A program made the position numbers and the translations under genes. Below the pieces are notes generated by a model, which saw nothing but the letters and a program-made list of their open reading frames with translations, did no database searches and was not told the DNA's origin. A stretch of 64,000 nt of DNA, taken from Alphaproteobacteria bacterium. GTDB taxonomy: Bacteria; Pseudomonadota; Alphaproteobacteria; Micavibrionales; Micavibrionaceae. The stretch covers positions 186,001 to 250,000 of the forward strand of contig JAUHVY010000002.1 in NCBI GenBank assembly GCA_030424975.1. Direction: 5' to 3'. The first letter of the stretch is position 1. Each line of letters opens with the position of its first letter. Positions 1 through 64,000 of the stretch are shown in pieces.

Positions 1-1018
1 TACGCGCACCCGATGTACCAAGCGGGTGACCAAGAGCGATTGCGCCACCGTCAATATTGACCTTATTGATATCAATCCCCAAATCCTTGATCACGGACAG
101 ACCTTGCGCGGCAAATGCCTCGTTCAATTCAATGATATCAATATCATTGATCGTCAAACCTGCGCGCTTTAATGCCTTTTTGGTTGCCGGTACGGGGCCT
201 ATACCCATAATTTCTGCTGCACAACCTGCAACGGCAATACTTTTGATCCTTGCGATTTTTTCCAGACCATGCTGATCGGCATAAGCTTCGCTCGCAACCA
301 AAACCGCGGCGCTTCCGTCCGTTAACGGTGATGATGTCGCCGCCGTGACTGTTCCGTCAGACAGAAATGCGGGCTTCAATGTTGCCAACTTCTCGGTTGT
401 TGAATCACCGCGAATTGTGCCGTCTTCCGCGACGTCACCAATCGGCACGATTTCATCATTAAATTTCCCTGCTTTTGCTGCAGCCGCAGCCTTATGATGA
501 GAGGCAACGGCAAACTCTTCTTGTTCAGCGCGGCTAATCTCATATTTTTTTGCCAGGTTTTCCGCCGTTTCACCCATACTGATATAGGCTTGCGGGTATT
601 CTTTATAAATGGCTGGGTTCGGCATCGGGTTAAAACCACCCATCGGAATGCGGCTCATGCTCTCAACACCTGCTGCAATAAAAACTTCACCTGCATCCAT
701 TTGGATCATGCCTGCGGCTGTATGGATTGTTGTCATGGATGAGCCACAAAAACGGTTAATTGTTGCGCCTGCAACGCTTTGCGGTAAACCTGCATGTCCG
801 GCAACCAAACGTGCAATATTGAACCCCTGCTCGGCCTCAGGAAACGCACAGCCCATAAGCAGGTCTTCGATATCATCGGCCTTTACGCCTGTGCTTTCAA
901 CCAACGCTTTGATAACGGTTGCGGCCATATCATCCGGACGAACCTTCGCCAGAGCCCCCTTCATCGCGAAATGCATCGGAGATCGTTTAAAGCCACATAT
1001 GACAACTGATTTTTGCAT
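1..1018 (-). CDS. Acetyl-CoA acyltransferase (thiolase), 3' end cut by the window edge
   Basis: Thiolases catalyse CoA-dependent cleavage of 3-ketoacyl-CoA, the last step of fatty acid beta-oxidation, or the reverse condensation. About 339 codons are visible, starting at ATG 1018 behind AAAGGGA. The nucleophile motif NRFCGSS places the catalytic cysteine near residue 91. Near the window edge the glycine/histidine motif GHPLGTSGA is present, so only the final cysteine block (usually CxGxG) is missing. The ESMSRIPMGG segment resembles the FadA class more than acetoacetyl-CoA thiolase PhaA, but substrate length cannot be judged. It is transcribed divergently from the next gene. A FadD-like acyl-CoA ligase further along (48276-49973) would supply the same pathway. 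The family call is firm; the exact subtype is inference. Confidence 0.93.
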   Translation of the reverse strand, partial: MQKSVVICGFKRSPMHFAMKGALAKVRPDDMAATVIKALVESTGVKADDIEDLLMGCAFPEAEQGFNIARLVAGHAGLPQSVAGATINRFCGSSMTTIHTAAGMIQMDAGEVFIAAGVESMSRIPMGGFNPMPNPAIYKEYPQAYISMGETAENLAKKYEISRAEQEEFAVASHHKAAAAAKAGKFNDEIVPIGDVAEDGTIRGDSTTEKLATLKPAFLSDGTVTAATSSPLTDGSAAVLVASEAYADQHGLEKIARIKSIAVAGCAAEIMGIGPVPATKKALKRAGLTINDIDIIELNEAFAAQGLSVIKDLGIDINKVNIDGGAIALGHPLGTSGAR

Positions 1019-1263
1019 GATTGTTCCCTTTTAATTTTGATGTCGAAAGACCCACATCTGACATCGTACTATGATTGATCGCGACGGTCTATATTCTTTG
1101 CGAAATGAATATTATAATGGTAATGTCTTACCATCTTATTGACGCAACGATTTTCATGCGCATTTATAATTGACAGCGCGCCGAAAATATTGCACTTCAA
1201 ACGTTCGTGGAAAATAATTTATCCCTTATTTTTTTAAATAAGGAATTTAGGAGAAAAATAAAA

Positions 1264-1686
1264 GTGAGCACAGCACTAGCCGAAAGCCCGATGGGCATGA
1301 AAAGAATTTGCACAAGTTGCGGCACGCGTTTTTATGATATGAATAAACGCCCGATTGTATGCCCGTCTTGTGACACGGAATTTACCGGTGAAATCAAGGT
1401 AAAAAGCCGTCGTGGACGCGTTGCGGCCGAAGATAAAAAAGAAGACAAGGTTATCGACAAATCAGCCGATACTGATGAAGAAGAAAATGACCTTCTCGAA
1501 GAAGATGATGATGGTGTAGAGGTTGTTAGCCTGGATGATATGGATGATTCAGATGACGACGACGATGACATTAAAACATCAGACGACGATGATGATGATG
1601 ATCTGATCGATATTCCTGATCTTGATGATGACATTGATGACATGGATGATGGTGATGATGCCATTTTAGAAGATGATGAAGATTAA
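1264..1686 (+). CDS. TIGR02300 family (FYDLN acid domain) zinc-ribbon protein
   Basis: A 140-residue protein. Its N-terminal zinc ribbon has cysteine pairs C16/C19 and C33/C36 around the family signature CGTRFYDMNK. The C-terminal half is almost entirely Asp/Glu. This combination is the alphaproteobacterial TIGR02300 / FYDLN acid family, whose function is unknown. I chose GTG 1264 because TAGGAG lies 10 nt upstream and the family normally begins about a dozen residues before the first Cys pair. An in-frame GTG at 1207 would add a Lys/Phe-rich extension that looks like leader sequence. An intrinsic terminator follows directly, so it is probably transcribed alone. Confidence 0.88.
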   Translation: MSTALAESPMGMKRICTSCGTRFYDMNKRPIVCPSCDTEFTGEIKVKSRRGRVAAEDKKEDKVIDKSADTDEEENDLLEEDDDGVEVVSLDDMDDSDDDDDDIKTSDDDDDDDLIDIPDLDDDIDDMDDGDDAILEDDED

Positions 1687-1702
1687 AATCATATAATCCG
1701 AT

Positions 1703-1730
1703 AAAGGGGCGGCTTTGCCCCTTTTCTTTT
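1703..1730 (+). terminator. Intrinsic terminator after the FYDLN gene
   Basis: The arms AAGGGGC (1704-1710) and GCCCCTT (1717-1723) form a stem with a six-base loop, followed by TTTCTTTT. It lies 17 bases after the stop codon at 1686 and before the start of prmA. Confidence 0.85.
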
Positions 1731-1756
1731 GCAAAAATTATTTGAGTGAAAAATAC

Positions 1757-2665
1757 GTGCATACCGTTAAATACGCCATACATAAAGATTTACCCGATAC
1801 AACCGCGCATACTTTGGCCGAGGCCCTGATTGATGTTGCGCTGTCTTGCTCTGCTGTGCGCGAAGACCGCAAACACACACGCCCGTGGATTTTAGAATGG
1901 ATCATGGAAGATGAACCACAGGCCGCAGATATCCTCTCGCGCCTCTCCTTGCAAAAGGCTGCACATGATTTTGATGACATTGAAATCGATGCACAAAACC
2001 TGAGTATTGAGCCGACACCCGACATTAACTGGTTGGAGCGTGCCTATCAGGAATTCAAGCCCTTCACGATCGGCCCGTTCTTCATTTACGGCAGCCACTA
2101 CGAAGAGGCTATTCCTGACAATTTAATCGGATTACAAGTTGATGCGGCGACCGCCTTCGGCTCGGGCGAGCATGAAACCACAAAAGGATGCATGCAGGCT
2201 ATGCTTGACCTGAAAGGGCGCGGCGCTTGTCCTTGGAATATTCTGGATATGGGTACGGGCTCCGGCATTTTGGCTCTGGCGGCGTGGAAACTTTGGAAAA
2301 GCCCGATCTTAGCGGTTGATAACGACCCCGAAAGCATTGTCGTCACCGAGCGCCATGCGCAATCGAATGGCGTCGCCCTCAGTAAATCTGCACTTTCTTG
2401 TGATTGTGGCGACGGGTTTAATACCCCGAGCGTTGATAAAAATAAACCGTATGAATTAATTCTTGCGAATATTCTGGCGGGCCCGGTTATTGAAATGGCA
2501 CCTGATTTGGTGCGTGTTCTGGATGATAACGGGTATTGCGTTTTATCAGGTATGTTGGTAGAGCAAGCCGATCTGGTCGCCAGCGCGTATGAAGGTGAAG
2601 GCTTAATTTTTGAGAAACGCTATGATATCGGCGAATGGTCAACCCTTGTTATGCGCAAGCCATAA
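1757..2665 (+). CDS. prmA: Ribosomal protein L11 methyltransferase
   Basis: PrmA is a cytoplasmic SAM-dependent enzyme that trimethylates ribosomal protein L11. The predicted protein has a small N-terminal substrate-recognition domain and then a class I methyltransferase fold. FGSGEHETT corresponds to the family's FGTGxHxTT. Motif I is LDMGTGSGILALAA, and the catalytic-region NxLA-type motif is ANILAGPV. The start is uncertain: reading upstream to TTG 1715 would run through the terminator hairpin, leaving TTG 1742 or GTG 1757. I prefer 1757 (302 aa, close to the usual length), although its ribosome-binding site is weak. The alpha/beta hydrolase gene begins 23 bp downstream and may be co-transcribed. 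Confidence 0.92.
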   Translation: MHTVKYAIHKDLPDTTAHTLAEALIDVALSCSAVREDRKHTRPWILEWIMEDEPQAADILSRLSLQKAAHDFDDIEIDAQNLSIEPTPDINWLERAYQEFKPFTIGPFFIYGSHYEEAIPDNLIGLQVDAATAFGSGEHETTKGCMQAMLDLKGRGACPWNILDMGTGSGILALAAWKLWKSPILAVDNDPESIVVTERHAQSNGVALSKSALSCDCGDGFNTPSVDKNKPYELILANILAGPVIEMAPDLVRVLDDNGYCVLSGMLVEQADLVASAYEGEGLIFEKRYDIGEWSTLVMRKP

Positions 2666-2688
2666 TAATGTGATATATTACCGATACG

Positions 2689-3360
2689 ATGGACAATTCA
2701 GTATTCGAAAAACACGCAGAATATAACGGTGTAAAGACGCATATCCGTATACCGAACGAACCGCTTGGCGTTGTATTTATTGCCCCCGGAGCGTTGGTTA
2801 AAACTGATACGCCGCTCGTGCAATCTATCCAAAAAACATGCGAGGAAGAAGGATACGCAACGGTCGTTGCCGATTTATCAAAAACACCGTTAAATGATGA
2901 TGACCTCTATAATGTTCACAAATTCTTTACCCGCGACCTCTCGGCGGTCATTGATCAGGCGATGACCGATAATGATTTCGGCACCGATGCGTATGATTTG
3001 ATAGCCCATAGTATGGGCGGTGCGGCGGCTCTCACACTTGCCAGTGACAATCATGATTTATCACGCCTCATCGTCCTCGATCCAACACCAGTAGAGGATA
3101 AAATCGCAGGCGGTATAATCGCTGATACACATATCATCACATCCGCGGTCAGATCATTTAAAACCGCAGGATCAAACCTTCACGACAGGCTGCCGCCCGA
3201 AATATTTAAAACCCTGCATATCATTCAAACAGAAAAAGACCGCAGTAGCGGCCATATGTTTGAAGGAAAATTAGATGAATTAAGTAAACGTATCAGAGAA
3301 ACCCTGCATGATGATACACCCGATTTCACACCACCTGAAAGCTCTCCGGATCTAGGGTAG
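2689..3360 (+). CDS. Alpha/beta hydrolase-like protein
   Basis: A 223-residue cytoplasmic protein. The nucleophile elbow AHSMGG puts Ser near residue 108, preceded by a beta-strand/turn (YDLIAHS) as in alpha/beta hydrolases. LIVLDPTPVED could supply the acidic residue and SSGHMFEG the histidine. No signal peptide is seen. The C-terminus is Pro/Ser/Asp rich. The substrate cannot be predicted. It lies 23 bp after prmA on the same strand and converges with the DotI-like gene four bases later. Confidence 0.7.
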   Translation: MDNSVFEKHAEYNGVKTHIRIPNEPLGVVFIAPGALVKTDTPLVQSIQKTCEEEGYATVVADLSKTPLNDDDLYNVHKFFTRDLSAVIDQAMTDNDFGTDAYDLIAHSMGGAAALTLASDNHDLSRLIVLDPTPVEDKIAGGIIADTHIITSAVRSFKTAGSNLHDRLPPEIFKTLHIIQTEKDRSSGHMFEGKLDELSKRIRETLHDDTPDFTPPESSPDLG

Positions 3361-3364
3361 CCAA

Positions 3365-3988
3365 TTACTGCTTATATGGCTCTTCTCTCCAATCAGAGAT
3401 CGCCACACCATAAGTATTCAGCGGATTTTCGGAAATAACGACAGTCAGAAAAACCATCTTCATCTCATAGAACTTTTTATACTCTGTATCATATTTGGTA
3501 TGAACAGGTATTGCCACAATCCAAAACGCCGATGCGTTTTCTTCAGACTCCTTCACGACACGCGGCTCGTCCAAAGCTTCAGTTACGACCTTCGCATCTG
3601 CAAGCTTTATGGCTTCTAAGACCTCTTTTTGTTGATGAATCCCCATCAACATATCAAACGCTTCATCCGTAAAGAAATGCTTTGATTGATCGATGCGCGT
3701 TTTATATGCGCCTGCATCATAATTGCTCACACCCTCTAATGCGATCTGTGCAATAGATGTCGCATAATCTGTGTTAATCATGTCCCTTGAAATATGAACA
3801 GTATTCGGATCATTCACATTCGCCGAAACATATTTCTGATCGATGATCATCAATTCAGGCTGCGGCCCCTCTTCAACAGCCCAAAGATAAGAAAATAAAT
3901 ACATAAATAAACCGGCAAAGACGAGGAATAAAAAACACACTCCCCACATGTCTTTTTGTATTAGCCGATTTATTTTAATAGTATTCAT
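3365..3988 (-). CDS. DotI/IcmL (VirB8-like) type IV secretion family protein, isolated copy
   Basis: A 207-residue bitopic membrane protein. It has a short cytoplasmic N-terminus, one transmembrane segment at about residues 17-38 and a periplasmic domain. The layout of that domain matches DotI/IcmL/TraM, the VirB8-like inner-membrane component of type IVB secretion and I-type conjugation systems. It has a helix ending in SNYDAGAYKTRI, the FFTDEAFDML segment, a later PRVV block, the strand FWIVAIPVHTKY, and an ending in DWREEP. No other dot/icm or tra gene is seen nearby. It starts 9 bp after the pyruvyltransferase-like gene on the same strand, so it appears to be the last gene of the exopolysaccharide transcription unit. 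The start lacks a good Shine-Dalgarno. The assignment rests on pattern, not on a search. Confidence 0.5.
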   Translation of the reverse strand: MNTIKINRLIQKDMWGVCFLFLVFAGLFMYLFSYLWAVEEGPQPELMIIDQKYVSANVNDPNTVHISRDMINTDYATSIAQIALEGVSNYDAGAYKTRIDQSKHFFTDEAFDMLMGIHQQKEVLEAIKLADAKVVTEALDEPRVVKESEENASAFWIVAIPVHTKYDTEYKKFYEMKMVFLTVVISENPLNTYGVAISDWREEPYKQ

Positions 3989-3997
3989 GAAATAAAA

Positions 3998-4948
3998 CTA
4001 CTTTGAAAATTGCCCTTTCCATTGTTTTATCACATCCCAAGGCATTTTTATTGATATTTCTTCACCTTTTTCTATCCAGTTCTTGATACGATCAAGATCT
4101 TTACGCTCTACGGTCGGCAGCCCCGTATCTTTGCTGATTTCCTTTGCACGGTTATCGACCTCGATGATCAAGGCACGGTGTGCGCGCTGCAGAACACGAA
4201 TACCGCCATGCAAACGCGTACCGATATAATCAATATTATTGTTATCGATACAATCATCATATCCCTTCAAACTGGCGGGTAACATCGTCACACGATCGCC
4301 GGCAATTTTGCGAATGTAATCATAATCATCATGCATCTGCGGCCAGAAATAAACGGTTTTATATTGATCACACACCAGATTGATCCATGCCTTATCCTCG
4401 GCTTCATCTCCGCGATAAGCCGTAACGGTAATGAGAGCATTTTGAGATTTTTTCTGAGAGATCGTCGCGCAATGCTCGGGCGTTAAACGCCACATGGTCG
4501 GACAACCTGTGTTCAGCACATTCTCAACGCCCATATCGACGACACGTTGCTTCGTGTATTCATCACGCACCGAATGCTTATATTTTTTCGATAACATCAC
4601 ACGCATCATAAAGGCTGTAATCGGATCATTATCACGTTGATAAAAACGCCAACCCACCCCCATTAAGATTGGGCTTCCGATCCGCCAAAAGTCAAGAAGA
4701 CCGACTTTCCATTGGCTTTTTAACCACCAATAAGCACACATCAAATTTGTGCCCCCGACAAAAGAATGGTCGACCAATCGCGCATAGCGGCGGCCCTCAC
4801 TCCCGATTTTGTCATGTGTCGGAATACGTACGTAGAAATCTTCCGGAAACATATCACGCATCTCACGCATGATAGAGTCCATAATAATTTCGTCACCAAC
4901 ATTGTCTGTGACAATGCTGGTGTCAAAAAGTCCAATGGTTTTAAGCAT
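3998..4948 (-). CDS. Polysaccharide pyruvyl transferase family protein
   Basis: The family (PF04230) transfers ketal pyruvate from phosphoenolpyruvate onto sugars of exopolysaccharides or secondary cell-wall polymers. In this 316-residue protein I see the N-terminal TDNVGDEII segment, a central SVRDEYTKQRV helix and the C-terminal signature GTRLHGGIRVLQ, all typical of the fold. No signal peptide is present, so it acts in the cytoplasm. It lies just downstream of the giant surface-protein gene and upstream of the DotI-like gene. It would add charged pyruvyl groups to repeat units made by this locus; some family members have other functions. Confidence 0.75.
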   Translation of the reverse strand: MLKTIGLFDTSIVTDNVGDEIIMDSIMREMRDMFPEDFYVRIPTHDKIGSEGRRYARLVDHSFVGGTNLMCAYWWLKSQWKVGLLDFWRIGSPILMGVGWRFYQRDNDPITAFMMRVMLSKKYKHSVRDEYTKQRVVDMGVENVLNTGCPTMWRLTPEHCATISQKKSQNALITVTAYRGDEAEDKAWINLVCDQYKTVYFWPQMHDDYDYIRKIAGDRVTMLPASLKGYDDCIDNNNIDYIGTRLHGGIRVLQRAHRALIIEVDNRAKEISKDTGLPTVERKDLDRIKNWIEKGEEISIKMPWDVIKQWKGQFSK

Positions 4949-4981
4949 TATTCAAGCTCTTTGCTATTTAAGTTTCAATTC

Positions 4982-7900
4982 TTAAATAGCATTTATAGAG
5001 CATGCAGCCGCGCCTGCAAGGCTATCTTGAAAAGATCCACCAAAACTATATGAAACAGAACCCGATCCAAGTGATGCAGCAGCGTCTTCAACGCAGGTTA
5101 CCTGCGTTGCATCATCACCGCCTGCCTGTGGATTAATGTTTGCAAGTTCATCAGGGTTTCCTGTTTGATCACCACCGGCAGCAGGCTCAATGTTATTGAA
5201 GCCACCACCTAGTGTAGGATCAGATACAGGCGGAAGACCGTTAATCGTCAAACGCGCCGCGTTACTGACGCCCTGTAGAAACGCTGGTGACTGTAGGAAG
5301 TCTTCGAAATTCAGAATAATCGGTGTCTGGCCAACAAAAATCTGACCACGGCCGTTAACTGTCGCATCATCAGCATCAAACAGGTGATCCTCGATAGATT
5401 GCAAAACAGTCAAAGGCAAGATCAATCCGGGGAATGTGCTTGGTACAACACCGTCAAAATTAACATTTGTTGCATCGATTACGATTGGTGTGCTTGGCCC
5501 GGAAAGGATCGCACCGTCTTCAAAACGAACATAGAAGCTATTTGGTGTACCGTTAAAACCGGTAAATTCCGTATAACCCAATGATTCATTTACAATCGAC
5601 AGGTCAGAACCTGGGATGCCGGCACCGACAAAATCAAACTGCATACCAACCGCAGGGGTCGCAGGTGTGTTATTCACGAAGATATTCGTATCAAACTCAC
5701 CACCGAAATCAATCTGACCGCTCTCAAAACGAGCATATGCTGCGCCGCTATTTTGACCGTTATCGATCAATGTATTGCTTGTGAAAACGATACTGTCATT
5801 ACGTGTACCTTGAGCAAAGAAGCCATGCTCACCCGCAAATTGAACTGTATTGCCTGAAACCGTGAAATAATTGTTTGAGGCCAAAGCATCCTTCACAAGG
5901 ATACCGTGATCACGAACATTTGAAACATAGTTATTTAAAATTTCAACATTACCGGCGGTGTAGATTGCCTCAATACCATTTCCAAGCGTGTCGATATCCA
6001 GACCAGCATTATATACACTATTACCTTCAACAACTGATGTTCCATAGGTATTGATCAAGAAGATACCATCATCATTCGTACGATCAACATAGTTTTCAGA
6101 GATATCATGGCTATAACCGCCTTCAACATAGATACCGTCTGCATCTGCTGTATTGGTCTTATTGATGTCCGTCACGTAATTATAGAATATATTAGCGCGG
6201 CTACCGTATTCGCTACGGATACCTGTTCCCGCTAATTGAACAGTATTAAATTCAATATTCGCATCATTGCTCAAGCGAGAGAAAACACCAGATTTTTCAA
6301 CATTTTGGATGCTGTTATATGAAATATTCACACCATTTGAACGCGAAACTTTAATACCGTGCTCACCCGCGCCATAAACGAAGTTGCCCATTACATTGTT
6401 TGCATTCCGGTCAGTCTGAATACCTGTCAAACCAACAGACGAAATACCATTGTAATTCACATCAAAACCGGTACTGCCCGCTGATGTATCCTTAGTCAAA
6501 ATACCATAATCGCGTACGTTTGAAATGCGATTTTCTTCAATTGTAGCAGAGCCGTATGAATAAACCAATTCAATGCCGTTCCCGTTATTGTCGATATCAA
6601 GACCAGCGTTTGAAATTAAATTACCTCTAATGCGATTTGCGCCAGACGTATTGATCATGAAAATACCATCATCATTCGTGCGTGAAATGGTGTTGTATGA
6701 CACATTATGGTCACGGCCACCCTCAACATAGATACCATCGGCATCTGAGGTATCGGTTTTGTTAATATTTTCGATGTTATTTTCGATAATTGATACACGG
6801 TCACCGTATTCGCTACGAATACCTGTACCTGCATAATTAACTCTGTTACCAAGAATATCAGCGTCATTGCTTAAACGAACAAAGATACCTGATTTTTCAA
6901 CATCATTAACATTATTCCCCAAAACGCTAACACCATCAGACTTTGATATCTTAATGCCATGCTCGCCCGCATTATTTACTTGGTTCGCAGTAACAAAGAC
7001 GGCATTACGATCAATCTCAATCCCTGTCAGACCGACATTATTTACGGTATTAAAAGCAACGATATGCGCACCAGAAGCCCCCGTATTTTTAGACAAAATA
7101 CCGTAATCACGTGCATTTGTTATTTCATTTTGAAGGGTAAAAATTGTGCCGTACGTGTAGGCTAATTCAATGCCATTGCCGTTATTGTCAATATCAAGAC
7201 CGGCGTTTGAAATTGAATTATTGAAAATAAGATTTAAACCAGAAGTATTGACCATGGAGATACCGTCATCATTCGTACGATCAATATAGTTAGAACTTAT
7301 CGCGTGATCACGACCACTTTCAACATAGATACCATCAGCATCTGATGTATTGGTTTTGTTAACGTTATAAATATAGTTATTCGTTATGTTTGCGTGGCTA
7401 CCACGATCACTACGAATACCGGTTCCGACCTGGTCAATAATATTATTTTCAATAGTAGTATCATCGCTGAAAAGAGCGAAAACACCTGATTTTGCAACGT
7501 CGTAAACATAGTTATCATAAATGTTCACACCATCTGAATATGAAACTTTTATCCCATGCTCACCGGCAATATAAACTGTGTTATTTACGACATTGTTTGC
7601 GTTACGATCAATCTGAATACCAGTCAAACCGGCAGCGTAAATGCTATTATTGCTCACATCAAATCCACCATTAGATACTGATGTGTTCTTGGTCAAAATA
7701 CCATAATCACGCACATTGTTTACCGCATTGTGGTCAACCAAAAAAGAACCATATGAATAAACTAACTCAATACCATTACCGTTATTATCAATATCCAGAC
7801 CGGCATTATTAATAACATTCCACGTAATCACATTTGCACCGTCGGTATTAATCATGAAAATACCGTCATCATTCGTGCGTGAAATTTTATTTTTTGTAAC

Positions 7901-10900
7901 TTCGTGATCACGACCGCCCTCAACATAGATACCGTCTGCATCTGATGTATCGGTTTTATTGATGTCGCTGATTTTGTTATCTGAAATATCTACGCGGTTG
8001 CCGTATTCACTGCGAATACCTGTACCGGCGAACGTCACTTCGTTATGAGCGATTTCTACATCATCGCTCAAGCGAACGAAAATACCGTTTCCTTCAACAT
8101 TCGTCACACGGTTATATACAACTTCTGCATCCGCAGAATTTCTGATCGTGATGCCATCTACACCTGCATTACGGACATAGTTATGTGCAACGACGCCCGC
8201 ATTCTGATCAACATCGATACCTGTTTTACCGACGTTTTTCACAGCATTACCGTAAATATCAACCGTCTTTCCGGCATTATTGCTTTCTTTTACAATGATA
8301 CCGTAATCACGTGTCGAGCCGTAATATGCATTAATTTGGTTACCGCTGATGGATGCACTACCGCGTGTAAAGATAAGCTCAATGCCGTTTCCGTTATCAT
8401 TGATATCCAAACCGGTATTGTTAATTACATTATTTGTTACCTGAAGGTGACCTGTTGAATCGATAACAAAAATACCTTCGTCATTTGTACGGTTGATTTT
8501 GTTTTCATTGATCAAAACACTGCTGCCGCCGTTAACATAAATACCATCAGAATATGTGCTTCCGCCAACTTTGGTAACATCACGAATGTCATTTTTTGAA
8601 ATTTCAATGCGGTTGCTATACTCCGCGCGAACACCTGTTGCCACGTCACGGATAACATTTCCTTTTACCAAGGCATCACTGCTCAGACGAACAAACACAC
8701 CCGCGCCGTCAATATCTGACACGCCGTTATTTGAAACCTCTGCATCTGCTGAATTTGTCACATAAATACCATGCGCCCCTGCGTCACGAACTGTATTGTA
8801 AAACACAGTAGAACTTGCAGAATTGCTTAGCTCAATGCCGTCCTCTGATGATCCGACAACTATATTGTAACCAATCAAAGCCCCCGCTGAGCGATCAATA
8901 TCAATGCCGTTATGTCCAGCATCGACGACGCCGTTAAACTTTACAACTTTAGCATTTTGATCAACGACGATACCGTCATTTCCGACATTATATATCCCGT
9001 TTCCGATTATGTTATATTCTGCATCATCATCTGATTCACGGGCTACGATACCGTTATCAGCTGCATTCACGATTGTATTACCTGAGATCAGTGCTTCACC
9101 ACCGGAAAACGCCATATCAATCGCAGATCCTGTCGCAGAAGCTAATCCGATATTCTTCAAATTATTTCCGGAAATCACGAAATCAGATGTATCTGCAATA
9201 TACATACCATCATCATTGATATTACGGAGCGCGTTACCAGCTACCAATAAATTTTGTACGCCGTTTGTACGAATACCATCTGAATACGGGCCGTCAACGC
9301 GTGTGATGTCATGAATATTGTTATTGATAATATCTACGCGGTTGCTGAACTCAACGCTCACACCTGTAAGGGCGTCTTCAACTTCGTTATCGTCAATCAC
9401 AAGGTCATTTGCAATGCGGCCACGAATACCGATGCCATCGACATCATAAACATAGTTATCGCCCACATAAGCATTATTTGATTCTTTGATGTAAATGCCT
9501 TCTGCCGCACTTCCGGTTACGATGTTGTTGATGATGGTCGCGTTATCCGCGCCCTCAACAAGAATACCTTCATCACCGCCTGAAACGGTTAAGCCGTCAA
9601 TCGTCACGTTATCTGCTGTGACATGAATACCGGGCGAATTCGGGATAATAACTGTTTCCGCACCGCGCGCGTCAGAACCGCTAACGCCTGCATTTGCACC
9701 GTTTAGCACAAGATTATCAACATCTGCCTCTACTGCTTCGTTATATGTGCCTGCGCCGATATTTACCGTATTTGTGCCCGTTCCAGTATTATCAATAGCA
9801 TCAATGGCGTTGTTAATTGATGCAAATGTTGGGTCAAATAATTGTACAAGAGATACAATCAAATTGCCTTTATTTTGATTAACAGAAACCTCGCCTGTGC
9901 CCGTTGTACGCAAAGTACCACTATTTGATGAATGGAAGAAATCCGCATTATCGATTGTGATATCACCGCCCTTAGCGTTTATTACCCCGTCATAAATCTC
10001 AACAGATTCAGATGTTGTAATATTTACGTCACCACCATTTGTCTTAATCCACGCTGGCTTACTTGTCGGGATAGGCAATCTTTCAATCTGAACAAAACGC
10101 TCACCGTCAATATCGACTGATCCGCCTTCTGTGGTTTTAATCTTACCTCTGTTACGGATCGTACCGTGATCACCGCCTGACAATACAATCTGACCGCCAT
10201 CTGACACTGAAACCGCAGATACATTTATGATGCCGTCATTATTAATAATTTTATCAAGTGTACCCTTCGCCGCTTTCGCTGTCATTTCAACACGACCGCC
10301 GCGCGCTTTAATTTCGCCCTTGTTATTCAACAACGCATCACCAAGCTCGCCTTCAACAGCAATCTCAACAAGACCGTCACCATAAAGGTCCAATGTTACC
10401 GTTTCACCGGCAGCAAGCGCAACCGTACCCATTTTCGCATTAATCACACCGCTGTTCTCAACAAACGGAGAAACAAAAGCTGCCAAACCTGCTTGCGCTA
10501 CTGTTACCTGACCTTTTTGAACGATTTCACCACTACCCTCAAGGTTAGTGATCATCAATTCCGCGCCATCCATAATATCGCCGACAGCAACATCACCTGT
10601 GGTTGCAACAATACTTTGTACGTCTGCGTTAAAATCTTCACCGAAGAACAAACCGTCACGGTCGATGATGACGATTTTCATATTAGAATTCAAATTACCG
10701 TTAAGTGTTGATTCAATGTTTGAACGGTTATCACGGTATGCAAATGTTGCACCGTTATCCCCCGTTACATTTACGGTGTGTCCTGTATAAATGTCAGCAT
10801 TACCCTCAACAAAACCATTACCGTCCGTAACAGTAATATCTGTAATACCTGCTGTTGAGACATCCTTCGCAACATTACCACCCAAGACCGTGTCATAGTC

Positions 10901-11065
10901 CCATGAATTTGCAGGTGGGGCGCTCTGCGCTGACGCAACCGATGGTAACAACATCAAACCTGCGATAATCGCCGTTGTCGATTTCAAAGTGTGTTTTGTA
11001 CGTGAAGTACGATCTGAAGTTTGATTTTTGGCACCAGACGTGCGCGCGCAAGCAGTCATAAACAT
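4982..11065 (-). CDS. Giant haemagglutinin-type / right-handed beta-helix surface protein
   Basis: About 2027 residues. I chose ATG 11065 because AGGGA lies 7-8 nt upstream; the longer frame opens only on a TTG. Features in order: a long N-terminal extension with a hydrophobic core ending VASAQS (signal peptide); a region resembling the two-partner-secretion haemagglutination domain (DRDGLFFGED, then GTVALAAGE and GGRVEMTA strands) to about residue 330; then a very long series of parallel beta-helix (PbH1/NosD-like) turns of the type N.I.NAG.DGI. About six copies of a ~200-residue unit stand out. The C-terminal ~120 residues are Gly/Asn rich with two isolated Cys. It is probably an exported adhesin or polysaccharide-binding protein. 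No TpsB-type partner transporter is seen in the window, so the export route is unknown. It follows the glycosyltransferase gene of the polysaccharide operon but has its own candidate promoter. Confidence 0.8.
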   Translation of the reverse strand: MFMTACARTSGAKNQTSDRTSRTKHTLKSTTAIIAGLMLLPSVASAQSAPPANSWDYDTVLGGNVAKDVSTAGITDITVTDGNGFVEGNADIYTGHTVNVTGDNGATFAYRDNRSNIESTLNGNLNSNMKIVIIDRDGLFFGEDFNADVQSIVATTGDVAVGDIMDGAELMITNLEGSGEIVQKGQVTVAQAGLAAFVSPFVENSGVINAKMGTVALAAGETVTLDLYGDGLVEIAVEGELGDALLNNKGEIKARGGRVEMTAKAAKGTLDKIINNDGIINVSAVSVSDGGQIVLSGGDHGTIRNRGKIKTTEGGSVDIDGERFVQIERLPIPTSKPAWIKTNGGDVNITTSESVEIYDGVINAKGGDITIDNADFFHSSNSGTLRTTGTGEVSVNQNKGNLIVSLVQLFDPTFASINNAIDAIDNTGTGTNTVNIGAGTYNEAVEADVDNLVLNGANAGVSGSDARGAETVIIPNSPGIHVTADNVTIDGLTVSGGDEGILVEGADNATIINNIVTGSAAEGIYIKESNNAYVGDNYVYDVDGIGIRGRIANDLVIDDNEVEDALTGVSVEFSNRVDIINNNIHDITRVDGPYSDGIRTNGVQNLLVAGNALRNINDDGMYIADTSDFVISGNNLKNIGLASATGSAIDMAFSGGEALISGNTIVNAADNGIVARESDDDAEYNIIGNGIYNVGNDGIVVDQNAKVVKFNGVVDAGHNGIDIDRSAGALIGYNIVVGSSEDGIELSNSASSTVFYNTVRDAGAHGIYVTNSADAEVSNNGVSDIDGAGVFVRLSSDALVKGNVIRDVATGVRAEYSNRIEISKNDIRDVTKVGGSTYSDGIYVNGGSSVLINENKINRTNDEGIFVIDSTGHLQVTNNVINNTGLDINDNGNGIELIFTRGSASISGNQINAYYGSTRDYGIIVKESNNAGKTVDIYGNAVKNVGKTGIDVDQNAGVVAHNYVRNAGVDGITIRNSADAEVVYNRVTNVEGNGIFVRLSDDVEIAHNEVTFAGTGIRSEYGNRVDISDNKISDINKTDTSDADGIYVEGGRDHEVTKNKISRTNDDGIFMINTDGANVITWNVINNAGLDIDNNGNGIELVYSYGSFLVDHNAVNNVRDYGILTKNTSVSNGGFDVSNNSIYAAGLTGIQIDRNANNVVNNTVYIAGEHGIKVSYSDGVNIYDNYVYDVAKSGVFALFSDDTTIENNIIDQVGTGIRSDRGSHANITNNYIYNVNKTNTSDADGIYVESGRDHAISSNYIDRTNDDGISMVNTSGLNLIFNNSISNAGLDIDNNGNGIELAYTYGTIFTLQNEITNARDYGILSKNTGASGAHIVAFNTVNNVGLTGIEIDRNAVFVTANQVNNAGEHGIKISKSDGVSVLGNNVNDVEKSGIFVRLSNDADILGNRVNYAGTGIRSEYGDRVSIIENNIENINKTDTSDADGIYVEGGRDHNVSYNTISRTNDDGIFMINTSGANRIRGNLISNAGLDIDNNGNGIELVYSYGSATIEENRISNVRDYGILTKDTSAGSTGFDVNYNGISSVGLTGIQTDRNANNVMGNFVYGAGEHGIKVSRSNGVNISYNSIQNVEKSGVFSRLSNDANIEFNTVQLAGTGIRSEYGSRANIFYNYVTDINKTNTADADGIYVEGGYSHDISENYVDRTNDDGIFLINTYGTSVVEGNSVYNAGLDIDTLGNGIEAIYTAGNVEILNNYVSNVRDHGILVKDALASNNYFTVSGNTVQFAGEHGFFAQGTRNDSIVFTSNTLIDNGQNSGAAYARFESGQIDFGGEFDTNIFVNNTPATPAVGMQFDFVGAGIPGSDLSIVNESLGYTEFTGFNGTPNSFYVRFEDGAILSGPSTPIVIDATNVNFDGVVPSTFPGLILPLTVLQSIEDHLFDADDATVNGRGQIFVGQTPIILNFEDFLQSPAFLQGVSNAARLTINGLPPVSDPTLGGGFNNIEPAAGGDQTGNPDELANINPQAGGDDATQVTCVEDAAASLGSGSVSYSFGGSFQDSLAGAAACSINAI
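5760..9370 (-). repeat. Tandem ~600 bp repeats inside the beta-helix protein gene
   Basis: The protein landmark GTGIRSEYG (or a variant) recurs with its coding DNA ending near 9370, 8640, 8026, 7429, 6831 and 6231. The last four intervals are close to 600 bp, or about 200 residues. The central units are the most alike: each carries NINKT.TSDADGIYVEGGRDH, then RTNDDGIFMINT, NAGLDIDNNGNGIEL, RDYGIL and AGEHGIK. The outer units are more diverged, and the first is longer (about 730 bp). This suggests unit duplication, perhaps with continuing recombination among the central copies. Confidence 0.85.
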
Positions 11066-11185
11066 TGCTACATCCCTGTTAAAAAATAAATTTGCTCTCA
11101 ACCTATTGGCGTACTTGTTACACCTTTAGAAAAAAAATTCAATAAAATATTACAGAAAATACGGATTTTTTTTCTGCCCAACGAG

Positions 11186-11215
11186 TACATACACAATACT
11201 GTACGTTTGTATCAA
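11186..11215 (-). promoter_or_regulatory. Candidate sigma70 promoter of the giant surface-protein gene
   Basis: On the minus strand TTGATA (11215-11210) and TATGTA (11191-11186) are separated by 18 bp. This predicts a start near 11179 and a leader of about 114 nt before ATG 11065. Both hexamers are imperfect. Confidence 0.4.
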
Positions 11216-11279
11216 GTATAAAAATGGCTTAAATAACTAATTAACAACAATTTATTGCAAAATATTAGCAGGAAATAAT

Positions 11280-12506
11280 CTAAGGACTGACCGTATCGTA
11301 TATATCAAATAATGCTGATATATGATGTTCACGTATAGGAGGATTTTCCCAGAAAAGGCTATACGCTTCCCGGCCCGCTTTTTTGATTTTCTCATCGTCT
11401 TTTGTATATTCCAAACAACGTACCAAATCATCACAGTCTGCCGATTTAAAATGCCAACCCTGCACACCATCGGTGATACGCTCCGCTGCTGCGGTAATGT
11501 CACTCACGATCACAGGAATACCAAGGGCTATGGCCTCGCTAACGACCAAACCATATGTTTCATACCATAGGCTCGGGAACACAAGGGCGCGCGCAGTTTT
11601 TAAATGCTGCATTACCTCCTGCACCGTTACCCACCCCGTAACATCAACCCCACTTTGGGCAAGCGCCTGCGGCTTTAACGGGCCGTCGCCTATGAATTTA
11701 AGGGAAACATCGGCGCGCTTTGCCGCCTCCAGTATCACGGCAATCCCTTTCTCAGGATCAAGACGGCCAACCACAACGATATCCTTGTTTTCTGCGGCGT
11801 TCACAGGCTCCTCTTTACGCACCTCTATCAAATTTTCTAACGGATAAAAGGATACATCTTTTGGCAAATACGGCATTAGAATACGCGCTGAATTCTCGGA
11901 TAATGTAATGTAATTTTTCACGTGGCGCGGAAATAACCCAAGATACCTTTGCCCCCAACCACGCACAACGCGGTACAATTTATGGATGTAATGACGTTTA
12001 TCACAATTGGTTTTAATACAGTCAAATGACAAACATTTTTTTACACATGGTGCATTGAGCTGATAATCAAAATACCCACCATTCGGACAGGCGGGAAAAA
12101 AGTCATGCAACGTGCAAACCACCGAAAACGCATGCTTCACTGCGCATCGCACCGGCGCGGTTGTAATCGCCTTTGTATAACCATGCAAATGCACAATCGT
12201 GCTATCCCGATCACAACGTGCCAGAATATCCTTCATCGCGGTATACGCCTTGACGTTCCAGATACCCTGCAACATCACAATAGGATTTTTTCCTGCATCG
12301 GCCAGCTCCTTTTGGTCCAGACAAACAACCTCCAGCGGTGCATTTTGAAGCTGCTCACACACAGGACCGCACGCGCCGAAAAAGATAACATTCGCGCCGC
12401 TCTCTGCTAATCCGACGGCCTCATCTATAGCCATCTTGCTGGCGCCACCATTCACATGACAATAATCATTTAAAACAATGACCGTTCTTTTGTTTTGTTC
12501 ACTCAT
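11280..12506 (-). CDS. Glycosyltransferase family 4 (GT-B)
   Basis: A 408-residue cytoplasmic GT-B enzyme, predicted to add a sugar from a nucleotide donor to the lipid-linked repeat unit. The N-terminal domain has the glycine-rich NGGASKMA loop. The C-terminal domain has VVGRLDPEKGI, FIGDGP and the donor-binding EX7E segment (YETYGLVVSEAIALGIPV). A cysteine-rich insertion at about residues 150-180 (PACPNG, CVKKCL, CIKTNCDK) is seen in several GT4 proteins of this type. The start codon overlaps the stop of the acyltransferase by four bases (ATGA), indicating translational coupling within the wza-wzz operon. Confidence 0.88.
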   Translation of the reverse strand: MSEQNKRTVIVLNDYCHVNGGASKMAIDEAVGLAESGANVIFFGACGPVCEQLQNAPLEVVCLDQKELADAGKNPIVMLQGIWNVKAYTAMKDILARCDRDSTIVHLHGYTKAITTAPVRCAVKHAFSVVCTLHDFFPACPNGGYFDYQLNAPCVKKCLSFDCIKTNCDKRHYIHKLYRVVRGWGQRYLGLFPRHVKNYITLSENSARILMPYLPKDVSFYPLENLIEVRKEEPVNAAENKDIVVVGRLDPEKGIAVILEAAKRADVSLKFIGDGPLKPQALAQSGVDVTGWVTVQEVMQHLKTARALVFPSLWYETYGLVVSEAIALGIPVIVSDITAAAERITDGVQGWHFKSADCDDLVRCLEYTKDDEKIKKAGREAYSLFWENPPIREHHISALFDIYDTVSP

Positions 12507-13561
12507 GTTTGCTGCACCTTTTGCGCTTTGGCTTCTTTGCGTTTTTTCGTGATGTATTTACCGAGCGCAATCCCAGGCTTTTCAATGCCGACCTCCGCCA
12601 GAAACGCCAGAATAAACACACACACACTTAAGCCGGCCAAATACAATAAACTATCGGAGAATATACCAAGCAAAATCGATATCTGAATAAGCGGCGCATG
12701 TAACAAATAAACACCATACGAAAAGTCAAAATGTATCGGCTTTGCCGGCAATCGCATCGCCACAACAAAAACCCATAAACCGATCACTAACGGATAGATA
12801 ACATCAAACCACATATCGTGACGGAATATTGTGCACGCCACAAACAACCCGACCGCTATAACCACAGCCCACAATGTTGATATATTGATTTTGTCACGCC
12901 ACATATACAGCGCAATACCGATAATAAAGAAACGCATTTGCCCGGGAAGCTGTTTCGCCAAGGTCAAACGCTCTATACCTTCGAAATAAAAATGATACGC
13001 ACTGGCCAGAACAAAAACAGCAGCCACCAGCACAATGCCGAAACGCTTCAGCAAAACCCAAACCAGTGGCAAGATAATGTAAAACCCCATCTCAATTTTC
13101 AGGGTCCAAAGACTGGCATTAATACCCTTATTGTGGAAATCAGAGAGCAAACCGCCGATATCATAAGCCAAAAAATTGGCAAACATCATATTGGCAAAGA
13201 CATACCACGCGGCATCCTTAAGATACGCCGCCCAATCCCCCAGAAAGGCCAACATTATGACCGCCTGCGTTAGGATAATAACCGCATAAAGAGGATAAAT
13301 ACGAAACACGCGCCGAATATAGAAATTAATCGTATCACTGCCGTTGGCATAACTCATGGCAATTAAATATCCGCTAACGATAAAAAACGCATGGATTGCG
13401 AAATCGGCATAGCTGTACAAGAGGGTGTAATCATTTCCCGGAAGCCCCTTAAAATGACCGAACATCACCATCACCGCCAACAAAAGACGAAGTGCGTTAA
13501 AATTATTTAAATGATTTTGATTAACCGAACCTTGCGGCATGACGGGCGAGGCATTGACCAT
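12503..13561 (-). CDS. Acyltransferase 3 family membrane protein (OafA/ExoZ-like)
   Basis: A 352-residue polytopic membrane protein with about ten hydrophobic segments. The early FNALRLLLAVMVMFGHFKG block holds the His typical of acyltransferase family 3, followed by HAFFIVSGYLI. Such proteins move acetyl or succinyl groups across the membrane to O-acylate exopolysaccharide or O-antigen units. The C-terminus is Lys rich and cytoplasmic. GGAG lies 8 nt before ATG 13561. It sits between the kinase-like and GT4 genes, consistent with modification of the locus product. Confidence 0.88.
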   Translation of the reverse strand: MVNASPVMPQGSVNQNHLNNFNALRLLLAVMVMFGHFKGLPGNDYTLLYSYADFAIHAFFIVSGYLIAMSYANGSDTINFYIRRVFRIYPLYAVIILTQAVIMLAFLGDWAAYLKDAAWYVFANMMFANFLAYDIGGLLSDFHNKGINASLWTLKIEMGFYIILPLVWVLLKRFGIVLVAAVFVLASAYHFYFEGIERLTLAKQLPGQMRFFIIGIALYMWRDKINISTLWAVVIAVGLFVACTIFRHDMWFDVIYPLVIGLWVFVVAMRLPAKPIHFDFSYGVYLLHAPLIQISILLGIFSDSLLYLAGLSVCVFILAFLAEVGIEKPGIALGKYITKKRKEAKAQKVQQT

Positions 13562-13609
13562 CGCTATACTCCTTTAGCCTGATATGAGAATTAATTTCCG
13601 GCGTGCGTC

Positions 13610-14329
13610 CTATGGGAAGAAAATTTTATGTACCCAACGCGGCGTATAAAAACGTCTTTCGTTTAAAATAGATCCAATGACCTGACCACCACTTTCCTTG
13701 ATGACGTCAGACAAGCGCTTCACAACCTGCGAGCGCGTGCGTTCAGCTTGCACAACAATAACCGTGCCGTCAGATACGGTTGAAAACAACGTCGCACTCT
13801 CATTTTCCAACAGGGCCTCAGTGTAAAGAATGATCACATCATATTGTGAACGAAATACATCAAACAAAGCCTTCATATTATCAGGATCAATATATGTATT
13901 CTCACCTGTGTTTTCGTAAAAACGACCACAACATAAACCGTTCCCCTCTAACTTTACCAAAGGCACATGCTCTATCTCGCTCCCTGTCTTCATATAATGA
14001 CATAGCGGGACCTCACATTGATTTGATACAAATTGCATTGACGGTGGCGGTACAAACGAAGCATCTAAAAACAAAACACTTTTGTCTGTGTTCGAAGCCA
14101 CAAAATTAGCAAGTTCAAACGATATATGCCCCGCACCTTCACCGCGATACGCACTCAAAAATTGGATCACACCGGAGTTATTTGTCTTTTGCGTAGCCTT
14201 TACCAATGACTGATACAAACTGGCCAGTTTCGACTCTGATAACGTCAACGAAGCCTTTGCCCCCACCATACGCAAAGGCGCCTGCACAATATTATCAATC
14301 GCCGATTTAGGGGATGATTTTTTACTCAT
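13610..14329 (-). CDS. BY-kinase/ParA-like P-loop protein with a degenerate Walker A
   Basis: A 239-residue protein immediately after wzz (2 bp gap), where a bacterial tyrosine autokinase domain (Wzc/CpsD/ExoP C-terminus) is expected. The fold pattern is recognisable: LASLYQSLV, the P-loop position FLSAYRGEGAGH, Walker A' VLFLDASF, then YDVIILYTEALL and VIVVQAERT. However, the normal GEGKT/S lysine and hydroxyl residue are replaced (GEGAGH), and the C-terminus has no tyrosine cluster. I infer a catalytically dead scaffold partner for Wzz. A true but atypical nucleotide binder cannot be excluded. Confidence 0.7.
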   Translation of the reverse strand: MSKKSSPKSAIDNIVQAPLRMVGAKASLTLSESKLASLYQSLVKATQKTNNSGVIQFLSAYRGEGAGHISFELANFVASNTDKSVLFLDASFVPPPSMQFVSNQCEVPLCHYMKTGSEIEHVPLVKLEGNGLCCGRFYENTGENTYIDPDNMKALFDVFRSQYDVIILYTEALLENESATLFSTVSDGTVIVVQAERTRSQVVKRLSDVIKESGGQVIGSILNERRFYTPRWVHKIFFP

Positions 14330-14331
14330 AT

Positions 14332-15600
14332 CTAGGCTGCCCCCCCTTTATCAAATGTGACGAGCACCGGAACGCCCAAGACCTTTGCCAGCTGATCACT
14401 CGCGGTAAAACGTTCGTCCAGTAATTCCATCAAGACAACCAACCCAAGTCCGAAAATCCCGCCGGCCAAAATTGCAATCGCCAGAATAATCTTCTTGCGT
14501 GGACGTACCGGCATACTTGGTGCAAATGGCTTATCAACAACAGTAATACGGGTAATATTATGCGAATTAATCACATTATTGGCACGCGCCTCTTCAAAAA
14601 GCTGCGTATAATACTCCAGGTTTTTAGACGCCATATCGACGTTCTTTTCCAACTGATTAAAGTCTGCGCGCTTATCTTCCAAATATGAAATTCGGTCATT
14701 AATCACACCAATACGGTTGGCAAGTGCGCCATCATCACCAATATTATCTTCCAAGCCCATCTCAAGCTTTTTAAGCTGTTGCTTCGCAGTTTCCACGCGC
14801 TCTATCAGGCGTTGCATCACGGCGCTATCATCTCGATATGTTAACTTTGCTTCTGCGGCCTGCGCCTCCAGCTTAGCCAATTCTTGCTGCGCCTCGGTCA
14901 GCGCTTTAAAGGCAATAGACATCAGATCTGTCTTTTGACGTAATAAATTGCGCATCTCCTCATCAATTGATGAAACGCCAACTTGCTCTTTAAAATCAAG
15001 AAATGAACTTTCCGCATCTTGCAGGGATGTGCGCGTCGTTTGAATTTGCTCCTCCAGGAAGTCTTTTTCCGGAATGTCGTAAACACGCGCCTGCGCAGAA
15101 ACGAATTTTTGCATCAAAACAGCAGCGAACTCTGCTGCGACTTCGGGATTTTTATTGGTTACAAAAACCTCAATAACATTGCTCTGGCTGCTGGAACCGA
15201 TGCGCAAATTTCCGTAAATCATACTATTCGCGGCAAGCTCCATTCTCTCCGTTTCATCACCGATACTCTTTAGTGAAGGGAACACTTTCTCAACGCCAAC
15301 AGCCATTAATGCCTTACGCACCAAATCCTGACTTTGGAGTATTTTAACGTAAGAATTAATGATTTCATTTCTGTCTTTATAGGCGAGCTCGGTCGGACGC
15401 TGATTACTGACCAATGAAACATCGGGGCGCGCGTTTGCGCCGAATTTCACAATAAAACTACCACGTGCTTCATAGATAGGACTGGCTGTTAAGATGTAAT
15501 AAGCGCCCAGCGCCACACACACCGCAAAAACGGCGAAGAACTTTATATAATGGCGAAAAAACGCCCTCATAAATCCATTGAGGCTATATTCAATATACAT
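14332..15600 (-). CDS. Wzz/GumC-type polysaccharide co-polymerase (chain-length determinant)
   Basis: A 422-residue inner-membrane protein. It has one TM segment near residues 18-36, a periplasmic region with long coiled coils (AQQELAKLEAQAAEAKLTY; VETAKQQLKKLE) and the PFAPSMPVRPRK motif just before the second TM at about 370-390. The cytoplasmic tail ends LGVPVLVTFDKGG. It is expected to set chain length and couple to the Wza pore. No kinase domain is fused; the separate P-loop protein downstream takes that position. GGAG lies 6 nt before ATG 15600. Confidence 0.92.
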   Translation of the reverse strand: MYIEYSLNGFMRAFFRHYIKFFAVFAVCVALGAYYILTASPIYEARGSFIVKFGANARPDVSLVSNQRPTELAYKDRNEIINSYVKILQSQDLVRKALMAVGVEKVFPSLKSIGDETERMELAANSMIYGNLRIGSSSQSNVIEVFVTNKNPEVAAEFAAVLMQKFVSAQARVYDIPEKDFLEEQIQTTRTSLQDAESSFLDFKEQVGVSSIDEEMRNLLRQKTDLMSIAFKALTEAQQELAKLEAQAAEAKLTYRDDSAVMQRLIERVETAKQQLKKLEMGLEDNIGDDGALANRIGVINDRISYLEDKRADFNQLEKNVDMASKNLEYYTQLFEEARANNVINSHNITRITVVDKPFAPSMPVRPRKKIILAIAILAGGIFGLGLVVLMELLDERFTASDQLAKVLGVPVLVTFDKGGAA

Positions 15601-15623
15601 TCAAAGCTCCAGCCGTGCGAAAA

Positions 15624-16457
15624 TTAGTCCAATTCATAACCTAAACCAAATGAGGATGGCAAGAACTGCTGGATAAATTGTCTGTAATAATGATAAACAT
15701 TGGCAATACCGCTGCGGGGTACAATAACAACATCATGCGACGTCAGGCGCATATTCTGTGACGGATCACGCCCCGTAATTGCCGCCTTATAATCTGCTTC
15801 AAAGACAATCCCCTCTTGGCCGTATGCACCACGACGCAAAACCAAAACCTTATCGGTGTTCGCAGACGCCAACACACCGCCCGCACGCGCAATCGCCTGC
15901 AATAAAGTCACATTAGGATCAACCGCAACCATTTCGCCTGGCGATCCAACTTCACCCAAAACCGAGATACGCATCGGTGAGAATGATTTTACAATTACGG
16001 CCAAGCGCGGGTCACTCAGCTCACCTTCATAAATATCAATTAATTTTTCCTGCAATTCCGCAGCTGTCCTACCATAGGCCTGAATATCTTGCGCAATCAA
16101 AGTAGAGATCATACCATCAGGGCGAATAACGACCTCCTCGTTGAATTCAGAATTCAAAAGGAATTTAACCTGCAATACATCACCGACTTGCAAACGATAA
16201 GGCGGTAAGGTTTCAATTGTTGGGATCGGACGGATATACTTTTCCACATCAAATGATTCCGACGCATTGATATTTGGCTTAACCTGTAAAAATTTTGGCT
16301 TGTGCTCACTGATTTGCGTTTCACTTTTAGCCGTCCCGCCCATATCTTCCAAGGCAGTATCGTTTGTCATATCCATCGTATCGCATCCCGCAAGAAGTAT
16401 GCACGACAACATCACAGCGAAAATATAACGAAAACGAACGACGTTTGTGCAGGACAT
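15624..16457 (-). CDS. Wza-type polysaccharide export outer-membrane lipoprotein
   Basis: A 277-residue protein with a lipoprotein signal peptide (hydrophobic segment, then ILLAGC with the lipidated Cys near residue 25). The Poly_export domain starts around PPYRLQVGDVLQVKF and continues through IRPDGMISTLIAQDIQAYGRT. An SLBB domain follows (ISVLGEVGSPGEMVA, LLQAIARAGGVL). It would form the outer-membrane channel for the exopolysaccharide. It is the first gene of the minus-strand run wza, wzz, kinase-like, acyltransferase, GT4. Confidence 0.93.
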   Translation of the reverse strand: MSCTNVVRFRYIFAVMLSCILLAGCDTMDMTNDTALEDMGGTAKSETQISEHKPKFLQVKPNINASESFDVEKYIRPIPTIETLPPYRLQVGDVLQVKFLLNSEFNEEVVIRPDGMISTLIAQDIQAYGRTAAELQEKLIDIYEGELSDPRLAVIVKSFSPMRISVLGEVGSPGEMVAVDPNVTLLQAIARAGGVLASANTDKVLVLRRGAYGQEGIVFEADYKAAITGRDPSQNMRLTSHDVVIVPRSGIANVYHYYRQFIQQFLPSSFGLGYELD

Positions 16458-16709
16458 GGCAAAGCGACTTTCTTTACAAAATTAATTAGGCAAAATGTAG
16501 GACGCAGTAAAAAATGAACATTTTAAAATGCAGAATGTTTATATAGACAAAAGCCCGCAACATATAAAGTGCATAAGACATTTATTTTCTAAAAATGTCA
16601 ATGCCAAGCCCCCGTTTTATATGCATTGCAACATGAAAAACCTTGCTAAGCTTATGTGTCCTGTGATAGCCACATAAGCCGTAAGATCAGACACAAAAGG
16701 ATACATCCG

Positions 16710-17957
16710 ATGGCTCTACATCTACATGTTTTGAACGAAGAAAAAGACGCAAAAACCACCAGAACAACGCGCCTTACACAAGATGATAATAAAACGAAAC
16801 CCATTGATGTTTTCTATGAATTTGATCGCATTGTACCATGGCACGAAGACACACCCGTTGACGGTAATGTGTTTGGTGTCTTGCTTTATGCGATGAGCGT
16901 CGGACAGGATTTTCACGTCCATGGCCCCGTGACATATACCGCCATGCGCAATCTGGAGGAATTCCAAGATGTGTGGGCGCGCTGGCGACCAGACATGTAC
17001 ACCAAAATTGATATTATTCCCGAGCGCATTATTCGTGTACAAAAAAACATTGAGAACGAAAAAGCCATAGCCGCATTTTCGGGCGGTGTTGATGCAATTT
17101 ATACCGCGCTACGTCATACACAAGATCTTCCTGAAAAACTTCGTTACCCCATTACATCAACACTGCTTGTGCATGGCATGGATGTAGACGTTTACAACTA
17201 CGATGATTTTAACGGCCTGAAAAATCGTGTAAAACCGCTCCTTGATGAACTCGGGCTTGAACTACGCACCGTACGCTCCAACACCCGCGAACTGCGCATT
17301 CAGGACTGGTCGCACTCTCCCTCGCTACAGCTTGCTGCGTGTTTATATATGCTCGGTGAAGAATTTGCATACGGCCTGATCGGTAGCTCCTACCCCTATG
17401 AACAAATCGTTGTCAATAAAGGCGCAACCCCGATTACAGATAACCTGATCCGCGGTGATCATTTCTCGATCATTCATGACGGATGCGGCGCAGCGAGAAC
17501 AGATAAAATCAAATTGATTGCAGGTAATGAAACAGCCTGTGATGTATTAAAAGTGTGTTGGAAAAGCAAAGACCAGAGCGTGAATTGCGGTGAATGCGAA
17601 AAATGCATTCGTACACGCATGAATTTCTGGGCCATCGGATATAAAGGTGATCTCCCGTGCTTTCCTGATAATTTTGACCTTGAAAAAATCAAAGACTTAA
17701 CAATCCAATTTGACGGACAATACCGTGAATTAAAGGCCACCTTACAAACCGCGCACGATAACGGCGTGAGCGGCGCATGGATGGACGCATTACAAGCACG
17801 CCTTGACATATGGGAGCCTACAGACGCCAAGACAATCCAGCGTCAACGTTATGGTTCGCCGCTGAAAAATGCGTTAAAAAAAGTTGTCATCGCCGTTGGA
17901 TTAGAAGAACCGGTCAAAAAGGCATGGCGTTCATTCAAACGCAAATACGCCAAATAA
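16710..17957 (+). CDS. PP-loop ATP-pyrophosphatase-like protein in the polysaccharide locus
   Basis: A 415-residue cytoplasmic protein starting at ATG 16710 behind AAAGGA. The central signature FSGGVDAIYTAL is the SGGxDS-type PP-loop that binds ATP and adenylates a substrate (as in QueC, asparagine synthetase and N-type amidotransferases). Here Ala follows the Asp instead of Ser. A C-terminal cysteine cluster (CWKSK, NCGECEKC) probably binds zinc, as in QueC. It is transcribed away from wza. It may modify a sugar or an amino-acid substituent of the repeat unit, but no specific reaction can be assigned. Confidence 0.7.
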   Translation: MALHLHVLNEEKDAKTTRTTRLTQDDNKTKPIDVFYEFDRIVPWHEDTPVDGNVFGVLLYAMSVGQDFHVHGPVTYTAMRNLEEFQDVWARWRPDMYTKIDIIPERIIRVQKNIENEKAIAAFSGGVDAIYTALRHTQDLPEKLRYPITSTLLVHGMDVDVYNYDDFNGLKNRVKPLLDELGLELRTVRSNTRELRIQDWSHSPSLQLAACLYMLGEEFAYGLIGSSYPYEQIVVNKGATPITDNLIRGDHFSIIHDGCGAARTDKIKLIAGNETACDVLKVCWKSKDQSVNCGECEKCIRTRMNFWAIGYKGDLPCFPDNFDLEKIKDLTIQFDGQYRELKATLQTAHDNGVSGAWMDALQARLDIWEPTDAKTIQRQRYGSPLKNALKKVVIAVGLEEPVKKAWRSFKRKYAK

Positions 17958-17967
17958 ATTACCGCAT

Positions 17968-18519
17968 TTAATCATTAAAATTGATCCGTGAGCCCTTGTT
18001 CGTGATATTCAAATCAAACGGCTTTAACGGATCAAACGACGATGCATTCGGTGAGGCGGCTGATGCATCTTCTAGCGCATCAATCCCTTGCAGTACCGAT
18101 ACCTCCTGCGCTGTAGCACCCGGAAACGAATCCTGCGCCGTAACCTCTAATGTGCCGTCCACGGCACCTTTACGGACACAGACACCGACACTACCGGAAC
18201 TGATTTGCTTACGGCACTGATCCTGTGTTTGAAAAATACACGACACGAAATAATATGAATCCATAAAACAATATTCACCCGAGCCAACAAAACGTGCGCT
18301 CATGCTCGAGCTAATAAGATCAGTATTCGCAACACAACGCCCGCCCATTTTCGCAGAATCGCTATAGCATTGGTTTACATCATAATAAATGCATTGTGGG
18401 CTCACCCCGTTTTGGATCGCCATACAAAACGGCGCGGCGACTGCAGACACAGGCATAAATCCGCATACAAACAAAAAACCAACAATCAAAAAACGGCAGT
18501 GATGAGATGTCAGATACAT
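17968..18519 (-). CDS. Secreted Cys-rich protein with two DUF3551-like modules
   Basis: A 183-residue protein with a signal peptide (hydrophobic core to about residue 28, ending AVAAP). Two similar modules follow, each with a leading Cys, then C.(Y/F)...DQC or NQC and a final GxC: PFCMAIQNG ... GGRCVANTD and EYCFMDSYY ... VGVCVRK. This resembles the small secreted DUF3551 family of Rhizobiales. The C-terminal third is disordered (Ser/Ala/Asp). It starts three bases after the flippase stop, so the two are likely coupled. Function unknown. Confidence 0.55.
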   Translation of the reverse strand: MYLTSHHCRFLIVGFLFVCGFMPVSAVAAPFCMAIQNGVSPQCIYYDVNQCYSDSAKMGGRCVANTDLISSSMSARFVGSGEYCFMDSYYFVSCIFQTQDQCRKQISSGSVGVCVRKGAVDGTLEVTAQDSFPGATAQEVSVLQGIDALEDASAASPNASSFDPLKPFDLNITNKGSRINFND

Positions 18520-18522
18520 CTG

Positions 18523-19884
18523 TTACGCCCCTTCGGAAATCTCTGTCGCGGGCTTCATCGTGAAGATCGCATGGAAAATGATTATATATAAAATGCCCTG
18601 CGCCGTAAACTTGCAAACACTATAAAGAAGCAACCCCTCCAAAGGCTCTAGTTTCAAATAAAAACCAACGATAAATGAACCGATCACCATCACCGCATGG
18701 AAAATTTGCCATGCCAAAGTACGGCCATGAAGCTCCAGCGCCTGTAATGTATGCAAAAGCGGCATCATTACCATTTGCGCAAAATAAGAAATACTCAAAA
18801 CCTGTAGATACGGCACCGCATCACCCCATTCCGGGCCAAACACAGGTGCAAAAACAAACGGAGCAACCAAGTTAATTAACACCAACCAACCACCGACGAC
18901 AACGACTTGTTGTACCGATAACTTCAGGAAACGTGATTTAATATTCGCAGGATTTTTTTGCACCGATTTCGCGATATCACCGAAATAGACCTGCATAATT
19001 GATGTCGTCAACAAGGTTAAAGGCCGCGCAATCACACGATCGGTCAAAAACACAAGACCCGCTATAACAGGAGAGTACAAAACAGGCAAAACCAAAAACA
19101 GCATCATCCGTGAACTCAACATCCCGATAATGCCTGACCAAACGGATACCTTTGGAAAACGAATGAAACGCGCACCGACTTTTTTCATGTTCGCCCACGA
19201 AATATCGTCTTGCATTGCCTTTGTTTTAACAATCAATTTTGAAAACAAAATCGTAATACCCGTTGATTGACCGACCACAAAACCGACAATCAAACCAAGT
19301 GTACCAACGCCCGAAAGCCCAAGACCGATTTGTGTAAATGGTCCTGCCGCACCCTGATATAATTTCGTTTTTGACAATGTTTTAAAATCGTCTTGCTTGG
19401 TCGCGACATAAACCAAGATTTGATATGCCGACACGGCAAAAAATCCGATCGGCAAAAGCCAACGATAAACATGCGGATAGACAAAATATTGTTCCCACAA
19501 TTCCTGCGGACAGGCAAAGGCCAAAACGAATGTCATAATGGCCGTAAAGACCGATAAGATCAAAAAGCATAAGGCAATGAGATTGCTTTCCTCACTTTTT
19601 GTTTTGGTCAAGGGAATGGCAAACTCATATCGCAACATCGCCGCAACGGATAAAACCATAATCAGCGCGGAAAATGACCCCAGCGCACCAAACTCTTCGG
19701 GGGTATAAATACGTGTTAAAACAGGTGAGAGCAGAACCGAAATCATCTGCCCTGCAACCGTACCGGTTAGCATAATAAAGACCTTACGCCCGAAACTTCC
19801 ATGCGGAAGATAGCGGTCAACGGGCTTCATCATTGTGGCTTTTAATTTACGGCTTGCTTGCTTCACGATTACCATCCTTTTCAT
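18523..19884 (-). CDS. Wzx-like polysaccharide flippase (MOP/oligosaccharidyl-lipid family)
   Basis: About 450 residues with twelve or so hydrophobic segments, an N-terminal MLTGTVAGQMISVLLSPV helix and the early motif LTRIYTPEEFG typical of Wzx/RfbX. It would flip the undecaprenyl-linked repeat unit across the inner membrane for Wzy polymerisation. Start choice is uncertain: ATG 19884 is reported, but GTG 19866 has a better-spaced AAAGG and may be the real start. It follows the pectate-lyase-like gene on the same strand and precedes the Cys-rich secreted protein. Confidence 0.88.
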   Translation of the reverse strand: MKRMVIVKQASRKLKATMMKPVDRYLPHGSFGRKVFIMLTGTVAGQMISVLLSPVLTRIYTPEEFGALGSFSALIMVLSVAAMLRYEFAIPLTKTKSEESNLIALCFLILSVFTAIMTFVLAFACPQELWEQYFVYPHVYRWLLPIGFFAVSAYQILVYVATKQDDFKTLSKTKLYQGAAGPFTQIGLGLSGVGTLGLIVGFVVGQSTGITILFSKLIVKTKAMQDDISWANMKKVGARFIRFPKVSVWSGIIGMLSSRMMLFLVLPVLYSPVIAGLVFLTDRVIARPLTLLTTSIMQVYFGDIAKSVQKNPANIKSRFLKLSVQQVVVVGGWLVLINLVAPFVFAPVFGPEWGDAVPYLQVLSISYFAQMVMMPLLHTLQALELHGRTLAWQIFHAVMVIGSFIVGFYLKLEPLEGLLLYSVCKFTAQGILYIIIFHAIFTMKPATEISEGA

Positions 19885-19937
19885 CAGGCGCGGCACACAA
19901 CAGATATACCAAACACAATAGAATGCAAGAGGGGATT

Positions 19938-21896
19938 TTAATCGTCCGTCTTATCATGCAAAAACGCAACACTGCGCCCTTCACGACGCGGTGGGAAAGA
20001 CGAGGCCATGATTTGTTTACTCGGCGTGCTTACATGATCTTGCAGATAAACCTGATATGTACGGTCAGCATAAAACGCTTCCTCCACAAAGGCTGCATTC
20101 AGCGTGCCGTTCGCATTCACAAATAAAGGTTTCACCGTAAGGTTTGTCACTGATTGCACAGGGTAAACCAAAGCGCCCATGATTTCGGATTTGCCGCCCT
20201 GATCATTATTTACCAAGGTATTATAACGTTCCGCCTTCAGGCCGAGCACCCAAAACGGCGCGCCTTTATTGACAATACGCGTGCCGCCACCTTCGGAATT
20301 AATTTGACGCCCCCATACGCCTGCGCTGCCATCAAATTCCATCGTGCCGCAGCAAGTGTTTTCAACGAATAATTCACCGCCATTAAATTGGCGCTTAATC
20401 ACACCAACACCAAGCCCCGCAACATCACGTAACGACACGACACGATCCCCCATAACATCAATACCAACCTGACGGCCCAAATCTGTATGGTCCATAACCA
20501 TACCTTCAATCGTTAGGGGGCTTTGCCCCGCCTCAACCCGGAACATACCGTAATCACGATTAAAGGATCCTGCGCGGTTCTTTGTTGGTCTGATTTTGGC
20601 GTTCATGCCGATTATATACTCAACACTTGGCGGGATTTTGATATTGCGGTTTATGTGATAAACGCCATAGGGGAAATAAATAACCTTTGCGCCTGATGCA
20701 AATGCGGCCTCAATGGCGGCGCTGTCATTCGGATCATCCGATGCACTTTGCGCGGCATCCTTTTCAACCTTATGCCATTGTGACAGAGCAACTTGTGGCA
20801 ATTTTGGTGGCTGCTTGATCGGCAACGCCCATTGCACATCATCTGTTTTATTCGCCCCCGTGTAAACACCATCCAGTGAAACCGCATCACCGCCTGCTTG
20901 CGTGACATGAACATCAGACAACGTCATAAACGCATTATTTTGAATGACATCACCAAAGAGCGAACCGCTTTGTGCACTAATCTGCGCCTTGGTTAAAACA
21001 ATCATACCTTTTTCGTTACTATTCATCAGAGCGATCGGCGCATCAGTGATCGACAGATCATAACCTGTCACCAAATTAGAGGTGTTATCGATTGCTACGC
21101 TGCGCGGTGATTGAATATGCACATTCTCCAATGTCATAGAGTATTCACTGTGTCGAATTTTCAAACCTGTATCAAAACCTTGTGTTTCCACATCAGAAAT
21201 AAGCGCAGGCCCCGGCCAACGGCGCGCCATTGAAATTGCGGTTTCACCACTTCCCGCAGGGGCTATCAATGTTACACGTCTGATCGCACCCATATTATTG
21301 GCCAGAAAATCAATACCTATCGCCCCTGCATTCCCATGCCCGACATCAAGCGTTAGGTTTTCAACGAAATTCATATAGGCATCATTACCCTCGCCTTTAT
21401 TTGTATAATCCTTATTCCCGGATGTCGGTGTTCCGTCGATTAGCTTGGAACTTGTGTAAAACACCGCCTTGGGCGCGGATACATCACTAAACCCGTTTGC
21501 GTTGTCTTTTAATTTGATAACAGTTCCCGCACGCGATTGACCAACAATCCAGAACCCGTTTGCAAACCGACCGTCTTCATATTTTCGGGTAATCGTATCA
21601 GAAACCAAATATTCCCCATTCGGCACATATACAATGCGGTTTTGCCAAACATTGCGTCCCATATCATCACCGCTGGCGCGCAATGCATCAATAAAGGCTT
21701 GTGTATCATCATGCACACCATCACCAACCGCACCAAAGTCCCGCACATTCAAATGCCCGAAATCATCAGGGTAAGCGCGACAATCCGGCGCATAACATGA
21801 CGTACCAGCTTGCGCTAAGGCAGCTGTTGAACCGCCAGCCCCATACGCGCCGAATGCGAACGCCAAAACAAACACAGTACGTTGAAAACAAAGCAT
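19938..21896 (-). CDS. Secreted pectate-lyase-3 / right-handed beta-helix protein
   Basis: About 652 residues, starting at ATG 21896 where GGAGAGG is well placed; an upstream ATG (21917) lacks this. A signal peptide ends near ALAQAG. The mature part opens with the pectate_lyase_3 signature LNVRDFGAVGDGVHDDTQAF and continues as a beta helix. A second half restarts around DDPNDSAAIEAAFASGAKVIYFPYGVY. Such proteins are polysaccharide lyases/hydrolases or phage-type depolymerases. It may trim or bind the locus polysaccharide in the periplasm or outside. No catalytic residues can be assigned with confidence. Confidence 0.8.
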   Translation of the reverse strand: MLCFQRTVFVLAFAFGAYGAGGSTAALAQAGTSCYAPDCRAYPDDFGHLNVRDFGAVGDGVHDDTQAFIDALRASGDDMGRNVWQNRIVYVPNGEYLVSDTITRKYEDGRFANGFWIVGQSRAGTVIKLKDNANGFSDVSAPKAVFYTSSKLIDGTPTSGNKDYTNKGEGNDAYMNFVENLTLDVGHGNAGAIGIDFLANNMGAIRRVTLIAPAGSGETAISMARRWPGPALISDVETQGFDTGLKIRHSEYSMTLENVHIQSPRSVAIDNTSNLVTGYDLSITDAPIALMNSNEKGMIVLTKAQISAQSGSLFGDVIQNNAFMTLSDVHVTQAGGDAVSLDGVYTGANKTDDVQWALPIKQPPKLPQVALSQWHKVEKDAAQSASDDPNDSAAIEAAFASGAKVIYFPYGVYHINRNIKIPPSVEYIIGMNAKIRPTKNRAGSFNRDYGMFRVEAGQSPLTIEGMVMDHTDLGRQVGIDVMGDRVVSLRDVAGLGVGVIKRQFNGGELFVENTCCGTMEFDGSAGVWGRQINSEGGGTRIVNKGAPFWVLGLKAERYNTLVNNDQGGKSEIMGALVYPVQSVTNLTVKPLFVNANGTLNAAFVEEAFYADRTYQVYLQDHVSTPSKQIMASSFPPRREGRSVAFLHDKTDD

Positions 21897-21999
21897 AATC
21901 CTCTCCACTCTTACCATAAAGCTCTTGCATCTTGACGGATTTAAGCGTACTCATACACCCTTACTGAAAAGCAGCCAGTTACCGGAAAGATACACTATA

Positions 22000-23082
22000 A
22001 TGCGCGTTCACGATCTGCAACGCCTCGACGCACACCTTATACCAGAACCAAGTGGTGAAGTACGTGTTTTTTGTACCGTCCGTAATGAAATGCTGCGCTT
22101 GCCGTATTTTATCCATTATTATCGTAAAAAAGGTGTTGAACGTTTTATCTTCATTGATAACGGATCAACCGACGGCACACGTGAATACCTTCTGGAGCAA
22201 AAAGATTGCCACGTTTTTTATACGGAAGCATCCTTCGGCGGTGCGCGCGCAGGGACGGAATGGAAAAACGCCCTGCTCGATCAATACGGAAACGGACAAT
22301 GGTGTTTAAACTTAGATGCCGATGAAATTCTTATCTGGCCGAATAGCGAAGAAACATCACTCAAAAATTTGTGTGCATGGCTGGATCATGAAGGGGTGGA
22401 CGGGCTATATACATTCTTACTAGATATGTATGCCGATCTACCGATTGCCGATGCACAATACCAACAAGGCAGCCCATTTATTGACACTGCGCCGCTTTTT
22501 GATGCCGATTACACCTTCCAAAAACGTGTCAGGCTTGCATTTTGGCGCGGCTCTGCCTTTCCTGAAATGATGGTTCACGGCGGCCCGCGCCTACGTATGT
22601 TTTACACCGATCAGCAAAAAACGCACTCATATATTTCACGGTATTTTAAATTGGCAAAATGGGAATTCTTTCGTTTGCTAACGCATATCGGGTTGTATAA
22701 CGGCGATAAAATGCCACACCCCGCACCGATGCTGTTCAAAATTCCGCTTGTGAAATGGCGCACCGATATGGGGTACAAGGCCGCAACGCATTTAATGCAT
22801 TCACCAATCACACTGTCATCAATGACGGGAATCCTTATGCATTTCAAATTCTTTTCCGATTTCCATGAAAAAGTCGAAATCGAAGTACAAAGGGAACAAT
22901 ATTTCGGCAAAAGCATTGAGTATAAGAAATATAAAGAATTCCTGGAAAAAGAGGATAATCGCGTCTTATTTCAATATCAGGGAAGCTCTTATTATAAAGA
23001 CACAAATGATTTAGTGGCTAAAAACTTGATGCGCAGGCCCGATGCCTATGATAGGTTCGTGCGCGAAAGAAAAACGCCCTGA
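22000..23082 (+). CDS. Glycosyltransferase family 2-like protein
   Basis: A 360-residue GT-A protein starting at ATG 22000 (GGAAAG 10 nt upstream). The longer frame from 21925 would overlap the divergent promoter region. The nucleotide-binding start VFCTVRNEMLRLPYFIHYY, the FIDNGSTDGTREYL block and the metal-binding NLDADEILIW (DxD-like) are typical of Glyco_tranf_2_4 proteins. There are no TM helices. It is predicted to add one sugar of the repeat unit. The phosphoribosyltransferase gene follows 25 bp later. Confidence 0.85.
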   Translation: MRVHDLQRLDAHLIPEPSGEVRVFCTVRNEMLRLPYFIHYYRKKGVERFIFIDNGSTDGTREYLLEQKDCHVFYTEASFGGARAGTEWKNALLDQYGNGQWCLNLDADEILIWPNSEETSLKNLCAWLDHEGVDGLYTFLLDMYADLPIADAQYQQGSPFIDTAPLFDADYTFQKRVRLAFWRGSAFPEMMVHGGPRLRMFYTDQQKTHSYISRYFKLAKWEFFRLLTHIGLYNGDKMPHPAPMLFKIPLVKWRTDMGYKAATHLMHSPITLSSMTGILMHFKFFSDFHEKVEIEVQREQYFGKSIEYKKYKEFLEKEDNRVLFQYQGSSYYKDTNDLVAKNLMRRPDAYDRFVRERKTP

Positions 23083-23107
23083 AATTTACATATAGGATTG
23101 TTTGATC

Positions 23108-23713
23108 ATGGGAAAGTTTAGCGTCAAAACACTGGATCAAAACGGCCTTCAAAAAGCAGCCCAAGACCTCTTCACACTCGCATCAAAAGACGGAACGCCG
23201 GACATTGTCGTCGGCATCCGTACGGGCGGGTATCTGGTTGCGGAATGCTTGAAAGACACTCTGCCGACAGGAACGGCCTTTATGCCCATTACATGTCGCC
23301 GCCCAAGCACAGAGAAAAAATCAAAATCATCCGTCATTAAAACGACGCTGAAAAAGCTGCCTTATTTCGTAACAAATCGTCTGCGCATCGCAGAACATAT
23401 TTACCTCACTGAAATAAAAGAACAAAAACCGCGCACCGATTTCATTCCCGACGAAGCCGAAATCAGCGCATTAAAAGAGGTCATCAGTGCAAAAGGAGAA
23501 AATGTTAAAATTCTTCTGATTGATGACTCTATCGATAGCGGCGCCACAATGCAGGCGCTCTATAATATTTTTAAGGATTTGGCCGGACCAAGCGCAGAGA
23601 TAAAATGCGCAGCCGTGACCTTAACCACGGAAAAACCGCTCATTCAACCAGATTACAAGTTGCACCACTATGTCCTATGCAGATTCCCATGGTCTTTCGA
23701 CTTTAAAGGATAA
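23108..23713 (+). CDS. Type I phosphoribosyltransferase-like protein
   Basis: About 201 residues with ATG at 23108 (AGGA 10 nt upstream; a TTG two codons earlier is less likely). The PRPP-binding signature is intact: ILLIDDSIDSGATMQ, with acidic DD and GAT. An early DIVVGIRTGGYLVA supplies the usual PPi loop region. It is not a close match to apt/hpt/pyrE. It lies between a glycosyltransferase and a HAD phosphatase, and the HAD start overlaps its 3' end by 44 bp. That arrangement suggests a two-step ribofuranose addition to the polysaccharide from PRPP rather than purine salvage. The fold is firm; the role is inferred. Confidence 0.75.
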   Translation: MGKFSVKTLDQNGLQKAAQDLFTLASKDGTPDIVVGIRTGGYLVAECLKDTLPTGTAFMPITCRRPSTEKKSKSSVIKTTLKKLPYFVTNRLRIAEHIYLTEIKEQKPRTDFIPDEAEISALKEVISAKGENVKILLIDDSIDSGATMQALYNIFKDLAGPSAEIKCAAVTLTTEKPLIQPDYKLHHYVLCRFPWSFDFKG

Positions 23714-24431
23714 GAAATTAAATGATGATGTTGTTCTGATCTTTGATCTGGACGGCACAATCTTATCCATCAACAGCTTTCCGCAATGGGTGCTGTTTAT
23801 GATCAAAGGAGACTTTGGTGATTTAGGCCTGTTATCCCGCATCATTCTTTCGCTACGCACGGCGTTCATTCTTGCGCTCCGAAAAGGCGGCATGATGGAT
23901 CACCGCAAGGCAAAACAACATTTCCAAAAATTATGGCATAAGGCCTGCGCAAAGGACGCATCACAAAGCGGGGCAGAAAATTTTCAAAAGCAGTTGATGA
24001 AAAAGACACGCCCGAACATTGAAGGGTGTCTGGAACTGGCACGTCATAAAGAAAACCATGCCATTTTGGCAACAGCCGCCGCAGGGGAATACGCCAAGCC
24101 ACTGGGTGAAAAACTCGGCTTTGATAATATCATCACAACACCAAGTTACTCCGACGGCTTTGGCAAAGAGAATGTCAGAGAAGAAAAGCGCGATCGCGTG
24201 ATGACCTTTATTGAAAACAAAGGATGGAATGATAAAATCCGCATCTTCTTCACCGACCACGAAGAAGACCTTCCGCTGGCTAAAAATGCTCATATCACAT
24301 TATGGTTCGGCCCCGATGACAAGGCAAAAACAGCAAAAACAGACGCCCCGGAAGCGACAATCATTCCATGCCAAAATGCCACACAAGAAGAAGTCCTTGC
24401 CCACCTCAAAGGATTTTTAGCGCATCATTAA
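23670..24431 (+). CDS. HAD-superfamily phosphatase coupled to the phosphoribosyltransferase
   Basis: 253 residues. HAD motif I is intact (VLIFDLDGTIL). Motif II is near ILATAA, and the C-terminal acidic motif is IRIFFTDHEEDLPL. The class I cap resembles the phosphoserine-phosphatase-like HAD-IB group. ATG 23670 overlaps the preceding gene by 44 bp, so translation is probably coupled. If the upstream protein transfers phosphoribose, this enzyme is the natural candidate to remove the 5-phosphate. It is convergent with the next GT4 gene. Confidence 0.82.
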   Translation: MSYADSHGLSTLKDKKLNDDVVLIFDLDGTILSINSFPQWVLFMIKGDFGDLGLLSRIILSLRTAFILALRKGGMMDHRKAKQHFQKLWHKACAKDASQSGAENFQKQLMKKTRPNIEGCLELARHKENHAILATAAAGEYAKPLGEKLGFDNIITTPSYSDGFGKENVREEKRDRVMTFIENKGWNDKIRIFFTDHEEDLPLAKNAHITLWFGPDDKAKTAKTDAPEATIIPCQNATQEEVLAHLKGFLAHH

Positions 24432-24443
24432 AAGTAAAATGAT

Positions 24444-25676
24444 TTACGCCGCACGCTGTGCATGGAGCAGCTTTTCATACTGCTCCAGATAGCCATCAAC
24501 CATCGTATCCACACTGGATACCGATAATAATGCACGCCCGCCTTTTGCAAATGTATCAAGCAAATCGGGCTCGCTAATAACGCGCATCATCGATTGCGCC
24601 AACGCATCCGCATTCCCCATTTCAAACAAAAGACCATTGGACTCATGCTCAACAAATTCGGGAATAGCGCCAATATCACTCCCGATGATGCCAATACCAA
24701 AGGCCGCAGCCTCAACGATGACAACAGGCGCATTTTCATACCAAAGCGATGGGATCATCAAGCAATCTGCCTGCTTAAAGATTTCAGTTTTTTCATCACC
24801 GCTAATAAAACCGAGCAGTTTCACACGGCTATCCGATTCAGCCAGTGCTTTAAACTCATCCTCTAACGGGCCTTTTCCTGCAATCCAAAGATTATAGTCT
24901 ATATCCGCCGGCATTTTCTTTGCTGCGTCAATTAAAACGCGCACCCCCTTTTCCACCGTATGGCGCGCCGCGAATAGAAATGTTGGCTTATGATCTGCCG
25001 GACGGTTTTTTTCAGATATATCCGGCAACGGAATACCGTTGCGCACAACCGCAGAACGCCCAGACTTAATACCTGCTTCTTTGTGCTTTTCAATCAAGAA
25101 GGAGGACGGGCTACAGAATAAATCAACATAACGCGTTGTGTTTAAATGCCACGTACGAAATGCACGGCATCCCGCAGACGGATTGCTGCAGATATGCATA
25201 TTTTTATCTAGCATGACAGAGCGCGGACACATCAAATGATAATCATGGGCAGTATGCACCGTTTTCGCGCCTGCCTTTTGTCCCTCTCGCCATAGCGTTG
25301 CTGACATACCATCAAGAAGATGAGAATGCACAATATCGGCCTTGCGCTCATTCAATATTTTTTTGAACTTTGATGCCGTATCGATGTTCCAAGCATCACG
25401 GACATGCCACAATGCCTTTTTATATTTCGGATGGTTCTTTTCTTTACGATCCCAATGCCAATAAAAATTTTTTGGAAAAAAACGGATAACTTCAACGCCG
25501 TTTTGCATTTCAGTAGGGTATGGCTCCATTTCAGGAGAACACGTCGAAACAACGCGAACATGATGACCGCGCTTCGCCAAACCTTCTGCGAGATACGCCA
25601 CAATCAATTCGGCGCCGCCAGCCATAATCGGTGGGTACACATTATTAGTAATAACAATCTCTAGGGGCTTGCTCAT
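24444..25676 (-). CDS. Glycosyltransferase family 4 (GT-B)
   Basis: A 410-residue GT-B enzyme. The N-terminal glycine loop is PPIMAGGAELIVAYLAEGLAKRGH. The acceptor domain contains HSHLLDG and HTAHDYHLMCPRS. The donor domain has FAARHTVEKGV, IAGKGPLE and the EX7E segment PSLWYENAPVVIVEAAAFG. It is predicted to extend the lipid-linked repeat unit in the cytoplasm. It is transcribed divergently from the polymerase gene, 87 bp away. Confidence 0.9.
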   Translation of the reverse strand: MSKPLEIVITNNVYPPIMAGGAELIVAYLAEGLAKRGHHVRVVSTCSPEMEPYPTEMQNGVEVIRFFPKNFYWHWDRKEKNHPKYKKALWHVRDAWNIDTASKFKKILNERKADIVHSHLLDGMSATLWREGQKAGAKTVHTAHDYHLMCPRSVMLDKNMHICSNPSAGCRAFRTWHLNTTRYVDLFCSPSSFLIEKHKEAGIKSGRSAVVRNGIPLPDISEKNRPADHKPTFLFAARHTVEKGVRVLIDAAKKMPADIDYNLWIAGKGPLEDEFKALAESDSRVKLLGFISGDEKTEIFKQADCLMIPSLWYENAPVVIVEAAAFGIGIIGSDIGAIPEFVEHESNGLLFEMGNADALAQSMMRVISEPDLLDTFAKGGRALLSVSSVDTMVDGYLEQYEKLLHAQRAA

Positions 25677-25763
25677 GATATCTCTTTTTAAAAAACCTCT
25701 TGCCTACTATAGTGATGGCGGCAATAAATACAGCGCATAAATCAACAAAGACGTATCCGAAAC

Positions 25764-27089
25764 ATGGACATTGACACGAATAAGACAAGTTGGAGCAGGA
25801 TGCAAGTCTTCCTTGCCTTGAGCATGGTGGTTTATATTTCCTTTTATGCATTCGAAAGCCCGATCCGTTATGTCTTGAATATGGTTGGCCTTGACTCGTT
25901 GATTTTTCTGCGTGATCTGGTCATCATCAGCTTAACATTGCTGGTCTTTGCGGATCAGTTATTTAAAAAAAATGTCGCGCCCTATTTCTGGGTATTTGGC
26001 TTTGTCGTGGCCCTTCACGGCTCCGTCATGATTTTGAATATCGGCAGTGTCACCGCCGTAGCTTATGGCGCAAAAATGTTTATCAGCATGCTGTTCGGTG
26101 CAATAGCGGCCTTTGCGATTTTTAAACCGTCGCGCCCTATGCTGCTTTACTTCGCTACCCTATGGGGAATTAGCGTCGTCTTCATATTTCTGAATAAATA
26201 TTTCTTGGAATTCCCATGGACGGATTTGCGCACAAATTTAATGGGCGTAGAGGTAGAGGTCAGCCGTGACTGGACGCTATCGGGGGCAGCAAAACGAGCA
26301 GGCGGTTTGTTTCGCGCCTCTATCAATGCAGGTATGCTCGTGCCTTTATTGTCTTTAATTTTGGTCTTCCATACAAAAAATTACATTCTGCGCGCGGCAA
26401 TCCTGATCATTACCATCTACATTTTATACCTCACCACCATGAAGGGATCCTTGTTATCCTACATGATTTTATCATGCCTGATCTTAGGATCTTTCGCCGT
26501 AAACTTTATCACGAGTGCGCGGATATGGATGTATGTGGCCATGGTTTTGATGATTGTATTTCCCGTTGTACTGCCCGGCTATCATATGCCCGATGCAGAA
26601 GGACAATTCTCACTCGGTTCTTTTAACCTGCGCATAGAAAACATGTGGCCGGAGGGGTGGGATTGGGTCAACGAAAAAGGTACCTTCCCGTTTGGGGTCG
26701 GCCTTGGCGGTATCAGCGGCGCTCAACGTATATACGCCCCAACGCAGATTAACTCCGCTGATAACATGTTTTTATTTATGTATGCATTTTTCGGCGTCAT
26801 GACATTTGCCTATCTCGGATGGCTGGCGTTCACAATGACGCGCGTGCGCAAAAAAACAGCTGATATTCACCTACAACTAAGTGTCGCGATTTTAACCTTC
26901 CTTGTGGCATATGGCATTGTTTTATCAATGCTGGAGGATCAAATGGCGAATATGTTTATGGGCGCAGGGGCGTACTGGCTAATACACGGTGTCCGACAAC
27001 AAGAAGCCGTGGAAAAGTTACAAGATCAAGCCGTCACATCAATAACAAGCGAAGACGCACAAAACGGCATGCCCAATGCATTGGGGTGA
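25764..27089 (+). CDS. Wzy-like O-antigen/exopolysaccharide polymerase
   Basis: A 441-residue polytopic membrane protein with about ten to twelve hydrophobic segments and a large periplasmic loop after the mid-protein helices (GYHMPDAEG to about GVGLGGISGAQRIY). This is the organisation of O-antigen ligase/polymerase (Wzy/WaaL) proteins. With Wzx, Wzz and WbaP in the same locus, Wzy is the more likely role. Its last 64 bp overlap the 3' end of the opposite-strand SGNH gene. Confidence 0.78.
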   Translation: MDIDTNKTSWSRMQVFLALSMVVYISFYAFESPIRYVLNMVGLDSLIFLRDLVIISLTLLVFADQLFKKNVAPYFWVFGFVVALHGSVMILNIGSVTAVAYGAKMFISMLFGAIAAFAIFKPSRPMLLYFATLWGISVVFIFLNKYFLEFPWTDLRTNLMGVEVEVSRDWTLSGAAKRAGGLFRASINAGMLVPLLSLILVFHTKNYILRAAILIITIYILYLTTMKGSLLSYMILSCLILGSFAVNFITSARIWMYVAMVLMIVFPVVLPGYHMPDAEGQFSLGSFNLRIENMWPEGWDWVNEKGTFPFGVGLGGISGAQRIYAPTQINSADNMFLFMYAFFGVMTFAYLGWLAFTMTRVRKKTADIHLQLSVAILTFLVAYGIVLSMLEDQMANMFMGAGAYWLIHGVRQQEAVEKLQDQAVTSITSEDAQNGMPNALG

Positions 27090-28501
27090 ATACCGTCATT
27101 CGTGATATCACCGCCTGCGGCTACCGCCCATACATCAGATACAGAGGCATCACGCGCGGTAATATCCGCATCCACCGCCGTCCAATCAAGCACAATTGTG
27201 CCGTCACATATATCTTCATTATATTGATCACGATATCCGCCGTCTTCAAACCCTGATAACGGCGTCTGGTTACCAGTCGTTGCCCATGAATCCGTTGACG
27301 TGGTGCGCGGCACGATCGTCGAAGCCGATACACTATGGCCCAGTGCACGGAAATAATCACGGATAGAGTTTAGGCGTGCGCTCAAATTACCGAGGATCGC
27401 CCCACCGGCCAAATCATTCGTTCCCAAAGCAACCAAAGTATGGCTAATGGCGCCGCCCGCTACACCTGAGATCAAAGGAAAGGTGCGGTCATAAATCGCA
27501 GGATTATTATACCCCAACAACGTCCCCCCGGGGCTTGAGATATTCAAAACCCCATAATCACCATCAATCGCGCGTTCAAATATACCGAAGTTTCGGTTCG
27601 CATCACCATATGTATCGGTTGACCCATATCCACGTGCAATACTATCACCGACCAGTAAAAGCGAAGATACAGACGCATCAGGTACACCGCGCACCATCAC
27701 TGCGCCATAACAAGTGGTGCTTTGCCCGTATCCGCCGCCGCCGCGAAAGACAATCTCCGGGTTTGTCCAGCCGCTCAAACTCCCCGTTAAAACAACCCCA
27801 GTTACCGTACCGCCAGTGGTAACCGCATATCCGATTGTTGATGTTTTTACCGTACCATCCGCCAGCACTTCCGTCGCGGCTAAACCCGGGCCGCTATCAT
27901 AATCTTGCCCTGCGCTGGTAATGGTGACATCACTGATCGTGGATCCTGACATAACAGCAACACCATGCGCACCGCGCCCCTCACCGCCAAGCGTATAATC
28001 AATTGATGTATTTGTACCCGTTAATTGCCCTTCGCCTCTGATCGAAGATGATCCGTGACCATAGGCATAACGGTTTGAACCCTCCGCACCAATGCGCCGT
28101 ACACGCTCAAAATAAATAGCTCCGGCGGGAAGCGTCAGCCCCGCTACGGGGTCAGAAGTAACAGCATCACCCACAGCTAAGAGCGCATCACGCTCTCCGT
28201 CAAAGGTCACGGGATAAAAAACGCCGTCATATTCAATGGCGGCGCGGATCGTAACATCGGTTAAATCGGTGGTGATATCCCCACCGGGGCTGAGCTGCCA
28301 ATTCGCATAGGTTAATTGCACATCATGGTAATTCGCGCCCATATCAACACGCCGTGCAATACGCGTATTTCTTACATGATGGCTTGATAATTCATTCGTA
28401 TAGGGAAAATGATTACGATTTCCCATTACTGAGGGCACAAAGCCCGCCAATGCGTTTTTATGATGGCCGGCGCCAAGGCCGAGACCTAATCCTAATTTCA
28501 T
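27026..28501 (-). CDS. SGNH/GDSL hydrolase-domain protein
   Basis: About 491 residues. ATG 28501 has AAGG 8 nt upstream, better spaced than ATG 28507. The protein opens with the Gly/Leu repeat LGLGLGLGAG, followed by a Gly/Thr-rich beta region of about 260 residues. The C-terminal SGNH domain has block I LLLVGDSIARGYG, block III ALGTNDLAGG and block V DGIHPNALG carrying the Asp/His pair. SGNH enzymes in such loci act as acetylesterases or acetyltransferase partners. No clear signal peptide is seen. The N-terminal style resembles phage tail-associated esterases. Confidence 0.75.
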   Translation of the reverse strand: MKLGLGLGLGAGHHKNALAGFVPSVMGNRNHFPYTNELSSHHVRNTRIARRVDMGANYHDVQLTYANWQLSPGGDITTDLTDVTIRAAIEYDGVFYPVTFDGERDALLAVGDAVTSDPVAGLTLPAGAIYFERVRRIGAEGSNRYAYGHGSSSIRGEGQLTGTNTSIDYTLGGEGRGAHGVAVMSGSTISDVTITSAGQDYDSGPGLAATEVLADGTVKTSTIGYAVTTGGTVTGVVLTGSLSGWTNPEIVFRGGGGYGQSTTCYGAVMVRGVPDASVSSLLLVGDSIARGYGSTDTYGDANRNFGIFERAIDGDYGVLNISSPGGTLLGYNNPAIYDRTFPLISGVAGGAISHTLVALGTNDLAGGAILGNLSARLNSIRDYFRALGHSVSASTIVPRTTSTDSWATTGNQTPLSGFEDGGYRDQYNEDICDGTIVLDWTAVDADITARDASVSDVWAVAAGGDITNDGIHPNALGMPFCASSLVIDVTA

Positions 28502-28546
28502 GGTCATATCCTTTTCTTTTGAAATGTCTGAAGACGTGCAGCCAAT

Positions 28547-28570
28547 AAAAAACCCGCGAAAATTCGCGGG
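28547..28570 (-). terminator. Intrinsic terminator after the galE-glycosyltransferase unit
   Basis: The arms CCCGCGAA (28553-28560) and TTCGCGGG (28563-28570) form a perfect 8 bp stem with a two-base loop. The A run at 28547-28552 becomes a U run on the minus strand. It lies about 90 bases after the initiating-transferase stop and before the SGNH gene. Confidence 0.9.
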
Positions 28571-28661
28571 AAATTTGGTGCATCACAGGCGCAGCTATGG
28601 CGCACATAGGACTTTATTCAAGCACAAAGCATGCAAAAGGTAAAGGAATATTTTCCTTTCT

Positions 28662-30071
28662 TTAATATGCACCACTCTTACGTGTCACAACAAAGACGGT
28701 TTTAATAATGATCACAATATCTGTCCATAGTGACCAGTGACGCACATACCAACGATCAAGATATACACGCAAATCATAGCTGATATCATTTCGGCCACTG
28801 ACCTGCCATAACCCTGTGACGCCGGGGCGCACAGATTGATAATATTTGATTTTATCGCCATAGTAATGCACTTCGTCCTGAACGATCGGACGCGGACCGA
28901 CAAGGCTCATCTCACCCATCAAAACATTCAAAAGCTGTGGGATTTCATCCAAACTGCTGGTGCGCAAAAATGAACCGATTTTTGTAATACGCGGATCGTC
29001 TTTCAATTTGAAATCACGCTCCCATTCTTCTTTTGCGGCAGGGTCATTTGCCAGTAGTTCTTCCAGAACCTCTTGAGAATTTGTTACCATGCTTCGGAAT
29101 TTCCAGCACTTAAATTCTTTGCCATCCTTACCAATACGCTTGTGACCATAGAAAATCGGACCGCCATCTTGTTTCACCTTTAAGGCAATAAACACAAATA
29201 AAGGTGACAACAGAAGCAAACCAACGGCTGCACCAATACGATCCATCGCGGTCTTCATTATCGCGTTAAACGGAGCCGCGATCTGTCGTGCGCGGCGCAA
29301 TAACACAATATTATAACCGAAAAAGAAATATGGCTGCAGGCCATAATAAGAAAAGCCCTCAATCGGCGGAATAACGGCAAATTCCGAACCTGCATCGATA
29401 ATTTTTTGTGTTAGTTTATCAAGATGGATTTCGCGGCGTCTGTCAGGACAGATAACAACAAATTCATTACCTTCAAATTTCGGAGTCTTTTTTGACACCG
29501 CATATCCGGGATGAATTTCATTAAATTTCTCAAATTGTTCATCTGTGCCCTTGGGCAAAACAACCTGCGTAATCGTATAATTCAAATAGGACTCTGATTT
29601 CAGAGCATAAATGGTTTCAATGGCATTTTCAAAACCACCAATTAAGATTGTGGGCACACCCCACCATCCTTCTTTAATCAAAATCTTTCGAACAATCTGT
29701 CTTGATGTCATCAAAATCGGAATAAGGCTCACCCAAGTCGCAACAACAAATAAACGGCTGGCGCTGCCCTTAATAAGGAAGTAAGCAAAACCAAATAAAA
29801 TTAGAGAACATAAACTATAGAGGCAAATTTGTTTAACCTGTTGCCACCATGGCGCAAGCGGCCTGTAATGTCCCTTTTGAAGAAAATAAAGAATTCCTCC
29901 CAAAGCGCCGATCAGATATAGCCCGATTAAGTCCCACATAAAAATACTGGGAATAATATCCGGTCCATATGCGTTCAAACGCAGTGCATATACACTATAT
30001 GCCAAAATAAAAGTTAGGAAAAAACCGATGACATCACCTGTCATCAGAACAAATGCAATCCGATTTTTCAT
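28662..30071 (-). CDS. Undecaprenyl-phosphate sugar phosphotransferase (WbaP/polyprenyl glycosylphosphotransferase)
   Basis: 469 residues: a membrane N-terminus with about five hydrophobic segments, a nucleotide-binding-like middle domain and the C-terminal bacterial sugar transferase domain. I see FYGHKRIGKDGKEFKCWKFRSM, SLDEIPQLLNVLMGEMSLVG followed by PRP, and SVRPGVTGLWQVSGR. It starts repeat-unit synthesis by linking sugar-1-phosphate (Glc or Gal, or a related sugar) to undecaprenyl phosphate at the inner membrane. A strong GGGAGAGAG precedes ATG 30071. It is co-transcribed with galE, which supplies UDP-Gal. Confidence 0.95.
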   Translation of the reverse strand: MKNRIAFVLMTGDVIGFFLTFILAYSVYALRLNAYGPDIIPSIFMWDLIGLYLIGALGGILYFLQKGHYRPLAPWWQQVKQICLYSLCSLILFGFAYFLIKGSASRLFVVATWVSLIPILMTSRQIVRKILIKEGWWGVPTILIGGFENAIETIYALKSESYLNYTITQVVLPKGTDEQFEKFNEIHPGYAVSKKTPKFEGNEFVVICPDRRREIHLDKLTQKIIDAGSEFAVIPPIEGFSYYGLQPYFFFGYNIVLLRRARQIAAPFNAIMKTAMDRIGAAVGLLLLSPLFVFIALKVKQDGGPIFYGHKRIGKDGKEFKCWKFRSMVTNSQEVLEELLANDPAAKEEWERDFKLKDDPRITKIGSFLRTSSLDEIPQLLNVLMGEMSLVGPRPIVQDEVHYYGDKIKYYQSVRPGVTGLWQVSGRNDISYDLRVYLDRWYVRHWSLWTDIVIIIKTVFVVTRKSGAY

Positions 30072-30106
30072 TTATCTCTCTCCCGATAAAAACATCCGAC
30101 CAGGCA

Positions 30107-31105
30107 CTAACGCGCGGCAAGCTGTTTTTGTTTCCACGCCCAAGCCGTTTTTATTATTGTTTCCATATCTGAACATTGCGGCTTCCAATTTAATAGCTCC
30201 TGTGCTGCGCTTGCATTCGCAACCAATTTGGCAGGATCTCCCTCTCGGCGTGGCGTTTCCACGGCCGCTAACGCAGGGTCCGTAAACCGGCGCGCAAAGT
30301 CCACAACTTCACGCACAGAATATCCGTGATTAGTCCCTAAATTCAGGGTTAAGCTGCCCTTATCGGCTATAATATGCTCCAAAGCCTTAACATGCGCATC
30401 CGCCAAATCTGTCACATGAACGTAATCACGGATTGCTGTCCCGTCCGGCGTATCATAATCAGTGCCGTAAATATGAATTTCATCACGCTGCCCTGCCGCG
30501 ACCTGCATCAATAGCGGCACGAGGTGCGTATCGCGTGGATAGGCCGTTCCGGTTTCGCAATCTGCATCTGCACCCGCCGCATTGAAATAGCGTAAAATCG
30601 CATAATCAAGACCATAAGCATGGGCATAATCGCGGATCATATTTTCCATCGCCAATTTTGTTTGGCCATATGGGTTAATCGGATTGAGCGGACGATCTTC
30701 ACTTAAAAAGTCAACATCCGGCATGCCGTATACTGCGGCTGTGCTTGAAAACACCACATTTTTGATATTATTTTGACGCGCAGCCTCAAGCAAAGAGTAT
30801 GACCCTGTCACATTATTAGAATAAAAATCAGACGGATTTGTCACAGAATCTCCGACCTGAATGAGGGCGGCAAAATGCATAATCGCCATAGGCTTATATT
30901 CTTCGATTAAAGCACACAGTTTTTCTGTATCACGAATATCGCCTTCTTCCAGAGGCCCCCATTGAACGGCTTCTTTATTTCCTGAACATAAGTTATCAAT
31001 GGTTACAGGAGTATACCCTTTTCGAAAAAGTGCCTTACATACATGCGAGCCAATGTAACCTGCTCCACCCGTCACAAATATAACTTTTTTATTTTTATCA
31101 GGCAT
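30107..31105 (-). CDS. galE: UDP-glucose 4-epimerase
   Basis: A 332-residue short-chain dehydrogenase-fold enzyme interconverting UDP-glucose and UDP-galactose. The NAD-binding motif is VTGGAGYIGSHV, the catalytic YxxxK is in NPYGQTKLAME, and a Ser/Thr-rich SSTAAVYG strand precedes it. The C-terminal region reads EGDPAKLVANAS, as in canonical GalE. Length is normal. It lies 35 bp upstream of the initiating transferase on the same strand, so the pair is probably one operon. Confidence 0.96.
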   Translation of the reverse strand: MPDKNKKVIFVTGGAGYIGSHVCKALFRKGYTPVTIDNLCSGNKEAVQWGPLEEGDIRDTEKLCALIEEYKPMAIMHFAALIQVGDSVTNPSDFYSNNVTGSYSLLEAARQNNIKNVVFSSTAAVYGMPDVDFLSEDRPLNPINPYGQTKLAMENMIRDYAHAYGLDYAILRYFNAAGADADCETGTAYPRDTHLVPLLMQVAAGQRDEIHIYGTDYDTPDGTAIRDYVHVTDLADAHVKALEHIIADKGSLTLNLGTNHGYSVREVVDFARRFTDPALAAVETPRREGDPAKLVANASAAQELLNWKPQCSDMETIIKTAWAWKQKQLAAR

Positions 31106-31260
31106 TTAAAAAACCTCTTATTTACTCAACCGTTTAGCATATTGCAGCGCAATATTGTATTTATTCGAGCTTCTATCACGACTGAATAAAAAAGAGAAGC
31201 AACCATAGATTGTTTGAGAAATACGGCTCCACATTATTTAACATAATGCAATATTTTTTC

Positions 31261-31290
31261 TTGCATAAAGAAATTCTAATATGCTATGTA
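31261..31290 (+). promoter_or_regulatory. Candidate promoter of the 92-codon gene
   Basis: TTGCAT (31261-31266) and TATGTA (31285-31290) are separated by 18 bp. The predicted start is near 31297, giving a leader of only about 25 nt that consists mostly of the GU-rich sequence complementary to the downstream-of-polA RNA motif. Confidence 0.45.
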
Positions 31291-31300
31291 TTGGATACTT

Positions 31301-31314
31301 AATGTGTGTGGGGA
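31301..31314 (+). promoter_or_regulatory. Ribosome-binding region complementary to the repeated RNA motif
   Basis: AATGTGTGTGGGGA occupies positions -21 to -8 relative to ATG 31322 and contains the GGGGA Shine-Dalgarno. Its reverse complement occurs exactly at 37549-37562, and 12-nt versions occur at 37602-37613 and 37643-37654, all inside the predicted structured RNA at 37531-37751. I infer an sRNA pairing site that would block ribosome binding. Confidence 0.55.
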
Positions 31315-31321
31315 AATTATT

Positions 31322-31600
31322 ATGGTATTTAAATCAAGGCGTAACAGCGCCACTGATATTGCTGAGCTGATTGCGCAAGAAAATCAAGAAATTGCGGAAG
31401 ATAAATTGATCGCTTTGTGCGATCAATTACTACTGGACGGCATGAATACCGCCGAAATCATTTCCGGTTTGTTATTTACCATGCACTATGTCGTTTCGAA
31501 TGAGGAAGAAAACGACACCTCCCTTTATTACTCATACCTATTGGAACAATGTAAGTCACAAATCCAAGCTGTTAATGATGAATATTACGAAAAAAAATAA
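31322..31600 (+). CDS. Small cytoplasmic protein of unknown function
   Basis: 92 residues starting at ATG 31322, seven bases after GGGGA. An in-frame ATG at 31286 lies inside the predicted -10 element and is rejected. The protein is helical and acidic: IAELIAQENQEIAEDKLIALCDQLLLDGM, then a hydrophobic helix (EIISGLLFTMHYVV) and a charged tail ending in EKK. I do not recognise the family. It is divergent from galE and followed by rlmB after 90 bp. The leader matches a repeated motif of the putative sRNA downstream of polA, which suggests post-transcriptional control. Confidence 0.65.
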   Translation: MVFKSRRNSATDIAELIAQENQEIAEDKLIALCDQLLLDGMNTAEIISGLLFTMHYVVSNEEENDTSLYYSYLLEQCKSQIQAVNDEYYEKK

Positions 31601-31690
31601 CCATCAAAACAGCACAATACAGGGTAAGTCTCTTTTTCATGTACAATGCAACGGACAACGCGTATATAATGCGCAAAAAAGTAAAGCATC

Positions 31691-32605
31691 ATGAAACAGA
31701 AAAATAAAAATAAGCCAAGTAAAACAAAAGGCACGCCATACAATAAGAGCAGCAAGCCCAATAATTTTACAAAAAAAGGGCCGGGGAAAAAACAAGGTGC
31801 AGCGCCGAACAAAGCGCGCTCTACCCCTGATATTCCAAAAAGTAAAATGCCAAACCTTTATGGGATGCATGCTGTGCGCGAAGCATGGCTCAACCAGGAG
31901 CGAGATGTTTCTGCCCTTTATATTACCGAGCAAGCGGCAAAACAATTCGAAGATGTTCTCGAAGCCGGCAAGCGAAGCGGTCTGACGCGCCCCGCTCCCC
32001 GACTGATCGAAAAACAACAGATTGACAAAATTCTTCCTGATGGCGCCGTGCACCAAGGCATTGCACTATGTTGTAGTGATGCGCGCGAATACGACATTCA
32101 GGATTTCATTATTAAATACGAACACACAGATTACACTGTGCTGGCGATGCTTGATCAGGTCACTGACCCGCATAATATTGGTGCGATCCTACGTAGCGCG
32201 AGCGCCTTCGGCCTTGACGGTGTCGTGATGCAGAAAAAACACGCCCCCATTTTAGACGGGGTCCTGGCAAAGACAGCGTGCGGCGCGGTTGATCATATCC
32301 CCGTAGCACACGCGACCAACCTTGCACGCGCAATCGAGGAATTGCAACAAAACGGATTTTTCGTATACGGCCTCGATGAACGCGGCGAAAAAGATATTAA
32401 CGACCTGCAACAGGAAAAATTAAACGGCACATTACCGCGTAAAATTCTGATTATTTTAGGATCAGAAGGCTCAGGCCTAAGACGCTTGGTACAGGAATCA
32501 TGTGATGCGATTGTAAAATTGCCGACACGCGGCGCAATCGCCAGCCTGAATGTTTCCAATGCGGCCGCCGTGGCATTTTATGCCCTGTCCAAAAAAGCAG
32601 AATAG
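31691..32605 (+). CDS. rlmB: 23S rRNA 2'-O-methyltransferase (TrmH/SpoU family, RlmB-like)
   Basis: 304 residues: a Lys/Asn-rich basic N-terminal extension of about 50 residues, the substrate-binding domain (LYGMHAVREAWL ... VHQGIALCC) and the SPOUT knot domain. Motif 1 is DQVTDPHNIGAILRSASAFG, motif 2 ILGSEGSGLRRL and motif 3 IASLNVSNAAAVAFYAL. RlmB methylates G2251 of 23S rRNA in E. coli. A TATAAT at 31665-31670 is a candidate -10. The disordered basic tail is common in alphaproteobacterial homologues. Confidence 0.93.
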   Translation: MKQKNKNKPSKTKGTPYNKSSKPNNFTKKGPGKKQGAAPNKARSTPDIPKSKMPNLYGMHAVREAWLNQERDVSALYITEQAAKQFEDVLEAGKRSGLTRPAPRLIEKQQIDKILPDGAVHQGIALCCSDAREYDIQDFIIKYEHTDYTVLAMLDQVTDPHNIGAILRSASAFGLDGVVMQKKHAPILDGVLAKTACGAVDHIPVAHATNLARAIEELQQNGFFVYGLDERGEKDINDLQQEKLNGTLPRKILIILGSEGSGLRRLVQESCDAIVKLPTRGAIASLNVSNAAAVAFYALSKKAE

Positions 32606-32773
32606 CCCGTGAAATAGTTTCGCTTTTGGGTGACCGTATCGAAAATATCAGCTTGTTTTTTTCATTTCCGAACCCATCAAAAGATGGGCGCGCATAATTT
32701 ATGCACGAAATGCCGTAAACTACGTGATTCGGGGCGTCAAGCGAAAAAAAATCAAAAAATATAAGGATTTTTT

Positions 32774-32803
32774 TTGACAAAACCAGAACCATACTGCTAG
32801 TAT
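32774..32803 (+). promoter_or_regulatory. Candidate promoter of the structured RNA at 32810
   Basis: A perfect -35 TTGACA (32774-32779) is followed 18 bp later by TAGTAT (32798-32803). An overlapping TATTAT at 32801 gives 21 bp. The predicted start is near 32810. There is no ORF with a plausible start before the terminator at 33047-33081. Confidence 0.55.
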
Positions 32804-32809
32804 TATATC

Positions 32810-33081
32810 AACAAAAACAAACAAACCTTAGGGGAAAAAATAACACAGGGTATCGAAATATTTTCTTGATGTATGCTTAATTTGTGTGCTACAAGAACCT
32901 TGAAAAATAGCAGCGCAAAACGCTCTGGTGAGAATTCTAGCTTGATCGCAAAAATAAAAAATGAACAGATCAAGTGGTGAAAACGGTTCAACCCGCTGCT
33001 GACGAAAGTATCTGGTAGTTTCGTCAGCTTATCACCCCAACCTCAAAGGCCCCGCGACTTGTTTCCGGGGCTTCTTTTTTT
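32810..33081 (+). ncRNA. Putative structured non-coding RNA of unknown family (~270 nt)
   Basis: The interval between rlmB and the next ORF holds a promoter, successive hairpins and a terminator. The stems are TTCTTG/CAAGAA (32863-32868 with 32892-32897), AGCG/CGCT (32912-32915 with 32921-32924), CTTGATC/GATCAAG (32941-32947 with 32968-32974) and a perfect 10 bp GCTGACGAAA/TTTCGTCAGC (32998-33007 with 33019-33028). The last is enclosed by GGTGA/TCACC (32976-32980 with 33032-33036). I cannot match it to tmRNA, RNase P, SRP or 6S RNA. It could instead be an attenuated leader of the gene at 33108. The rest of the interval (32606-32773) holds a CCCATC/GATGGG hairpin at 32667 and nothing else I recognise. 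Confidence 0.55.
33047..33081 (+). terminator. Intrinsic terminator of the structured RNA
   Basis: AAGGCCCCG pairs with CGGGGCTT (one bulged G) and is followed by CTTTTTTT at 33074-33081. It ends 26 bases before the next ORF. Confidence 0.8.
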
Positions 33082-33107
33082 GTCTAAATTACTATAATCT
33101 TTCAAAC

Positions 33108-33743
33108 ATGAAGCCACTCACAAGAAAAACCATTGGTAAATTACCCCTCATCGTTTTTCTATCCCTCTTGGGCTTTGCAATATACACAAACGACATTACG
33201 CGGAACATATTCACAACAAACGTTCATTACGCCTTATTAACAGCGCACCCCCAGTCTTTGGACACAAATTTTGAGTATGACAAAGATTTACATTACACGA
33301 TTTGCAATAATACATTTCGTCAGGCTACTATTTTCGGGAATTTTCCAAAATCAGAAAATGTATACAGCTATAACGACGTTCTAACATTTGAGATTATGAC
33401 CGATAGCGGAGAAATAACACCATTTGAAATTCGTAACCATTCAACTGGAGGAAACTTCAGCCCTATTGCCCAAGCACATATAATACCGCGTTCACAATGC
33501 CTGGACGGTCAAGTAGATGTTACCACATATATCATGCGCGAATTGGATCAAATCGCACCCATAGAACAACACGACAATATAAAGATACGCTTTACGCTTA
33601 GATTAAAGACTCATAACAATCAGGATGGATTACTCGTCCCTGTTTACCACGGCATATTTTATGGCCCTTGGTATAACTTCACCCCTGTCAAATCGGAACA
33701 AAACGCCCTCCCACTCCATTGGTATAACAAAGAAGAACAATAA
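33108..33743 (+). CDS. Membrane-anchored protein of unknown function
   Basis: 211 residues with one N-terminal hydrophobic helix (about residues 11-25, KLPLIVFLSLLGFAIY), probably an uncleaved anchor with the rest in the periplasm. The exported part has two Cys (near residues 69 and 134) and mixed beta/alpha character. I do not recognise the family. No Shine-Dalgarno precedes ATG 33108, and TATAAT at 33092-33097 lies only 10 bases upstream, so the message may be nearly leaderless. It is followed closely by a tiny membrane ORF. Confidence 0.6.
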   Translation: MKPLTRKTIGKLPLIVFLSLLGFAIYTNDITRNIFTTNVHYALLTAHPQSLDTNFEYDKDLHYTICNNTFRQATIFGNFPKSENVYSYNDVLTFEIMTDSGEITPFEIRNHSTGGNFSPIAQAHIIPRSQCLDGQVDVTTYIMRELDQIAPIEQHDNIKIRFTLRLKTHNNQDGLLVPVYHGIFYGPWYNFTPVKSEQNALPLHWYNKEEQ

Positions 33744-33757
33744 AACGGGAGGAACCC

Positions 33758-33829
33758 ATGACCGATGCATACAAAGCCTCATCGATGTGCTTTTTGTGGG
33801 CGGCGTTTATATACCTGACATTCTCTTAA
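33758..33829 (+). CDS. Possible 23-residue single-helix membrane peptide
   Basis: A strong GGGAGG ends six bases before ATG 33758. The frame encodes 23 residues and then TAA: a short polar start (MTDAYKASS) and a hydrophobic segment (MCFLWAAFIYLTF). Size and layout resemble small membrane-complex peptides such as CydX/YnhF-type proteins. It lies 14 bp after the preceding stop, so the two may be co-translated. The evidence is only the ribosome-binding site and composition. Confidence 0.4.
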   Translation: MTDAYKASSMCFLWAAFIYLTFS

Positions 33830-33833
33830 AGGC

Positions 33834-34577
33834 TTAGCCCTTCTCGAGTACCGCCGCCAGCTCATCATCACTTAATCTGCGCCACGCCCCTTCTTCGAGA
33901 TCACCAAGAGGCAGAGCGCCCGTTTGATAACGATGCAGCGCGACAACCTCATTGCCAAGCACCTCAAACATGCGTCTGATCTGGCGGTTACGCCCTTCAT
34001 GCAGGATCATAATACCGGAGCGCGGTGTTTCCTGTGTCCATGTGGCGGGCTTTAACGGCTTTTCATCCGCGCCAATTGAAAATGTGCCACTGGCGAATGT
34101 TTTTGCCTCATCCCCGCGCAAATCATCACGCAACGTCACACGGTAATGTTTCGAGGCATGGCTTTTCGGATGCGTCACTCGATGCAACAGATCACCATCA
34201 TCCGTCAGCAGCAGCTGACCGCTTGTCGGTTTATCAAGGCGGCCAACCATCGATAATTTGGGTTTGCGCGCCGCAAATCGATCAGGCAATAAATCATAAA
34301 CAATCTTCCCGGCATCCTTGTGCGAACATGTATAGCCTGCAGGCTTATGCAACATAATCGTAAAAGGGTATAACGGGTCGAGCGGCTCACCGTCAAAAAG
34401 GATACGCTCCTGCGCCACCATATCGGGATCAATTGATAATGTCGGATCGGTAATGCGCTCGCCGTCTATATCGCACCACTCATTTTTAATGGCCATCGCC
34501 ATTTCTTTACGCCCGCCATATCCAAGGTTAGAGAGCAAGCGATCAAGGCGAATGGATTTTTGTTTATCATTTTTCAT
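33834..34577 (-). CDS. rRNA pseudouridine synthase, RsuA/RluB family
   Basis: 247 residues. An N-terminal S4 RNA-binding domain (IRLDRLLSNLGYGGRKE) is followed by the pseudouridine synthase fold. The catalytic Asp lies in VGRLDKPTSGQLLLTDDG, followed by THPKSHASKHYRVTL and the C-terminal EGRNRQIRRMFEVLG. The spacing is closest to RsuA, which modifies U516 of 16S rRNA, but RluB/RluE/RluF cannot be excluded. It is divergent from polA with only 40 bp between starts. Confidence 0.88.
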   Translation of the reverse strand: MKNDKQKSIRLDRLLSNLGYGGRKEMAMAIKNEWCDIDGERITDPTLSIDPDMVAQERILFDGEPLDPLYPFTIMLHKPAGYTCSHKDAGKIVYDLLPDRFAARKPKLSMVGRLDKPTSGQLLLTDDGDLLHRVTHPKSHASKHYRVTLRDDLRGDEAKTFASGTFSIGADEKPLKPATWTQETPRSGIMILHEGRNRQIRRMFEVLGNEVVALHRYQTGALPLGDLEEGAWRRLSDDELAAVLEKG

Positions 34578-34617
34578 GACATCTGGACTTTCTTTATTAA
34601 TAGGTTACCTTAACCGC

Positions 34618-37425
34618 ATGAGCGAAGAGAATGAACTGTTTTTAATCGACGGGTCCGGATTTATTTTCCGTGCCTATTTTGCAATGGCCTATTCCCGCAA
34701 AAGCGGCATGACCAACCCCGACGGCATTGAGGTCGGCGCGGTGTATGGTTTTACCAATATGTTGCTCAAGATGCTACGTGATTATCATGCGCCGTATCTG
34801 GCGGTTATTTTCGATGCCGCGCGCGCAAATTTTCGCAATGACATCTACCCCGAATACAAAGCCAATCGCGACGAAACGCCCGAAGACCTGATCCCGCAGT
34901 TCCCGCTCATCCGCGAAGCTACCGAGGCCTTCGACATCCCTGCCCTAGAGGTCGAAGGCTATGAGGCCGATGACCTGATCGCCGCCTATACAAAGCAAGC
35001 TTTAGCGGCAGGAAAAAAAGTGGTGATTGTGTCATCCGATAAAGACCTTATGCAATTGGTGCAACCGGGTGTGCGCATGCTCGACCCGATGAAAGGCAAA
35101 TGGATTTCAGAACCCGAGGTTATAGAAAAATTCGGCGTCACCCCCGATAAGGTCGTTGATGTGCAATCTCTGGCGGGCGATAGCGTGGATAACGTCCCGG
35201 GTGTGCCGGGCATTGGCATTAAAACCGCAGCGCAACTCATTAATGAATACGGCAATTTAGAAGAATTACTGGAGCGCGCAGGCGAGATTAAACAAAACAA
35301 ACGCCGCGAAAAGCTGATTGAACATGCGCAAGATGCCCGTATATCAAAGCAGTTGGTTAAGCTTGATGAAAATGCCCCCGTGCCTGTCCCGCTTGATGAT
35401 TTAAAATCTCATGACCCGGACAAGCCCGAACTTATGGCGTTCTTACAAAAACATGCCTTCAATTCAATCATTAAACGTCTGGGCGGTGAAACCGTCGCAC
35501 CTGCGGCGCCAAGCCATGACACAAAACCGAATGATGACACGCGGATTGAGGAAATCTCTCTGCCGCCGATTGCTGATAATGAATACACACTTATTAATGA
35601 CGCAAAAACCTTGCGCGAATGGGTTGCACAAGCCCACAAGACAGGGGTTCTCGCCATCGACACCGAAACAACGGGACTAACGCCCGCCAAGGCCGCTTTG
35701 GTTGGCATATCAATCGCCCATAGTGCGGGCAAGGCCGCTTATATTCCGCTTGGCCATGCACAAGAAACAGATTTATTCGGTGCGGCCAGCGGAGATGACA
35801 ATATTCCGCAAATGAATAAGAGCGAATGCCTCGAGATTTTAAAACCGTTATTAGAAGACGAATCCGTTATCAAGGTCGGTCATAATATGAAATATGACTG
35901 GCAAATGTTTGCCAAAGAAGGCATCGCCATTACACCATGTGATGATACGATGCTGATATCCTATGTTCTGGATGGCGCAAGCCACAGCCATTCCATGGAT
36001 AATTTATCCGAACTGTATTGCGGGCACGCCCCCATCAAATACGAAGAGGTCGCCGGCAAAGGTAAAAACCAAGTCACCTTTGACAAGGTTGCCATTAAAG
36101 ATGCCCTTACCTATGCTGCAGAAGATGCCGATATTACATTCCGTTTATACCTTATCCTGAAACCGCGTCTCGCGCGTGAAAAGATGGTGCGTGTTTATGA
36201 AACAATTGAACGCCCACTCATTCCGATCATCGCGCAAATGGAACTTGAGGGTATTAAGGTCGACCCGAACACCCTTCGTGATATGAGCGCAGACTTTGCC
36301 GCGAAATTAGAAACATTGGAAAAAGAAATCCATCATCTGGCCGGGCATGAATTTAATGTGGCCTCTCCCAAACAGGTCGGCGAGGTTTTATTCGATGAAA
36401 TGGGATTGCAAGGCGGGAAGAAAACCAAAACAGGTGTCTATTCAACATCCGTTGATGTCCTTGAAAAACTCTCACTGGAGGGACATGAAATTGTACAAAA
36501 GATCCTCGATCATCGTGGGCTTTCGAAGCTGAAATCAACCTATACCGATGCATTACAGGAACAAATAAACCCCGCAACAGGCCGTGTCCATACATCATAT
36601 CACATGACAGGCACCAGTACCGGGCGATTATCATCATCTGATCCTAACTTACAAAACATTCCAATCCGCACCGAAGAGGGGCGAAAAATTCGCGAAGCCT
36701 TCATCGCAAAGGAAGGGCATGTTCTGCTCTCGGTCGATTATTCACAAGTTGAATTACGTCTGGCCGCAGAAATGGCCGGCGTCGAAGCGTTAAAACAAGC
36801 CTTTAAAGATAACATCGATATTCATAGATTAACCGCCTCTCGCGTCTTTGACGTACCACTCGATCAGGTAACACCTGAAATTCGCAGACAGGCAAAGGCC
36901 GTAAATTTCGGCATCATATATGGTATATCCGGTTTCGGACTGGCCAAGCAGCTCGGCTGCCCCGTAGGCGAAGCATCAGAATTCATCAAGCGTTATCTGG
37001 CGCGCTTTCACGAAATTGAATCCTATATGGAAGAAACAAAAGACCTTGCCAAAAAACAGGGCTTCGTCGTCACATTATACGGCCGCAAATGCTTTATTCC
37101 GGGCATCCAAGACAAAAATCAGATGCGCGTGCGCGGTGCAGAGCGCCAAGCCATTAACGCCCCCCTACAAGGAACGGCAGCTGATATCATGAAAATTGCG
37201 ATGGGTCGCATGCCCAAAACATTAGAAAAAGAAAATTTATCTGCAAAAATGCTTCTGCAGGTACATGATGAGCTTATTTTTGAAGTACCCATAGATGAGA
37301 TAGAAAAAACAATTGCAACCGTACGCAAATGCATGGAAAACTCATTTAAAATCAATAACATAGAAATTTCAGTCCCGTTAGAGGCTGAAGCAGGGCACGG
37401 TGATAATTGGGCTGTAGCACATTAG
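34618..37425 (+). CDS. polA: DNA polymerase I
   Basis: 935 residues starting at ATG 34618; the longer open frame runs into the divergent gene. The 5'-3' exonuclease domain (FLIDGSGFIFRAYFA, IVSSDKDLMQLV, GDSVDNVPGVPGIG) is followed by an apparently active proofreading domain with all acidic motifs (IDTETTG, HNMKYDW, YAAEDADIT). The polymerase domain has motif A SVDYSQVELRLAA, motif B RRQAKAVNFGIIYG and motif C LLQVHDELIFEV. It functions in DNA repair and Okazaki-fragment maturation. A terminator hairpin begins at the stop codon. Confidence 0.98.
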   Translation: MSEENELFLIDGSGFIFRAYFAMAYSRKSGMTNPDGIEVGAVYGFTNMLLKMLRDYHAPYLAVIFDAARANFRNDIYPEYKANRDETPEDLIPQFPLIREATEAFDIPALEVEGYEADDLIAAYTKQALAAGKKVVIVSSDKDLMQLVQPGVRMLDPMKGKWISEPEVIEKFGVTPDKVVDVQSLAGDSVDNVPGVPGIGIKTAAQLINEYGNLEELLERAGEIKQNKRREKLIEHAQDARISKQLVKLDENAPVPVPLDDLKSHDPDKPELMAFLQKHAFNSIIKRLGGETVAPAAPSHDTKPNDDTRIEEISLPPIADNEYTLINDAKTLREWVAQAHKTGVLAIDTETTGLTPAKAALVGISIAHSAGKAAYIPLGHAQETDLFGAASGDDNIPQMNKSECLEILKPLLEDESVIKVGHNMKYDWQMFAKEGIAITPCDDTMLISYVLDGASHSHSMDNLSELYCGHAPIKYEEVAGKGKNQVTFDKVAIKDALTYAAEDADITFRLYLILKPRLAREKMVRVYETIERPLIPIIAQMELEGIKVDPNTLRDMSADFAAKLETLEKEIHHLAGHEFNVASPKQVGEVLFDEMGLQGGKKTKTGVYSTSVDVLEKLSLEGHEIVQKILDHRGLSKLKSTYTDALQEQINPATGRVHTSYHMTGTSTGRLSSSDPNLQNIPIRTEEGRKIREAFIAKEGHVLLSVDYSQVELRLAAEMAGVEALKQAFKDNIDIHRLTASRVFDVPLDQVTPEIRRQAKAVNFGIIYGISGFGLAKQLGCPVGEASEFIKRYLARFHEIESYMEETKDLAKKQGFVVTLYGRKCFIPGIQDKNQMRVRGAERQAINAPLQGTAADIMKIAMGRMPKTLEKENLSAKMLLQVHDELIFEVPIDEIEKTIATVRKCMENSFKINNIEISVPLEAEAGHGDNWAVAH

Positions 37426-37460
37426 CAAAACCTATACCAAAGGCTACGTTTGCTATTTTT
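37423..37460 (+). terminator. Probable polA terminator
   Basis: TAGCAAA (37423-37429, including the stop codon) is complementary to TTTGCTA around 37449-37455 and is followed directly by a T run. The stem is AT rich and the loop is long, so strength is uncertain. Confidence 0.5.
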
Positions 37461-37462
37461 TA

Positions 37463-37495
37463 TGCATTTTTATACAAAAAAAGTGCATTTTTATA
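37463..37495 (+). repeat. 21 bp-spaced direct repeat at the sRNA promoter
   Basis: TGCATTTTTATA occurs at 37463-37474 and 37484-37495, a period of 21 bp (two helical turns). The second copy abuts the -35 element at 37496. This is a typical operator or activator arrangement, though AT-rich UP-element function is also possible. Confidence 0.5.
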
Positions 37496-37524
37496 TTGAC
37501 AGTCATTTCCATATTCTCTATAAA
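37496..37524 (+). promoter_or_regulatory. Near-consensus sigma70 promoter downstream of polA
   Basis: TTGACA (37496-37501), exactly 17 bp, then TATAAA (37519-37524). The predicted start is near 37531. No protein-coding frame of any size follows before the opposite-strand gene, so it must drive an RNA. Confidence 0.7.
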
Positions 37525-37530
37525 GAGGAC

Positions 37531-37751
37531 ATAACCTAGTTATGTGCATCCCCACACACATTTGCACATTTCATGAGGTTGTGAGCAAAGTGAAATTGGC
37601 CTCCCCACACACAGCCAATTTCCAATAAAAAAATAAATACAGTTCCCCACACACGGAAAGTTGAGGCCGTTCTTAGTTTACTAAGGGCGGTCTCGCTGTA
37701 TTTGCACATAGCTTATGTGAACATAAAAAAAGTGCGCCTATAACGCACTTT
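37531..37751 (+). ncRNA. Putative small regulatory RNA with three TCCCCACACAC motifs
   Basis: Starting from a near-consensus promoter, the RNA folds as follows. A 5' hairpin is ACATAAC/GTTATGT (37529-37545). The first motif is single-stranded (37549-37562). A perfect 9 bp stem GAAATTGGC/GCCAATTTC (37592-37600, 37614-37622) presents the second motif in its 13-nt loop. A domain closed by AAATACAG/CTGTATTT (37635-37642, 37696-37703) holds the third motif (37643-37654) and a long inner hairpin (37663-37694). A CACATA/TATGTG hairpin lies at 37705-37719. The 3' end may use the hairpin at 37729-37751, which is shared with the opposite-strand terminator. The motif is a 12-14 nt complement of the ribosome-binding region at 31301-31314. 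Family unknown. Confidence 0.6.
37724..37751 (-). terminator. Terminator of the 95-codon gene (possibly bidirectional)
   Basis: AAAGTGCG (37729-37736) and CGCACTTT (37744-37751) form an 8 bp stem. On the minus strand the stem is followed by a U run (A run at 37724-37731). The stop codon of the minus-strand gene lies in the loop. The plus-strand T tail is short. Confidence 0.75.
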
Positions 37752-38025
37752 CATCCAGAGTAGATAATTGATCATACATATCATCAGATACCTCATGCCA
37801 CGGATCACTATCCGGCACCAAATGAGGTGTCAGGCGTTTATCAAAGTCGCCAGGGTTCATGATAGATGCCGAAGCACGGGTGAGCAGCATATCCTTACCA
37901 CCACCAATACTGGCATTTGCACCTTGCTCCAGTGAAATGATGGCAAAAAATGTTGCACCCAATATGATCACTGTGCCGAAAATTATCTTTGCGAAGTTAT
38001 TTTGTATCGTATCTTGTTTCATCAT
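37738..38025 (-). CDS. Small membrane-anchored protein of unknown function
   Basis: 95 residues. It has a short polar N-terminus, one hydrophobic helix (about 13-32, KIIFGTVIILGATFFAII), then an acidic/polar exported segment (SIMNPGDFDKRLTPHLVP ... MYDQLSTLDESAL). I do not recognise the family. Its stop lies inside its own terminator hairpin. It is separated by 47 bp from the upstream DUF1223 gene on the same strand and may be co-transcribed with it. Confidence 0.55.
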   Translation of the reverse strand: MMKQDTIQNNFAKIIFGTVIILGATFFAIISLEQGANASIGGGKDMLLTRASASIMNPGDFDKRLTPHLVPDSDPWHEVSDDMYDQLSTLDESAL

Positions 38026-38072
38026 ACTCCACCAACGACAGAGCCAAGATTAGGTTCCCATAACACAAAGAT

Positions 38073-38972
38073 TTATTTCAATATTTTTGCTGCAGCGACG
38101 ATTTTTTGCTGTTCATCCTGAACCAGTATCGCATAGCCCTTAACCGTTTCATCAAAGGTCAAAGGCACCTGCAACACCTTCACTTTACCATCCCACTGCC
38201 CTAATAAACGCGCTCCCGATACGCGGTTATAATATGTGATGTCTTTACCCTGATTGGCGCCATCTGCAACGCGCACTGTATGCGGCAAATCATAAGGCAG
38301 CATCCATATTTTATATAGATTGCGATCCGTATCCGTTTTGGCCATCGGCGGCAAAACAATCTGAAATAAACCGTCACGAAGCTGCTGCACCTCAATACGG
38401 GCAACCGCACTATTACGTGCATTGTCCAGCGCATCTTGCATATCCGATTGCAAATACCCAACCGCGTTTATCTGTCCGTTAAAAACAGCCTGCGGCGTAT
38501 ATTTAGAACCTGCATTTAATGACTTTTCGTACTCATATTGCCGCGAAGAGCAAATCGGCACCGAAAGAGAACCCTCCTTCACATCGAAATAATCGACATG
38601 ACAACCAAGCGCAATCACATCATCATGATCAATATAATCTTGGAAAAGCGCATCCGCTTTCGGACAGAATGTACAGGCTTGCGTTGTAAAAAGTTCTAAC
38701 ACCACGTAGCCGTTCTCAATTTTCCCATCCTGCTGGCGTAACGCAAACAAAGACCGTCCGTTTGTCAGCGGTTTTGTTTTTTTCGGGGCGCTTTTCTTCT
38801 TTATGACAGGGGTTTTCGTACCAGGCGGCGGTAACAAGCTTTGCGCCTCGACCGGTGCCACAGGTACAGGCGGCGGAACATCTTCAGCCATGGATTGAGG
38901 CATGCTGAACATAAGACAAGCCAGCGCAAAGACAAAGATATAGAGATGTTTTTTGAAGCTCATCACGTGCAT
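38073..38972 (-). CDS. Secreted DUF1223 (thioredoxin-fold) protein
   Basis: 299 residues with a signal peptide (hydrophobic core LYIFVFALACLMF, cleavage near SMAED), a Pro/Lys-rich linker, and the DUF1223 domain beginning VVLELFTTQACTFCPKADALF. This matches the family's ELFTSQGCSSCPPAD, where the CxxC corresponds to a thioredoxin-like active site (here CTFC). The later YTPQAVFNGQ (cis-Pro region) supports that fold. It is presumably periplasmic; its function in thiol chemistry is not established. Confidence 0.82.
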   Translation of the reverse strand: MHVMSFKKHLYIFVFALACLMFSMPQSMAEDVPPPVPVAPVEAQSLLPPPGTKTPVIKKKSAPKKTKPLTNGRSLFALRQQDGKIENGYVVLELFTTQACTFCPKADALFQDYIDHDDVIALGCHVDYFDVKEGSLSVPICSSRQYEYEKSLNAGSKYTPQAVFNGQINAVGYLQSDMQDALDNARNSAVARIEVQQLRDGLFQIVLPPMAKTDTDRNLYKIWMLPYDLPHTVRVADGANQGKDITYYNRVSGARLLGQWDGKVKVLQVPLTFDETVKGYAILVQDEQQKIVAAAKILK

Positions 38973-39051
38973 AATTTACAAAATATCGCGTTTTCCTAAT
39001 AATGAAAACAAGAATACGCATATTTGCACCAATAAAACCGCAAGAGTTTGC

Positions 39052-39081
39052 TTGACGAGCGCTGGTAAACATGTGTATAAC
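39052..39081 (+). promoter_or_regulatory. Promoter of rpmI-rplT
   Basis: TTGACG (39052-39057), 18 bp, TATAAC (39076-39081). The start would be near 39088, giving a leader of about 120 nt before rpmI, long enough for the L20-mediated autoregulation known in other bacteria. I did not identify a specific L20-binding structure. Confidence 0.55.
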
Positions 39082-39208
39082 CGCTTCCACTTGCATAAAT
39101 TGCAACGATCATGATCTGGCGAATATCGACTGCCTCGTTCATGAGTGTTTGAAACCCTCACCCGAAGCAAAATATTGCGACGTGTGAATTTTAAAAAAGG
39201 AAAATGAA

Positions 39209-39451
39209 ATGTCGAAGATGAAAACGCACTCCAGTGCGAAAAAGCGGTTCAAGATAACTGCAAAAGGCCGCGTGAAGTCTAAGAAAGCCTTCACAAGCCA
39301 CATGATGATGAACAAGCCAAAATCAATGAAGCGTAAAGCACGTGGTCTATCAACGATCTGTGAAGCTGATGAACGCATTGTTCTTCGTAACTTCTTGCCA
39401 TATAGCCGTAAGAAGCAAAACTCTAAACCTTACAATAAAGGGGAGAAGTAA
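39209..39451 (+). CDS. rpmI: 50S ribosomal protein L35
   Basis: 80 residues, very basic, starting [20 protein letters not shown], the L35 signature. AAAGGA precedes the start. It is somewhat longer at the C-terminus than E. coli L35 (65 aa), ending in a polar Lys/Asn tail. It is followed two bases later by rplT. infC, commonly upstream in bacteria, is not here. Confidence 0.97.
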
Positions 39452-39453
39452 CA

Positions 39454-39819
39454 ATGGCACGCGTTAAAGGTGGTGCTCGCGCACACGCAAGACATAAAAA
39501 AGTTATTAAGCAAGCTAAAGGCTACTACGGTCGCAGAAAGAATTGTTTCCGTACCGCAGTACAGGCTGTTGAAAAAGCAGGTCAATACGCATATCGTGAC
39601 CGTCGCGCAAAGAAACGTAATTTCCGCGCATTGTGGATCCAACGTATCAACGCAGCAGCACGTTTGCATGACATGACATATTCAACATTCATGCACGGTT
39701 TGAAACTTTCAGGTATCGATCTTGACCGTAAAGTTCTTTCAGACATCGCTATTCGTGAGCCTGAGCAATTCGCAGCAATTGCAAAAGCAGCACAAGATGC
39801 ATTGAAAAAAGCAGCATAA
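39454..39819 (+). CDS. rplT: 50S ribosomal protein L20
   Basis: 121 residues, basic. The canonical segments are [58 protein letters not shown] and the C-terminal [21 protein letters not shown]20 binds 23S rRNA early in 50S assembly and can repress its own operon. GGGGAG lies before the ATG, overlapping the rpmI 3' end. A terminator follows. Confidence 0.98.
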
Positions 39820-39845
39820 TAACTGCACAGAGATAAAATTTACGA

Positions 39846-39872
39846 AGGGCGGCTGATTGGCCGCCTTTTTTA
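39846..39872 (+). terminator. Terminator of rpmI-rplT
   Basis: GGCGGC and GCCGCC form a six-base-pair GC stem around TGATTG and are followed by TTTTTTATT. The convergent gene's stop codon at 39870 lies in the T tail. Confidence 0.9.
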
Positions 39873-40967
39873 TTCTTCAAAATGCTCTCGCCAAACACGA
39901 TAGGCCGGTTTTTTCTTTTTATTTTGATCCAATAAACCAGAATGCACCCACGCCTTCGCCAAAGATCGGTACTCTTTTGGAAATTTGGGCAACATTTTAT
40001 CAAAATCCATCGTGAGCCAATGAATCACAAAGACAAAGTCATGCTCTGCCGCTTGTTCTAAAATCATACGCACAAATTCTTTTTGATTTGTTTCGCTTGA
40101 GATTAACGGCAGTCCCATAACAATCGTCGTTTTTGACATTGCGCCCGTTTCTGCAATGGCCATTGGCTTATTATATTCCAATAATTCATCAAAATAATCG
40201 TCCCGAATTTCATTCGGATGAACAAAACCATATTTATACGTACTCAACACAAGCATATCCGAATGCTTCATCAATGCGGCGACACCCGGCTTTTGCTTCG
40301 CTAAATTATTCTTAGATACATTTTCAATCCCGCGATAATGCTCATATTGCACAGTAGAGAATATAGGAAGATCAGGGTATTTTTCCTTCACGGCCACGTA
40401 AACCTGACGATTAAGGGATAGATAATCATCCCATTTTTCCGGGGCTAAACTCACAAGGATATTCGCTTCAATCCCAATCGCCAGAAAATCGGGCTTAAAA
40501 AATTCTACGCCGCGCAAAACATAATTTGTGTAGGCTTTAATAACCGCAGGATCAGACAGTTTTTTATTTTTCCACTTCGGTGCGAGCGGTCTGTTATCCC
40601 CCTCTACCGTCCACCCCAACGCGAGGCCGTCACGCATAATATTTAATGGTGTCATAGATAATAAAATTTTCATTTCATCGTCTGTACGTTCAAGACGGCC
40701 GCTCCAATCATTTATGATCGTTTGAGGTAAATCATCATCATTTAAAGCAGCATCCCACGGCACACCATTATCAAGATGATGGGATATCATATTTCCGTTT
40801 TCATGAATAAAACGATATGTATCAATGACGGCCTGCGTGGTTAAATCATAGGGCCATGGCGTAAACCCCATCAATCCGTCATAATGCTTATCTTGCGCAA
40901 CAGCTTCAGACCCAAGGCACATTAAAAAAAATAAGCCGGCAGAAACAATAGATACATATTTTTTCAT
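39870..40967 (-). CDS. Secreted glycoside hydrolase-like (TIM-barrel, clan GH-A-like) protein
   Basis: 365 residues from ATG 40967 (AAAGGGA upstream; the longer frame lacks a signal peptide at its start). The signal peptide ends near SEAVAQ. The barrel-like pattern includes MGFTPWPYDLT and FLAIGIEANILV, with a Glu at the strand-4 acid/base position, and KPMAIAETGAMS, with a Glu at the strand-7 nucleophile position. The overall look is of GH53/GH-A-like hydrolases, so it may degrade a galactan or other beta-glycan outside the cell. It is convergent with rplT. Confidence 0.6.
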   Translation of the reverse strand: MKKYVSIVSAGLFFLMCLGSEAVAQDKHYDGLMGFTPWPYDLTTQAVIDTYRFIHENGNMISHHLDNGVPWDAALNDDDLPQTIINDWSGRLERTDDEMKILLSMTPLNIMRDGLALGWTVEGDNRPLAPKWKNKKLSDPAVIKAYTNYVLRGVEFFKPDFLAIGIEANILVSLAPEKWDDYLSLNRQVYVAVKEKYPDLPIFSTVQYEHYRGIENVSKNNLAKQKPGVAALMKHSDMLVLSTYKYGFVHPNEIRDDYFDELLEYNKPMAIAETGAMSKTTIVMGLPLISSETNQKEFVRMILEQAAEHDFVFVIHWLTMDFDKMLPKFPKEYRSLAKAWVHSGLLDQNKKKKPAYRVWREHFEE

Positions 40968-41035
40968 TTTGTCCCTTTGCGTTATAAATGCATGCAGATT
41001 ATATATAAACATGACCCAATAATTACGGATAGCCT

Positions 41036-41716
41036 ATGACCACAAATAAACTGGCAATTTTCGATTGGAACGGCACATTACTGGCCGATACACGCATGGC
41101 GTGGATCGCATCAAATGAATGCCTGAAATTTTACGGCGCAGAACCAATCTCCTATGAGAAACAGCTCGAAACCTTTGATTTTCCGATTATTCATTACTAC
41201 AAGCGCAACGGCATTGATGTTGATACGGTTTTACGCACCAAGGAAGAAGCCAACGAAATTTTCCAAAATTCCTATAATGCTCTTGCAAAAAATGCGCGCA
41301 CCCGCCGCGGCGCCCGTAAATTGCTGGGCTGGTTACAAGAAAACAATGTCGATTGCATTATCCTGAGCAATTATGTGGTCGAAAGAATAGAAGCGCAGCT
41401 CGAACGCCTGAACATCAGAAACTATTTCTCCTACGTTTCGGCCAATACCTGCAACGGCACCAGCATTTTAAACGCAACGAATAAGCTTGAGCGTTTATCA
41501 GATTTCATGATCAAACGCGGATACCAACCGCAAAACGCGTTTATTATCGGCGACAGCAAAGAAGAACCCGATATCGGTCGCCATATGGGTGTGACCTCTA
41601 TCGGCATTACAGGCGGATGCATCAATGAACGCCGCCTGCGCGCAGCAAAGCCCGACCACGTCATTTCCGCCTTACCCGAAACAATTGATATATTGAAAGA
41701 AAAATGGGCATTGTAA
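41036..41716 (+). CDS. HAD-superfamily hydrolase with a DxN motif I
   Basis: 226 residues. Motif I is AIFDWNGTLLADT, with Asn where most phosphatases have the second Asp. Motif II is CIILSNYVV, a Lys lies in the ATNKLERL region, and the acidic motif is AFIIGDSKEEPDIG. The cap is helical (phosphoglycolate-phosphatase-like). Substrate unknown. It is divergent from the GH-like gene with 68 bp between starts and converges with the DotI-like gene. Confidence 0.8.
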   Translation: MTTNKLAIFDWNGTLLADTRMAWIASNECLKFYGAEPISYEKQLETFDFPIIHYYKRNGIDVDTVLRTKEEANEIFQNSYNALAKNARTRRGARKLLGWLQENNVDCIILSNYVVERIEAQLERLNIRNYFSYVSANTCNGTSILNATNKLERLSDFMIKRGYQPQNAFIIGDSKEEPDIGRHMGVTSIGITGGCINERRLRAAKPDHVISALPETIDILKEKWAL

Positions 41717-41726
41717 TGCCCCCCCC

Positions 41727-42401
41727 CTAAATGGCCTGCGAAATCCATTCATTTACAGCCAATCCATGCGGATGAATAGTTGAGCGCACTATCGTTAACA
41801 ACACGAGCCTTTTTGATGCCGATCGCTTTTTATTAGATTGGTAGTACATCACAACGGGCACTTCTACTGTCCACCGATACACCCCATCAAACTCTTCTTT
41901 TTTTAATATCTTTGGCGGTCCGGTTGGCCGCGATGTGACAATTTGATTTTGAGCAACAACATTCTCAAAAACACGATGATTTTGCGCCGCGCTCAAATAC
42001 TCCCCCCAGCCTTTTTTAGTAAACAGCCGAGAAATATCACCTTTGCGCTGATCCAAAGATTCCGCATCATAGGTTAATGCCTCACATGCCGAAATTGATG
42101 CCCAGGCCAAAATATATTCTTCCGATGCATGGGGCACATTCACCCGCGCCGAATTATTATAAAAACCTGATTGTGCAGCATTCATGGGACGATCAAAAGT
42201 AACAAGCCCGGGCGATTCTACTTTAAGGGTAGCTTGCCTCTGTTGGATTGTTTGTTCAATTTTCTTCTTATGTGCCGTTTCCAGTCTTTCCTTAGAATTA
42301 TCTAAAAGAATTTGAAACAAAAAACCCGCAATAATAACGAGTGTAACCAAAACACCGCCAAGAAAAACTTCTTTCGTTAAATGATCTTCTTTTTTATCCA
42401 T
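41727..42401 (-). CDS. DotI/IcmL-like type IV secretion family protein, second isolated copy
   Basis: 224 residues from ATG 42401; the longer frame starts at a TTG. One TM at about residues 13-34 (VFLGGVLVTLVIIAGFLFQI) is followed by a charged coiled linker and a periplasmic domain with the DotI/IcmL pattern: ILAWASISACEALTYDAES, RLFTKKGWGEYLSAAQ, then PPKILKKEEFDGVYRWTVEVPVVMYY and a C-terminal NEWISQA. It matches the family better than the copy at 3365-3988. It stands between a HAD gene and pheS with no other secretion gene in view. The assignment is by motif reading only. Confidence 0.6.
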   Translation of the reverse strand: MDKKEDHLTKEVFLGGVLVTLVIIAGFLFQILLDNSKERLETAHKKKIEQTIQQRQATLKVESPGLVTFDRPMNAAQSGFYNNSARVNVPHASEEYILAWASISACEALTYDAESLDQRKGDISRLFTKKGWGEYLSAAQNHRVFENVVAQNQIVTSRPTGPPKILKKEEFDGVYRWTVEVPVVMYYQSNKKRSASKRLVLLTIVRSTIHPHGLAVNEWISQAI

Positions 42402-42525
42402 TTCCCACCACAACTTTGAATAGTTACATATGCCATAGTTACATAATTTTGTAAAACCCTAAGAAAACTACTTTATTTCCGCGCTTATCTCATGTTAAAT
42501 CCGACTGATGGATGAAGAGGAAAAA

Positions 42526-43632
42526 ATGACAAACGACATACAAGCTTTGAAAAGCGAAATTACCAGCGAAATCGAAAGCGCAGCCGATCTGAAAGCATTA
42601 GATGATGTGCGCGTAACGGTTTTAGGGAAAAAAGGACGTATTACCGCCCTAATGAAAACATTGGGTAAGATGGATGCGGAAGAGCGCAAAACAAAGGGCC
42701 AAGCCCTAAACGCCTTAAAAGATGAAATAGCGGACCTCATCAAAACCCAAGAAGCCGCGCTGAAGCGTAAGGAAATGGACGCACGCCTGGCCGGTGAAAC
42801 ACTGGATATGAGCCTATCCGTGCGCCCACAAGCCAAAGGGCATATTCATCCGATCTCTCAAACCATCGAAGAACTCACCGCCATTTTTGCCGATATGGGC
42901 TTCTCTGTTGCCGAAGGTCCCGATATCGAAGATGATTTTTATAACTTCACGGCGCTGAACTTCCCGCCCGGTCACCCTGCGCGCGAAATGCAGGATACTT
43001 TCTTCTTGCCTGATGACCCCGAAGAGCAAGGCGAGCATATTAAAAAATTGCTTCGCACGCATACATCAAGCGTACAAATTCGTCACATGCAAAACAATAA
43101 ACCGCCGCATAAGATTATCTGCTTCGGGCGCACATATCGCTCTGATTACGACATGACGCACACGCCGATGTTCCACCAAATGGAAGGGCTGATGATTGAT
43201 AAAAAAACGCATATGGGGCACTTAAAAGGCTGTTTGCAAGATTTCGTGCGAGCCTTCTTTGAATTAGATGATTTGCGCGTACAATTCCGCCCGTCATTCT
43301 TCCCCTTTGTTGAACCCGGCGCGGAAATGGACATTGCATGCTCACGCAAAAGCGGCGGTTTAAAACTGGGCGCGAACAAAGACGGTTCTGTTGATGGCTG
43401 GATGGAAATTTTGGGCTGCGGTATGGTGCACCCGAATGTCTTGAAAAACTGCGGCATTGATCCCGAGGAATACCAAGGCTTTGCTTTCGGTATGGGTATT
43501 GAACGCATGGCGATGCTGAAATACGGTATCCCTGATTTACGTACATTCTTCGAAAGCGATATCAGATGGCTTGAACATTACGGTTTTGATCCGCTAGATC
43601 GCCCGAATAATGCCACAGGCGTCAAAGCATAA
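42526..43632 (+). CDS. pheS: Phenylalanyl-tRNA synthetase alpha subunit
   Basis: 368 residues starting at ATG 42526 (GAAGAGG six bases upstream; ATG 42508 lies before that site). It has an N-terminal coiled coil, then class II aaRS motif 2 ([22 protein letters not shown]) and motif 3 ([17 protein letters not shown]), with [13 protein letters not shown] between them. It forms an alpha2beta2 tetramer with PheT, encoded 1.7 kb downstream. Between the two lie a GNAT gene, a terminator and an opposite-strand gene, so the usual pheST operon is split. Confidence 0.97.
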
Positions 43633-43644
43633 GCGGGAGACACC

Positions 43645-44088
43645 ATGAACCGTGTTGTCATCCGCACCCTGAAATTCGAAGACTTTCCGAAATGGCTACC
43701 GTTATGGGATGGCAACAATCTGGGACAGCGCAATGACGCGGTAACTGCCGAAACATGGGCGCGCCTGATTGACCCCGACAATACGCAAGTCAACGGTTTA
43801 TGCGCAGAAATGAACGGTGAAATTATGGGCATCGTTCACTATATTCTACACCCGACAACAGGAAATATTAACCCCGTTTGTTATATGCAAGATGTCTTTG
43901 TTTCCCCTGACCATCGCCGCAAAGGCATCGGTAAACGCTTAGTAGAGCGTGTTACTGAGATCGGAAAAGAAGAAAAATGGGCGCGACTTTACTGGTTGAC
44001 ACATGAAGGCAACAAAGAAGCCAAAGCCATGTATGAAAATTTCGGCATAAAACTGGATTTTGCGTTTTATGTTTTACCCATAAGCTAA
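43645..44088 (+). CDS. GNAT-family N-acetyltransferase
   Basis: 147 residues. Acetyl-CoA-binding motif A is CYMQDVFVSPDHRRKGIGKRLV, followed by the WARLYWLTHEGNKEAKAMYENFG helix of motif B. It starts 12 bp after pheS and ends at a terminator, so it is co-transcribed with pheS. The substrate is unknown. Confidence 0.9.
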   Translation: MNRVVIRTLKFEDFPKWLPLWDGNNLGQRNDAVTAETWARLIDPDNTQVNGLCAEMNGEIMGIVHYILHPTTGNINPVCYMQDVFVSPDHRRKGIGKRLVERVTEIGKEEKWARLYWLTHEGNKEAKAMYENFGIKLDFAFYVLPIS

Positions 44089-44117
44089 AAAGGCCGCCAC
44101 ATGGCGACCTTTTTTTA
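44089..44117 (+). terminator. Terminator of pheS-GNAT
   Basis: AAGG-C-CGCC pairs with GGCG-A-CCTT around a four-base loop and is followed by TTTTTTT. It separates pheS from pheT transcription. Confidence 0.85.
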
Positions 44118-44137
44118 AAAATCGTAAGATCAATAAA

Positions 44138-45148
44138 CTAGGCATTCATCGTCAGATAACCAAAGTTCGATACGGGTGCTTCAGGCTGGAATGATGCATT
44201 TTGCATACCCAAACTTTGATCCACGGTCGCGTCAACCATTGCAAATTGCTGAAGATCGCCACTGCTGAGAGAATTAAAGGCATCCGATCCACTCATACCA
44301 CCAAGAGTCATTGTCCCATTATCAAGATCAACTTGAGGATCACCTAATGCAATCTCCTGATTAGGTTGGAATGTAACGGCCGTACCATTCACGCCACCTA
44401 AATCATTCGATGAGACTTCCTGTTCAGGTGGCTCAACTGTTTGCTCGGTTTCCGGAGCGCTTTCAACTGTTTGCTCAGGCTGCTCTACACCGGATTGTTC
44501 ATTATCCTGACCATTTTCAGCAGTTTGCTGAGGCTGTTCCTGTGTTGTGGACTGCTCGTTATTTTCAGGCGCAGTGTTTCCGGGCTGATTATTTGTAGCA
44601 GCAGCATCATTTGATGATCCCTGCGGATTTGTGAATTGTTGCAATGCCTGACCTATATCTTGGCCTGACATTACGGCCATAATGATACCAAAAATCATGC
44701 CCAGCGGACCCATGTTTTGCAACATGTCCTGCATGTTATTAACACCAGCACCCGCAGTTTGATTATTACCCGGATCGTTATTGTCCGCATCTGCTTGCAA
44801 TAAACGTGTTAAAAGCTCCTGAGCCTTTTGCTCATTCTCAACACCGTTGGAAACAACTTCAACAAAACCCTCAGGGTTTGTGCCTTCTGGAATATTTGTG
44901 GCAAGTACTGTCGGCTCTTCGCCCTCCGCACCCGGTGTCGTCACCTGGTACTGACCTGTTTCCGAATTAACACTAACGGTTTTACCTTCGAGGTCGCTAA
45001 GCTGAACCAACAATTTTTGCGTATCAGAACCTTCAAAATTCGGCTCATCTTTCATTGCCTCAAGTTGCTGCTTCGCAAGCTCCTCTAGTGTTTTATCACT
45101 ATTTGTTGTTTCATTTGTTTCTACCGGGGGAGGTGTCGTCATTCCCAT
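44138..45148 (-). CDS. Acidic Gln/Asn/Glu-rich protein of unknown function
   Basis: 336 residues without a signal peptide. Residues about 1-130 are acidic and mixed helical. One short hydrophobic segment follows (MGPLGMIFGIIMAVMSGQD, about 145-165). A long low-complexity stretch rich in Gln, Asn, Glu, Pro and Thr comes next (NNEQSTTQEQPQQT and similar), then a Gly/Asp/Ser-rich C-terminus. I do not recognise a family. It is inserted on the opposite strand between pheS and pheT. Composition suggests a surface-exposed, secreted or effector-like product, but nothing in the sequence proves export. Confidence 0.6.
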   Translation of the reverse strand: MGMTTPPPVETNETTNSDKTLEELAKQQLEAMKDEPNFEGSDTQKLLVQLSDLEGKTVSVNSETGQYQVTTPGAEGEEPTVLATNIPEGTNPEGFVEVVSNGVENEQKAQELLTRLLQADADNNDPGNNQTAGAGVNNMQDMLQNMGPLGMIFGIIMAVMSGQDIGQALQQFTNPQGSSNDAAATNNQPGNTAPENNEQSTTQEQPQQTAENGQDNEQSGVEQPEQTVESAPETEQTVEPPEQEVSSNDLGGVNGTAVTFQPNQEIALGDPQVDLDNGTMTLGGMSGSDAFNSLSSGDLQQFAMVDATVDQSLGMQNASFQPEAPVSNFGYLTMNA

Positions 45149-45287
45149 AACATTAACCCTATTTCTTTATTTATTTAATTATTCACTTACAACATTATCA
45201 TAACGACTTTAATCACCGCAAATAATTTATAAATAAAAAAAGCCCTAAAAAAAATAACGAAAATGACGATAAAACCCTTGGAAAACA

Positions 45288-45293
45288 TATAAT
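45288..45293 (+). promoter_or_regulatory. Candidate -10 element of pheT
   Basis: A perfect TATAAT hexamer lies 60 bases before pheT; a weak -35 (ATGACG at 45263) sits 19 bp upstream. Because pheT is cut off from pheS by a terminator and an opposing gene, it needs its own promoter. Confidence 0.4.
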
Positions 45294-45353
45294 TTTCCGT
45301 TTAGATAGCGCGTTAGGAAAAATCATAAAAAACATTAGAAATCGGTAATAAAA

Positions 45354-47759
45354 ATGAAATTTACGGTTAATTGGCTAAAGCGTCACCTTGAAACAGACGC
45401 GTCTGCGGAAGAAATTTGCGAAAAACTGACTGATATAGGCCTTGAGCTCGAGGAATTCGAGGACAAAGCAGCAGAGTTCGCACCGTTTAAAGTTGCCTTA
45501 ATCGAATCAGCGGAAAAACATCCTGATGCTGATAAGCTAAAAGTATGCACAGTTAAAACCGAAAACGGAAATGTGCAGGTTGTTTGCGGCGCCCCCAATG
45601 CACGCAGCGGCATGAAGGGTATCTTCGCGCCGGACAAAACCTATATCCCCGGCCTTGATGTCACATTGAAAAAAACCAAAATCCGCGGCATTGAATCATG
45701 CGGCATGATGGTTTCCGAACGTGAAATGTGCCTGTCTGATGAGCATGACGGAATTATTGAGGTTGATGACAAATATGAAATCGGCACACCAATGTCAGAG
45801 GTTTTCGGTCTGGATGAAAAAGTAGTCGAAATCGGCTTAACGCCTAACCGCGCAGATTGTGCGGGCGTACGCGGCATTGCGCGCGACCTTGCCGCCGCAG
45901 GCCTTGGTACATTAAAAGATCAGGACGAAAGTGCCGTAAACGGTACGTTCAAATCCGACATTGATGTCAAAATCGAAGATACAGACGGGTGTTATGCGTT
46001 CTATGGACGCCAATTCAAAAATTTGAAAAACGGCCCGTCACCTGCTTGGTTACAAAATATGCTTAAATCTATCGGCTTGCGCCCAATCTCTGCGCTGGTT
46101 GATATTACAAACCTGATGACGATGGACCAATGCCGCCCGCTGCATGTTTATGATGCAGACAAGGTCAAAGGGAACATTATCGTTCGCACAGCCAAAGAAG
46201 GCGAAACATTAGACGCCCTGAATGACAAAAGCTACACCACTTTAGGCGGTGAAGTCGCCATAACAGATGAAAGCGGCATCCTCGGCCTTGGCGGTATTGT
46301 CGGCGGCACTTCCACAGGCTGCGAAGAAGACACAACAAACGTATTTTTGGAATGCGCGTTATTCAACCCGACACGCACAGCACGCGCCGGCCGCGACCTT
46401 AGCGTTTCAAGTGATGCACGATATCGTTTCGATCGCGGCGTTGATCCAGCATTTGCCGCGCCCGGCATTGAAATGGCAACACGCCTGATCCTCGAGCTTT
46501 GCGGCACAGATGAAACACAAGTCAGTGAAATCGTGAAAGCTGGCGATGAGCCCTCAGATATTCGCGAAATTACATTTGACCCAGCATATACACAAAAATT
46601 ATGCGGTATCGATATCGACCCTTTGGAACAAGTCCGCATCCTACAGGCGCTTGGCTTCATCTGCGAACCAAAAGCAGCAACATATCGTGTTGTTCCGCCA
46701 TCATGGCGCAGCGACATCGAAGGCCCTGCTTGCTTGACCGAAGAAGTCACACGTATATACGGCTATGATAAAATCGAACCTGTATCAGTCCGCAGCGAGA
46801 AGGCCGTCACCGCCCCTGCGGAAACACAGAACCTTTGTAATGCACGCAGTGCCCGCGCGGCCATGGCATCAATTGGTCTGAATGAATGTGTGACATGGTC
46901 ATTTATGCCAAAAGACTTGGCACAACATTTCGGATCCAATGATAACCCTGCTCTAACGCTTAAAAATCCAATTAGCTCAGAGCTGGACCAAATGCGCCCG
47001 TCAATTTTACCAAATCTGATCGAAGCCGCAGGACGCAATGAAAGCCGCGGTTTTGCCGATGTTGCCCTTTGCGAAGTCGGCCCCGTATTCCGTAGTGCAA
47101 AACCTGACGGTCAAGATTACATCGCAGGCGGCATTCGCGCCGGTGCATACACACCGCGTCATTGGGATGAAAGAACGCCTGCACGCGCCGTTGATGCATA
47201 TGATGCAAAAGCCGATGCCATGAATGTTTTGCGTGCATGCGGCGCCCCAGCAGATAATGCGCAAATCTCATCCGATGCACCCACATATTATCATCCGGGT
47301 CGATCAGGTGTGCTGCGCCTTGGAAAAAATGTCATTGCGCAATTTGGCGAGATTCACCCTGCGGTCTTAGAGGAAATGGGCATTAAAACCCCAATGGTCG
47401 GCTTTGAAGTCTTTTTGCAAAACATCCCTGCTGCCCGCAAAAAAGGGACATCAAAACCGTTATTGCAAGCATCATCCCTACAGCCCGTGTCAAAGGATTT
47501 TGCATTTGTTGTCAAAGATGACGTCCCGGCCGAAAATCTGGAACGCGCAGCAAGAGCAGCAGATAAAAAGCTTATCGCAGATGCCAAAGTCTTTGACGTT
47601 TATAAAGGTAAAGGCATTGAAGACGGGCACAAATCTCTTGCGCTTGACGTGACCATTCAACCCGTTGATGCCACCTTGAGCGAGGAACAAATGGAAGAGG
47701 TGATGAACAACATCATTGATGCCATTGCCAATAAATGCGGCGGTAAATTGCGCGGATAA
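45354..47759 (+). CDS. pheT: Phenylalanyl-tRNA synthetase beta subunit
   Basis: 801 residues, normal length. Domains in order: tRNA-binding EMAP-like fold (HPDADKLKVCTV, VVCGAPNARSG), B3/B4 editing domain (region from ISALVDITNLMTMDQCRPLHVYDADK), B5, the catalytic-like core (EVTRIYGYDKIEPV) and the C-terminal FDX-anticodon-binding domain (QPVSKDFAFVVKDDV ... FDVYKGKGI). It is translated with a GNAT gene that starts four bases later. Confidence 0.97.
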   Translation: MKFTVNWLKRHLETDASAEEICEKLTDIGLELEEFEDKAAEFAPFKVALIESAEKHPDADKLKVCTVKTENGNVQVVCGAPNARSGMKGIFAPDKTYIPGLDVTLKKTKIRGIESCGMMVSEREMCLSDEHDGIIEVDDKYEIGTPMSEVFGLDEKVVEIGLTPNRADCAGVRGIARDLAAAGLGTLKDQDESAVNGTFKSDIDVKIEDTDGCYAFYGRQFKNLKNGPSPAWLQNMLKSIGLRPISALVDITNLMTMDQCRPLHVYDADKVKGNIIVRTAKEGETLDALNDKSYTTLGGEVAITDESGILGLGGIVGGTSTGCEEDTTNVFLECALFNPTRTARAGRDLSVSSDARYRFDRGVDPAFAAPGIEMATRLILELCGTDETQVSEIVKAGDEPSDIREITFDPAYTQKLCGIDIDPLEQVRILQALGFICEPKAATYRVVPPSWRSDIEGPACLTEEVTRIYGYDKIEPVSVRSEKAVTAPAETQNLCNARSARAAMASIGLNECVTWSFMPKDLAQHFGSNDNPALTLKNPISSELDQMRPSILPNLIEAAGRNESRGFADVALCEVGPVFRSAKPDGQDYIAGGIRAGAYTPRHWDERTPARAVDAYDAKADAMNVLRACGAPADNAQISSDAPTYYHPGRSGVLRLGKNVIAQFGEIHPAVLEEMGIKTPMVGFEVFLQNIPAARKKGTSKPLLQASSLQPVSKDFAFVVKDDVPAENLERAARAADKKLIADAKVFDVYKGKGIEDGHKSLALDVTIQPVDATLSEEQMEEVMNNIIDAIANKCGGKLRG

Positions 47760-47763
47760 ATAG

Positions 47764-48279
47764 ATGCAAAAGCAGGAATTCCATACCCGCGCCCTGACCG
47801 CGGATGATGTTGATGCGTTCAAACATTTGCGCATACAGGCATTAGCGGAATTCCCGCAATATTTTTTGGACACTACAGCGCAGGCAGAAAAACGCAGCCA
47901 AGATGAATGGAAATCTTATCTTCTAGGCGATACTAAGCGTATTTTCGGCTTGTTTGACAATAATTCCTTAATTGGTATCGCATCCATCTTCCAACCGGAT
48001 GAAGCCATGCCGCATATTGCACAATTCGCAATGGGGTATATTGCTCCCAACTATCGCGGCAAGGGTTTATCGACGATGCTGTACAAAGCACGCCTTGATT
48101 GGGCGATAAACGAAACCGATTTCACAGTTTTAAAAATCAGCCACCGCAAGGGAAACAAAGCATCACAAAGCGCCGTACTTAAGCACGGTTTTACCTATAT
48201 AGAAGACCGCAAAGAGGATTTCGGTGACGGCTGCGTTGATTGGAGCTGTAAATATGAGCGCATCCTTAAACGCTCTTAA
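47764..48279 (+). CDS. GNAT-family N-acetyltransferase
   Basis: 171 residues. Acetyl-CoA-binding motif A is AQFAMGYIAPNYRGKGLSTMLYKARLDWA, followed by ISHRKGNKASQSAVLKHGF. It begins four bases after pheT and overlaps the opposite-strand acyl-CoA ligase stop by four bases. It is unlike the GNAT after pheS in sequence detail, so this is not a simple duplication. Substrate unknown. Confidence 0.88.
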   Translation: MQKQEFHTRALTADDVDAFKHLRIQALAEFPQYFLDTTAQAEKRSQDEWKSYLLGDTKRIFGLFDNNSLIGIASIFQPDEAMPHIAQFAMGYIAPNYRGKGLSTMLYKARLDWAINETDFTVLKISHRKGNKASQSAVLKHGFTYIEDRKEDFGDGCVDWSCKYERILKRS

Positions 48280-49973
48280 CCCTTTTTGGCGCGCTCCTCT
48301 TCCAAAATCGCTTTACGGCTCAGCTTACCAATCATCGTTTTCGGCAAGGCCTCATCACGAAATTCAACGCGTTTCGGGATTTCCATTGGTGAAATCTTAT
48401 CAAGCAAAAATTCCTTCAGATCACCTTGCGTTAGCTCTCGGCCATCACGAAGCTTAATCCATGCTTTCACAATCTCACCGCGTTGCTCATCCGGCAAGCC
48501 CGCAACAATTACCTCTTCAACACTCGGGTGCTTGTATATCGCTTCCTCAACATTACGCGGATAAACATTATAGCCATTGGTAATGATCATATCCTTCATA
48601 CGATCGACAATAAAAACATATCCGTCTTCGTCCATAATGGCGACATCACCCGTATGAAGGCGCATATCACCATCTCCGGTCGGACGTAATGTATCAGCAG
48701 TCGCATCAGGCTTATTCCAATATCCCTTCATAACCTGCGGCCCGCGAATACATAATTCCCCACGCTTACCAAGCGGAAGAGTGGTCATGCGATCTTCACG
48801 GTCGATAATCTCCACGATTGTCTGCGGAAACGGCAGACCGATAGAACCCGGCTTATTCTCTCCCTCAATCGGGTTCCCGCATGCCACGGGCGAGCTTTCT
48901 GATAAGCCATACCCTTCGATAAGGACACAACCTGTTTTTTCCTCGAACTTCCTTTTAACCTCTACGGGCAAAGGCGCCCCTCCTGACAAACAGTATTTCA
49001 GTGATGACAAATCATATTTATCGCGCAACGGCGAATTATTGATCGCACTGTATATCGCAGGAACAGCAGGAAACATCGTCGGCTTTTTCTTTTGAATAAT
49101 CTTTAACGCATCCGCCAAATCAAAGCGCGGCATAGCGATAATCTCCAGCCCCTTTGCGACACTGAAATTCAGTACTGCGGTCATGGCAAAGACATGAAAA
49201 AACGGCAAAACACCAAGCATTTTACCTTCACCATCTTTGATTTGATAAAACCAAGCCACAGCCTGCATCGCATTGGAATAGACATTATAATGTGTCAACA
49301 TCGCCCCTTTGGGCAAACCCGTTGTACCGCCTGTAAACTGGATAACGGCGACATCTTCATCGGCAGTGATTTCAGGAATATTCACATCACCATTATTATC
49401 CGAGACATCGGAAAACCTTAAAACGCGCTTATCATACTCTACCTTCGCAAGATCCGCACACTTCACCAGTGAAAACAGAATATTTTTCGGAAACGGCAAC
49501 ACATCGGTAAACTTACCGACGATGACGCGGCTCAGGCGTGTCACTTTCAACATCTTATTGATTTTATCATACAGCATCGCCAAATCGACCGTGATAATCA
49601 AATCACACTCGCTATCTTCGATCAGCCCTGCAAGCTCTTCCTCCGCGTATAACGGATTCAAATTCACAACGGTTGCCCCCGTCATCATAACCCCAAAATA
49701 TGACACCATATAATACGGGCTGTTCGGCAAGAATAAACCGACCTTATCGCCCTTCTTAACACCTAAATCCTGCAATCCCTTGGCAAATTTTTTAGCCATC
49801 CCACCAATGTCATTCCAGTTGTACTTTTTACCTAAAAAATCAAGAGCAGGCTTTTCTCCGTGTGCGGCAACCGTATCCAATAACATTGAAAATACAGGCT
49901 TCTTTTCAATCTCTATATCCCACTTTAAACCGGGCGGGTAATTCTTGATCCATATGTTTTCAGGTGATGACAT
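48276..49973 (-). CDS. fadD: Long-chain acyl-CoA ligase (AMP-forming)
   Basis: 565 residues of the ANL superfamily. P-loop motif: IQFTGGTTGLPKGAMLTHYN. Adenylate-binding regions: GYGLSESSP and HTGDVAIMDEDGYVFIVDRMKDMI. A C-terminal catalytic Lys is expected in LPKTMIGKLSRK. It activates fatty acids to acyl-CoA for beta-oxidation or lipid synthesis, with the thiolase at the window start as a pathway relative. Length and N-terminal WIKNYPPGLKWDIE resemble alphaproteobacterial FadD. Confidence 0.93.
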   Translation of the reverse strand: MSSPENIWIKNYPPGLKWDIEIEKKPVFSMLLDTVAAHGEKPALDFLGKKYNWNDIGGMAKKFAKGLQDLGVKKGDKVGLFLPNSPYYMVSYFGVMMTGATVVNLNPLYAEEELAGLIEDSECDLIITVDLAMLYDKINKMLKVTRLSRVIVGKFTDVLPFPKNILFSLVKCADLAKVEYDKRVLRFSDVSDNNGDVNIPEITADEDVAVIQFTGGTTGLPKGAMLTHYNVYSNAMQAVAWFYQIKDGEGKMLGVLPFFHVFAMTAVLNFSVAKGLEIIAMPRFDLADALKIIQKKKPTMFPAVPAIYSAINNSPLRDKYDLSSLKYCLSGGAPLPVEVKRKFEEKTGCVLIEGYGLSESSPVACGNPIEGENKPGSIGLPFPQTIVEIIDREDRMTTLPLGKRGELCIRGPQVMKGYWNKPDATADTLRPTGDGDMRLHTGDVAIMDEDGYVFIVDRMKDMIITNGYNVYPRNVEEAIYKHPSVEEVIVAGLPDEQRGEIVKAWIKLRDGRELTQGDLKEFLLDKISPMEIPKRVEFRDEALPKTMIGKLSRKAILEEERAKKG

Positions 49974-50211
49974 GAGGCCTCCGTTCTCGGATTTGTATGA
50001 AATTTCATTCTACCACAGAAAAAAAATTCTTTTGAGAAAAACATATATTGCAAGTGCTTACATGACGTTCGCATGCATAATATCGCATGTCATGCGCAAA
50101 GCCTGTGGATTTAATTTAAAAAATAAGACATAATGCGGCTGTGTGGGTGAAATCATCCTTCCTGTCTGCGTATTCTTCGTAAGCATTTCTTAAGTAACTA
50201 AAAGGCGTTCT

Positions 50212-50724
50212 ATGTTGCAAAATAACGTTCAAAACATCCCCCCTCAAGAAGAGTTTTCTGTCGTCAAAATGCACCTCAAATGGTTTAACGGTGCCAAAGG
50301 TTTCGGATTTTTAGTCCCCGAAGACGGTTCATATGACGCATTTTTGCATATCACAACACTACAACAAGCCGGTCTGCACTCTATCGGTGAGGGCGCTATA
50401 TTAATGTGCAAAGTACATAACGGCGATAAAGGTTCACAAGTACGTGAAGTGATCGAAGTCCTTGACAAGGGCAACATTAATACAACCCCCGAAGTTGATG
50501 ACGAGACAGGCACTGTGGCCATGGGCGGCCTTGTTAAATGGTATAAACCTGAAAAGGGTTTTGGCTTCATTATCCCCGATGATGGCATGAAAGATGTGTT
50601 TATTCATAAAACTTTGCTGGATAAATTAGAGCTTGATGCGCTTGAGGCCGGCCAACGTGTACGTGTTACCCTAAAATACGTTGAAAAAGGCCGTGAAGCC
50701 GTTGATTTGAAGGTCATTAACTAG
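50212..50724 (+). CDS. Cold-shock protein with two CSD domains
   Basis: 170 residues made of two cold-shock domains. The first has LKWFNGAKGFGFLVPEDG and AFLHITTL; the second has VKWYKPEKGFGFIIPDDGMKDVFIHKTLL. Both keep the RNP1 (KGFGF) and RNP2-like RNA-binding motifs. Double-CSD proteins are typical of alphaproteobacteria and act as RNA chaperones. The 238-base gap upstream holds an imperfect inverted repeat around 50060-50096 and perhaps a long leader, but no clear promoter. Confidence 0.93.
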   Translation: MLQNNVQNIPPQEEFSVVKMHLKWFNGAKGFGFLVPEDGSYDAFLHITTLQQAGLHSIGEGAILMCKVHNGDKGSQVREVIEVLDKGNINTTPEVDDETGTVAMGGLVKWYKPEKGFGFIIPDDGMKDVFIHKTLLDKLELDALEAGQRVRVTLKYVEKGREAVDLKVIN

Positions 50725-50811
50725 TGTACGTACTGCGTAAAACCCTCCAATTTTTTTCTCAAAAAAACAAAATGAAGATATGAAAACTTGCAAATTTTCA
50801 TAAAATTTTAA

Positions 50812-50838
50812 CTAATTATGTGGTAGTTTCATAATTAG
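50812..50838 (+). promoter_or_regulatory. Inverted repeat upstream of the prepilin operon
   Basis: CTAATTATG (50812-50820) and CATAATTAG (50830-50838) are perfect 9 bp arms around a 9-base spacer; TTTTTTT follows at about 50850. It may be an operator for a dimeric regulator or an attenuator-like hairpin. It lies about 40 bases before the first prepilin gene. Confidence 0.5.
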
Positions 50839-50878
50839 ATTAGTTTAAGTTTTTTTATATCAAAGCTTTTGGGTCGAT

Positions 50879-52210
50879 ATGCAGTATTTACGTTCAAAGG
50901 TGAAAACCTTATTTAAAAATATTATCAGTAACGAAGACGGGCTATCCCTGATAGAGGCCGCAATCGGGTTAATTGTCATCGGTTTAGTGACCGTCCCTCT
51001 CATGCAGGCCTATCAAATTGACCTGATGAAAGAAGCGGACAACGATTCCAGAGGCGGCATGTCGCTTGCGCGCGATGCCATAAATCAATACTACCTCAAA
51101 AATCAGGCCTACCCATGTCCCGCCAGCTTAGTGGAACCGCCGGACACAAATCTCTACGGAAAATCTTTCGCACCATGTAACCTTGCCAACATTCCAAATT
51201 GTGTTGCGAATGACCTTCCCGCCTCTGGCGAGGGCGTGTGCAAGACAGGTAACACAATCGAAGATGTGGTTATTGGCGCCATACCTTTTGCATCAATTCA
51301 CCTTTTTGAAGAAGCATCATTGGATTATTGGAATAATCGCCTGACTTACGCCGTGACTATAAAGCAGACCGATCCCACCACCTTCAGCTCCGCTGCAGGA
51401 CAAATTCGCGTGAAAGTCGTGGATGATCCCTCAAGCCCAACGGCTGACTCTATACCGGATTTCATGGCCGATCGATATGAATACATCATCGTAGCAGCCG
51501 GCCCCGACCAAAGAGGCGCCTTTAGCCGCAACGGTATAAGATCCATAGAATGCGGCGGAGCGGCAGAAGGGTATGACCATGAAAATTGTGATTTTGACGA
51601 TACATTCTTTCTCGATAAAGATCCCGAATTCATTTCTGCCAACTCTCGCTCTAATGCCACATCTGTAGATGATGGTGGCGATACCGTATATTACGATGAT
51701 TATACACTAGCGCAACTATCAATGCCGACAGGCCGTTGGTTCCAGCATGAAGATAACATGTCCTACACGAATAAATATGCCATAACACAGGCAACGCGGA
51801 TTGGCGTAGGGTTTAACAACCCGACACAAACATTAGATGTTAACGGCAATATCATGATCCAAAATCAAACAGGATCAGGCCAGGGACGCCTTAAAACAGC
51901 AGAAGTATGTGAAGACGGCACGATGAACTGCATGCCTATTACAGTATTAACGGATAACACACCATCCATGAAATGCGACAATAGTGATGCATATTACGGA
52001 GACCAGCCTACTTTTAAAATATCTGATAACAGCGTTAAATGTGCAGCAGCAGGAGCAGACCCCTCAGACCCCACAGACCCGGCGCCGCCAATGCTGGATA
52101 AGGTTCTGAAAATCAATACTTCCGGAAAAACTTTTAACCTATGCGGTTCAGGTAAAATAGCAAACGGAATCACGTCAAGTGGAGCAATTTCATGCGTAGA
52201 TTACTATTAA
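50879..52210 (+). CDS. Prepilin-like protein 1 with tail-fibre-type motif
   Basis: 443 residues. The type IV prepilin signature is near the N-terminus: EDG cleavage site, then LSLIEAAIGLIVIGLVTVPL with Glu at +5. The exported domain contains paired Cys (YPCPASL, APCNLANIPNC) shared with the next two genes, then a conserved core (PDFMADRYEYIIVAAGPDQRG). A late segment IGVGFNNPTQTLDVNGNIMI resembles the GxGTxxPxxxLxVxG motif of phage tail fibres and S74-associated proteins. It probably assembles as a minor pilin or pseudopilin. It overlaps the next gene by 19 bp. Confidence 0.75.
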   Translation: MQYLRSKVKTLFKNIISNEDGLSLIEAAIGLIVIGLVTVPLMQAYQIDLMKEADNDSRGGMSLARDAINQYYLKNQAYPCPASLVEPPDTNLYGKSFAPCNLANIPNCVANDLPASGEGVCKTGNTIEDVVIGAIPFASIHLFEEASLDYWNNRLTYAVTIKQTDPTTFSSAAGQIRVKVVDDPSSPTADSIPDFMADRYEYIIVAAGPDQRGAFSRNGIRSIECGGAAEGYDHENCDFDDTFFLDKDPEFISANSRSNATSVDDGGDTVYYDDYTLAQLSMPTGRWFQHEDNMSYTNKYAITQATRIGVGFNNPTQTLDVNGNIMIQNQTGSGQGRLKTAEVCEDGTMNCMPITVLTDNTPSMKCDNSDAYYGDQPTFKISDNSVKCAAAGADPSDPTDPAPPMLDKVLKINTSGKTFNLCGSGKIANGITSSGAISCVDYY

Positions 52211-54603
52211 ACACTTTCAAAAATAATCATGGCTTTTCCCTACTGGAAATGGCAGCAGTGCTGGTCGTCGCCGGCCTGATTATAACACCTGCCATCAGCT
52301 TGTATCACCAACATCAGGTTGAAGAAGACTGGGAGCAAACCGAAGAAAATATTGAAGAAGTTGCGCTTGCCATCGGTGGATTCCGCTCCGTTTACGGAAG
52401 ATACCCTTGCCCAGCATCATCACAGGCCGTACCCGGCGATGCGGAATATGGTCATGAAGCAGATTGTACCGCAACACCTGCTGGTGGTGCGTGTATTGAC
52501 GGGATCTGTGCGGCCGATAGCAATGTTTCAGGGCGTAAAGTGCTTATCGGATCTATACCATTTAAAATTTTAAATCTTCCCGAAATACAAGCCTATGACA
52601 AATACCAAAGCAGGCTAACATATGCCGTCACAGAAAACCTTACTAATCCAAATACATTCGATATCACAGGCGGTGGTATAAGTATCGAAGATGAATTCGG
52701 AAATTCTATTGTAACACCTGCTGACACCGCGCATTTCATTGTTATTTCTCATGGTCAAAATATTGGCGGCGGTATCACAAAAGCCGGCCTTGAAAAGGTT
52801 GAATGTAATGATACAACCATCATTGAACAGGAAAACTGTGATAACAACGCGACATTCATATCAGCTGACGTTGACGATGATTATGATGATCGCACGGTAT
52901 ATTTTAGTGCTGTAGACTTGTCCGAGTGGCAACAATCAGAACTGGCAGGATTTGAAAATTCAATTCACCTTAAAAGCACTGATAGCATAGCCGTCGGCGC
53001 TTCCAGCGCTACAGATATGAGCAGCGCAGATCAAACAACGGTCCTTCAACTTGGGGCCGATTCAGGGGGGGTGCGCGCAAATGCGAACTTCAAGCTTCAA
53101 GAAATATGCGAATACGGCGCCAGTTCAAGCGGTGACTGTTTTGACCCGTCATTGATTGGCGGCAACGTTAGTGATGGAAAAGGCATTCAATGCCCACCAG
53201 ATCAATTTTTAACCGCAATTCAATCAAAGACACCTATTTGCACTGATGAAGTTTATCAATCTTGTTCTAATAACAAATATATTATTGGCATACAGGCTGA
53301 CGGAAGCGTTGTATGTGGAGATACGCCACCGGCTCCATGTACAGAAAATCCTGTAACAACTTTCTGCGGCGACAATCGCATTATTGGTGAAGGCGAAGTT
53401 GTCAGCTCCGGATCTTTCAGAGAGCTTTATTCCGGCACATGCCACATGATTACAGATTATAACAGCACATATTTCCAAACGTCGACGTCCGGCATGAGCT
53501 ATAGCATCATGAGATTTTTTATAAATATTCTGAATGCACAAGGCAGAACTACCGTCGATTGTGAAGAGGCACCAAATAAAGCATTAGTGCGTGATTCATA
53601 TCGCTGTGAAAGCGGAACATGGAAACATAAAACGTCTCACGAATTATTGGGTTTTGGCACCAATTTCCCGACCAGCAAAACCTCATACCCCGGATCCTCT
53701 AAGGCAGAAAATACTCAACCCAACACAAGTGATCCTAATAACAATAACGGATACCACGATTGTTGGTGCCGCGAAGATTATCGTGTATCGCCTGCAAGTT
53801 GTCCGAATGGCCAGAGCGGAACAGCCTATCGTATCCAAAAGCATAATTGCCCGCAAACCAGCCACACTTGGCAAACAGTTTATACGAACGAAGAGTCTTG
53901 CGCATGTGTTCCGATACCACAAACAGTAACAAAAAGCTGTAATGCATATTACAATGAAGTGAACAGCACTACCGGCACAAGCGGCCTGAGCGGAACAGTC
54001 TATATTACATACGACACATCATGTGTTGACGACGTATTAGTAAGAGACCCTACACCATCATCAATCGATACATCCGATTGTGCGTGTAAAGCAAATCCAC
54101 AAATGATCAGACGTGAATATTGCCCCACAGGAACAGGAAACAGCTGGTCATGGGCAGGTGGTAATGAAGATGATGTTGAAGACCTTTACACCAGAGATTG
54201 GGTATGCCCGGCAACAACGTCAGGCGGACTACCTGATCCTGGCTATTACGCACCAGAAACAGCACTTCCCGGCGTCCCTGCTTGCACATGTGAAGAATAC
54301 GACGAAATCTACACTGATAGCTGCCCCGCAGGTGAAACAGGAACAGGGATCAAAAGAAAACGCACTTGGAGCTGTGCGTTGGGTAATTGGGATCCTGTCA
54401 TAGAAGAAATATCAAACGATTGCCATAAATGTTCATGGCAAACACCACCCGGCGCCCCCTCATTGGAGAACTACCCTTACGGTAAATCAAAAGGCGGCAC
54501 CTGTAGCTGTGGTGAAGCTCCTGCGGCACAATGTAATGAACCGTCAGGGAATAACAAATATAAAGTGTGGTCAGGTTGCCAATGTGTCGGACAGAACGAC
54601 TAA
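52192..54603 (+). CDS. Large Cys-rich prepilin-like protein 2
   Basis: 803 residues, far longer than ordinary pilins. Prepilin signature: NNHG cleavage, then FSLLEMAAVLVVAGLIITPA with Glu at +5. Residues about 60-330 repeat the common domain of the family (YPCPASSQ, GSIPFKILNLPEIQAYDKYQ, AHFIVISHGQN). The C-terminal ~420 residues are packed with Cys in repeated modules (CPNGQSGTAYRIQKHNCP, CPAGETGTGIKRKRTWSC, paired CxC and CxxC), probably disulfide-bonded exported domains. An adhesive pilus tip is a reasonable guess. It overlaps gene 1 and is followed 12 bp later by gene 3. Confidence 0.75.
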   Translation: MRRLLLNTFKNNHGFSLLEMAAVLVVAGLIITPAISLYHQHQVEEDWEQTEENIEEVALAIGGFRSVYGRYPCPASSQAVPGDAEYGHEADCTATPAGGACIDGICAADSNVSGRKVLIGSIPFKILNLPEIQAYDKYQSRLTYAVTENLTNPNTFDITGGGISIEDEFGNSIVTPADTAHFIVISHGQNIGGGITKAGLEKVECNDTTIIEQENCDNNATFISADVDDDYDDRTVYFSAVDLSEWQQSELAGFENSIHLKSTDSIAVGASSATDMSSADQTTVLQLGADSGGVRANANFKLQEICEYGASSSGDCFDPSLIGGNVSDGKGIQCPPDQFLTAIQSKTPICTDEVYQSCSNNKYIIGIQADGSVVCGDTPPAPCTENPVTTFCGDNRIIGEGEVVSSGSFRELYSGTCHMITDYNSTYFQTSTSGMSYSIMRFFINILNAQGRTTVDCEEAPNKALVRDSYRCESGTWKHKTSHELLGFGTNFPTSKTSYPGSSKAENTQPNTSDPNNNNGYHDCWCREDYRVSPASCPNGQSGTAYRIQKHNCPQTSHTWQTVYTNEESCACVPIPQTVTKSCNAYYNEVNSTTGTSGLSGTVYITYDTSCVDDVLVRDPTPSSIDTSDCACKANPQMIRREYCPTGTGNSWSWAGGNEDDVEDLYTRDWVCPATTSGGLPDPGYYAPETALPGVPACTCEEYDEIYTDSCPAGETGTGIKRKRTWSCALGNWDPVIEEISNDCHKCSWQTPPGAPSLENYPYGKSKGGTCSCGEAPAAQCNEPSGNNKYKVWSGCQCVGQND

Positions 54604-54615
54604 GGGAATATTAAT

Positions 54616-55983
54616 ATGCTCAGATATATAAATAAAAACATCAGCAGTCATGACGGATTTTCCATGGTGGAACTCGCGCTCGTTTTGATGATCAGTGGCT
54701 TCACTATGCTAATGGTCGCACGCGCTACAAAAGTATACACCGTAGGCGCTCAAAATGATCTGACACTTACCAATCTGAAAATGTCAAAAGATGCATTAAA
54801 GGAATTTGCCGCCTTAAACGGTTTTTACCCCTGCCCTGCAGACCCGAGCTTAAACCCGGGTGATGCCCTATATGGAGTCAGCCAATGCCGTGACTATTTC
54901 ACCGACCCGACCATATTGGAAAATTGCGCTGATGATCCGCCCGGAAGTTTAGTATGTATTAATAGCCTGAGCCGAGACGGTAATTCAGACACGTTCCCAG
55001 ATGTTATTATTCAGGGGATATTACCATTCAGAACGTTAACAGAAGGTCAGATTGTATCAAATATCGGCACGTTCAGCGCTACGCCGGTGCAATCAACACC
55101 ATTTGCCGAAACGCATAAGCTTGATGGTTTTGGAACAATGCTAAGCTATGCCGTCACTGAACATATGACGAATTATAGCAGGCATTCATTATCAAATAAA
55201 ATTAGCCCGCATACCGGCGGCATATTCGTGCGTGATGAAAACCTTATTGATGTAACCATTCCGCCCGGATCCGCACATTACGTACTATTTTCAACCGGCG
55301 ATAACGCGGTAGGTGGATATTCAAAAGCCGGCGTCCTTATCGAAAATTGTTTTGTAAACTCAGTAAGTGGCTTGCCCGATCCAGCTCCGGCGCCTGGCAA
55401 CCCGACAGTGGGCGGCGGCATAAAGCTGGATCGCGAAAATTGTGATCAAAATGATGCCATCTTTATGCAAGCCATTCGTTCACTTTCCGACGATGAAAAT
55501 TATTACGATGATACACTCGTATACACATCGATTGGACTCACACCACTATGGGAAAGCAATGTGGCCTCGCCTGTTGGTGAGAATTACATTTACAATACCA
55601 ATTCAGGCGAAGTTGGTGTTGGCACAAACACACCAATTGAACAATTACATGTTGTCGGAAATCTAAGTGCCCAGACAATGGCTATCGCAAAAGAATATTG
55701 CAACGAAGCAGGGGATGATTGCTTTGACCCCAATGCTATTGCGGGTGATATAACGGATATGGAGTGCCCCGATACCGTAGCTGGTGAAACACAAGTTATT
55801 ACGGGCATCTCAGAGAACAAAGTAATTTGCGATACGATAGATTGGACATTACCAAACAAGAGCTGTCCGACAACGACAACCGCGCCCGCCATGGGCGTTA
55901 CCCCAATGCCGTTTATGCGCGGTTTTTCGAACAAAGGAAATATCTTATGCTGTGATACACTTGGCAATTGTCAGGAGTTTTAA
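54616..55983 (+). CDS. Prepilin-like protein 3 with tail-fibre-type motif
   Basis: 455 residues. Prepilin signature: SHDG cleavage, then FSMVELALVLMISGFTMLMV with Glu at +5. The shared domain follows (FYPCPADPSLNPGDALYG, AHYVLFSTGDNAVGGYSKAG, DRENCDQND), then the motif VGVGTNTPIEQLHVVGNLSA and a short Cys-containing tail (CPTTTT, CCDTLGNC). The three genes look like products of duplication, with the middle one extended. No pilus motor, platform or peptidase genes are in the window. A strong terminator ends the operon. Confidence 0.75.
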   Translation: MLRYINKNISSHDGFSMVELALVLMISGFTMLMVARATKVYTVGAQNDLTLTNLKMSKDALKEFAALNGFYPCPADPSLNPGDALYGVSQCRDYFTDPTILENCADDPPGSLVCINSLSRDGNSDTFPDVIIQGILPFRTLTEGQIVSNIGTFSATPVQSTPFAETHKLDGFGTMLSYAVTEHMTNYSRHSLSNKISPHTGGIFVRDENLIDVTIPPGSAHYVLFSTGDNAVGGYSKAGVLIENCFVNSVSGLPDPAPAPGNPTVGGGIKLDRENCDQNDAIFMQAIRSLSDDENYYDDTLVYTSIGLTPLWESNVASPVGENYIYNTNSGEVGVGTNTPIEQLHVVGNLSAQTMAIAKEYCNEAGDDCFDPNAIAGDITDMECPDTVAGETQVITGISENKVICDTIDWTLPNKSCPTTTTAPAMGVTPMPFMRGFSNKGNILCCDTLGNCQEF

Positions 55984-56004
55984 AATCACAAAAAGCATAC
56001 AATC

Positions 56005-56038
56005 AAAAAGGGCTGGTAGAAACTACCGGCCCTTTTTT
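56005..56038 (+). terminator. Terminator of the prepilin operon
   Basis: AAAGGGC-TGGTAG pairs with CTACCG-GCCCTTT around a three-base loop, followed by TTTTTT. It is strong and perfectly placed 22 bases after the last stop. Confidence 0.92.
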
Positions 56039-56065
56039 CTGGGTTTTATAAAAAACTATAATTCG

Positions 56066-56632
56066 TTATGCAGATGCAGCTTTCTTTTCTGCCTTTTGCT
56101 GTAGCTGACGCTGCACGGCTTTAACCTCTTTATCGCCACTAAAGATACGGTTGCGTGTTGCAGCCTGATAAGCAATTTTCGCGTGTTCTTCACAATATGG
56201 AAGTCCGGGCATCGCATGATCACCACAGAAACCGAAATCGTCTTCCCTTGGGTCACCACACGGCCAACGGCACTGACGTGGTTTCAGATCCATAAGATCA
56301 AATAACTCACCTGAATTTTTTGTCGCCTTTGGCTGTGTTTGCGCAACAGCCGCTTTTGGAGCCTCAGAAACACGCGCTTCAACAACAGATTTTTTCGTAT
56401 TGTTTTGCTCTTTCGCACTTGCAGGAACAGCATTACGCTCAACAGCCTTCGCAGGTGTCGGCTTTTTGTTTTGCTGGATCGGAGAAACACGGTTAGACAG
56501 CTTCATACGATGCGCCTTACCGATCACTGCATTACGCGTTACACCGCCAAGTTGCTTTGCGATTTCTGCGGCTGTGTGGCCTTCCCCCCAAAGCTTTCTT
56601 AACAGAGATACACGATCCTCGGTCCAACTCAT
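56066..56632 (-). CDS. gcrA: GcrA-family cell-cycle regulator
   Basis: 188 residues. The N-terminal family signature is MSWTEDRVSLLRKLWGEGHT followed by EIAKQLGGVTRNAVIGKAHR. A Lys/Ala/Pro-rich linker follows, then a C-terminal domain with CRWPCGDPREDDFGFCG and LPYCEEHAKIAYQ that contacts RNA polymerase sigma70 in Caulobacter. GcrA activates promoters carrying CcrM-methylated GANTC sites in alphaproteobacteria, so the host probably has that circuit. It is not in an obvious operon with era (190 bp gap). Confidence 0.95.
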   Translation of the reverse strand: MSWTEDRVSLLRKLWGEGHTAAEIAKQLGGVTRNAVIGKAHRMKLSNRVSPIQQNKKPTPAKAVERNAVPASAKEQNNTKKSVVEARVSEAPKAAVAQTQPKATKNSGELFDLMDLKPRQCRWPCGDPREDDFGFCGDHAMPGLPYCEEHAKIAYQAATRNRIFSGDKEVKAVQRQLQQKAEKKAASA

Positions 56633-56820
56633 CTACATCCTCCAAGCTGTTAAAAACAAAGGGAAAAGTCAATGCAAAGCATTGATCCCAAAGCAAATTT
56701 TCAATTTTCACGTTAATGAAGGTAATGTATCAGGATCGTTGAGTTTTAGCTATCTCATAAAATCAAAAATGCCCCTTTATCCACAACAGCCGACAAAAGA
56801 TGATTTTTTTACAAAGAAAA

Positions 56821-57726
56821 CTATTTCGGAATATCGAGGCCGAACATTTCGTAATTTTCAACGCGCTCAGCCCAATTGTCTTGCACTTTTACAAAGATTT
56901 TAAGATGCACACGCTGTTCCAGCATCTCTTCTAGCTCTTCACGCGCCATCTGGCCGATTGTCTTGATTTTTGATCCCCCGCGACCAAGAACGATGCCCTT
57001 CTGGCTCTCTTTTTGGACAAAGACAACTTGTGAAATTTTTACACTACCGTTGTCAAAATTCTCCCACTCTTCGGTTTCAACAAAAACCGAGTATGGAATT
57101 TCCTGATGCAATTGATCAAAAATCTTTTCGCGTGTAATTTCCGCAGCAATAAGACGCATCGGCATATCACTGATCTGATCTTCGGGGTACATCCAGTCTT
57201 GCTCGGGCAGGCGCTGCGATAAAAACTCAGACAAATCTTTTACGCCCGCACCACTAAGCGCACTCAGCATAAACGTTGCCATATAATCAAAAGCGGCATT
57301 CATCTCTTGCGTCAATTTCAACAACGCAGGCTTCGCCACGCGGTCAACCTTGTTCAAAACCAAAATGACATTCTTTTGTCCGGCTAAGGAATTCATGATC
57401 ATCTCATTCTGACCAACCGGATCTTTCGCCGCCGCATCCACCATATGAACAATGAAATCCGCCCCTTCGAAACTCGAAAGAGCCGCCGTCACCATAGCTT
57501 TTTCAAGCGTTTTCTTCGGTTTAAAAATACCGGGCGTATCAATCAAAACAATTTGCGCAGCATTATAAAGGGCAATTCCCAAAATGCGCGAACGTGTTGT
57601 TTGAACTTTACGTGAAACGATGGAAACCTTTGCCCCCACCATATGGTTTATCAAAGTCGACTTTCCCGCATTCGGTAAACCGATAACACTTACGAAACCG
57701 CAACGTGATTGTTGTTGATCTGTCAT
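56821..57726 (-). CDS. era: GTPase Era
   Basis: 301 residues from ATG 57726 (AAGGA six bases upstream; the longer frame lacks one). GTPase motifs are G1 GLPNAGKSTL, G3 DTPG and G4 NKVD. The C-terminal KH domain has GRGGSKIKTIGQMAREELEE. Era binds the 3' end of 16S rRNA and is needed for 30S maturation. It is the last gene of the lepB-rnc-era run. Confidence 0.97.
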   Translation of the reverse strand: MTDQQQSRCGFVSVIGLPNAGKSTLINHMVGAKVSIVSRKVQTTRSRILGIALYNAAQIVLIDTPGIFKPKKTLEKAMVTAALSSFEGADFIVHMVDAAAKDPVGQNEMIMNSLAGQKNVILVLNKVDRVAKPALLKLTQEMNAAFDYMATFMLSALSGAGVKDLSEFLSQRLPEQDWMYPEDQISDMPMRLIAAEITREKIFDQLHQEIPYSVFVETEEWENFDNGSVKISQVVFVQKESQKGIVLGRGGSKIKTIGQMAREELEEMLEQRVHLKIFVKVQDNWAERVENYEMFGLDIPK

Positions 57727-57780
57727 TATAATCCTTAAAAATTCCCAATGGCGGATAATCGCCATAATCGGCGTAGATTG

Positions 57781-58455
57781 CTAAGCATTTTCGCCGTGAT
57801 TGTCCATAAATAATTTTGCAGCTTCTTTTTCCGCCTCTGCACGCGAACGCCCTGAGCCTACAACGGGATCATATCCTTTTACGGTCATCGACACATCAAA
57901 AATCGGTGCATGGTCAGGCCCGCTCTGTCCTGTAATCTCATATACCGGCAGGGGTAAACCTTGCGCCTGCGCCCATTCCTGTATGGCGGTTTTCGGATGT
58001 TGGGGTGGCTCTTTCATCGTATAAAGAACATCTTGCCAATGTTCCTCAATCAACTTGCGACACGGCTCAAATCCGCCATCCAAATACATGGCACCAATCA
58101 AAGATTCAAACACATCGGCTAAAATATGAAAATTATCAGCACCACCTGCTGCAGCCTCAGCATCAGAGAAAAAGATATAATCACCCAGCGAAATACGTTT
58201 CGATAACTTCGCCAACGTCTCACCCTGCACCAATGATGCAAGACGTTTTGCCAGATCACCTTCTTTTTCATCAGGAAATTTTTTGAATAACAAGGATGCA
58301 ATCACAAGCCCCAAAACACGATCGCCCAAAAATTCCAAACGTTCGTAATTCTCACTCTCGCCGGTACTGGAATGCGTCAAGGCAACCTTTAACAAGGCGT
58401 CATCTTTAAACTGGTATTTAATACGTTTTAATAATTCATCATGCGGCTTTGTCAT
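57781..58455 (-). CDS. rnc: Ribonuclease III
   Basis: 224 residues from ATG 58455 (AAAGG eight bases upstream; a longer frame starts inside lepB). The catalytic signature is NYERLEFLGDRVLGLVIA, with further acidic residues in ADVFESLIGAMYLDGG. The C-terminal double-stranded RNA-binding domain reads KTAIQEWAQAQGLPLPVYE ... GSGRSRAEAEKEAA. It processes rRNA and regulatory duplexes, relevant to the predicted sRNA pairing in this window. It is adjacent to lepB and era as in many proteobacteria. Confidence 0.97.
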   Translation of the reverse strand: MTKPHDELLKRIKYQFKDDALLKVALTHSSTGESENYERLEFLGDRVLGLVIASLLFKKFPDEKEGDLAKRLASLVQGETLAKLSKRISLGDYIFFSDAEAAAGGADNFHILADVFESLIGAMYLDGGFEPCRKLIEEHWQDVLYTMKEPPQHPKTAIQEWAQAQGLPLPVYEITGQSGPDHAPIFDVSMTVKGYDPVVGSGRSRAEAEKEAAKLFMDNHGENA

Positions 58456-58471
58456 CTCAAAAGCCTTTCTT

Positions 58472-59341
58472 CTATTCGTTGCCCGCAATCATGCCGGGTT
58501 CAGGTTCTGTGCCTGCTTTTTCGGCTTTTGCTTCTTCAACCGTTTCCGGGTCAATATCCATAAATAAGCGATTATACCGTACTGTCCACGGCCATTTCCA
58601 AAATTCTAATAGCCCTGCATGACCGTTCGTTGAGAAAAACAAGAAGTCTGCACGCCCGATAATGTTCTCGAACGGCACAGGACCAACATGGTTCGACACG
58701 CGACTGTCTTGTGAATTATCACGGTTGTCACCCATCATAAAATAATGTCCTTCGGGGACAGTGTATAAATCAGTATTATCAAGTTGCTCGTAATCGCTAA
58801 CCTCATAGATACTATGCACAACGCCATTCGGAAGGCGCTCGATATACTCTGTCACCTGCTGCGGATTACCACGATCATCCAGAATGTCACCACTATCGAC
58901 CAAGCGACGCTCAACCATTTCACCATTAATAAATAAGCGACCACGCAGAACCTGAATTGTATCACCCGGCAGACCGATAACGCGCTTAATATAATCAATG
59001 CCTGTTTCAGTTGGCAAAGCAAACACCACAACATCACCACGCTTTGGTTCTTTCGCCCAAATACGTTGTTCAATTGGCGCAATGCCTAGCGGGAATGAAT
59101 AGCGGCTGTAACCGTAAGCGGGCTTATTAACGAACAGATAATCACCAACAAGCAAGGTCGGCTTCATCGATCCGGAAGGAATATTGAACGGTTCGAAAAA
59201 TACAGAACGAATAACAAGGGCAATAACAACAGCAATAAGAGCAGTTTTAATAAACTCTCCCATTTCGCCCTTTTCAACAAGCACAGGCTCCTTGTCCTGC
59301 TCCTGCTGATTTTCTGTTTTTTGTTGTGTTTCTTCAACCAT
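58472..59341 (-). CDS. lepB: Signal peptidase I
   Basis: 289 residues from ATG 59341. A charged cytoplasmic start and one TM (TALIAVVIALVIRSVFF) precede the catalytic Ser in NIPSGSMKPTLLVGD. The general-base Lys lies in YIKRVIGLPGD, and the C-terminal box is GDNRDNSQDSR. It cleaves signal peptides of exported proteins at the inner membrane. Many predicted substrates lie in this window. Confidence 0.97.
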   Translation of the reverse strand: MVEETQQKTENQQEQDKEPVLVEKGEMGEFIKTALIAVVIALVIRSVFFEPFNIPSGSMKPTLLVGDYLFVNKPAYGYSRYSFPLGIAPIEQRIWAKEPKRGDVVVFALPTETGIDYIKRVIGLPGDTIQVLRGRLFINGEMVERRLVDSGDILDDRGNPQQVTEYIERLPNGVVHSIYEVSDYEQLDNTDLYTVPEGHYFMMGDNRDNSQDSRVSNHVGPVPFENIIGRADFLFFSTNGHAGLLEFWKWPWTVRYNRLFMDIDPETVEEAKAEKAGTEPEPGMIAGNE

Positions 59342-59420
59342 AGTCAAGCATTTACAATAAAATGACCATAAATACCAGTCCTTAAATTTTACCGCGTGCG
59401 CTTACGAACACAAAACTACG

Positions 59421-59831
59421 CTACATACCGGCACGCGCTTCGATAATCACAAAGGATTGAGCATAAGGAAAGTCATCGGAAAGGGTTAAATGGAGAACTG
59501 GCTCAAACCCGTTCGGCACCAAGCTGTGTAGTTTACGAAGCGCGCCATTGGTAAGATGCAAAAACGGACGCCCTGTTTCATCTTCAACAACCCCGATATC
59601 ACGCATATAGACATCTTCGGCAAAACCCGTCCCCAACGCCTTGGCACACGCTTCTTTCGCGGCAAAGCGTTTGGCATATACTGCAATATGGCCGCCACTC
59701 TCAAACCTTCTGGCTGCTTTACTCCGCTCATGCTCGGTGAAAACACGGTTTTCAAATCGCGCACCGTGACGCTTATACGCCTTTTCAATGCGTCGAATAT
59801 CAACCAAATCATTACCAATGCCGATAATCAT
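59421..59831 (-). CDS. acpS: Holo-[acyl-carrier-protein] synthase
   Basis: 136 residues. MIIGIGNDLVDIRRIEKA carries the metal-binding Asp, and RFAAKEACAKALGTGF the catalytic Glu/Lys motif. It transfers phosphopantetheine from CoA to ACP. The start shares one base with the preceding stop (TAATG), so translation is coupled to the DUF2062 gene. pdxJ, a frequent neighbour in other proteobacteria, is absent here. Confidence 0.96.
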   Translation of the reverse strand: MIIGIGNDLVDIRRIEKAYKRHGARFENRVFTEHERSKAARRFESGGHIAVYAKRFAAKEACAKALGTGFAEDVYMRDIGVVEDETGRPFLHLTNGALRKLHSLVPNGFEPVLHLTLSDDFPYAQSFVIIEARAGM

Positions 59832-60418
59832 TATTCAGATGCTTCCATTTTTAAGCCGGCTTTTTTCTTCTCTCGCTTTTCATGAAGCGCCTTCGCCTTG
59901 GCTTTTTTAGCTAGCTCAATAAGATAATAATACACGAAATATGACGTGGGCACAGAAACAGCAAAAAGGATATAGCCGCCCAACATCCATGGTAAAAAGA
60001 GGGTAAGCGGCTCGCTCCACGCCATATCCCAAAACATATGCAAACTCATATGATCAGGCAAATCACCTGTTCCCTCAATACCGAGAACACTAAACAAAAA
60101 CGCACCAAAGCTAAAGCCCGCCCACCAAAAGAACGGAAACGTCGACGGGTTTCCGATAAACGTACCGAGCATAGCGGTAAACACATTTCCCCGTAATAAA
60201 TAAGCGACGATACCCGCCTGAATGAAATGCGTCCCCAAAAGCGGTGTAAAAGAAACACCCAAGCCAATCGCCAAACCCAAGGCCACCTTATGCGTAGAAT
60301 CTCCGACACGTAAAATACGATGCTTTAAATAATGGAATGTGCGCTTCAGCCCCATTGAAGGCCAGAAAAATTCTTTAATTGTTTCTGATAAGCTTAGCGG
60401 TGTACGGCGTTTAAACAT
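59831..60418 (-). CDS. DUF2062 family membrane protein
   Basis: 195 residues with about three or four hydrophobic segments. The family features VALGLAIGLGVSFTPLLGTHF and MLGTFIGNPSTFPFFWWAGFSFG match DUF2062. The C-terminus is a Lys/Ala-rich cytoplasmic tail. Function is unknown. It heads the acpS, lepB, rnc, era run. Confidence 0.88.
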   Translation of the reverse strand: MFKRRTPLSLSETIKEFFWPSMGLKRTFHYLKHRILRVGDSTHKVALGLAIGLGVSFTPLLGTHFIQAGIVAYLLRGNVFTAMLGTFIGNPSTFPFFWWAGFSFGAFLFSVLGIEGTGDLPDHMSLHMFWDMAWSEPLTLFLPWMLGGYILFAVSVPTSYFVYYYLIELAKKAKAKALHEKREKKKAGLKMEASE

Positions 60419-60555
60419 AGTTTTCCGGTTTGTACGTTATTTAGCTCGATAACCTTATACAGGTTAGATTTATCTTCAAAGAAAAAAAGTTGATATTTAT
60501 GCCTCGACCTGATCATATCAAATGATAAGCCACAGGATAAAAAACAGGATTCCAA

Positions 60556-61077
60556 ATGAATTTATTAGATCATATTGATGTTGTACCAGACTTCCCTAAA
60601 GAAGGGATTAATTTTTACGATATTCAATCAATTCTGAAAAAGCCTAAAATCTGGCAAAGCGCGCTAGATGAACTGACAGGCCGTGTCAAAGCCACGAACC
60701 CCGATGTGATTGTCGGCATTGAATCACGCGGCTTTTTAACAGGTGTTCCTGTCGCAGGGGCTCTTGGCTTGCCGTTTGGAATGGTACGTAAAAAAGGCAA
60801 ACTTCCAGGAGAGGTTATCGGACAGGAATACGCCCTGGAATACGGCACCGATAAAATTGAAATTCAAAAAGATCTGATTGCCCCGGGCATGAAAGTTGCC
60901 ATCATGGACGATCTTCTGGCGACCGGCGGAACAATGGCGGCGACAGGCGACCTAATCCGCAAAGTCGGCGGCGAAATATGCATTGCCACATGCATCATCG
61001 AATTGTTTGAGCTGGGCGGCAAAGAAAAACTGGACTTCCCGTTCGAAGCATTAATACAAGCGCCGCTAGATCCTTAA
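60556..61077 (+). CDS. apt: Adenine phosphoribosyltransferase
   Basis: 173 residues, normal length. PRPP-binding motif: VAIMDDLLATGGTMAA. Other family segments: DVVPDFPKEGINFYDI, IVGIESRGFLTGVPVA and FGMVRKKGKLPGEV. It converts adenine and PRPP to AMP. It is convergent with rsh (two bases between stops) and divergent from the DUF2062 gene. Confidence 0.95.
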   Translation: MNLLDHIDVVPDFPKEGINFYDIQSILKKPKIWQSALDELTGRVKATNPDVIVGIESRGFLTGVPVAGALGLPFGMVRKKGKLPGEVIGQEYALEYGTDKIEIQKDLIAPGMKVAIMDDLLATGGTMAATGDLIRKVGGEICIATCIIELFELGGKEKLDFPFEALIQAPLDP

Positions 61078-61079
61078 AA

Positions 61080-63233
61080 TCAATGGCCACGTGCGCGGTC
61101 TACATTTACGATGCACGGCGTTGCGCGTAATGCAGCTATAACATTGTTAAGATGCTTCGTATCATTGACGAATATATCAAGTGTCATATCCCAGAAATCA
61201 ACCGTGCGATTGGTGATTTTCAAATTTGTAATATCGCCGCCGTTCTTTCCGATAACCGTTGTGACCGTGCCGAGCGCGCCCGTTTCATTTTCCATGGTAA
61301 TAAATAATCGCCCGACCTGCGTTTGCTGATCTTTTTCATCACCCCATGACACATCCAACCAACGCTCGGGTGTATCTGCGAATGTTTCAAGCGTATCACA
61401 ATCAATTGTATGGATTGTAACCCCCTTACCCGTTGTCACAATACCGACAATACGATCACCCGGAACGGGGTGACAACACCGTGCAAAATGCATGGCCATA
61501 CCGGGAATAAGCCCCTTGATCGGCATAGCACCGCTACTATCAGGCTTGCGCACCATCGTAGCAACATCCATATGCTCAGCCGGGCGCTTAGCTACCTCCG
61601 CCTGATGACTTGGGAAAATAGTTTTAAATACATCACGCGCAACAAACACACCCGACCCGATATTAGCATAAATATCATCAACCTCGTTGAGCTTATAATT
61701 CCCCAACACACCCGCTATGGCTTTTTCGGTAAAATCATACCCCTCTTGGCGGAACACTTTTTGGATCATGCTTTTACCAAGGGTCACAAATTCATCGCGT
61801 TGCTGGTTACGAATATATTTTCGAATATGTGATCGTGCCTTACCCGTTACGACAAAACGCTCCCATGTCGGGGACGGATTCTGCGTTTTTGATGTAATCA
61901 CATCAACCTGATCACCATTTACAAGGCGCGAATTCAACGGCGCAATACGTCCGTTTACCTTTGCCCCCACGCATTTATCACCAATGTCGGAATGAATAGC
62001 ATAGGCAAAGTCAATCGGTGTCGCCCCGTTCGGAAGCTCCAGCAAATCCCCTTTAGGTGTAAAAACGAACACCTGATCTTGAAACAATTCAAGCTTGGTA
62101 TTTTCCCAGAAATCTTCGGGCTTCTGCTCTTGTTCCAAAATATCCAGCAAATCACGCAGCCAACGGTATTTCGTGACATCGCGCTCCGTGGGCTGACTAC
62201 CGCCCTTATACGCCCAATGCGCAGCAACACCCAATTCGGCCTCTGCATGCATATCATGTGTTCTGATCTGCACCTCGATACGTTGCCTGCGCGGCCCCAT
62301 AATGGTGGTATGAATTGATTTATACCCGTTTGGCTTAGGTGTAGAAATGTAATCCTTAAATCGCCCAGGTACGCTATGATATTTTGCATGAATGATACCC
62401 AACGCCAAGTAACAATCTTCCGGATTGTCTACGATCACGCGGAACGCCATAATATCCGAGAGCTGCTCAAACGCGACGTTTTTACGCTGCATTTTCTTCC
62501 AAATTGAGTAACGTGTCTTTTCACGTCCCGTAATATCCGCCGTCAGACCACCCTCTGCGAGATTTTTATGCAATTCTGAAATAATCGCATCAACAACTTC
62601 TGTCCCCTCTTTTCGCAAATACGATAAACGATTTGTAATACTTTCACGCGCTTCGGGGTTAATCTGCTCAAAGCACAAATCCTCAAGCTCTTCCTTGATA
62701 CGATGCACACCTATACGCTCGGCCAATGGCGCATAAATTTCAAGTGTTTCCAGGGAAATACGGCGGCGTTTTTCAGGCTTTTTAATGCCCCCCATCGTGC
62801 GCATGTTATGCAAACGATCAGATAGCTTTACGAGCAGAACACGAATATCTTCCGACATCGCCAAAAGAAGTTTACGGAAATTTTCCGCTTGCTTACCCTC
62901 TAATGTCTGGCTTTCGATCCGGGTCAATTTACTGACCCCGTTGACAAGATCGGAAACAACCTTGCCGAACTCTCGCTCCAGATCGGCAAATGTCGCGTCT
63001 GTGTCTTCGACTGTATCATGTAAAATGGCCGTAACAACAGTGGTGACATCCATGTGCATATCAGCCAAAATTTGTGCGACCTCAACAGGATGCGTGTAAT
63101 ATGGCTCACCTGAGGAACGAAACTGCCCTTCATGCATTTTTTTCGCAAACTCATAGGCCTTTACAACCATGTCGCGATCATAATCAGGCTTATAATTTGC
63201 AATCGTAGAAAGAAGTTGTTCCAGTTGATCCAT
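61080..63233 (-). CDS. rsh: Bifunctional (p)ppGpp synthase/hydrolase (RelA/SpoT homologue)
   Basis: 717 residues. The HD hydrolase domain is intact (YYTHPVEVAQILADM, LHDTVEDTDATF). The synthetase domain follows (IMAFRVIVDNPEDCY, RFKDYISTPKPNGYKSIHTT), then TGS (VFVFTPKGDLLELPNGATPI), a zinc-finger-like region (HFARCCHPVPGDRI) and a C-terminal ACT domain. Alphaproteobacteria usually have one such Rsh that controls the stringent response. It lies upstream of the acpS-era gene cluster and next to rpoZ, an arrangement common in this class. Confidence 0.96.
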   Translation of the reverse strand: MDQLEQLLSTIANYKPDYDRDMVVKAYEFAKKMHEGQFRSSGEPYYTHPVEVAQILADMHMDVTTVVTAILHDTVEDTDATFADLEREFGKVVSDLVNGVSKLTRIESQTLEGKQAENFRKLLLAMSEDIRVLLVKLSDRLHNMRTMGGIKKPEKRRRISLETLEIYAPLAERIGVHRIKEELEDLCFEQINPEARESITNRLSYLRKEGTEVVDAIISELHKNLAEGGLTADITGREKTRYSIWKKMQRKNVAFEQLSDIMAFRVIVDNPEDCYLALGIIHAKYHSVPGRFKDYISTPKPNGYKSIHTTIMGPRRQRIEVQIRTHDMHAEAELGVAAHWAYKGGSQPTERDVTKYRWLRDLLDILEQEQKPEDFWENTKLELFQDQVFVFTPKGDLLELPNGATPIDFAYAIHSDIGDKCVGAKVNGRIAPLNSRLVNGDQVDVITSKTQNPSPTWERFVVTGKARSHIRKYIRNQQRDEFVTLGKSMIQKVFRQEGYDFTEKAIAGVLGNYKLNEVDDIYANIGSGVFVARDVFKTIFPSHQAEVAKRPAEHMDVATMVRKPDSSGAMPIKGLIPGMAMHFARCCHPVPGDRIVGIVTTGKGVTIHTIDCDTLETFADTPERWLDVSWGDEKDQQTQVGRLFITMENETGALGTVTTVIGKNGGDITNLKITNRTVDFWDMTLDIFVNDTKHLNNVIAALRATPCIVNVDRARGH

Positions 63234-63451
63234 CAGACGCTATAGTTCACCCAATTTTTTTCTCATCATTATTCACTGTGCGGTGCAGTATTTTTGAAGC
63301 TAACACGAATTTACAGGGCATACCAAGCATATTTTGTTTTCAGCATTCTTTATATGCACCGGATTTGGCTTACCTCCATGAGCGCATAAATACTCATTTC
63401 ATATATACACGCAGGATTTAAATGTACATTTTATAAAAGTGAAATGGCATC

Positions 63452-63477
63452 AAAAAAGGCCGTTTGATACGGCCTTA
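63452..63477 (-). terminator. Terminator of rpoZ
   Basis: AAGGCCGT (63457-63464) and ACGGCCTT (63469-63476) form an 8 bp stem. On the minus strand the stem is followed by a U run (A run at 63452-63457). Confidence 0.88.
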
Positions 63478-63505
63478 TTCAATAGTATTCAAATATGTGC
63501 GTGCA

Positions 63506-63922
63506 TTAAACGCCGGCAATATCACCAAGAGAAGGCTCACCGTCCTGCTCTTCTTGACTGTCATCCGATGACTTTGAAGATGCACCAATCTCTTCATCGG
63601 CGTAGATACCCGCAGAAGAAGATGCATTTTCTGACATTTCGCCCCATTCTTTTTCGCCGTCCATGAAATCAACGATTTCATCTTCATTGTCTTGCGGCAA
63701 GAAACGCTGATGAGAGGTTACAATTTCCTCTTTCAATTTTGCAACATCAACTGTTTCACCTGCAATTTCACGAAGCGATATAACAGTTTTCTTATCATTG
63801 TCTTTTGAAACCGTAAGCGCTGCGCCCGATCCGATCTTGCGCGCTCTTTGCGATGCGACCATCACAAGCTCAAAACGATTATCAACTTTATCTATACAAT
63901 CTTCTACGGTAACGCGTGCCAT
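63506..63922 (-). CDS. rpoZ: RNA polymerase omega subunit
   Basis: 138 residues. The N-terminal 90 residues match omega: [20 protein letters not shown], then [14 protein letters not shown] and [12 protein letters not shown]. The acidic/Ser-rich C-terminal extension is longer than in E. coli omega (91 aa), as in several alphaproteobacteria. It stabilises the beta' subunit and transmits (p)ppGpp effects, in keeping with its neighbour rsh. The 272 bases between rpoZ and rsh hold the rpoZ terminator and probably the rsh promoter; I see nothing else. Confidence 0.95.
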
Positions 63923-64000
63923 GTCTGTGCTCTCTAAATATAAATCATCTACGAATACTGCGGTTTATAATTCCTTATGAGCGGAATTGCAACACTCTTT

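Follow-up and report, generated by a model that had tools for sequence, protein, structure and literature searches.

The question raised by this locus is why the leader of a 92-codon gene should be a perfect complement of a motif that is repeated in a small RNA (sRNA) gene, and whether the two form a regulatory pair. Both lie in the window, the whole 64-kb stretch of DNA that was analysed. The features concerned are the following.

31261..31290, + strand: promoter-like TTGCAT-18-TATGTA of the 92-aa gene, read from the sequence
31301..31315, + strand: putative sRNA pairing site overlapping the Shine-Dalgarno sequence (GGGGA), from a sequence search
31322..31600, + strand: 92-aa putative target gene, four predicted helices
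37496..37524, + strand: sRNA promoter TTGACA-17-TATAAA, read from the sequence
37531..37705, + strand: small RNA gene with several hairpins, start and end predicted and the 3' end approximate
37542..37569, + strand: hairpin 1, a 7-bp stem with a 14-nt loop (37549-37562), from sequence and fold
37592..37622, + strand: hairpin 2, a 9-bp stem with its loop at 37601-37613, from sequence and fold
37638..37703, + strand: conserved 3' module, a short stem with the third word copy (37643-37654) and a long terminator-like hairpin, based on an alignment and covariance model R1

The repeated word and its complement

The original prediction held that the leader is complementary over 12-14 nt to the repeated sRNA motif, and an exact search returned the coordinates as claimed. 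The leader sequence AATGTGTGTGGGGA (31301-31314) complements the hairpin 1 loop (37549-37562) perfectly over its entire 14 nt, and the two further copies in the sRNA over 12 nt. The 14-mer occurs at 37549-37562, and the 12-mer TCCCCACACACA is present at 37602 too. In copy 3, the 12-nt match is between GTGTGTGGGGAA of the leader (31304-31315) and TTCCCCACACAC at 37643-37654. The 11-mer TCCCCACACAC is found four times in the 64-kb window (at 37549, 37602 and 37644 on the + strand and at 31304-31314 on the - strand), compared to 0.03 expected from dinucleotide shuffles, and allowing one mismatch adds no site in the window. The leader site is the longest sRNA complement of at least 11 nt in the rest of the window. 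The two runners-up are 12 nt each and match other parts of the sRNA; the absence of an equally long complement elsewhere in the window, which had also been noticed, was borne out.

The whole genome (2,428,954 bases) contains five sites of the 11-mer and none of the reversed control, the expectation from window composition being 0.72-1.04. Three of the sites lie in the sRNA and two at ribosome-binding sites just upstream of start codons. The fifth site is on the other contig; its coding-strand sequence is CGTGTGTGGGGAGAAAATTATG, and the ORF behind it has 30 codons and encodes a hydrophobic peptide. Widespread and random occurrence, which had been named as the outcome that would refute the pairing, is thus not seen for the exact word, and the word marks one sRNA gene in this genome. 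A chance match was ruled out by the shuffles and the whole-genome counts. With one mismatch there are 18 sites (the five exact ones included) compared to 22 in the reversed control, so near-versions of the word are at background; among the 13 one-mismatch sites inspected, only one (L257) resembles a ribosome-binding site. The looser pattern GTGTGGGG N3-14 ATG gave nine rows in this genome against three in the control. Three of the nine were judged to be real ribosome-binding sites, namely those of the 92-aa gene, the 30-codon ORF and an RHH gene, and the remaining rows lie within coding sequence or before very short ORFs. Complements of the sRNA 12 nt long are found at two more leaders in the genome, those of the small hydrophobic ORF and of a histidine kinase.

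The predicted small RNA gene and its relatives

The sRNA gene is located between polA, which ends at 37425, and an ORF on the opposite strand. Its predicted start is at about 37531, behind the promoter TTGACA-17-TATAAA, and its predicted length is about 175 nt. The 218-nt stretch 37528-37745 folds with -66.2 kcal/mol (z = -5.96 against 200 shuffles), and in the computed fold the three words have unpaired probabilities of 1.0, 1.0 and 0.8. A promoter of its own and a stable structure, both predicted, satisfy one criterion for a trans-acting base-pairing sRNA. Rfam has no match in the window at the gathering threshold and only weak matches to other families at E<=10; on seven loci of relatives it matches tRNAs only.

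A scan of a species-genome collection with a 19-nt core gave 16 loci, about two chance matches being expected for a 19-mer by estimate. Fourteen of the loci are on Micavibrio or alphaproteobacterial MAG contigs. The other two, from Kiritimatiellia (L037) and Cytophagales (L043), have one motif match and no TTGACA promoter in context, and were dropped as chance. The end of polA was found 105-209 nt before the first word in 13 of the 14 loci; the one without polA is only 839 bases long. The promoter hexamer is TTGACA in 14 of 15 family sequences, the window included, and TTGACG in one. The stems diverge among the family members while the word stays mostly unpaired: over 23 sequences, the mean unpaired probability is 0.82 for the words versus 0.35 for the rest. 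A value of 0.7 is reached by 36 of 50 words. Several members have the third copy partly in base pairs, and some (L034, L040, L045, L049) have a degenerate second loop.

The covariance model of the 3' module, which was trained partly on the same genomes that were later searched, matches 27 of the 142 genomes of the order. Strong matches comprise 11 of the 12 genomes of the genus and extend to two further genera. In the weaker matches L101-L104, a TTGACA promoter is accompanied by one or two copies of CCCCACACA and a terminator-like hairpin; four others (L098, L099, L100, L105) were judged from context to be non-members. An independent pattern requiring two copies of the word found 13 loci in 11 of the 142 genomes and none in the control, including new loci with clear terminators (L170, L171, L172, L173). 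Hfq is encoded in 23 of 29 genomes, that of the window included.

Two relatives carry a second two-copy locus elsewhere in the genome (L170 and L181 in G032; L180 in G015). In genus g11 (L094-L097), a shorter variant of the 3' module contains TTTCCCACACAG and is accompanied by a TTGACA promoter. One genome of this genus that has the variant RNA (G021) lacks the word in its RHH upstream region.

Genes that carry the complement

The 92-aa gene is present in 3 of 58 genomes. The orthologue in G010 is 46% identical in the alignment, and its leader has the same word, which forms a 14-nt perfect complement to that genome's own sRNA; in G004 the perfect complement in the leader is just 7 nt long. Together with the recurrence of the sRNA behind polA, the G010 leader meets the expectation that both partners are conserved. 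Judged from sequence, the 92-aa gene is one of the less conserved putative targets of the sRNA. Neither Pfam nor NCBIfam assigns the protein to a family. A single-sequence structure model has four helices with a mean pLDDT of 67 and no PDB match at E<=0.001, and it carries no weight in the argument. A simple promoter scan did not list 31261..31290. The three orthologues (window 31261-31290, L032, L033) have a common promoter-like TTGCA(T/C)-18-TATGTA.

The pattern TGTGTGGGG N3-12 ATG gave 37 rows in the 12 genomes of the genus against 13 in the control (hand sums). Inspection of 30 loci revealed a recurrent hydrophobic protein of 29-34 aa in 11 genomes, an RHH protein in four, and the 92-aa gene in two (G000 and G010). 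An alignment search with the small protein in 56 genomes found 22 orthologues at E<=4e-6, and the leader of 21 of them contains GTGTGGGG; G002 has TGTGGGGGG instead. The word itself had led to eleven of these orthologues, and ten of the other eleven have it too. Seven genomes had the small-ORF word without a covariance-model match, and the two-copy pattern rescued only G035; the six with no sRNA by either search are G019, G023, G025, G026, G031 and G033. A hydrophobic protein of ~30-50 aa (MLxxLLMLVLAVNGGLYxGTILYS) adjoins mraZ in many genomes of the family (L142, L139-L160). Pfam gave no match for one member of the small hydrophobic family and NCBIfam none for another.

RHH_4 proteins are found in 51 of 56 genomes, and 30 of these 51 were inspected. 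The region tested was the 140 nt upstream of the conserved domain and not a mapped leader; a word was counted if it was at least 8 nt long or the AGG variant. It is present in 12 of the 14 genomes labelled sRNA-positive versus 1 of the 15 labelled negative, and in that one (G012) it lies away from the start codon. Among those labelled positive were G020 and G021. G035 was labelled negative, but a two-copy sRNA was found there later; the Fisher value is 2.2e-5 with the original labels and 1.2e-4 once G035 is counted as positive. G002, which is 74% complete and has the word but in which no sRNA was found, was excluded from the count. Since the genomes share ancestry, these values make the evidence look more independent than it is. 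In G008 the complement in the RHH leader is only 7 nt long. A second RHH-like protein in G004 (L251, 201 onward) has TGTGTGGGG before its start codon.

The three copies of the word do not fit the same mRNA best. In the genome of the window, the best complement of loop 1 is the 92-aa leader (14 nt). That of loop 2 is TGTGTGGGGAGG in the leader of a PAS histidine kinase (12 nt), the TTG start of which is uncertain, and that of copy 3 is CGTGTGTGGGGA in the leader of the small hydrophobic ORF (12 nt). The RHH leader has a complement of 9 nt. Because the copies differ at their edges and best fit three different mRNAs, the sRNA looks like a multi-target regulator. The predicted sRNA-target pair is supported, but the notion of an RNA dedicated to the 92-aa mRNA alone is not. 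Conserved complementarity at the translation starts of unlinked genes satisfies a further criterion for a trans-acting sRNA.

Loop and leader have also changed together. Two genomes with the loop CCCCTCACAC (G004, G007) carry GTGTGTGAGG in their RHH leaders; their first loop holds CCCCTCACACA and their RHH leader contains TGTGTGTGAGG. These leaders match their own and each other's RNA over 11 nt, and the rest over 7-10 nt. In G006, with TTTATTTCCACAC in its first loop and TGTGGAAATAAA in its RHH leader, the match is 12 nt with its own RNA versus 8-10 nt with others. Over 12 genomes, the RHH leader matches its own sRNA over a mean of 10.42 nt versus 9.38 nt for others, a difference reached in 9 of 20000 permutations. 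Since related genomes are not independent, this preference probably represents two or three events. The small-ORF leader has no preference for its own sRNA (10.85 versus 11.08 nt; 19193 of 20000 permutations reach this), because it is nearly invariant. Shuffle z-scores of duplex energies, calculated without accessibility, were modest (-0.5 to -5.0). Energies of this kind discriminated poorly, and the length of the perfect complement was therefore used.

Proposed action and possible regulon

The favoured reading, held with good though not complete confidence, is that the stretch at about 37531-37705 encodes a trans-acting sRNA with several hairpins, which would prevent the translation of a few targets by pairing at their Shine-Dalgarno sequence. 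The sequences, their conservation, the predicted exposure of the loops, the recurrence of the word at start sites and the matched changes are shown by the analysis; transcription, repression, dependence on Hfq and the biological role are inferred. Two hairpins and the terminator-like 3' module would each expose the word UCCCCACACAC, which would pair with GUGUGUGGGGA, a sequence that overlaps the Shine-Dalgarno region of a few mRNAs. These putative targets are the 92-aa gene at 31322, the 30-aa hydrophobic protein beside mraZ, the RHH_4 regulator and probably the PAS histidine kinase. Pairing, perhaps with the help of Hfq, would block ribosome entry and thereby repress translation. In NfeR1 and LhrC, a C-rich seed exposed in a loop of the sRNA is reported to cover the Shine-Dalgarno sequence and repress translation (PMC10746234, PMC4132741). 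The window sRNA probably switches its target genes off, and there are no transcript, RNA or protein data.

It is unlikely that pairing of the sRNA with these leaders activates the mRNAs or makes them more stable. With an mRNA start near 31296, the word in the 92-aa leader has an unpaired probability of 0.69, and the leader may thus be partly folded around it and be remodelled by pairing. However, in the recurrent targets inspected pairing covers the Shine-Dalgarno sequence itself, which normally blocks ribosomes.

There is also a small chance of a generic RNA directed against the many GGGG-type ribosome-binding sites, with no dedicated regulon. CCCC is able to pair with any GGGG Shine-Dalgarno sequence, and alpha-r14 uses an anti-Shine-Dalgarno word (PMC10746234). 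The conserved targets, however, share GTGTGT, which matches ACACAC and has no Shine-Dalgarno role, and the GGGG class comprises only 2 of the 47 mechanically called window ORFs of at least 150 aa.

In its proposed action the window sRNA resembles alpha-r14/NfeR1 of Sinorhizobium meliloti, for which three hairpins, the same anti-Shine-Dalgarno word left unpaired on highly divergent stems, and pairing at translation initiation regions are described (PMC10746234, PMC3927594). The window sRNA satisfies the criterion of several hairpins with one anti-Shine-Dalgarno loop on divergent stems, but its word is UCCCCACACAC or variants, whereas that of alpha-r14 is CCUCCUCCC. Because the CCUCCUCCC criterion failed, the sRNA was not filed under alpha-r14. 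Unlike alpha-r14, it is mostly behind polA and has targets with a long custom complement. It also has no Rfam match, and alpha-r14 should be among the families in Rfam.

Repeated similar loops on divergent stems, as found here, are typical of protein-titrating RNAs. The sRNA might accordingly be a CsrB-like decoy, the loops of which bind a protein, with the complementarity of the leaders being incidental. This is very improbable. RNAs of the CsrB/RsmY type have GGA in their hairpin loops, but the loops here are CCCCACACAC, a C/A-rich word that fails the criterion. Moreover, several gene families with no relation to each other carry the complement at their ribosome-binding sites, and in G004 and G007 the changed form occurs in loop and leader alike. 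A DNA-binding protein recognising TGTGTGGGGA near promoters can hardly be the explanation, although MraZ, the boxes of which contain TGGG, was considered and mraZ is found in 17 of the 22 small-ORF loci, because the word stands a few nucleotides before the start codon, has the sense orientation on the mRNAs and the antisense one in the sRNA, and is also found at genes in other parts of the genomes.

Two other systems resemble the proposed sRNA in part. In LhrC1-5 of Listeria monocytogenes, a single sRNA offers three redundant C-rich sites for blocking a Shine-Dalgarno sequence (PMC4132741). LhrC differs in belonging to another phylum, in its UCCC-type CU-rich word, in its five gene copies and in having one site in a single-stranded stretch. 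The merRNA and attack-phase sRNAs of Bdellovibrio are likewise small RNAs of a predator with a possible link to c-di-GMP and lifestyle (PMC3627812). The merRNA contains a c-di-GMP riboswitch, whereas the window has no Rfam riboswitch match.

In a non-exhaustive search of the open-licence PMC literature, no published account of an sRNA like this one in Micavibrio-type bacteria came up. It is apparently undescribed, and occurs in relatives of the predatory Micavibrio, a genus with an epibiotic predator lifestyle. A tentative extension, more doubtful than not, is that Micavibrio-like predators use a private RNA code, in which the Shine-Dalgarno sequence of a dedicated regulon is respelled as GUGUGUGGGGA and each loop of the sRNA is tuned to a different mRNA, as a switch between search and attached growth on prey. 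The regulon would then contain the small protein beside mraZ, the RHH regulator, and chemotaxis, type IV pilus and c-di-GMP genes. A predatory lifestyle switch remains a hypothesis resting on few annotations. Both partners are conserved, the seed is 9-14 nt long, and signalling, chemotaxis and pilus genes are among the candidate targets. Should the model hold, the post-transcriptional control of an epibiotic predator would become directly testable, with a natural case of an sRNA and its target changing together.

Across the order, the pattern TGTGTGGGGA N3-12 ATG gave 100 rows versus 18 in the control for the family to which the window belongs (104 genomes), and 2 versus 4 for other families (38 genomes; hand counts). 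Of the 100 rows, seven are second rows for one site, a few represent sRNA loops read antisense, and many are not located at a gene. The word precedes a protein of G005 in which Pfam identifies EAL and cyclic-nucleotide-binding domains, and a similar protein in G003 (L231). Candidates in G026, from sequence and Pfam, are a CheA-like protein (Hpt and kinase dimer domains), a PilT-like ATPase (T2SSE) and a T2SSF protein; the first 110 aa of the ATPase match the NCBIfam pilT model below its whole-protein cut-off. Single-domain response regulators (CheY) with the word are found in G035 and G089, Pfam having been run on that of G035. The EAL, CheA, CheY and PilT genes have the complement at the ribosome-binding site in one or two genomes each. 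Several small families of unknown function are further candidates.

Many single matches to the ribosome-binding-site patterns, L050, L056, L069, L071 and L182 among them, are not counted as targets, as they seem to fall within genes, on the strand opposite a gene or ahead of very short ORFs. Similar unknown proteins of 80-101 aa in three genomes of different genera (L196, L197, L246) have the word at the ribosome-binding site; the one searched has no match in Pfam or NCBIfam. Similar proteins of 76-79 aa, one of which was searched without a Pfam match, also have the word at the ribosome-binding site in G026 and G032 (L215, L225).
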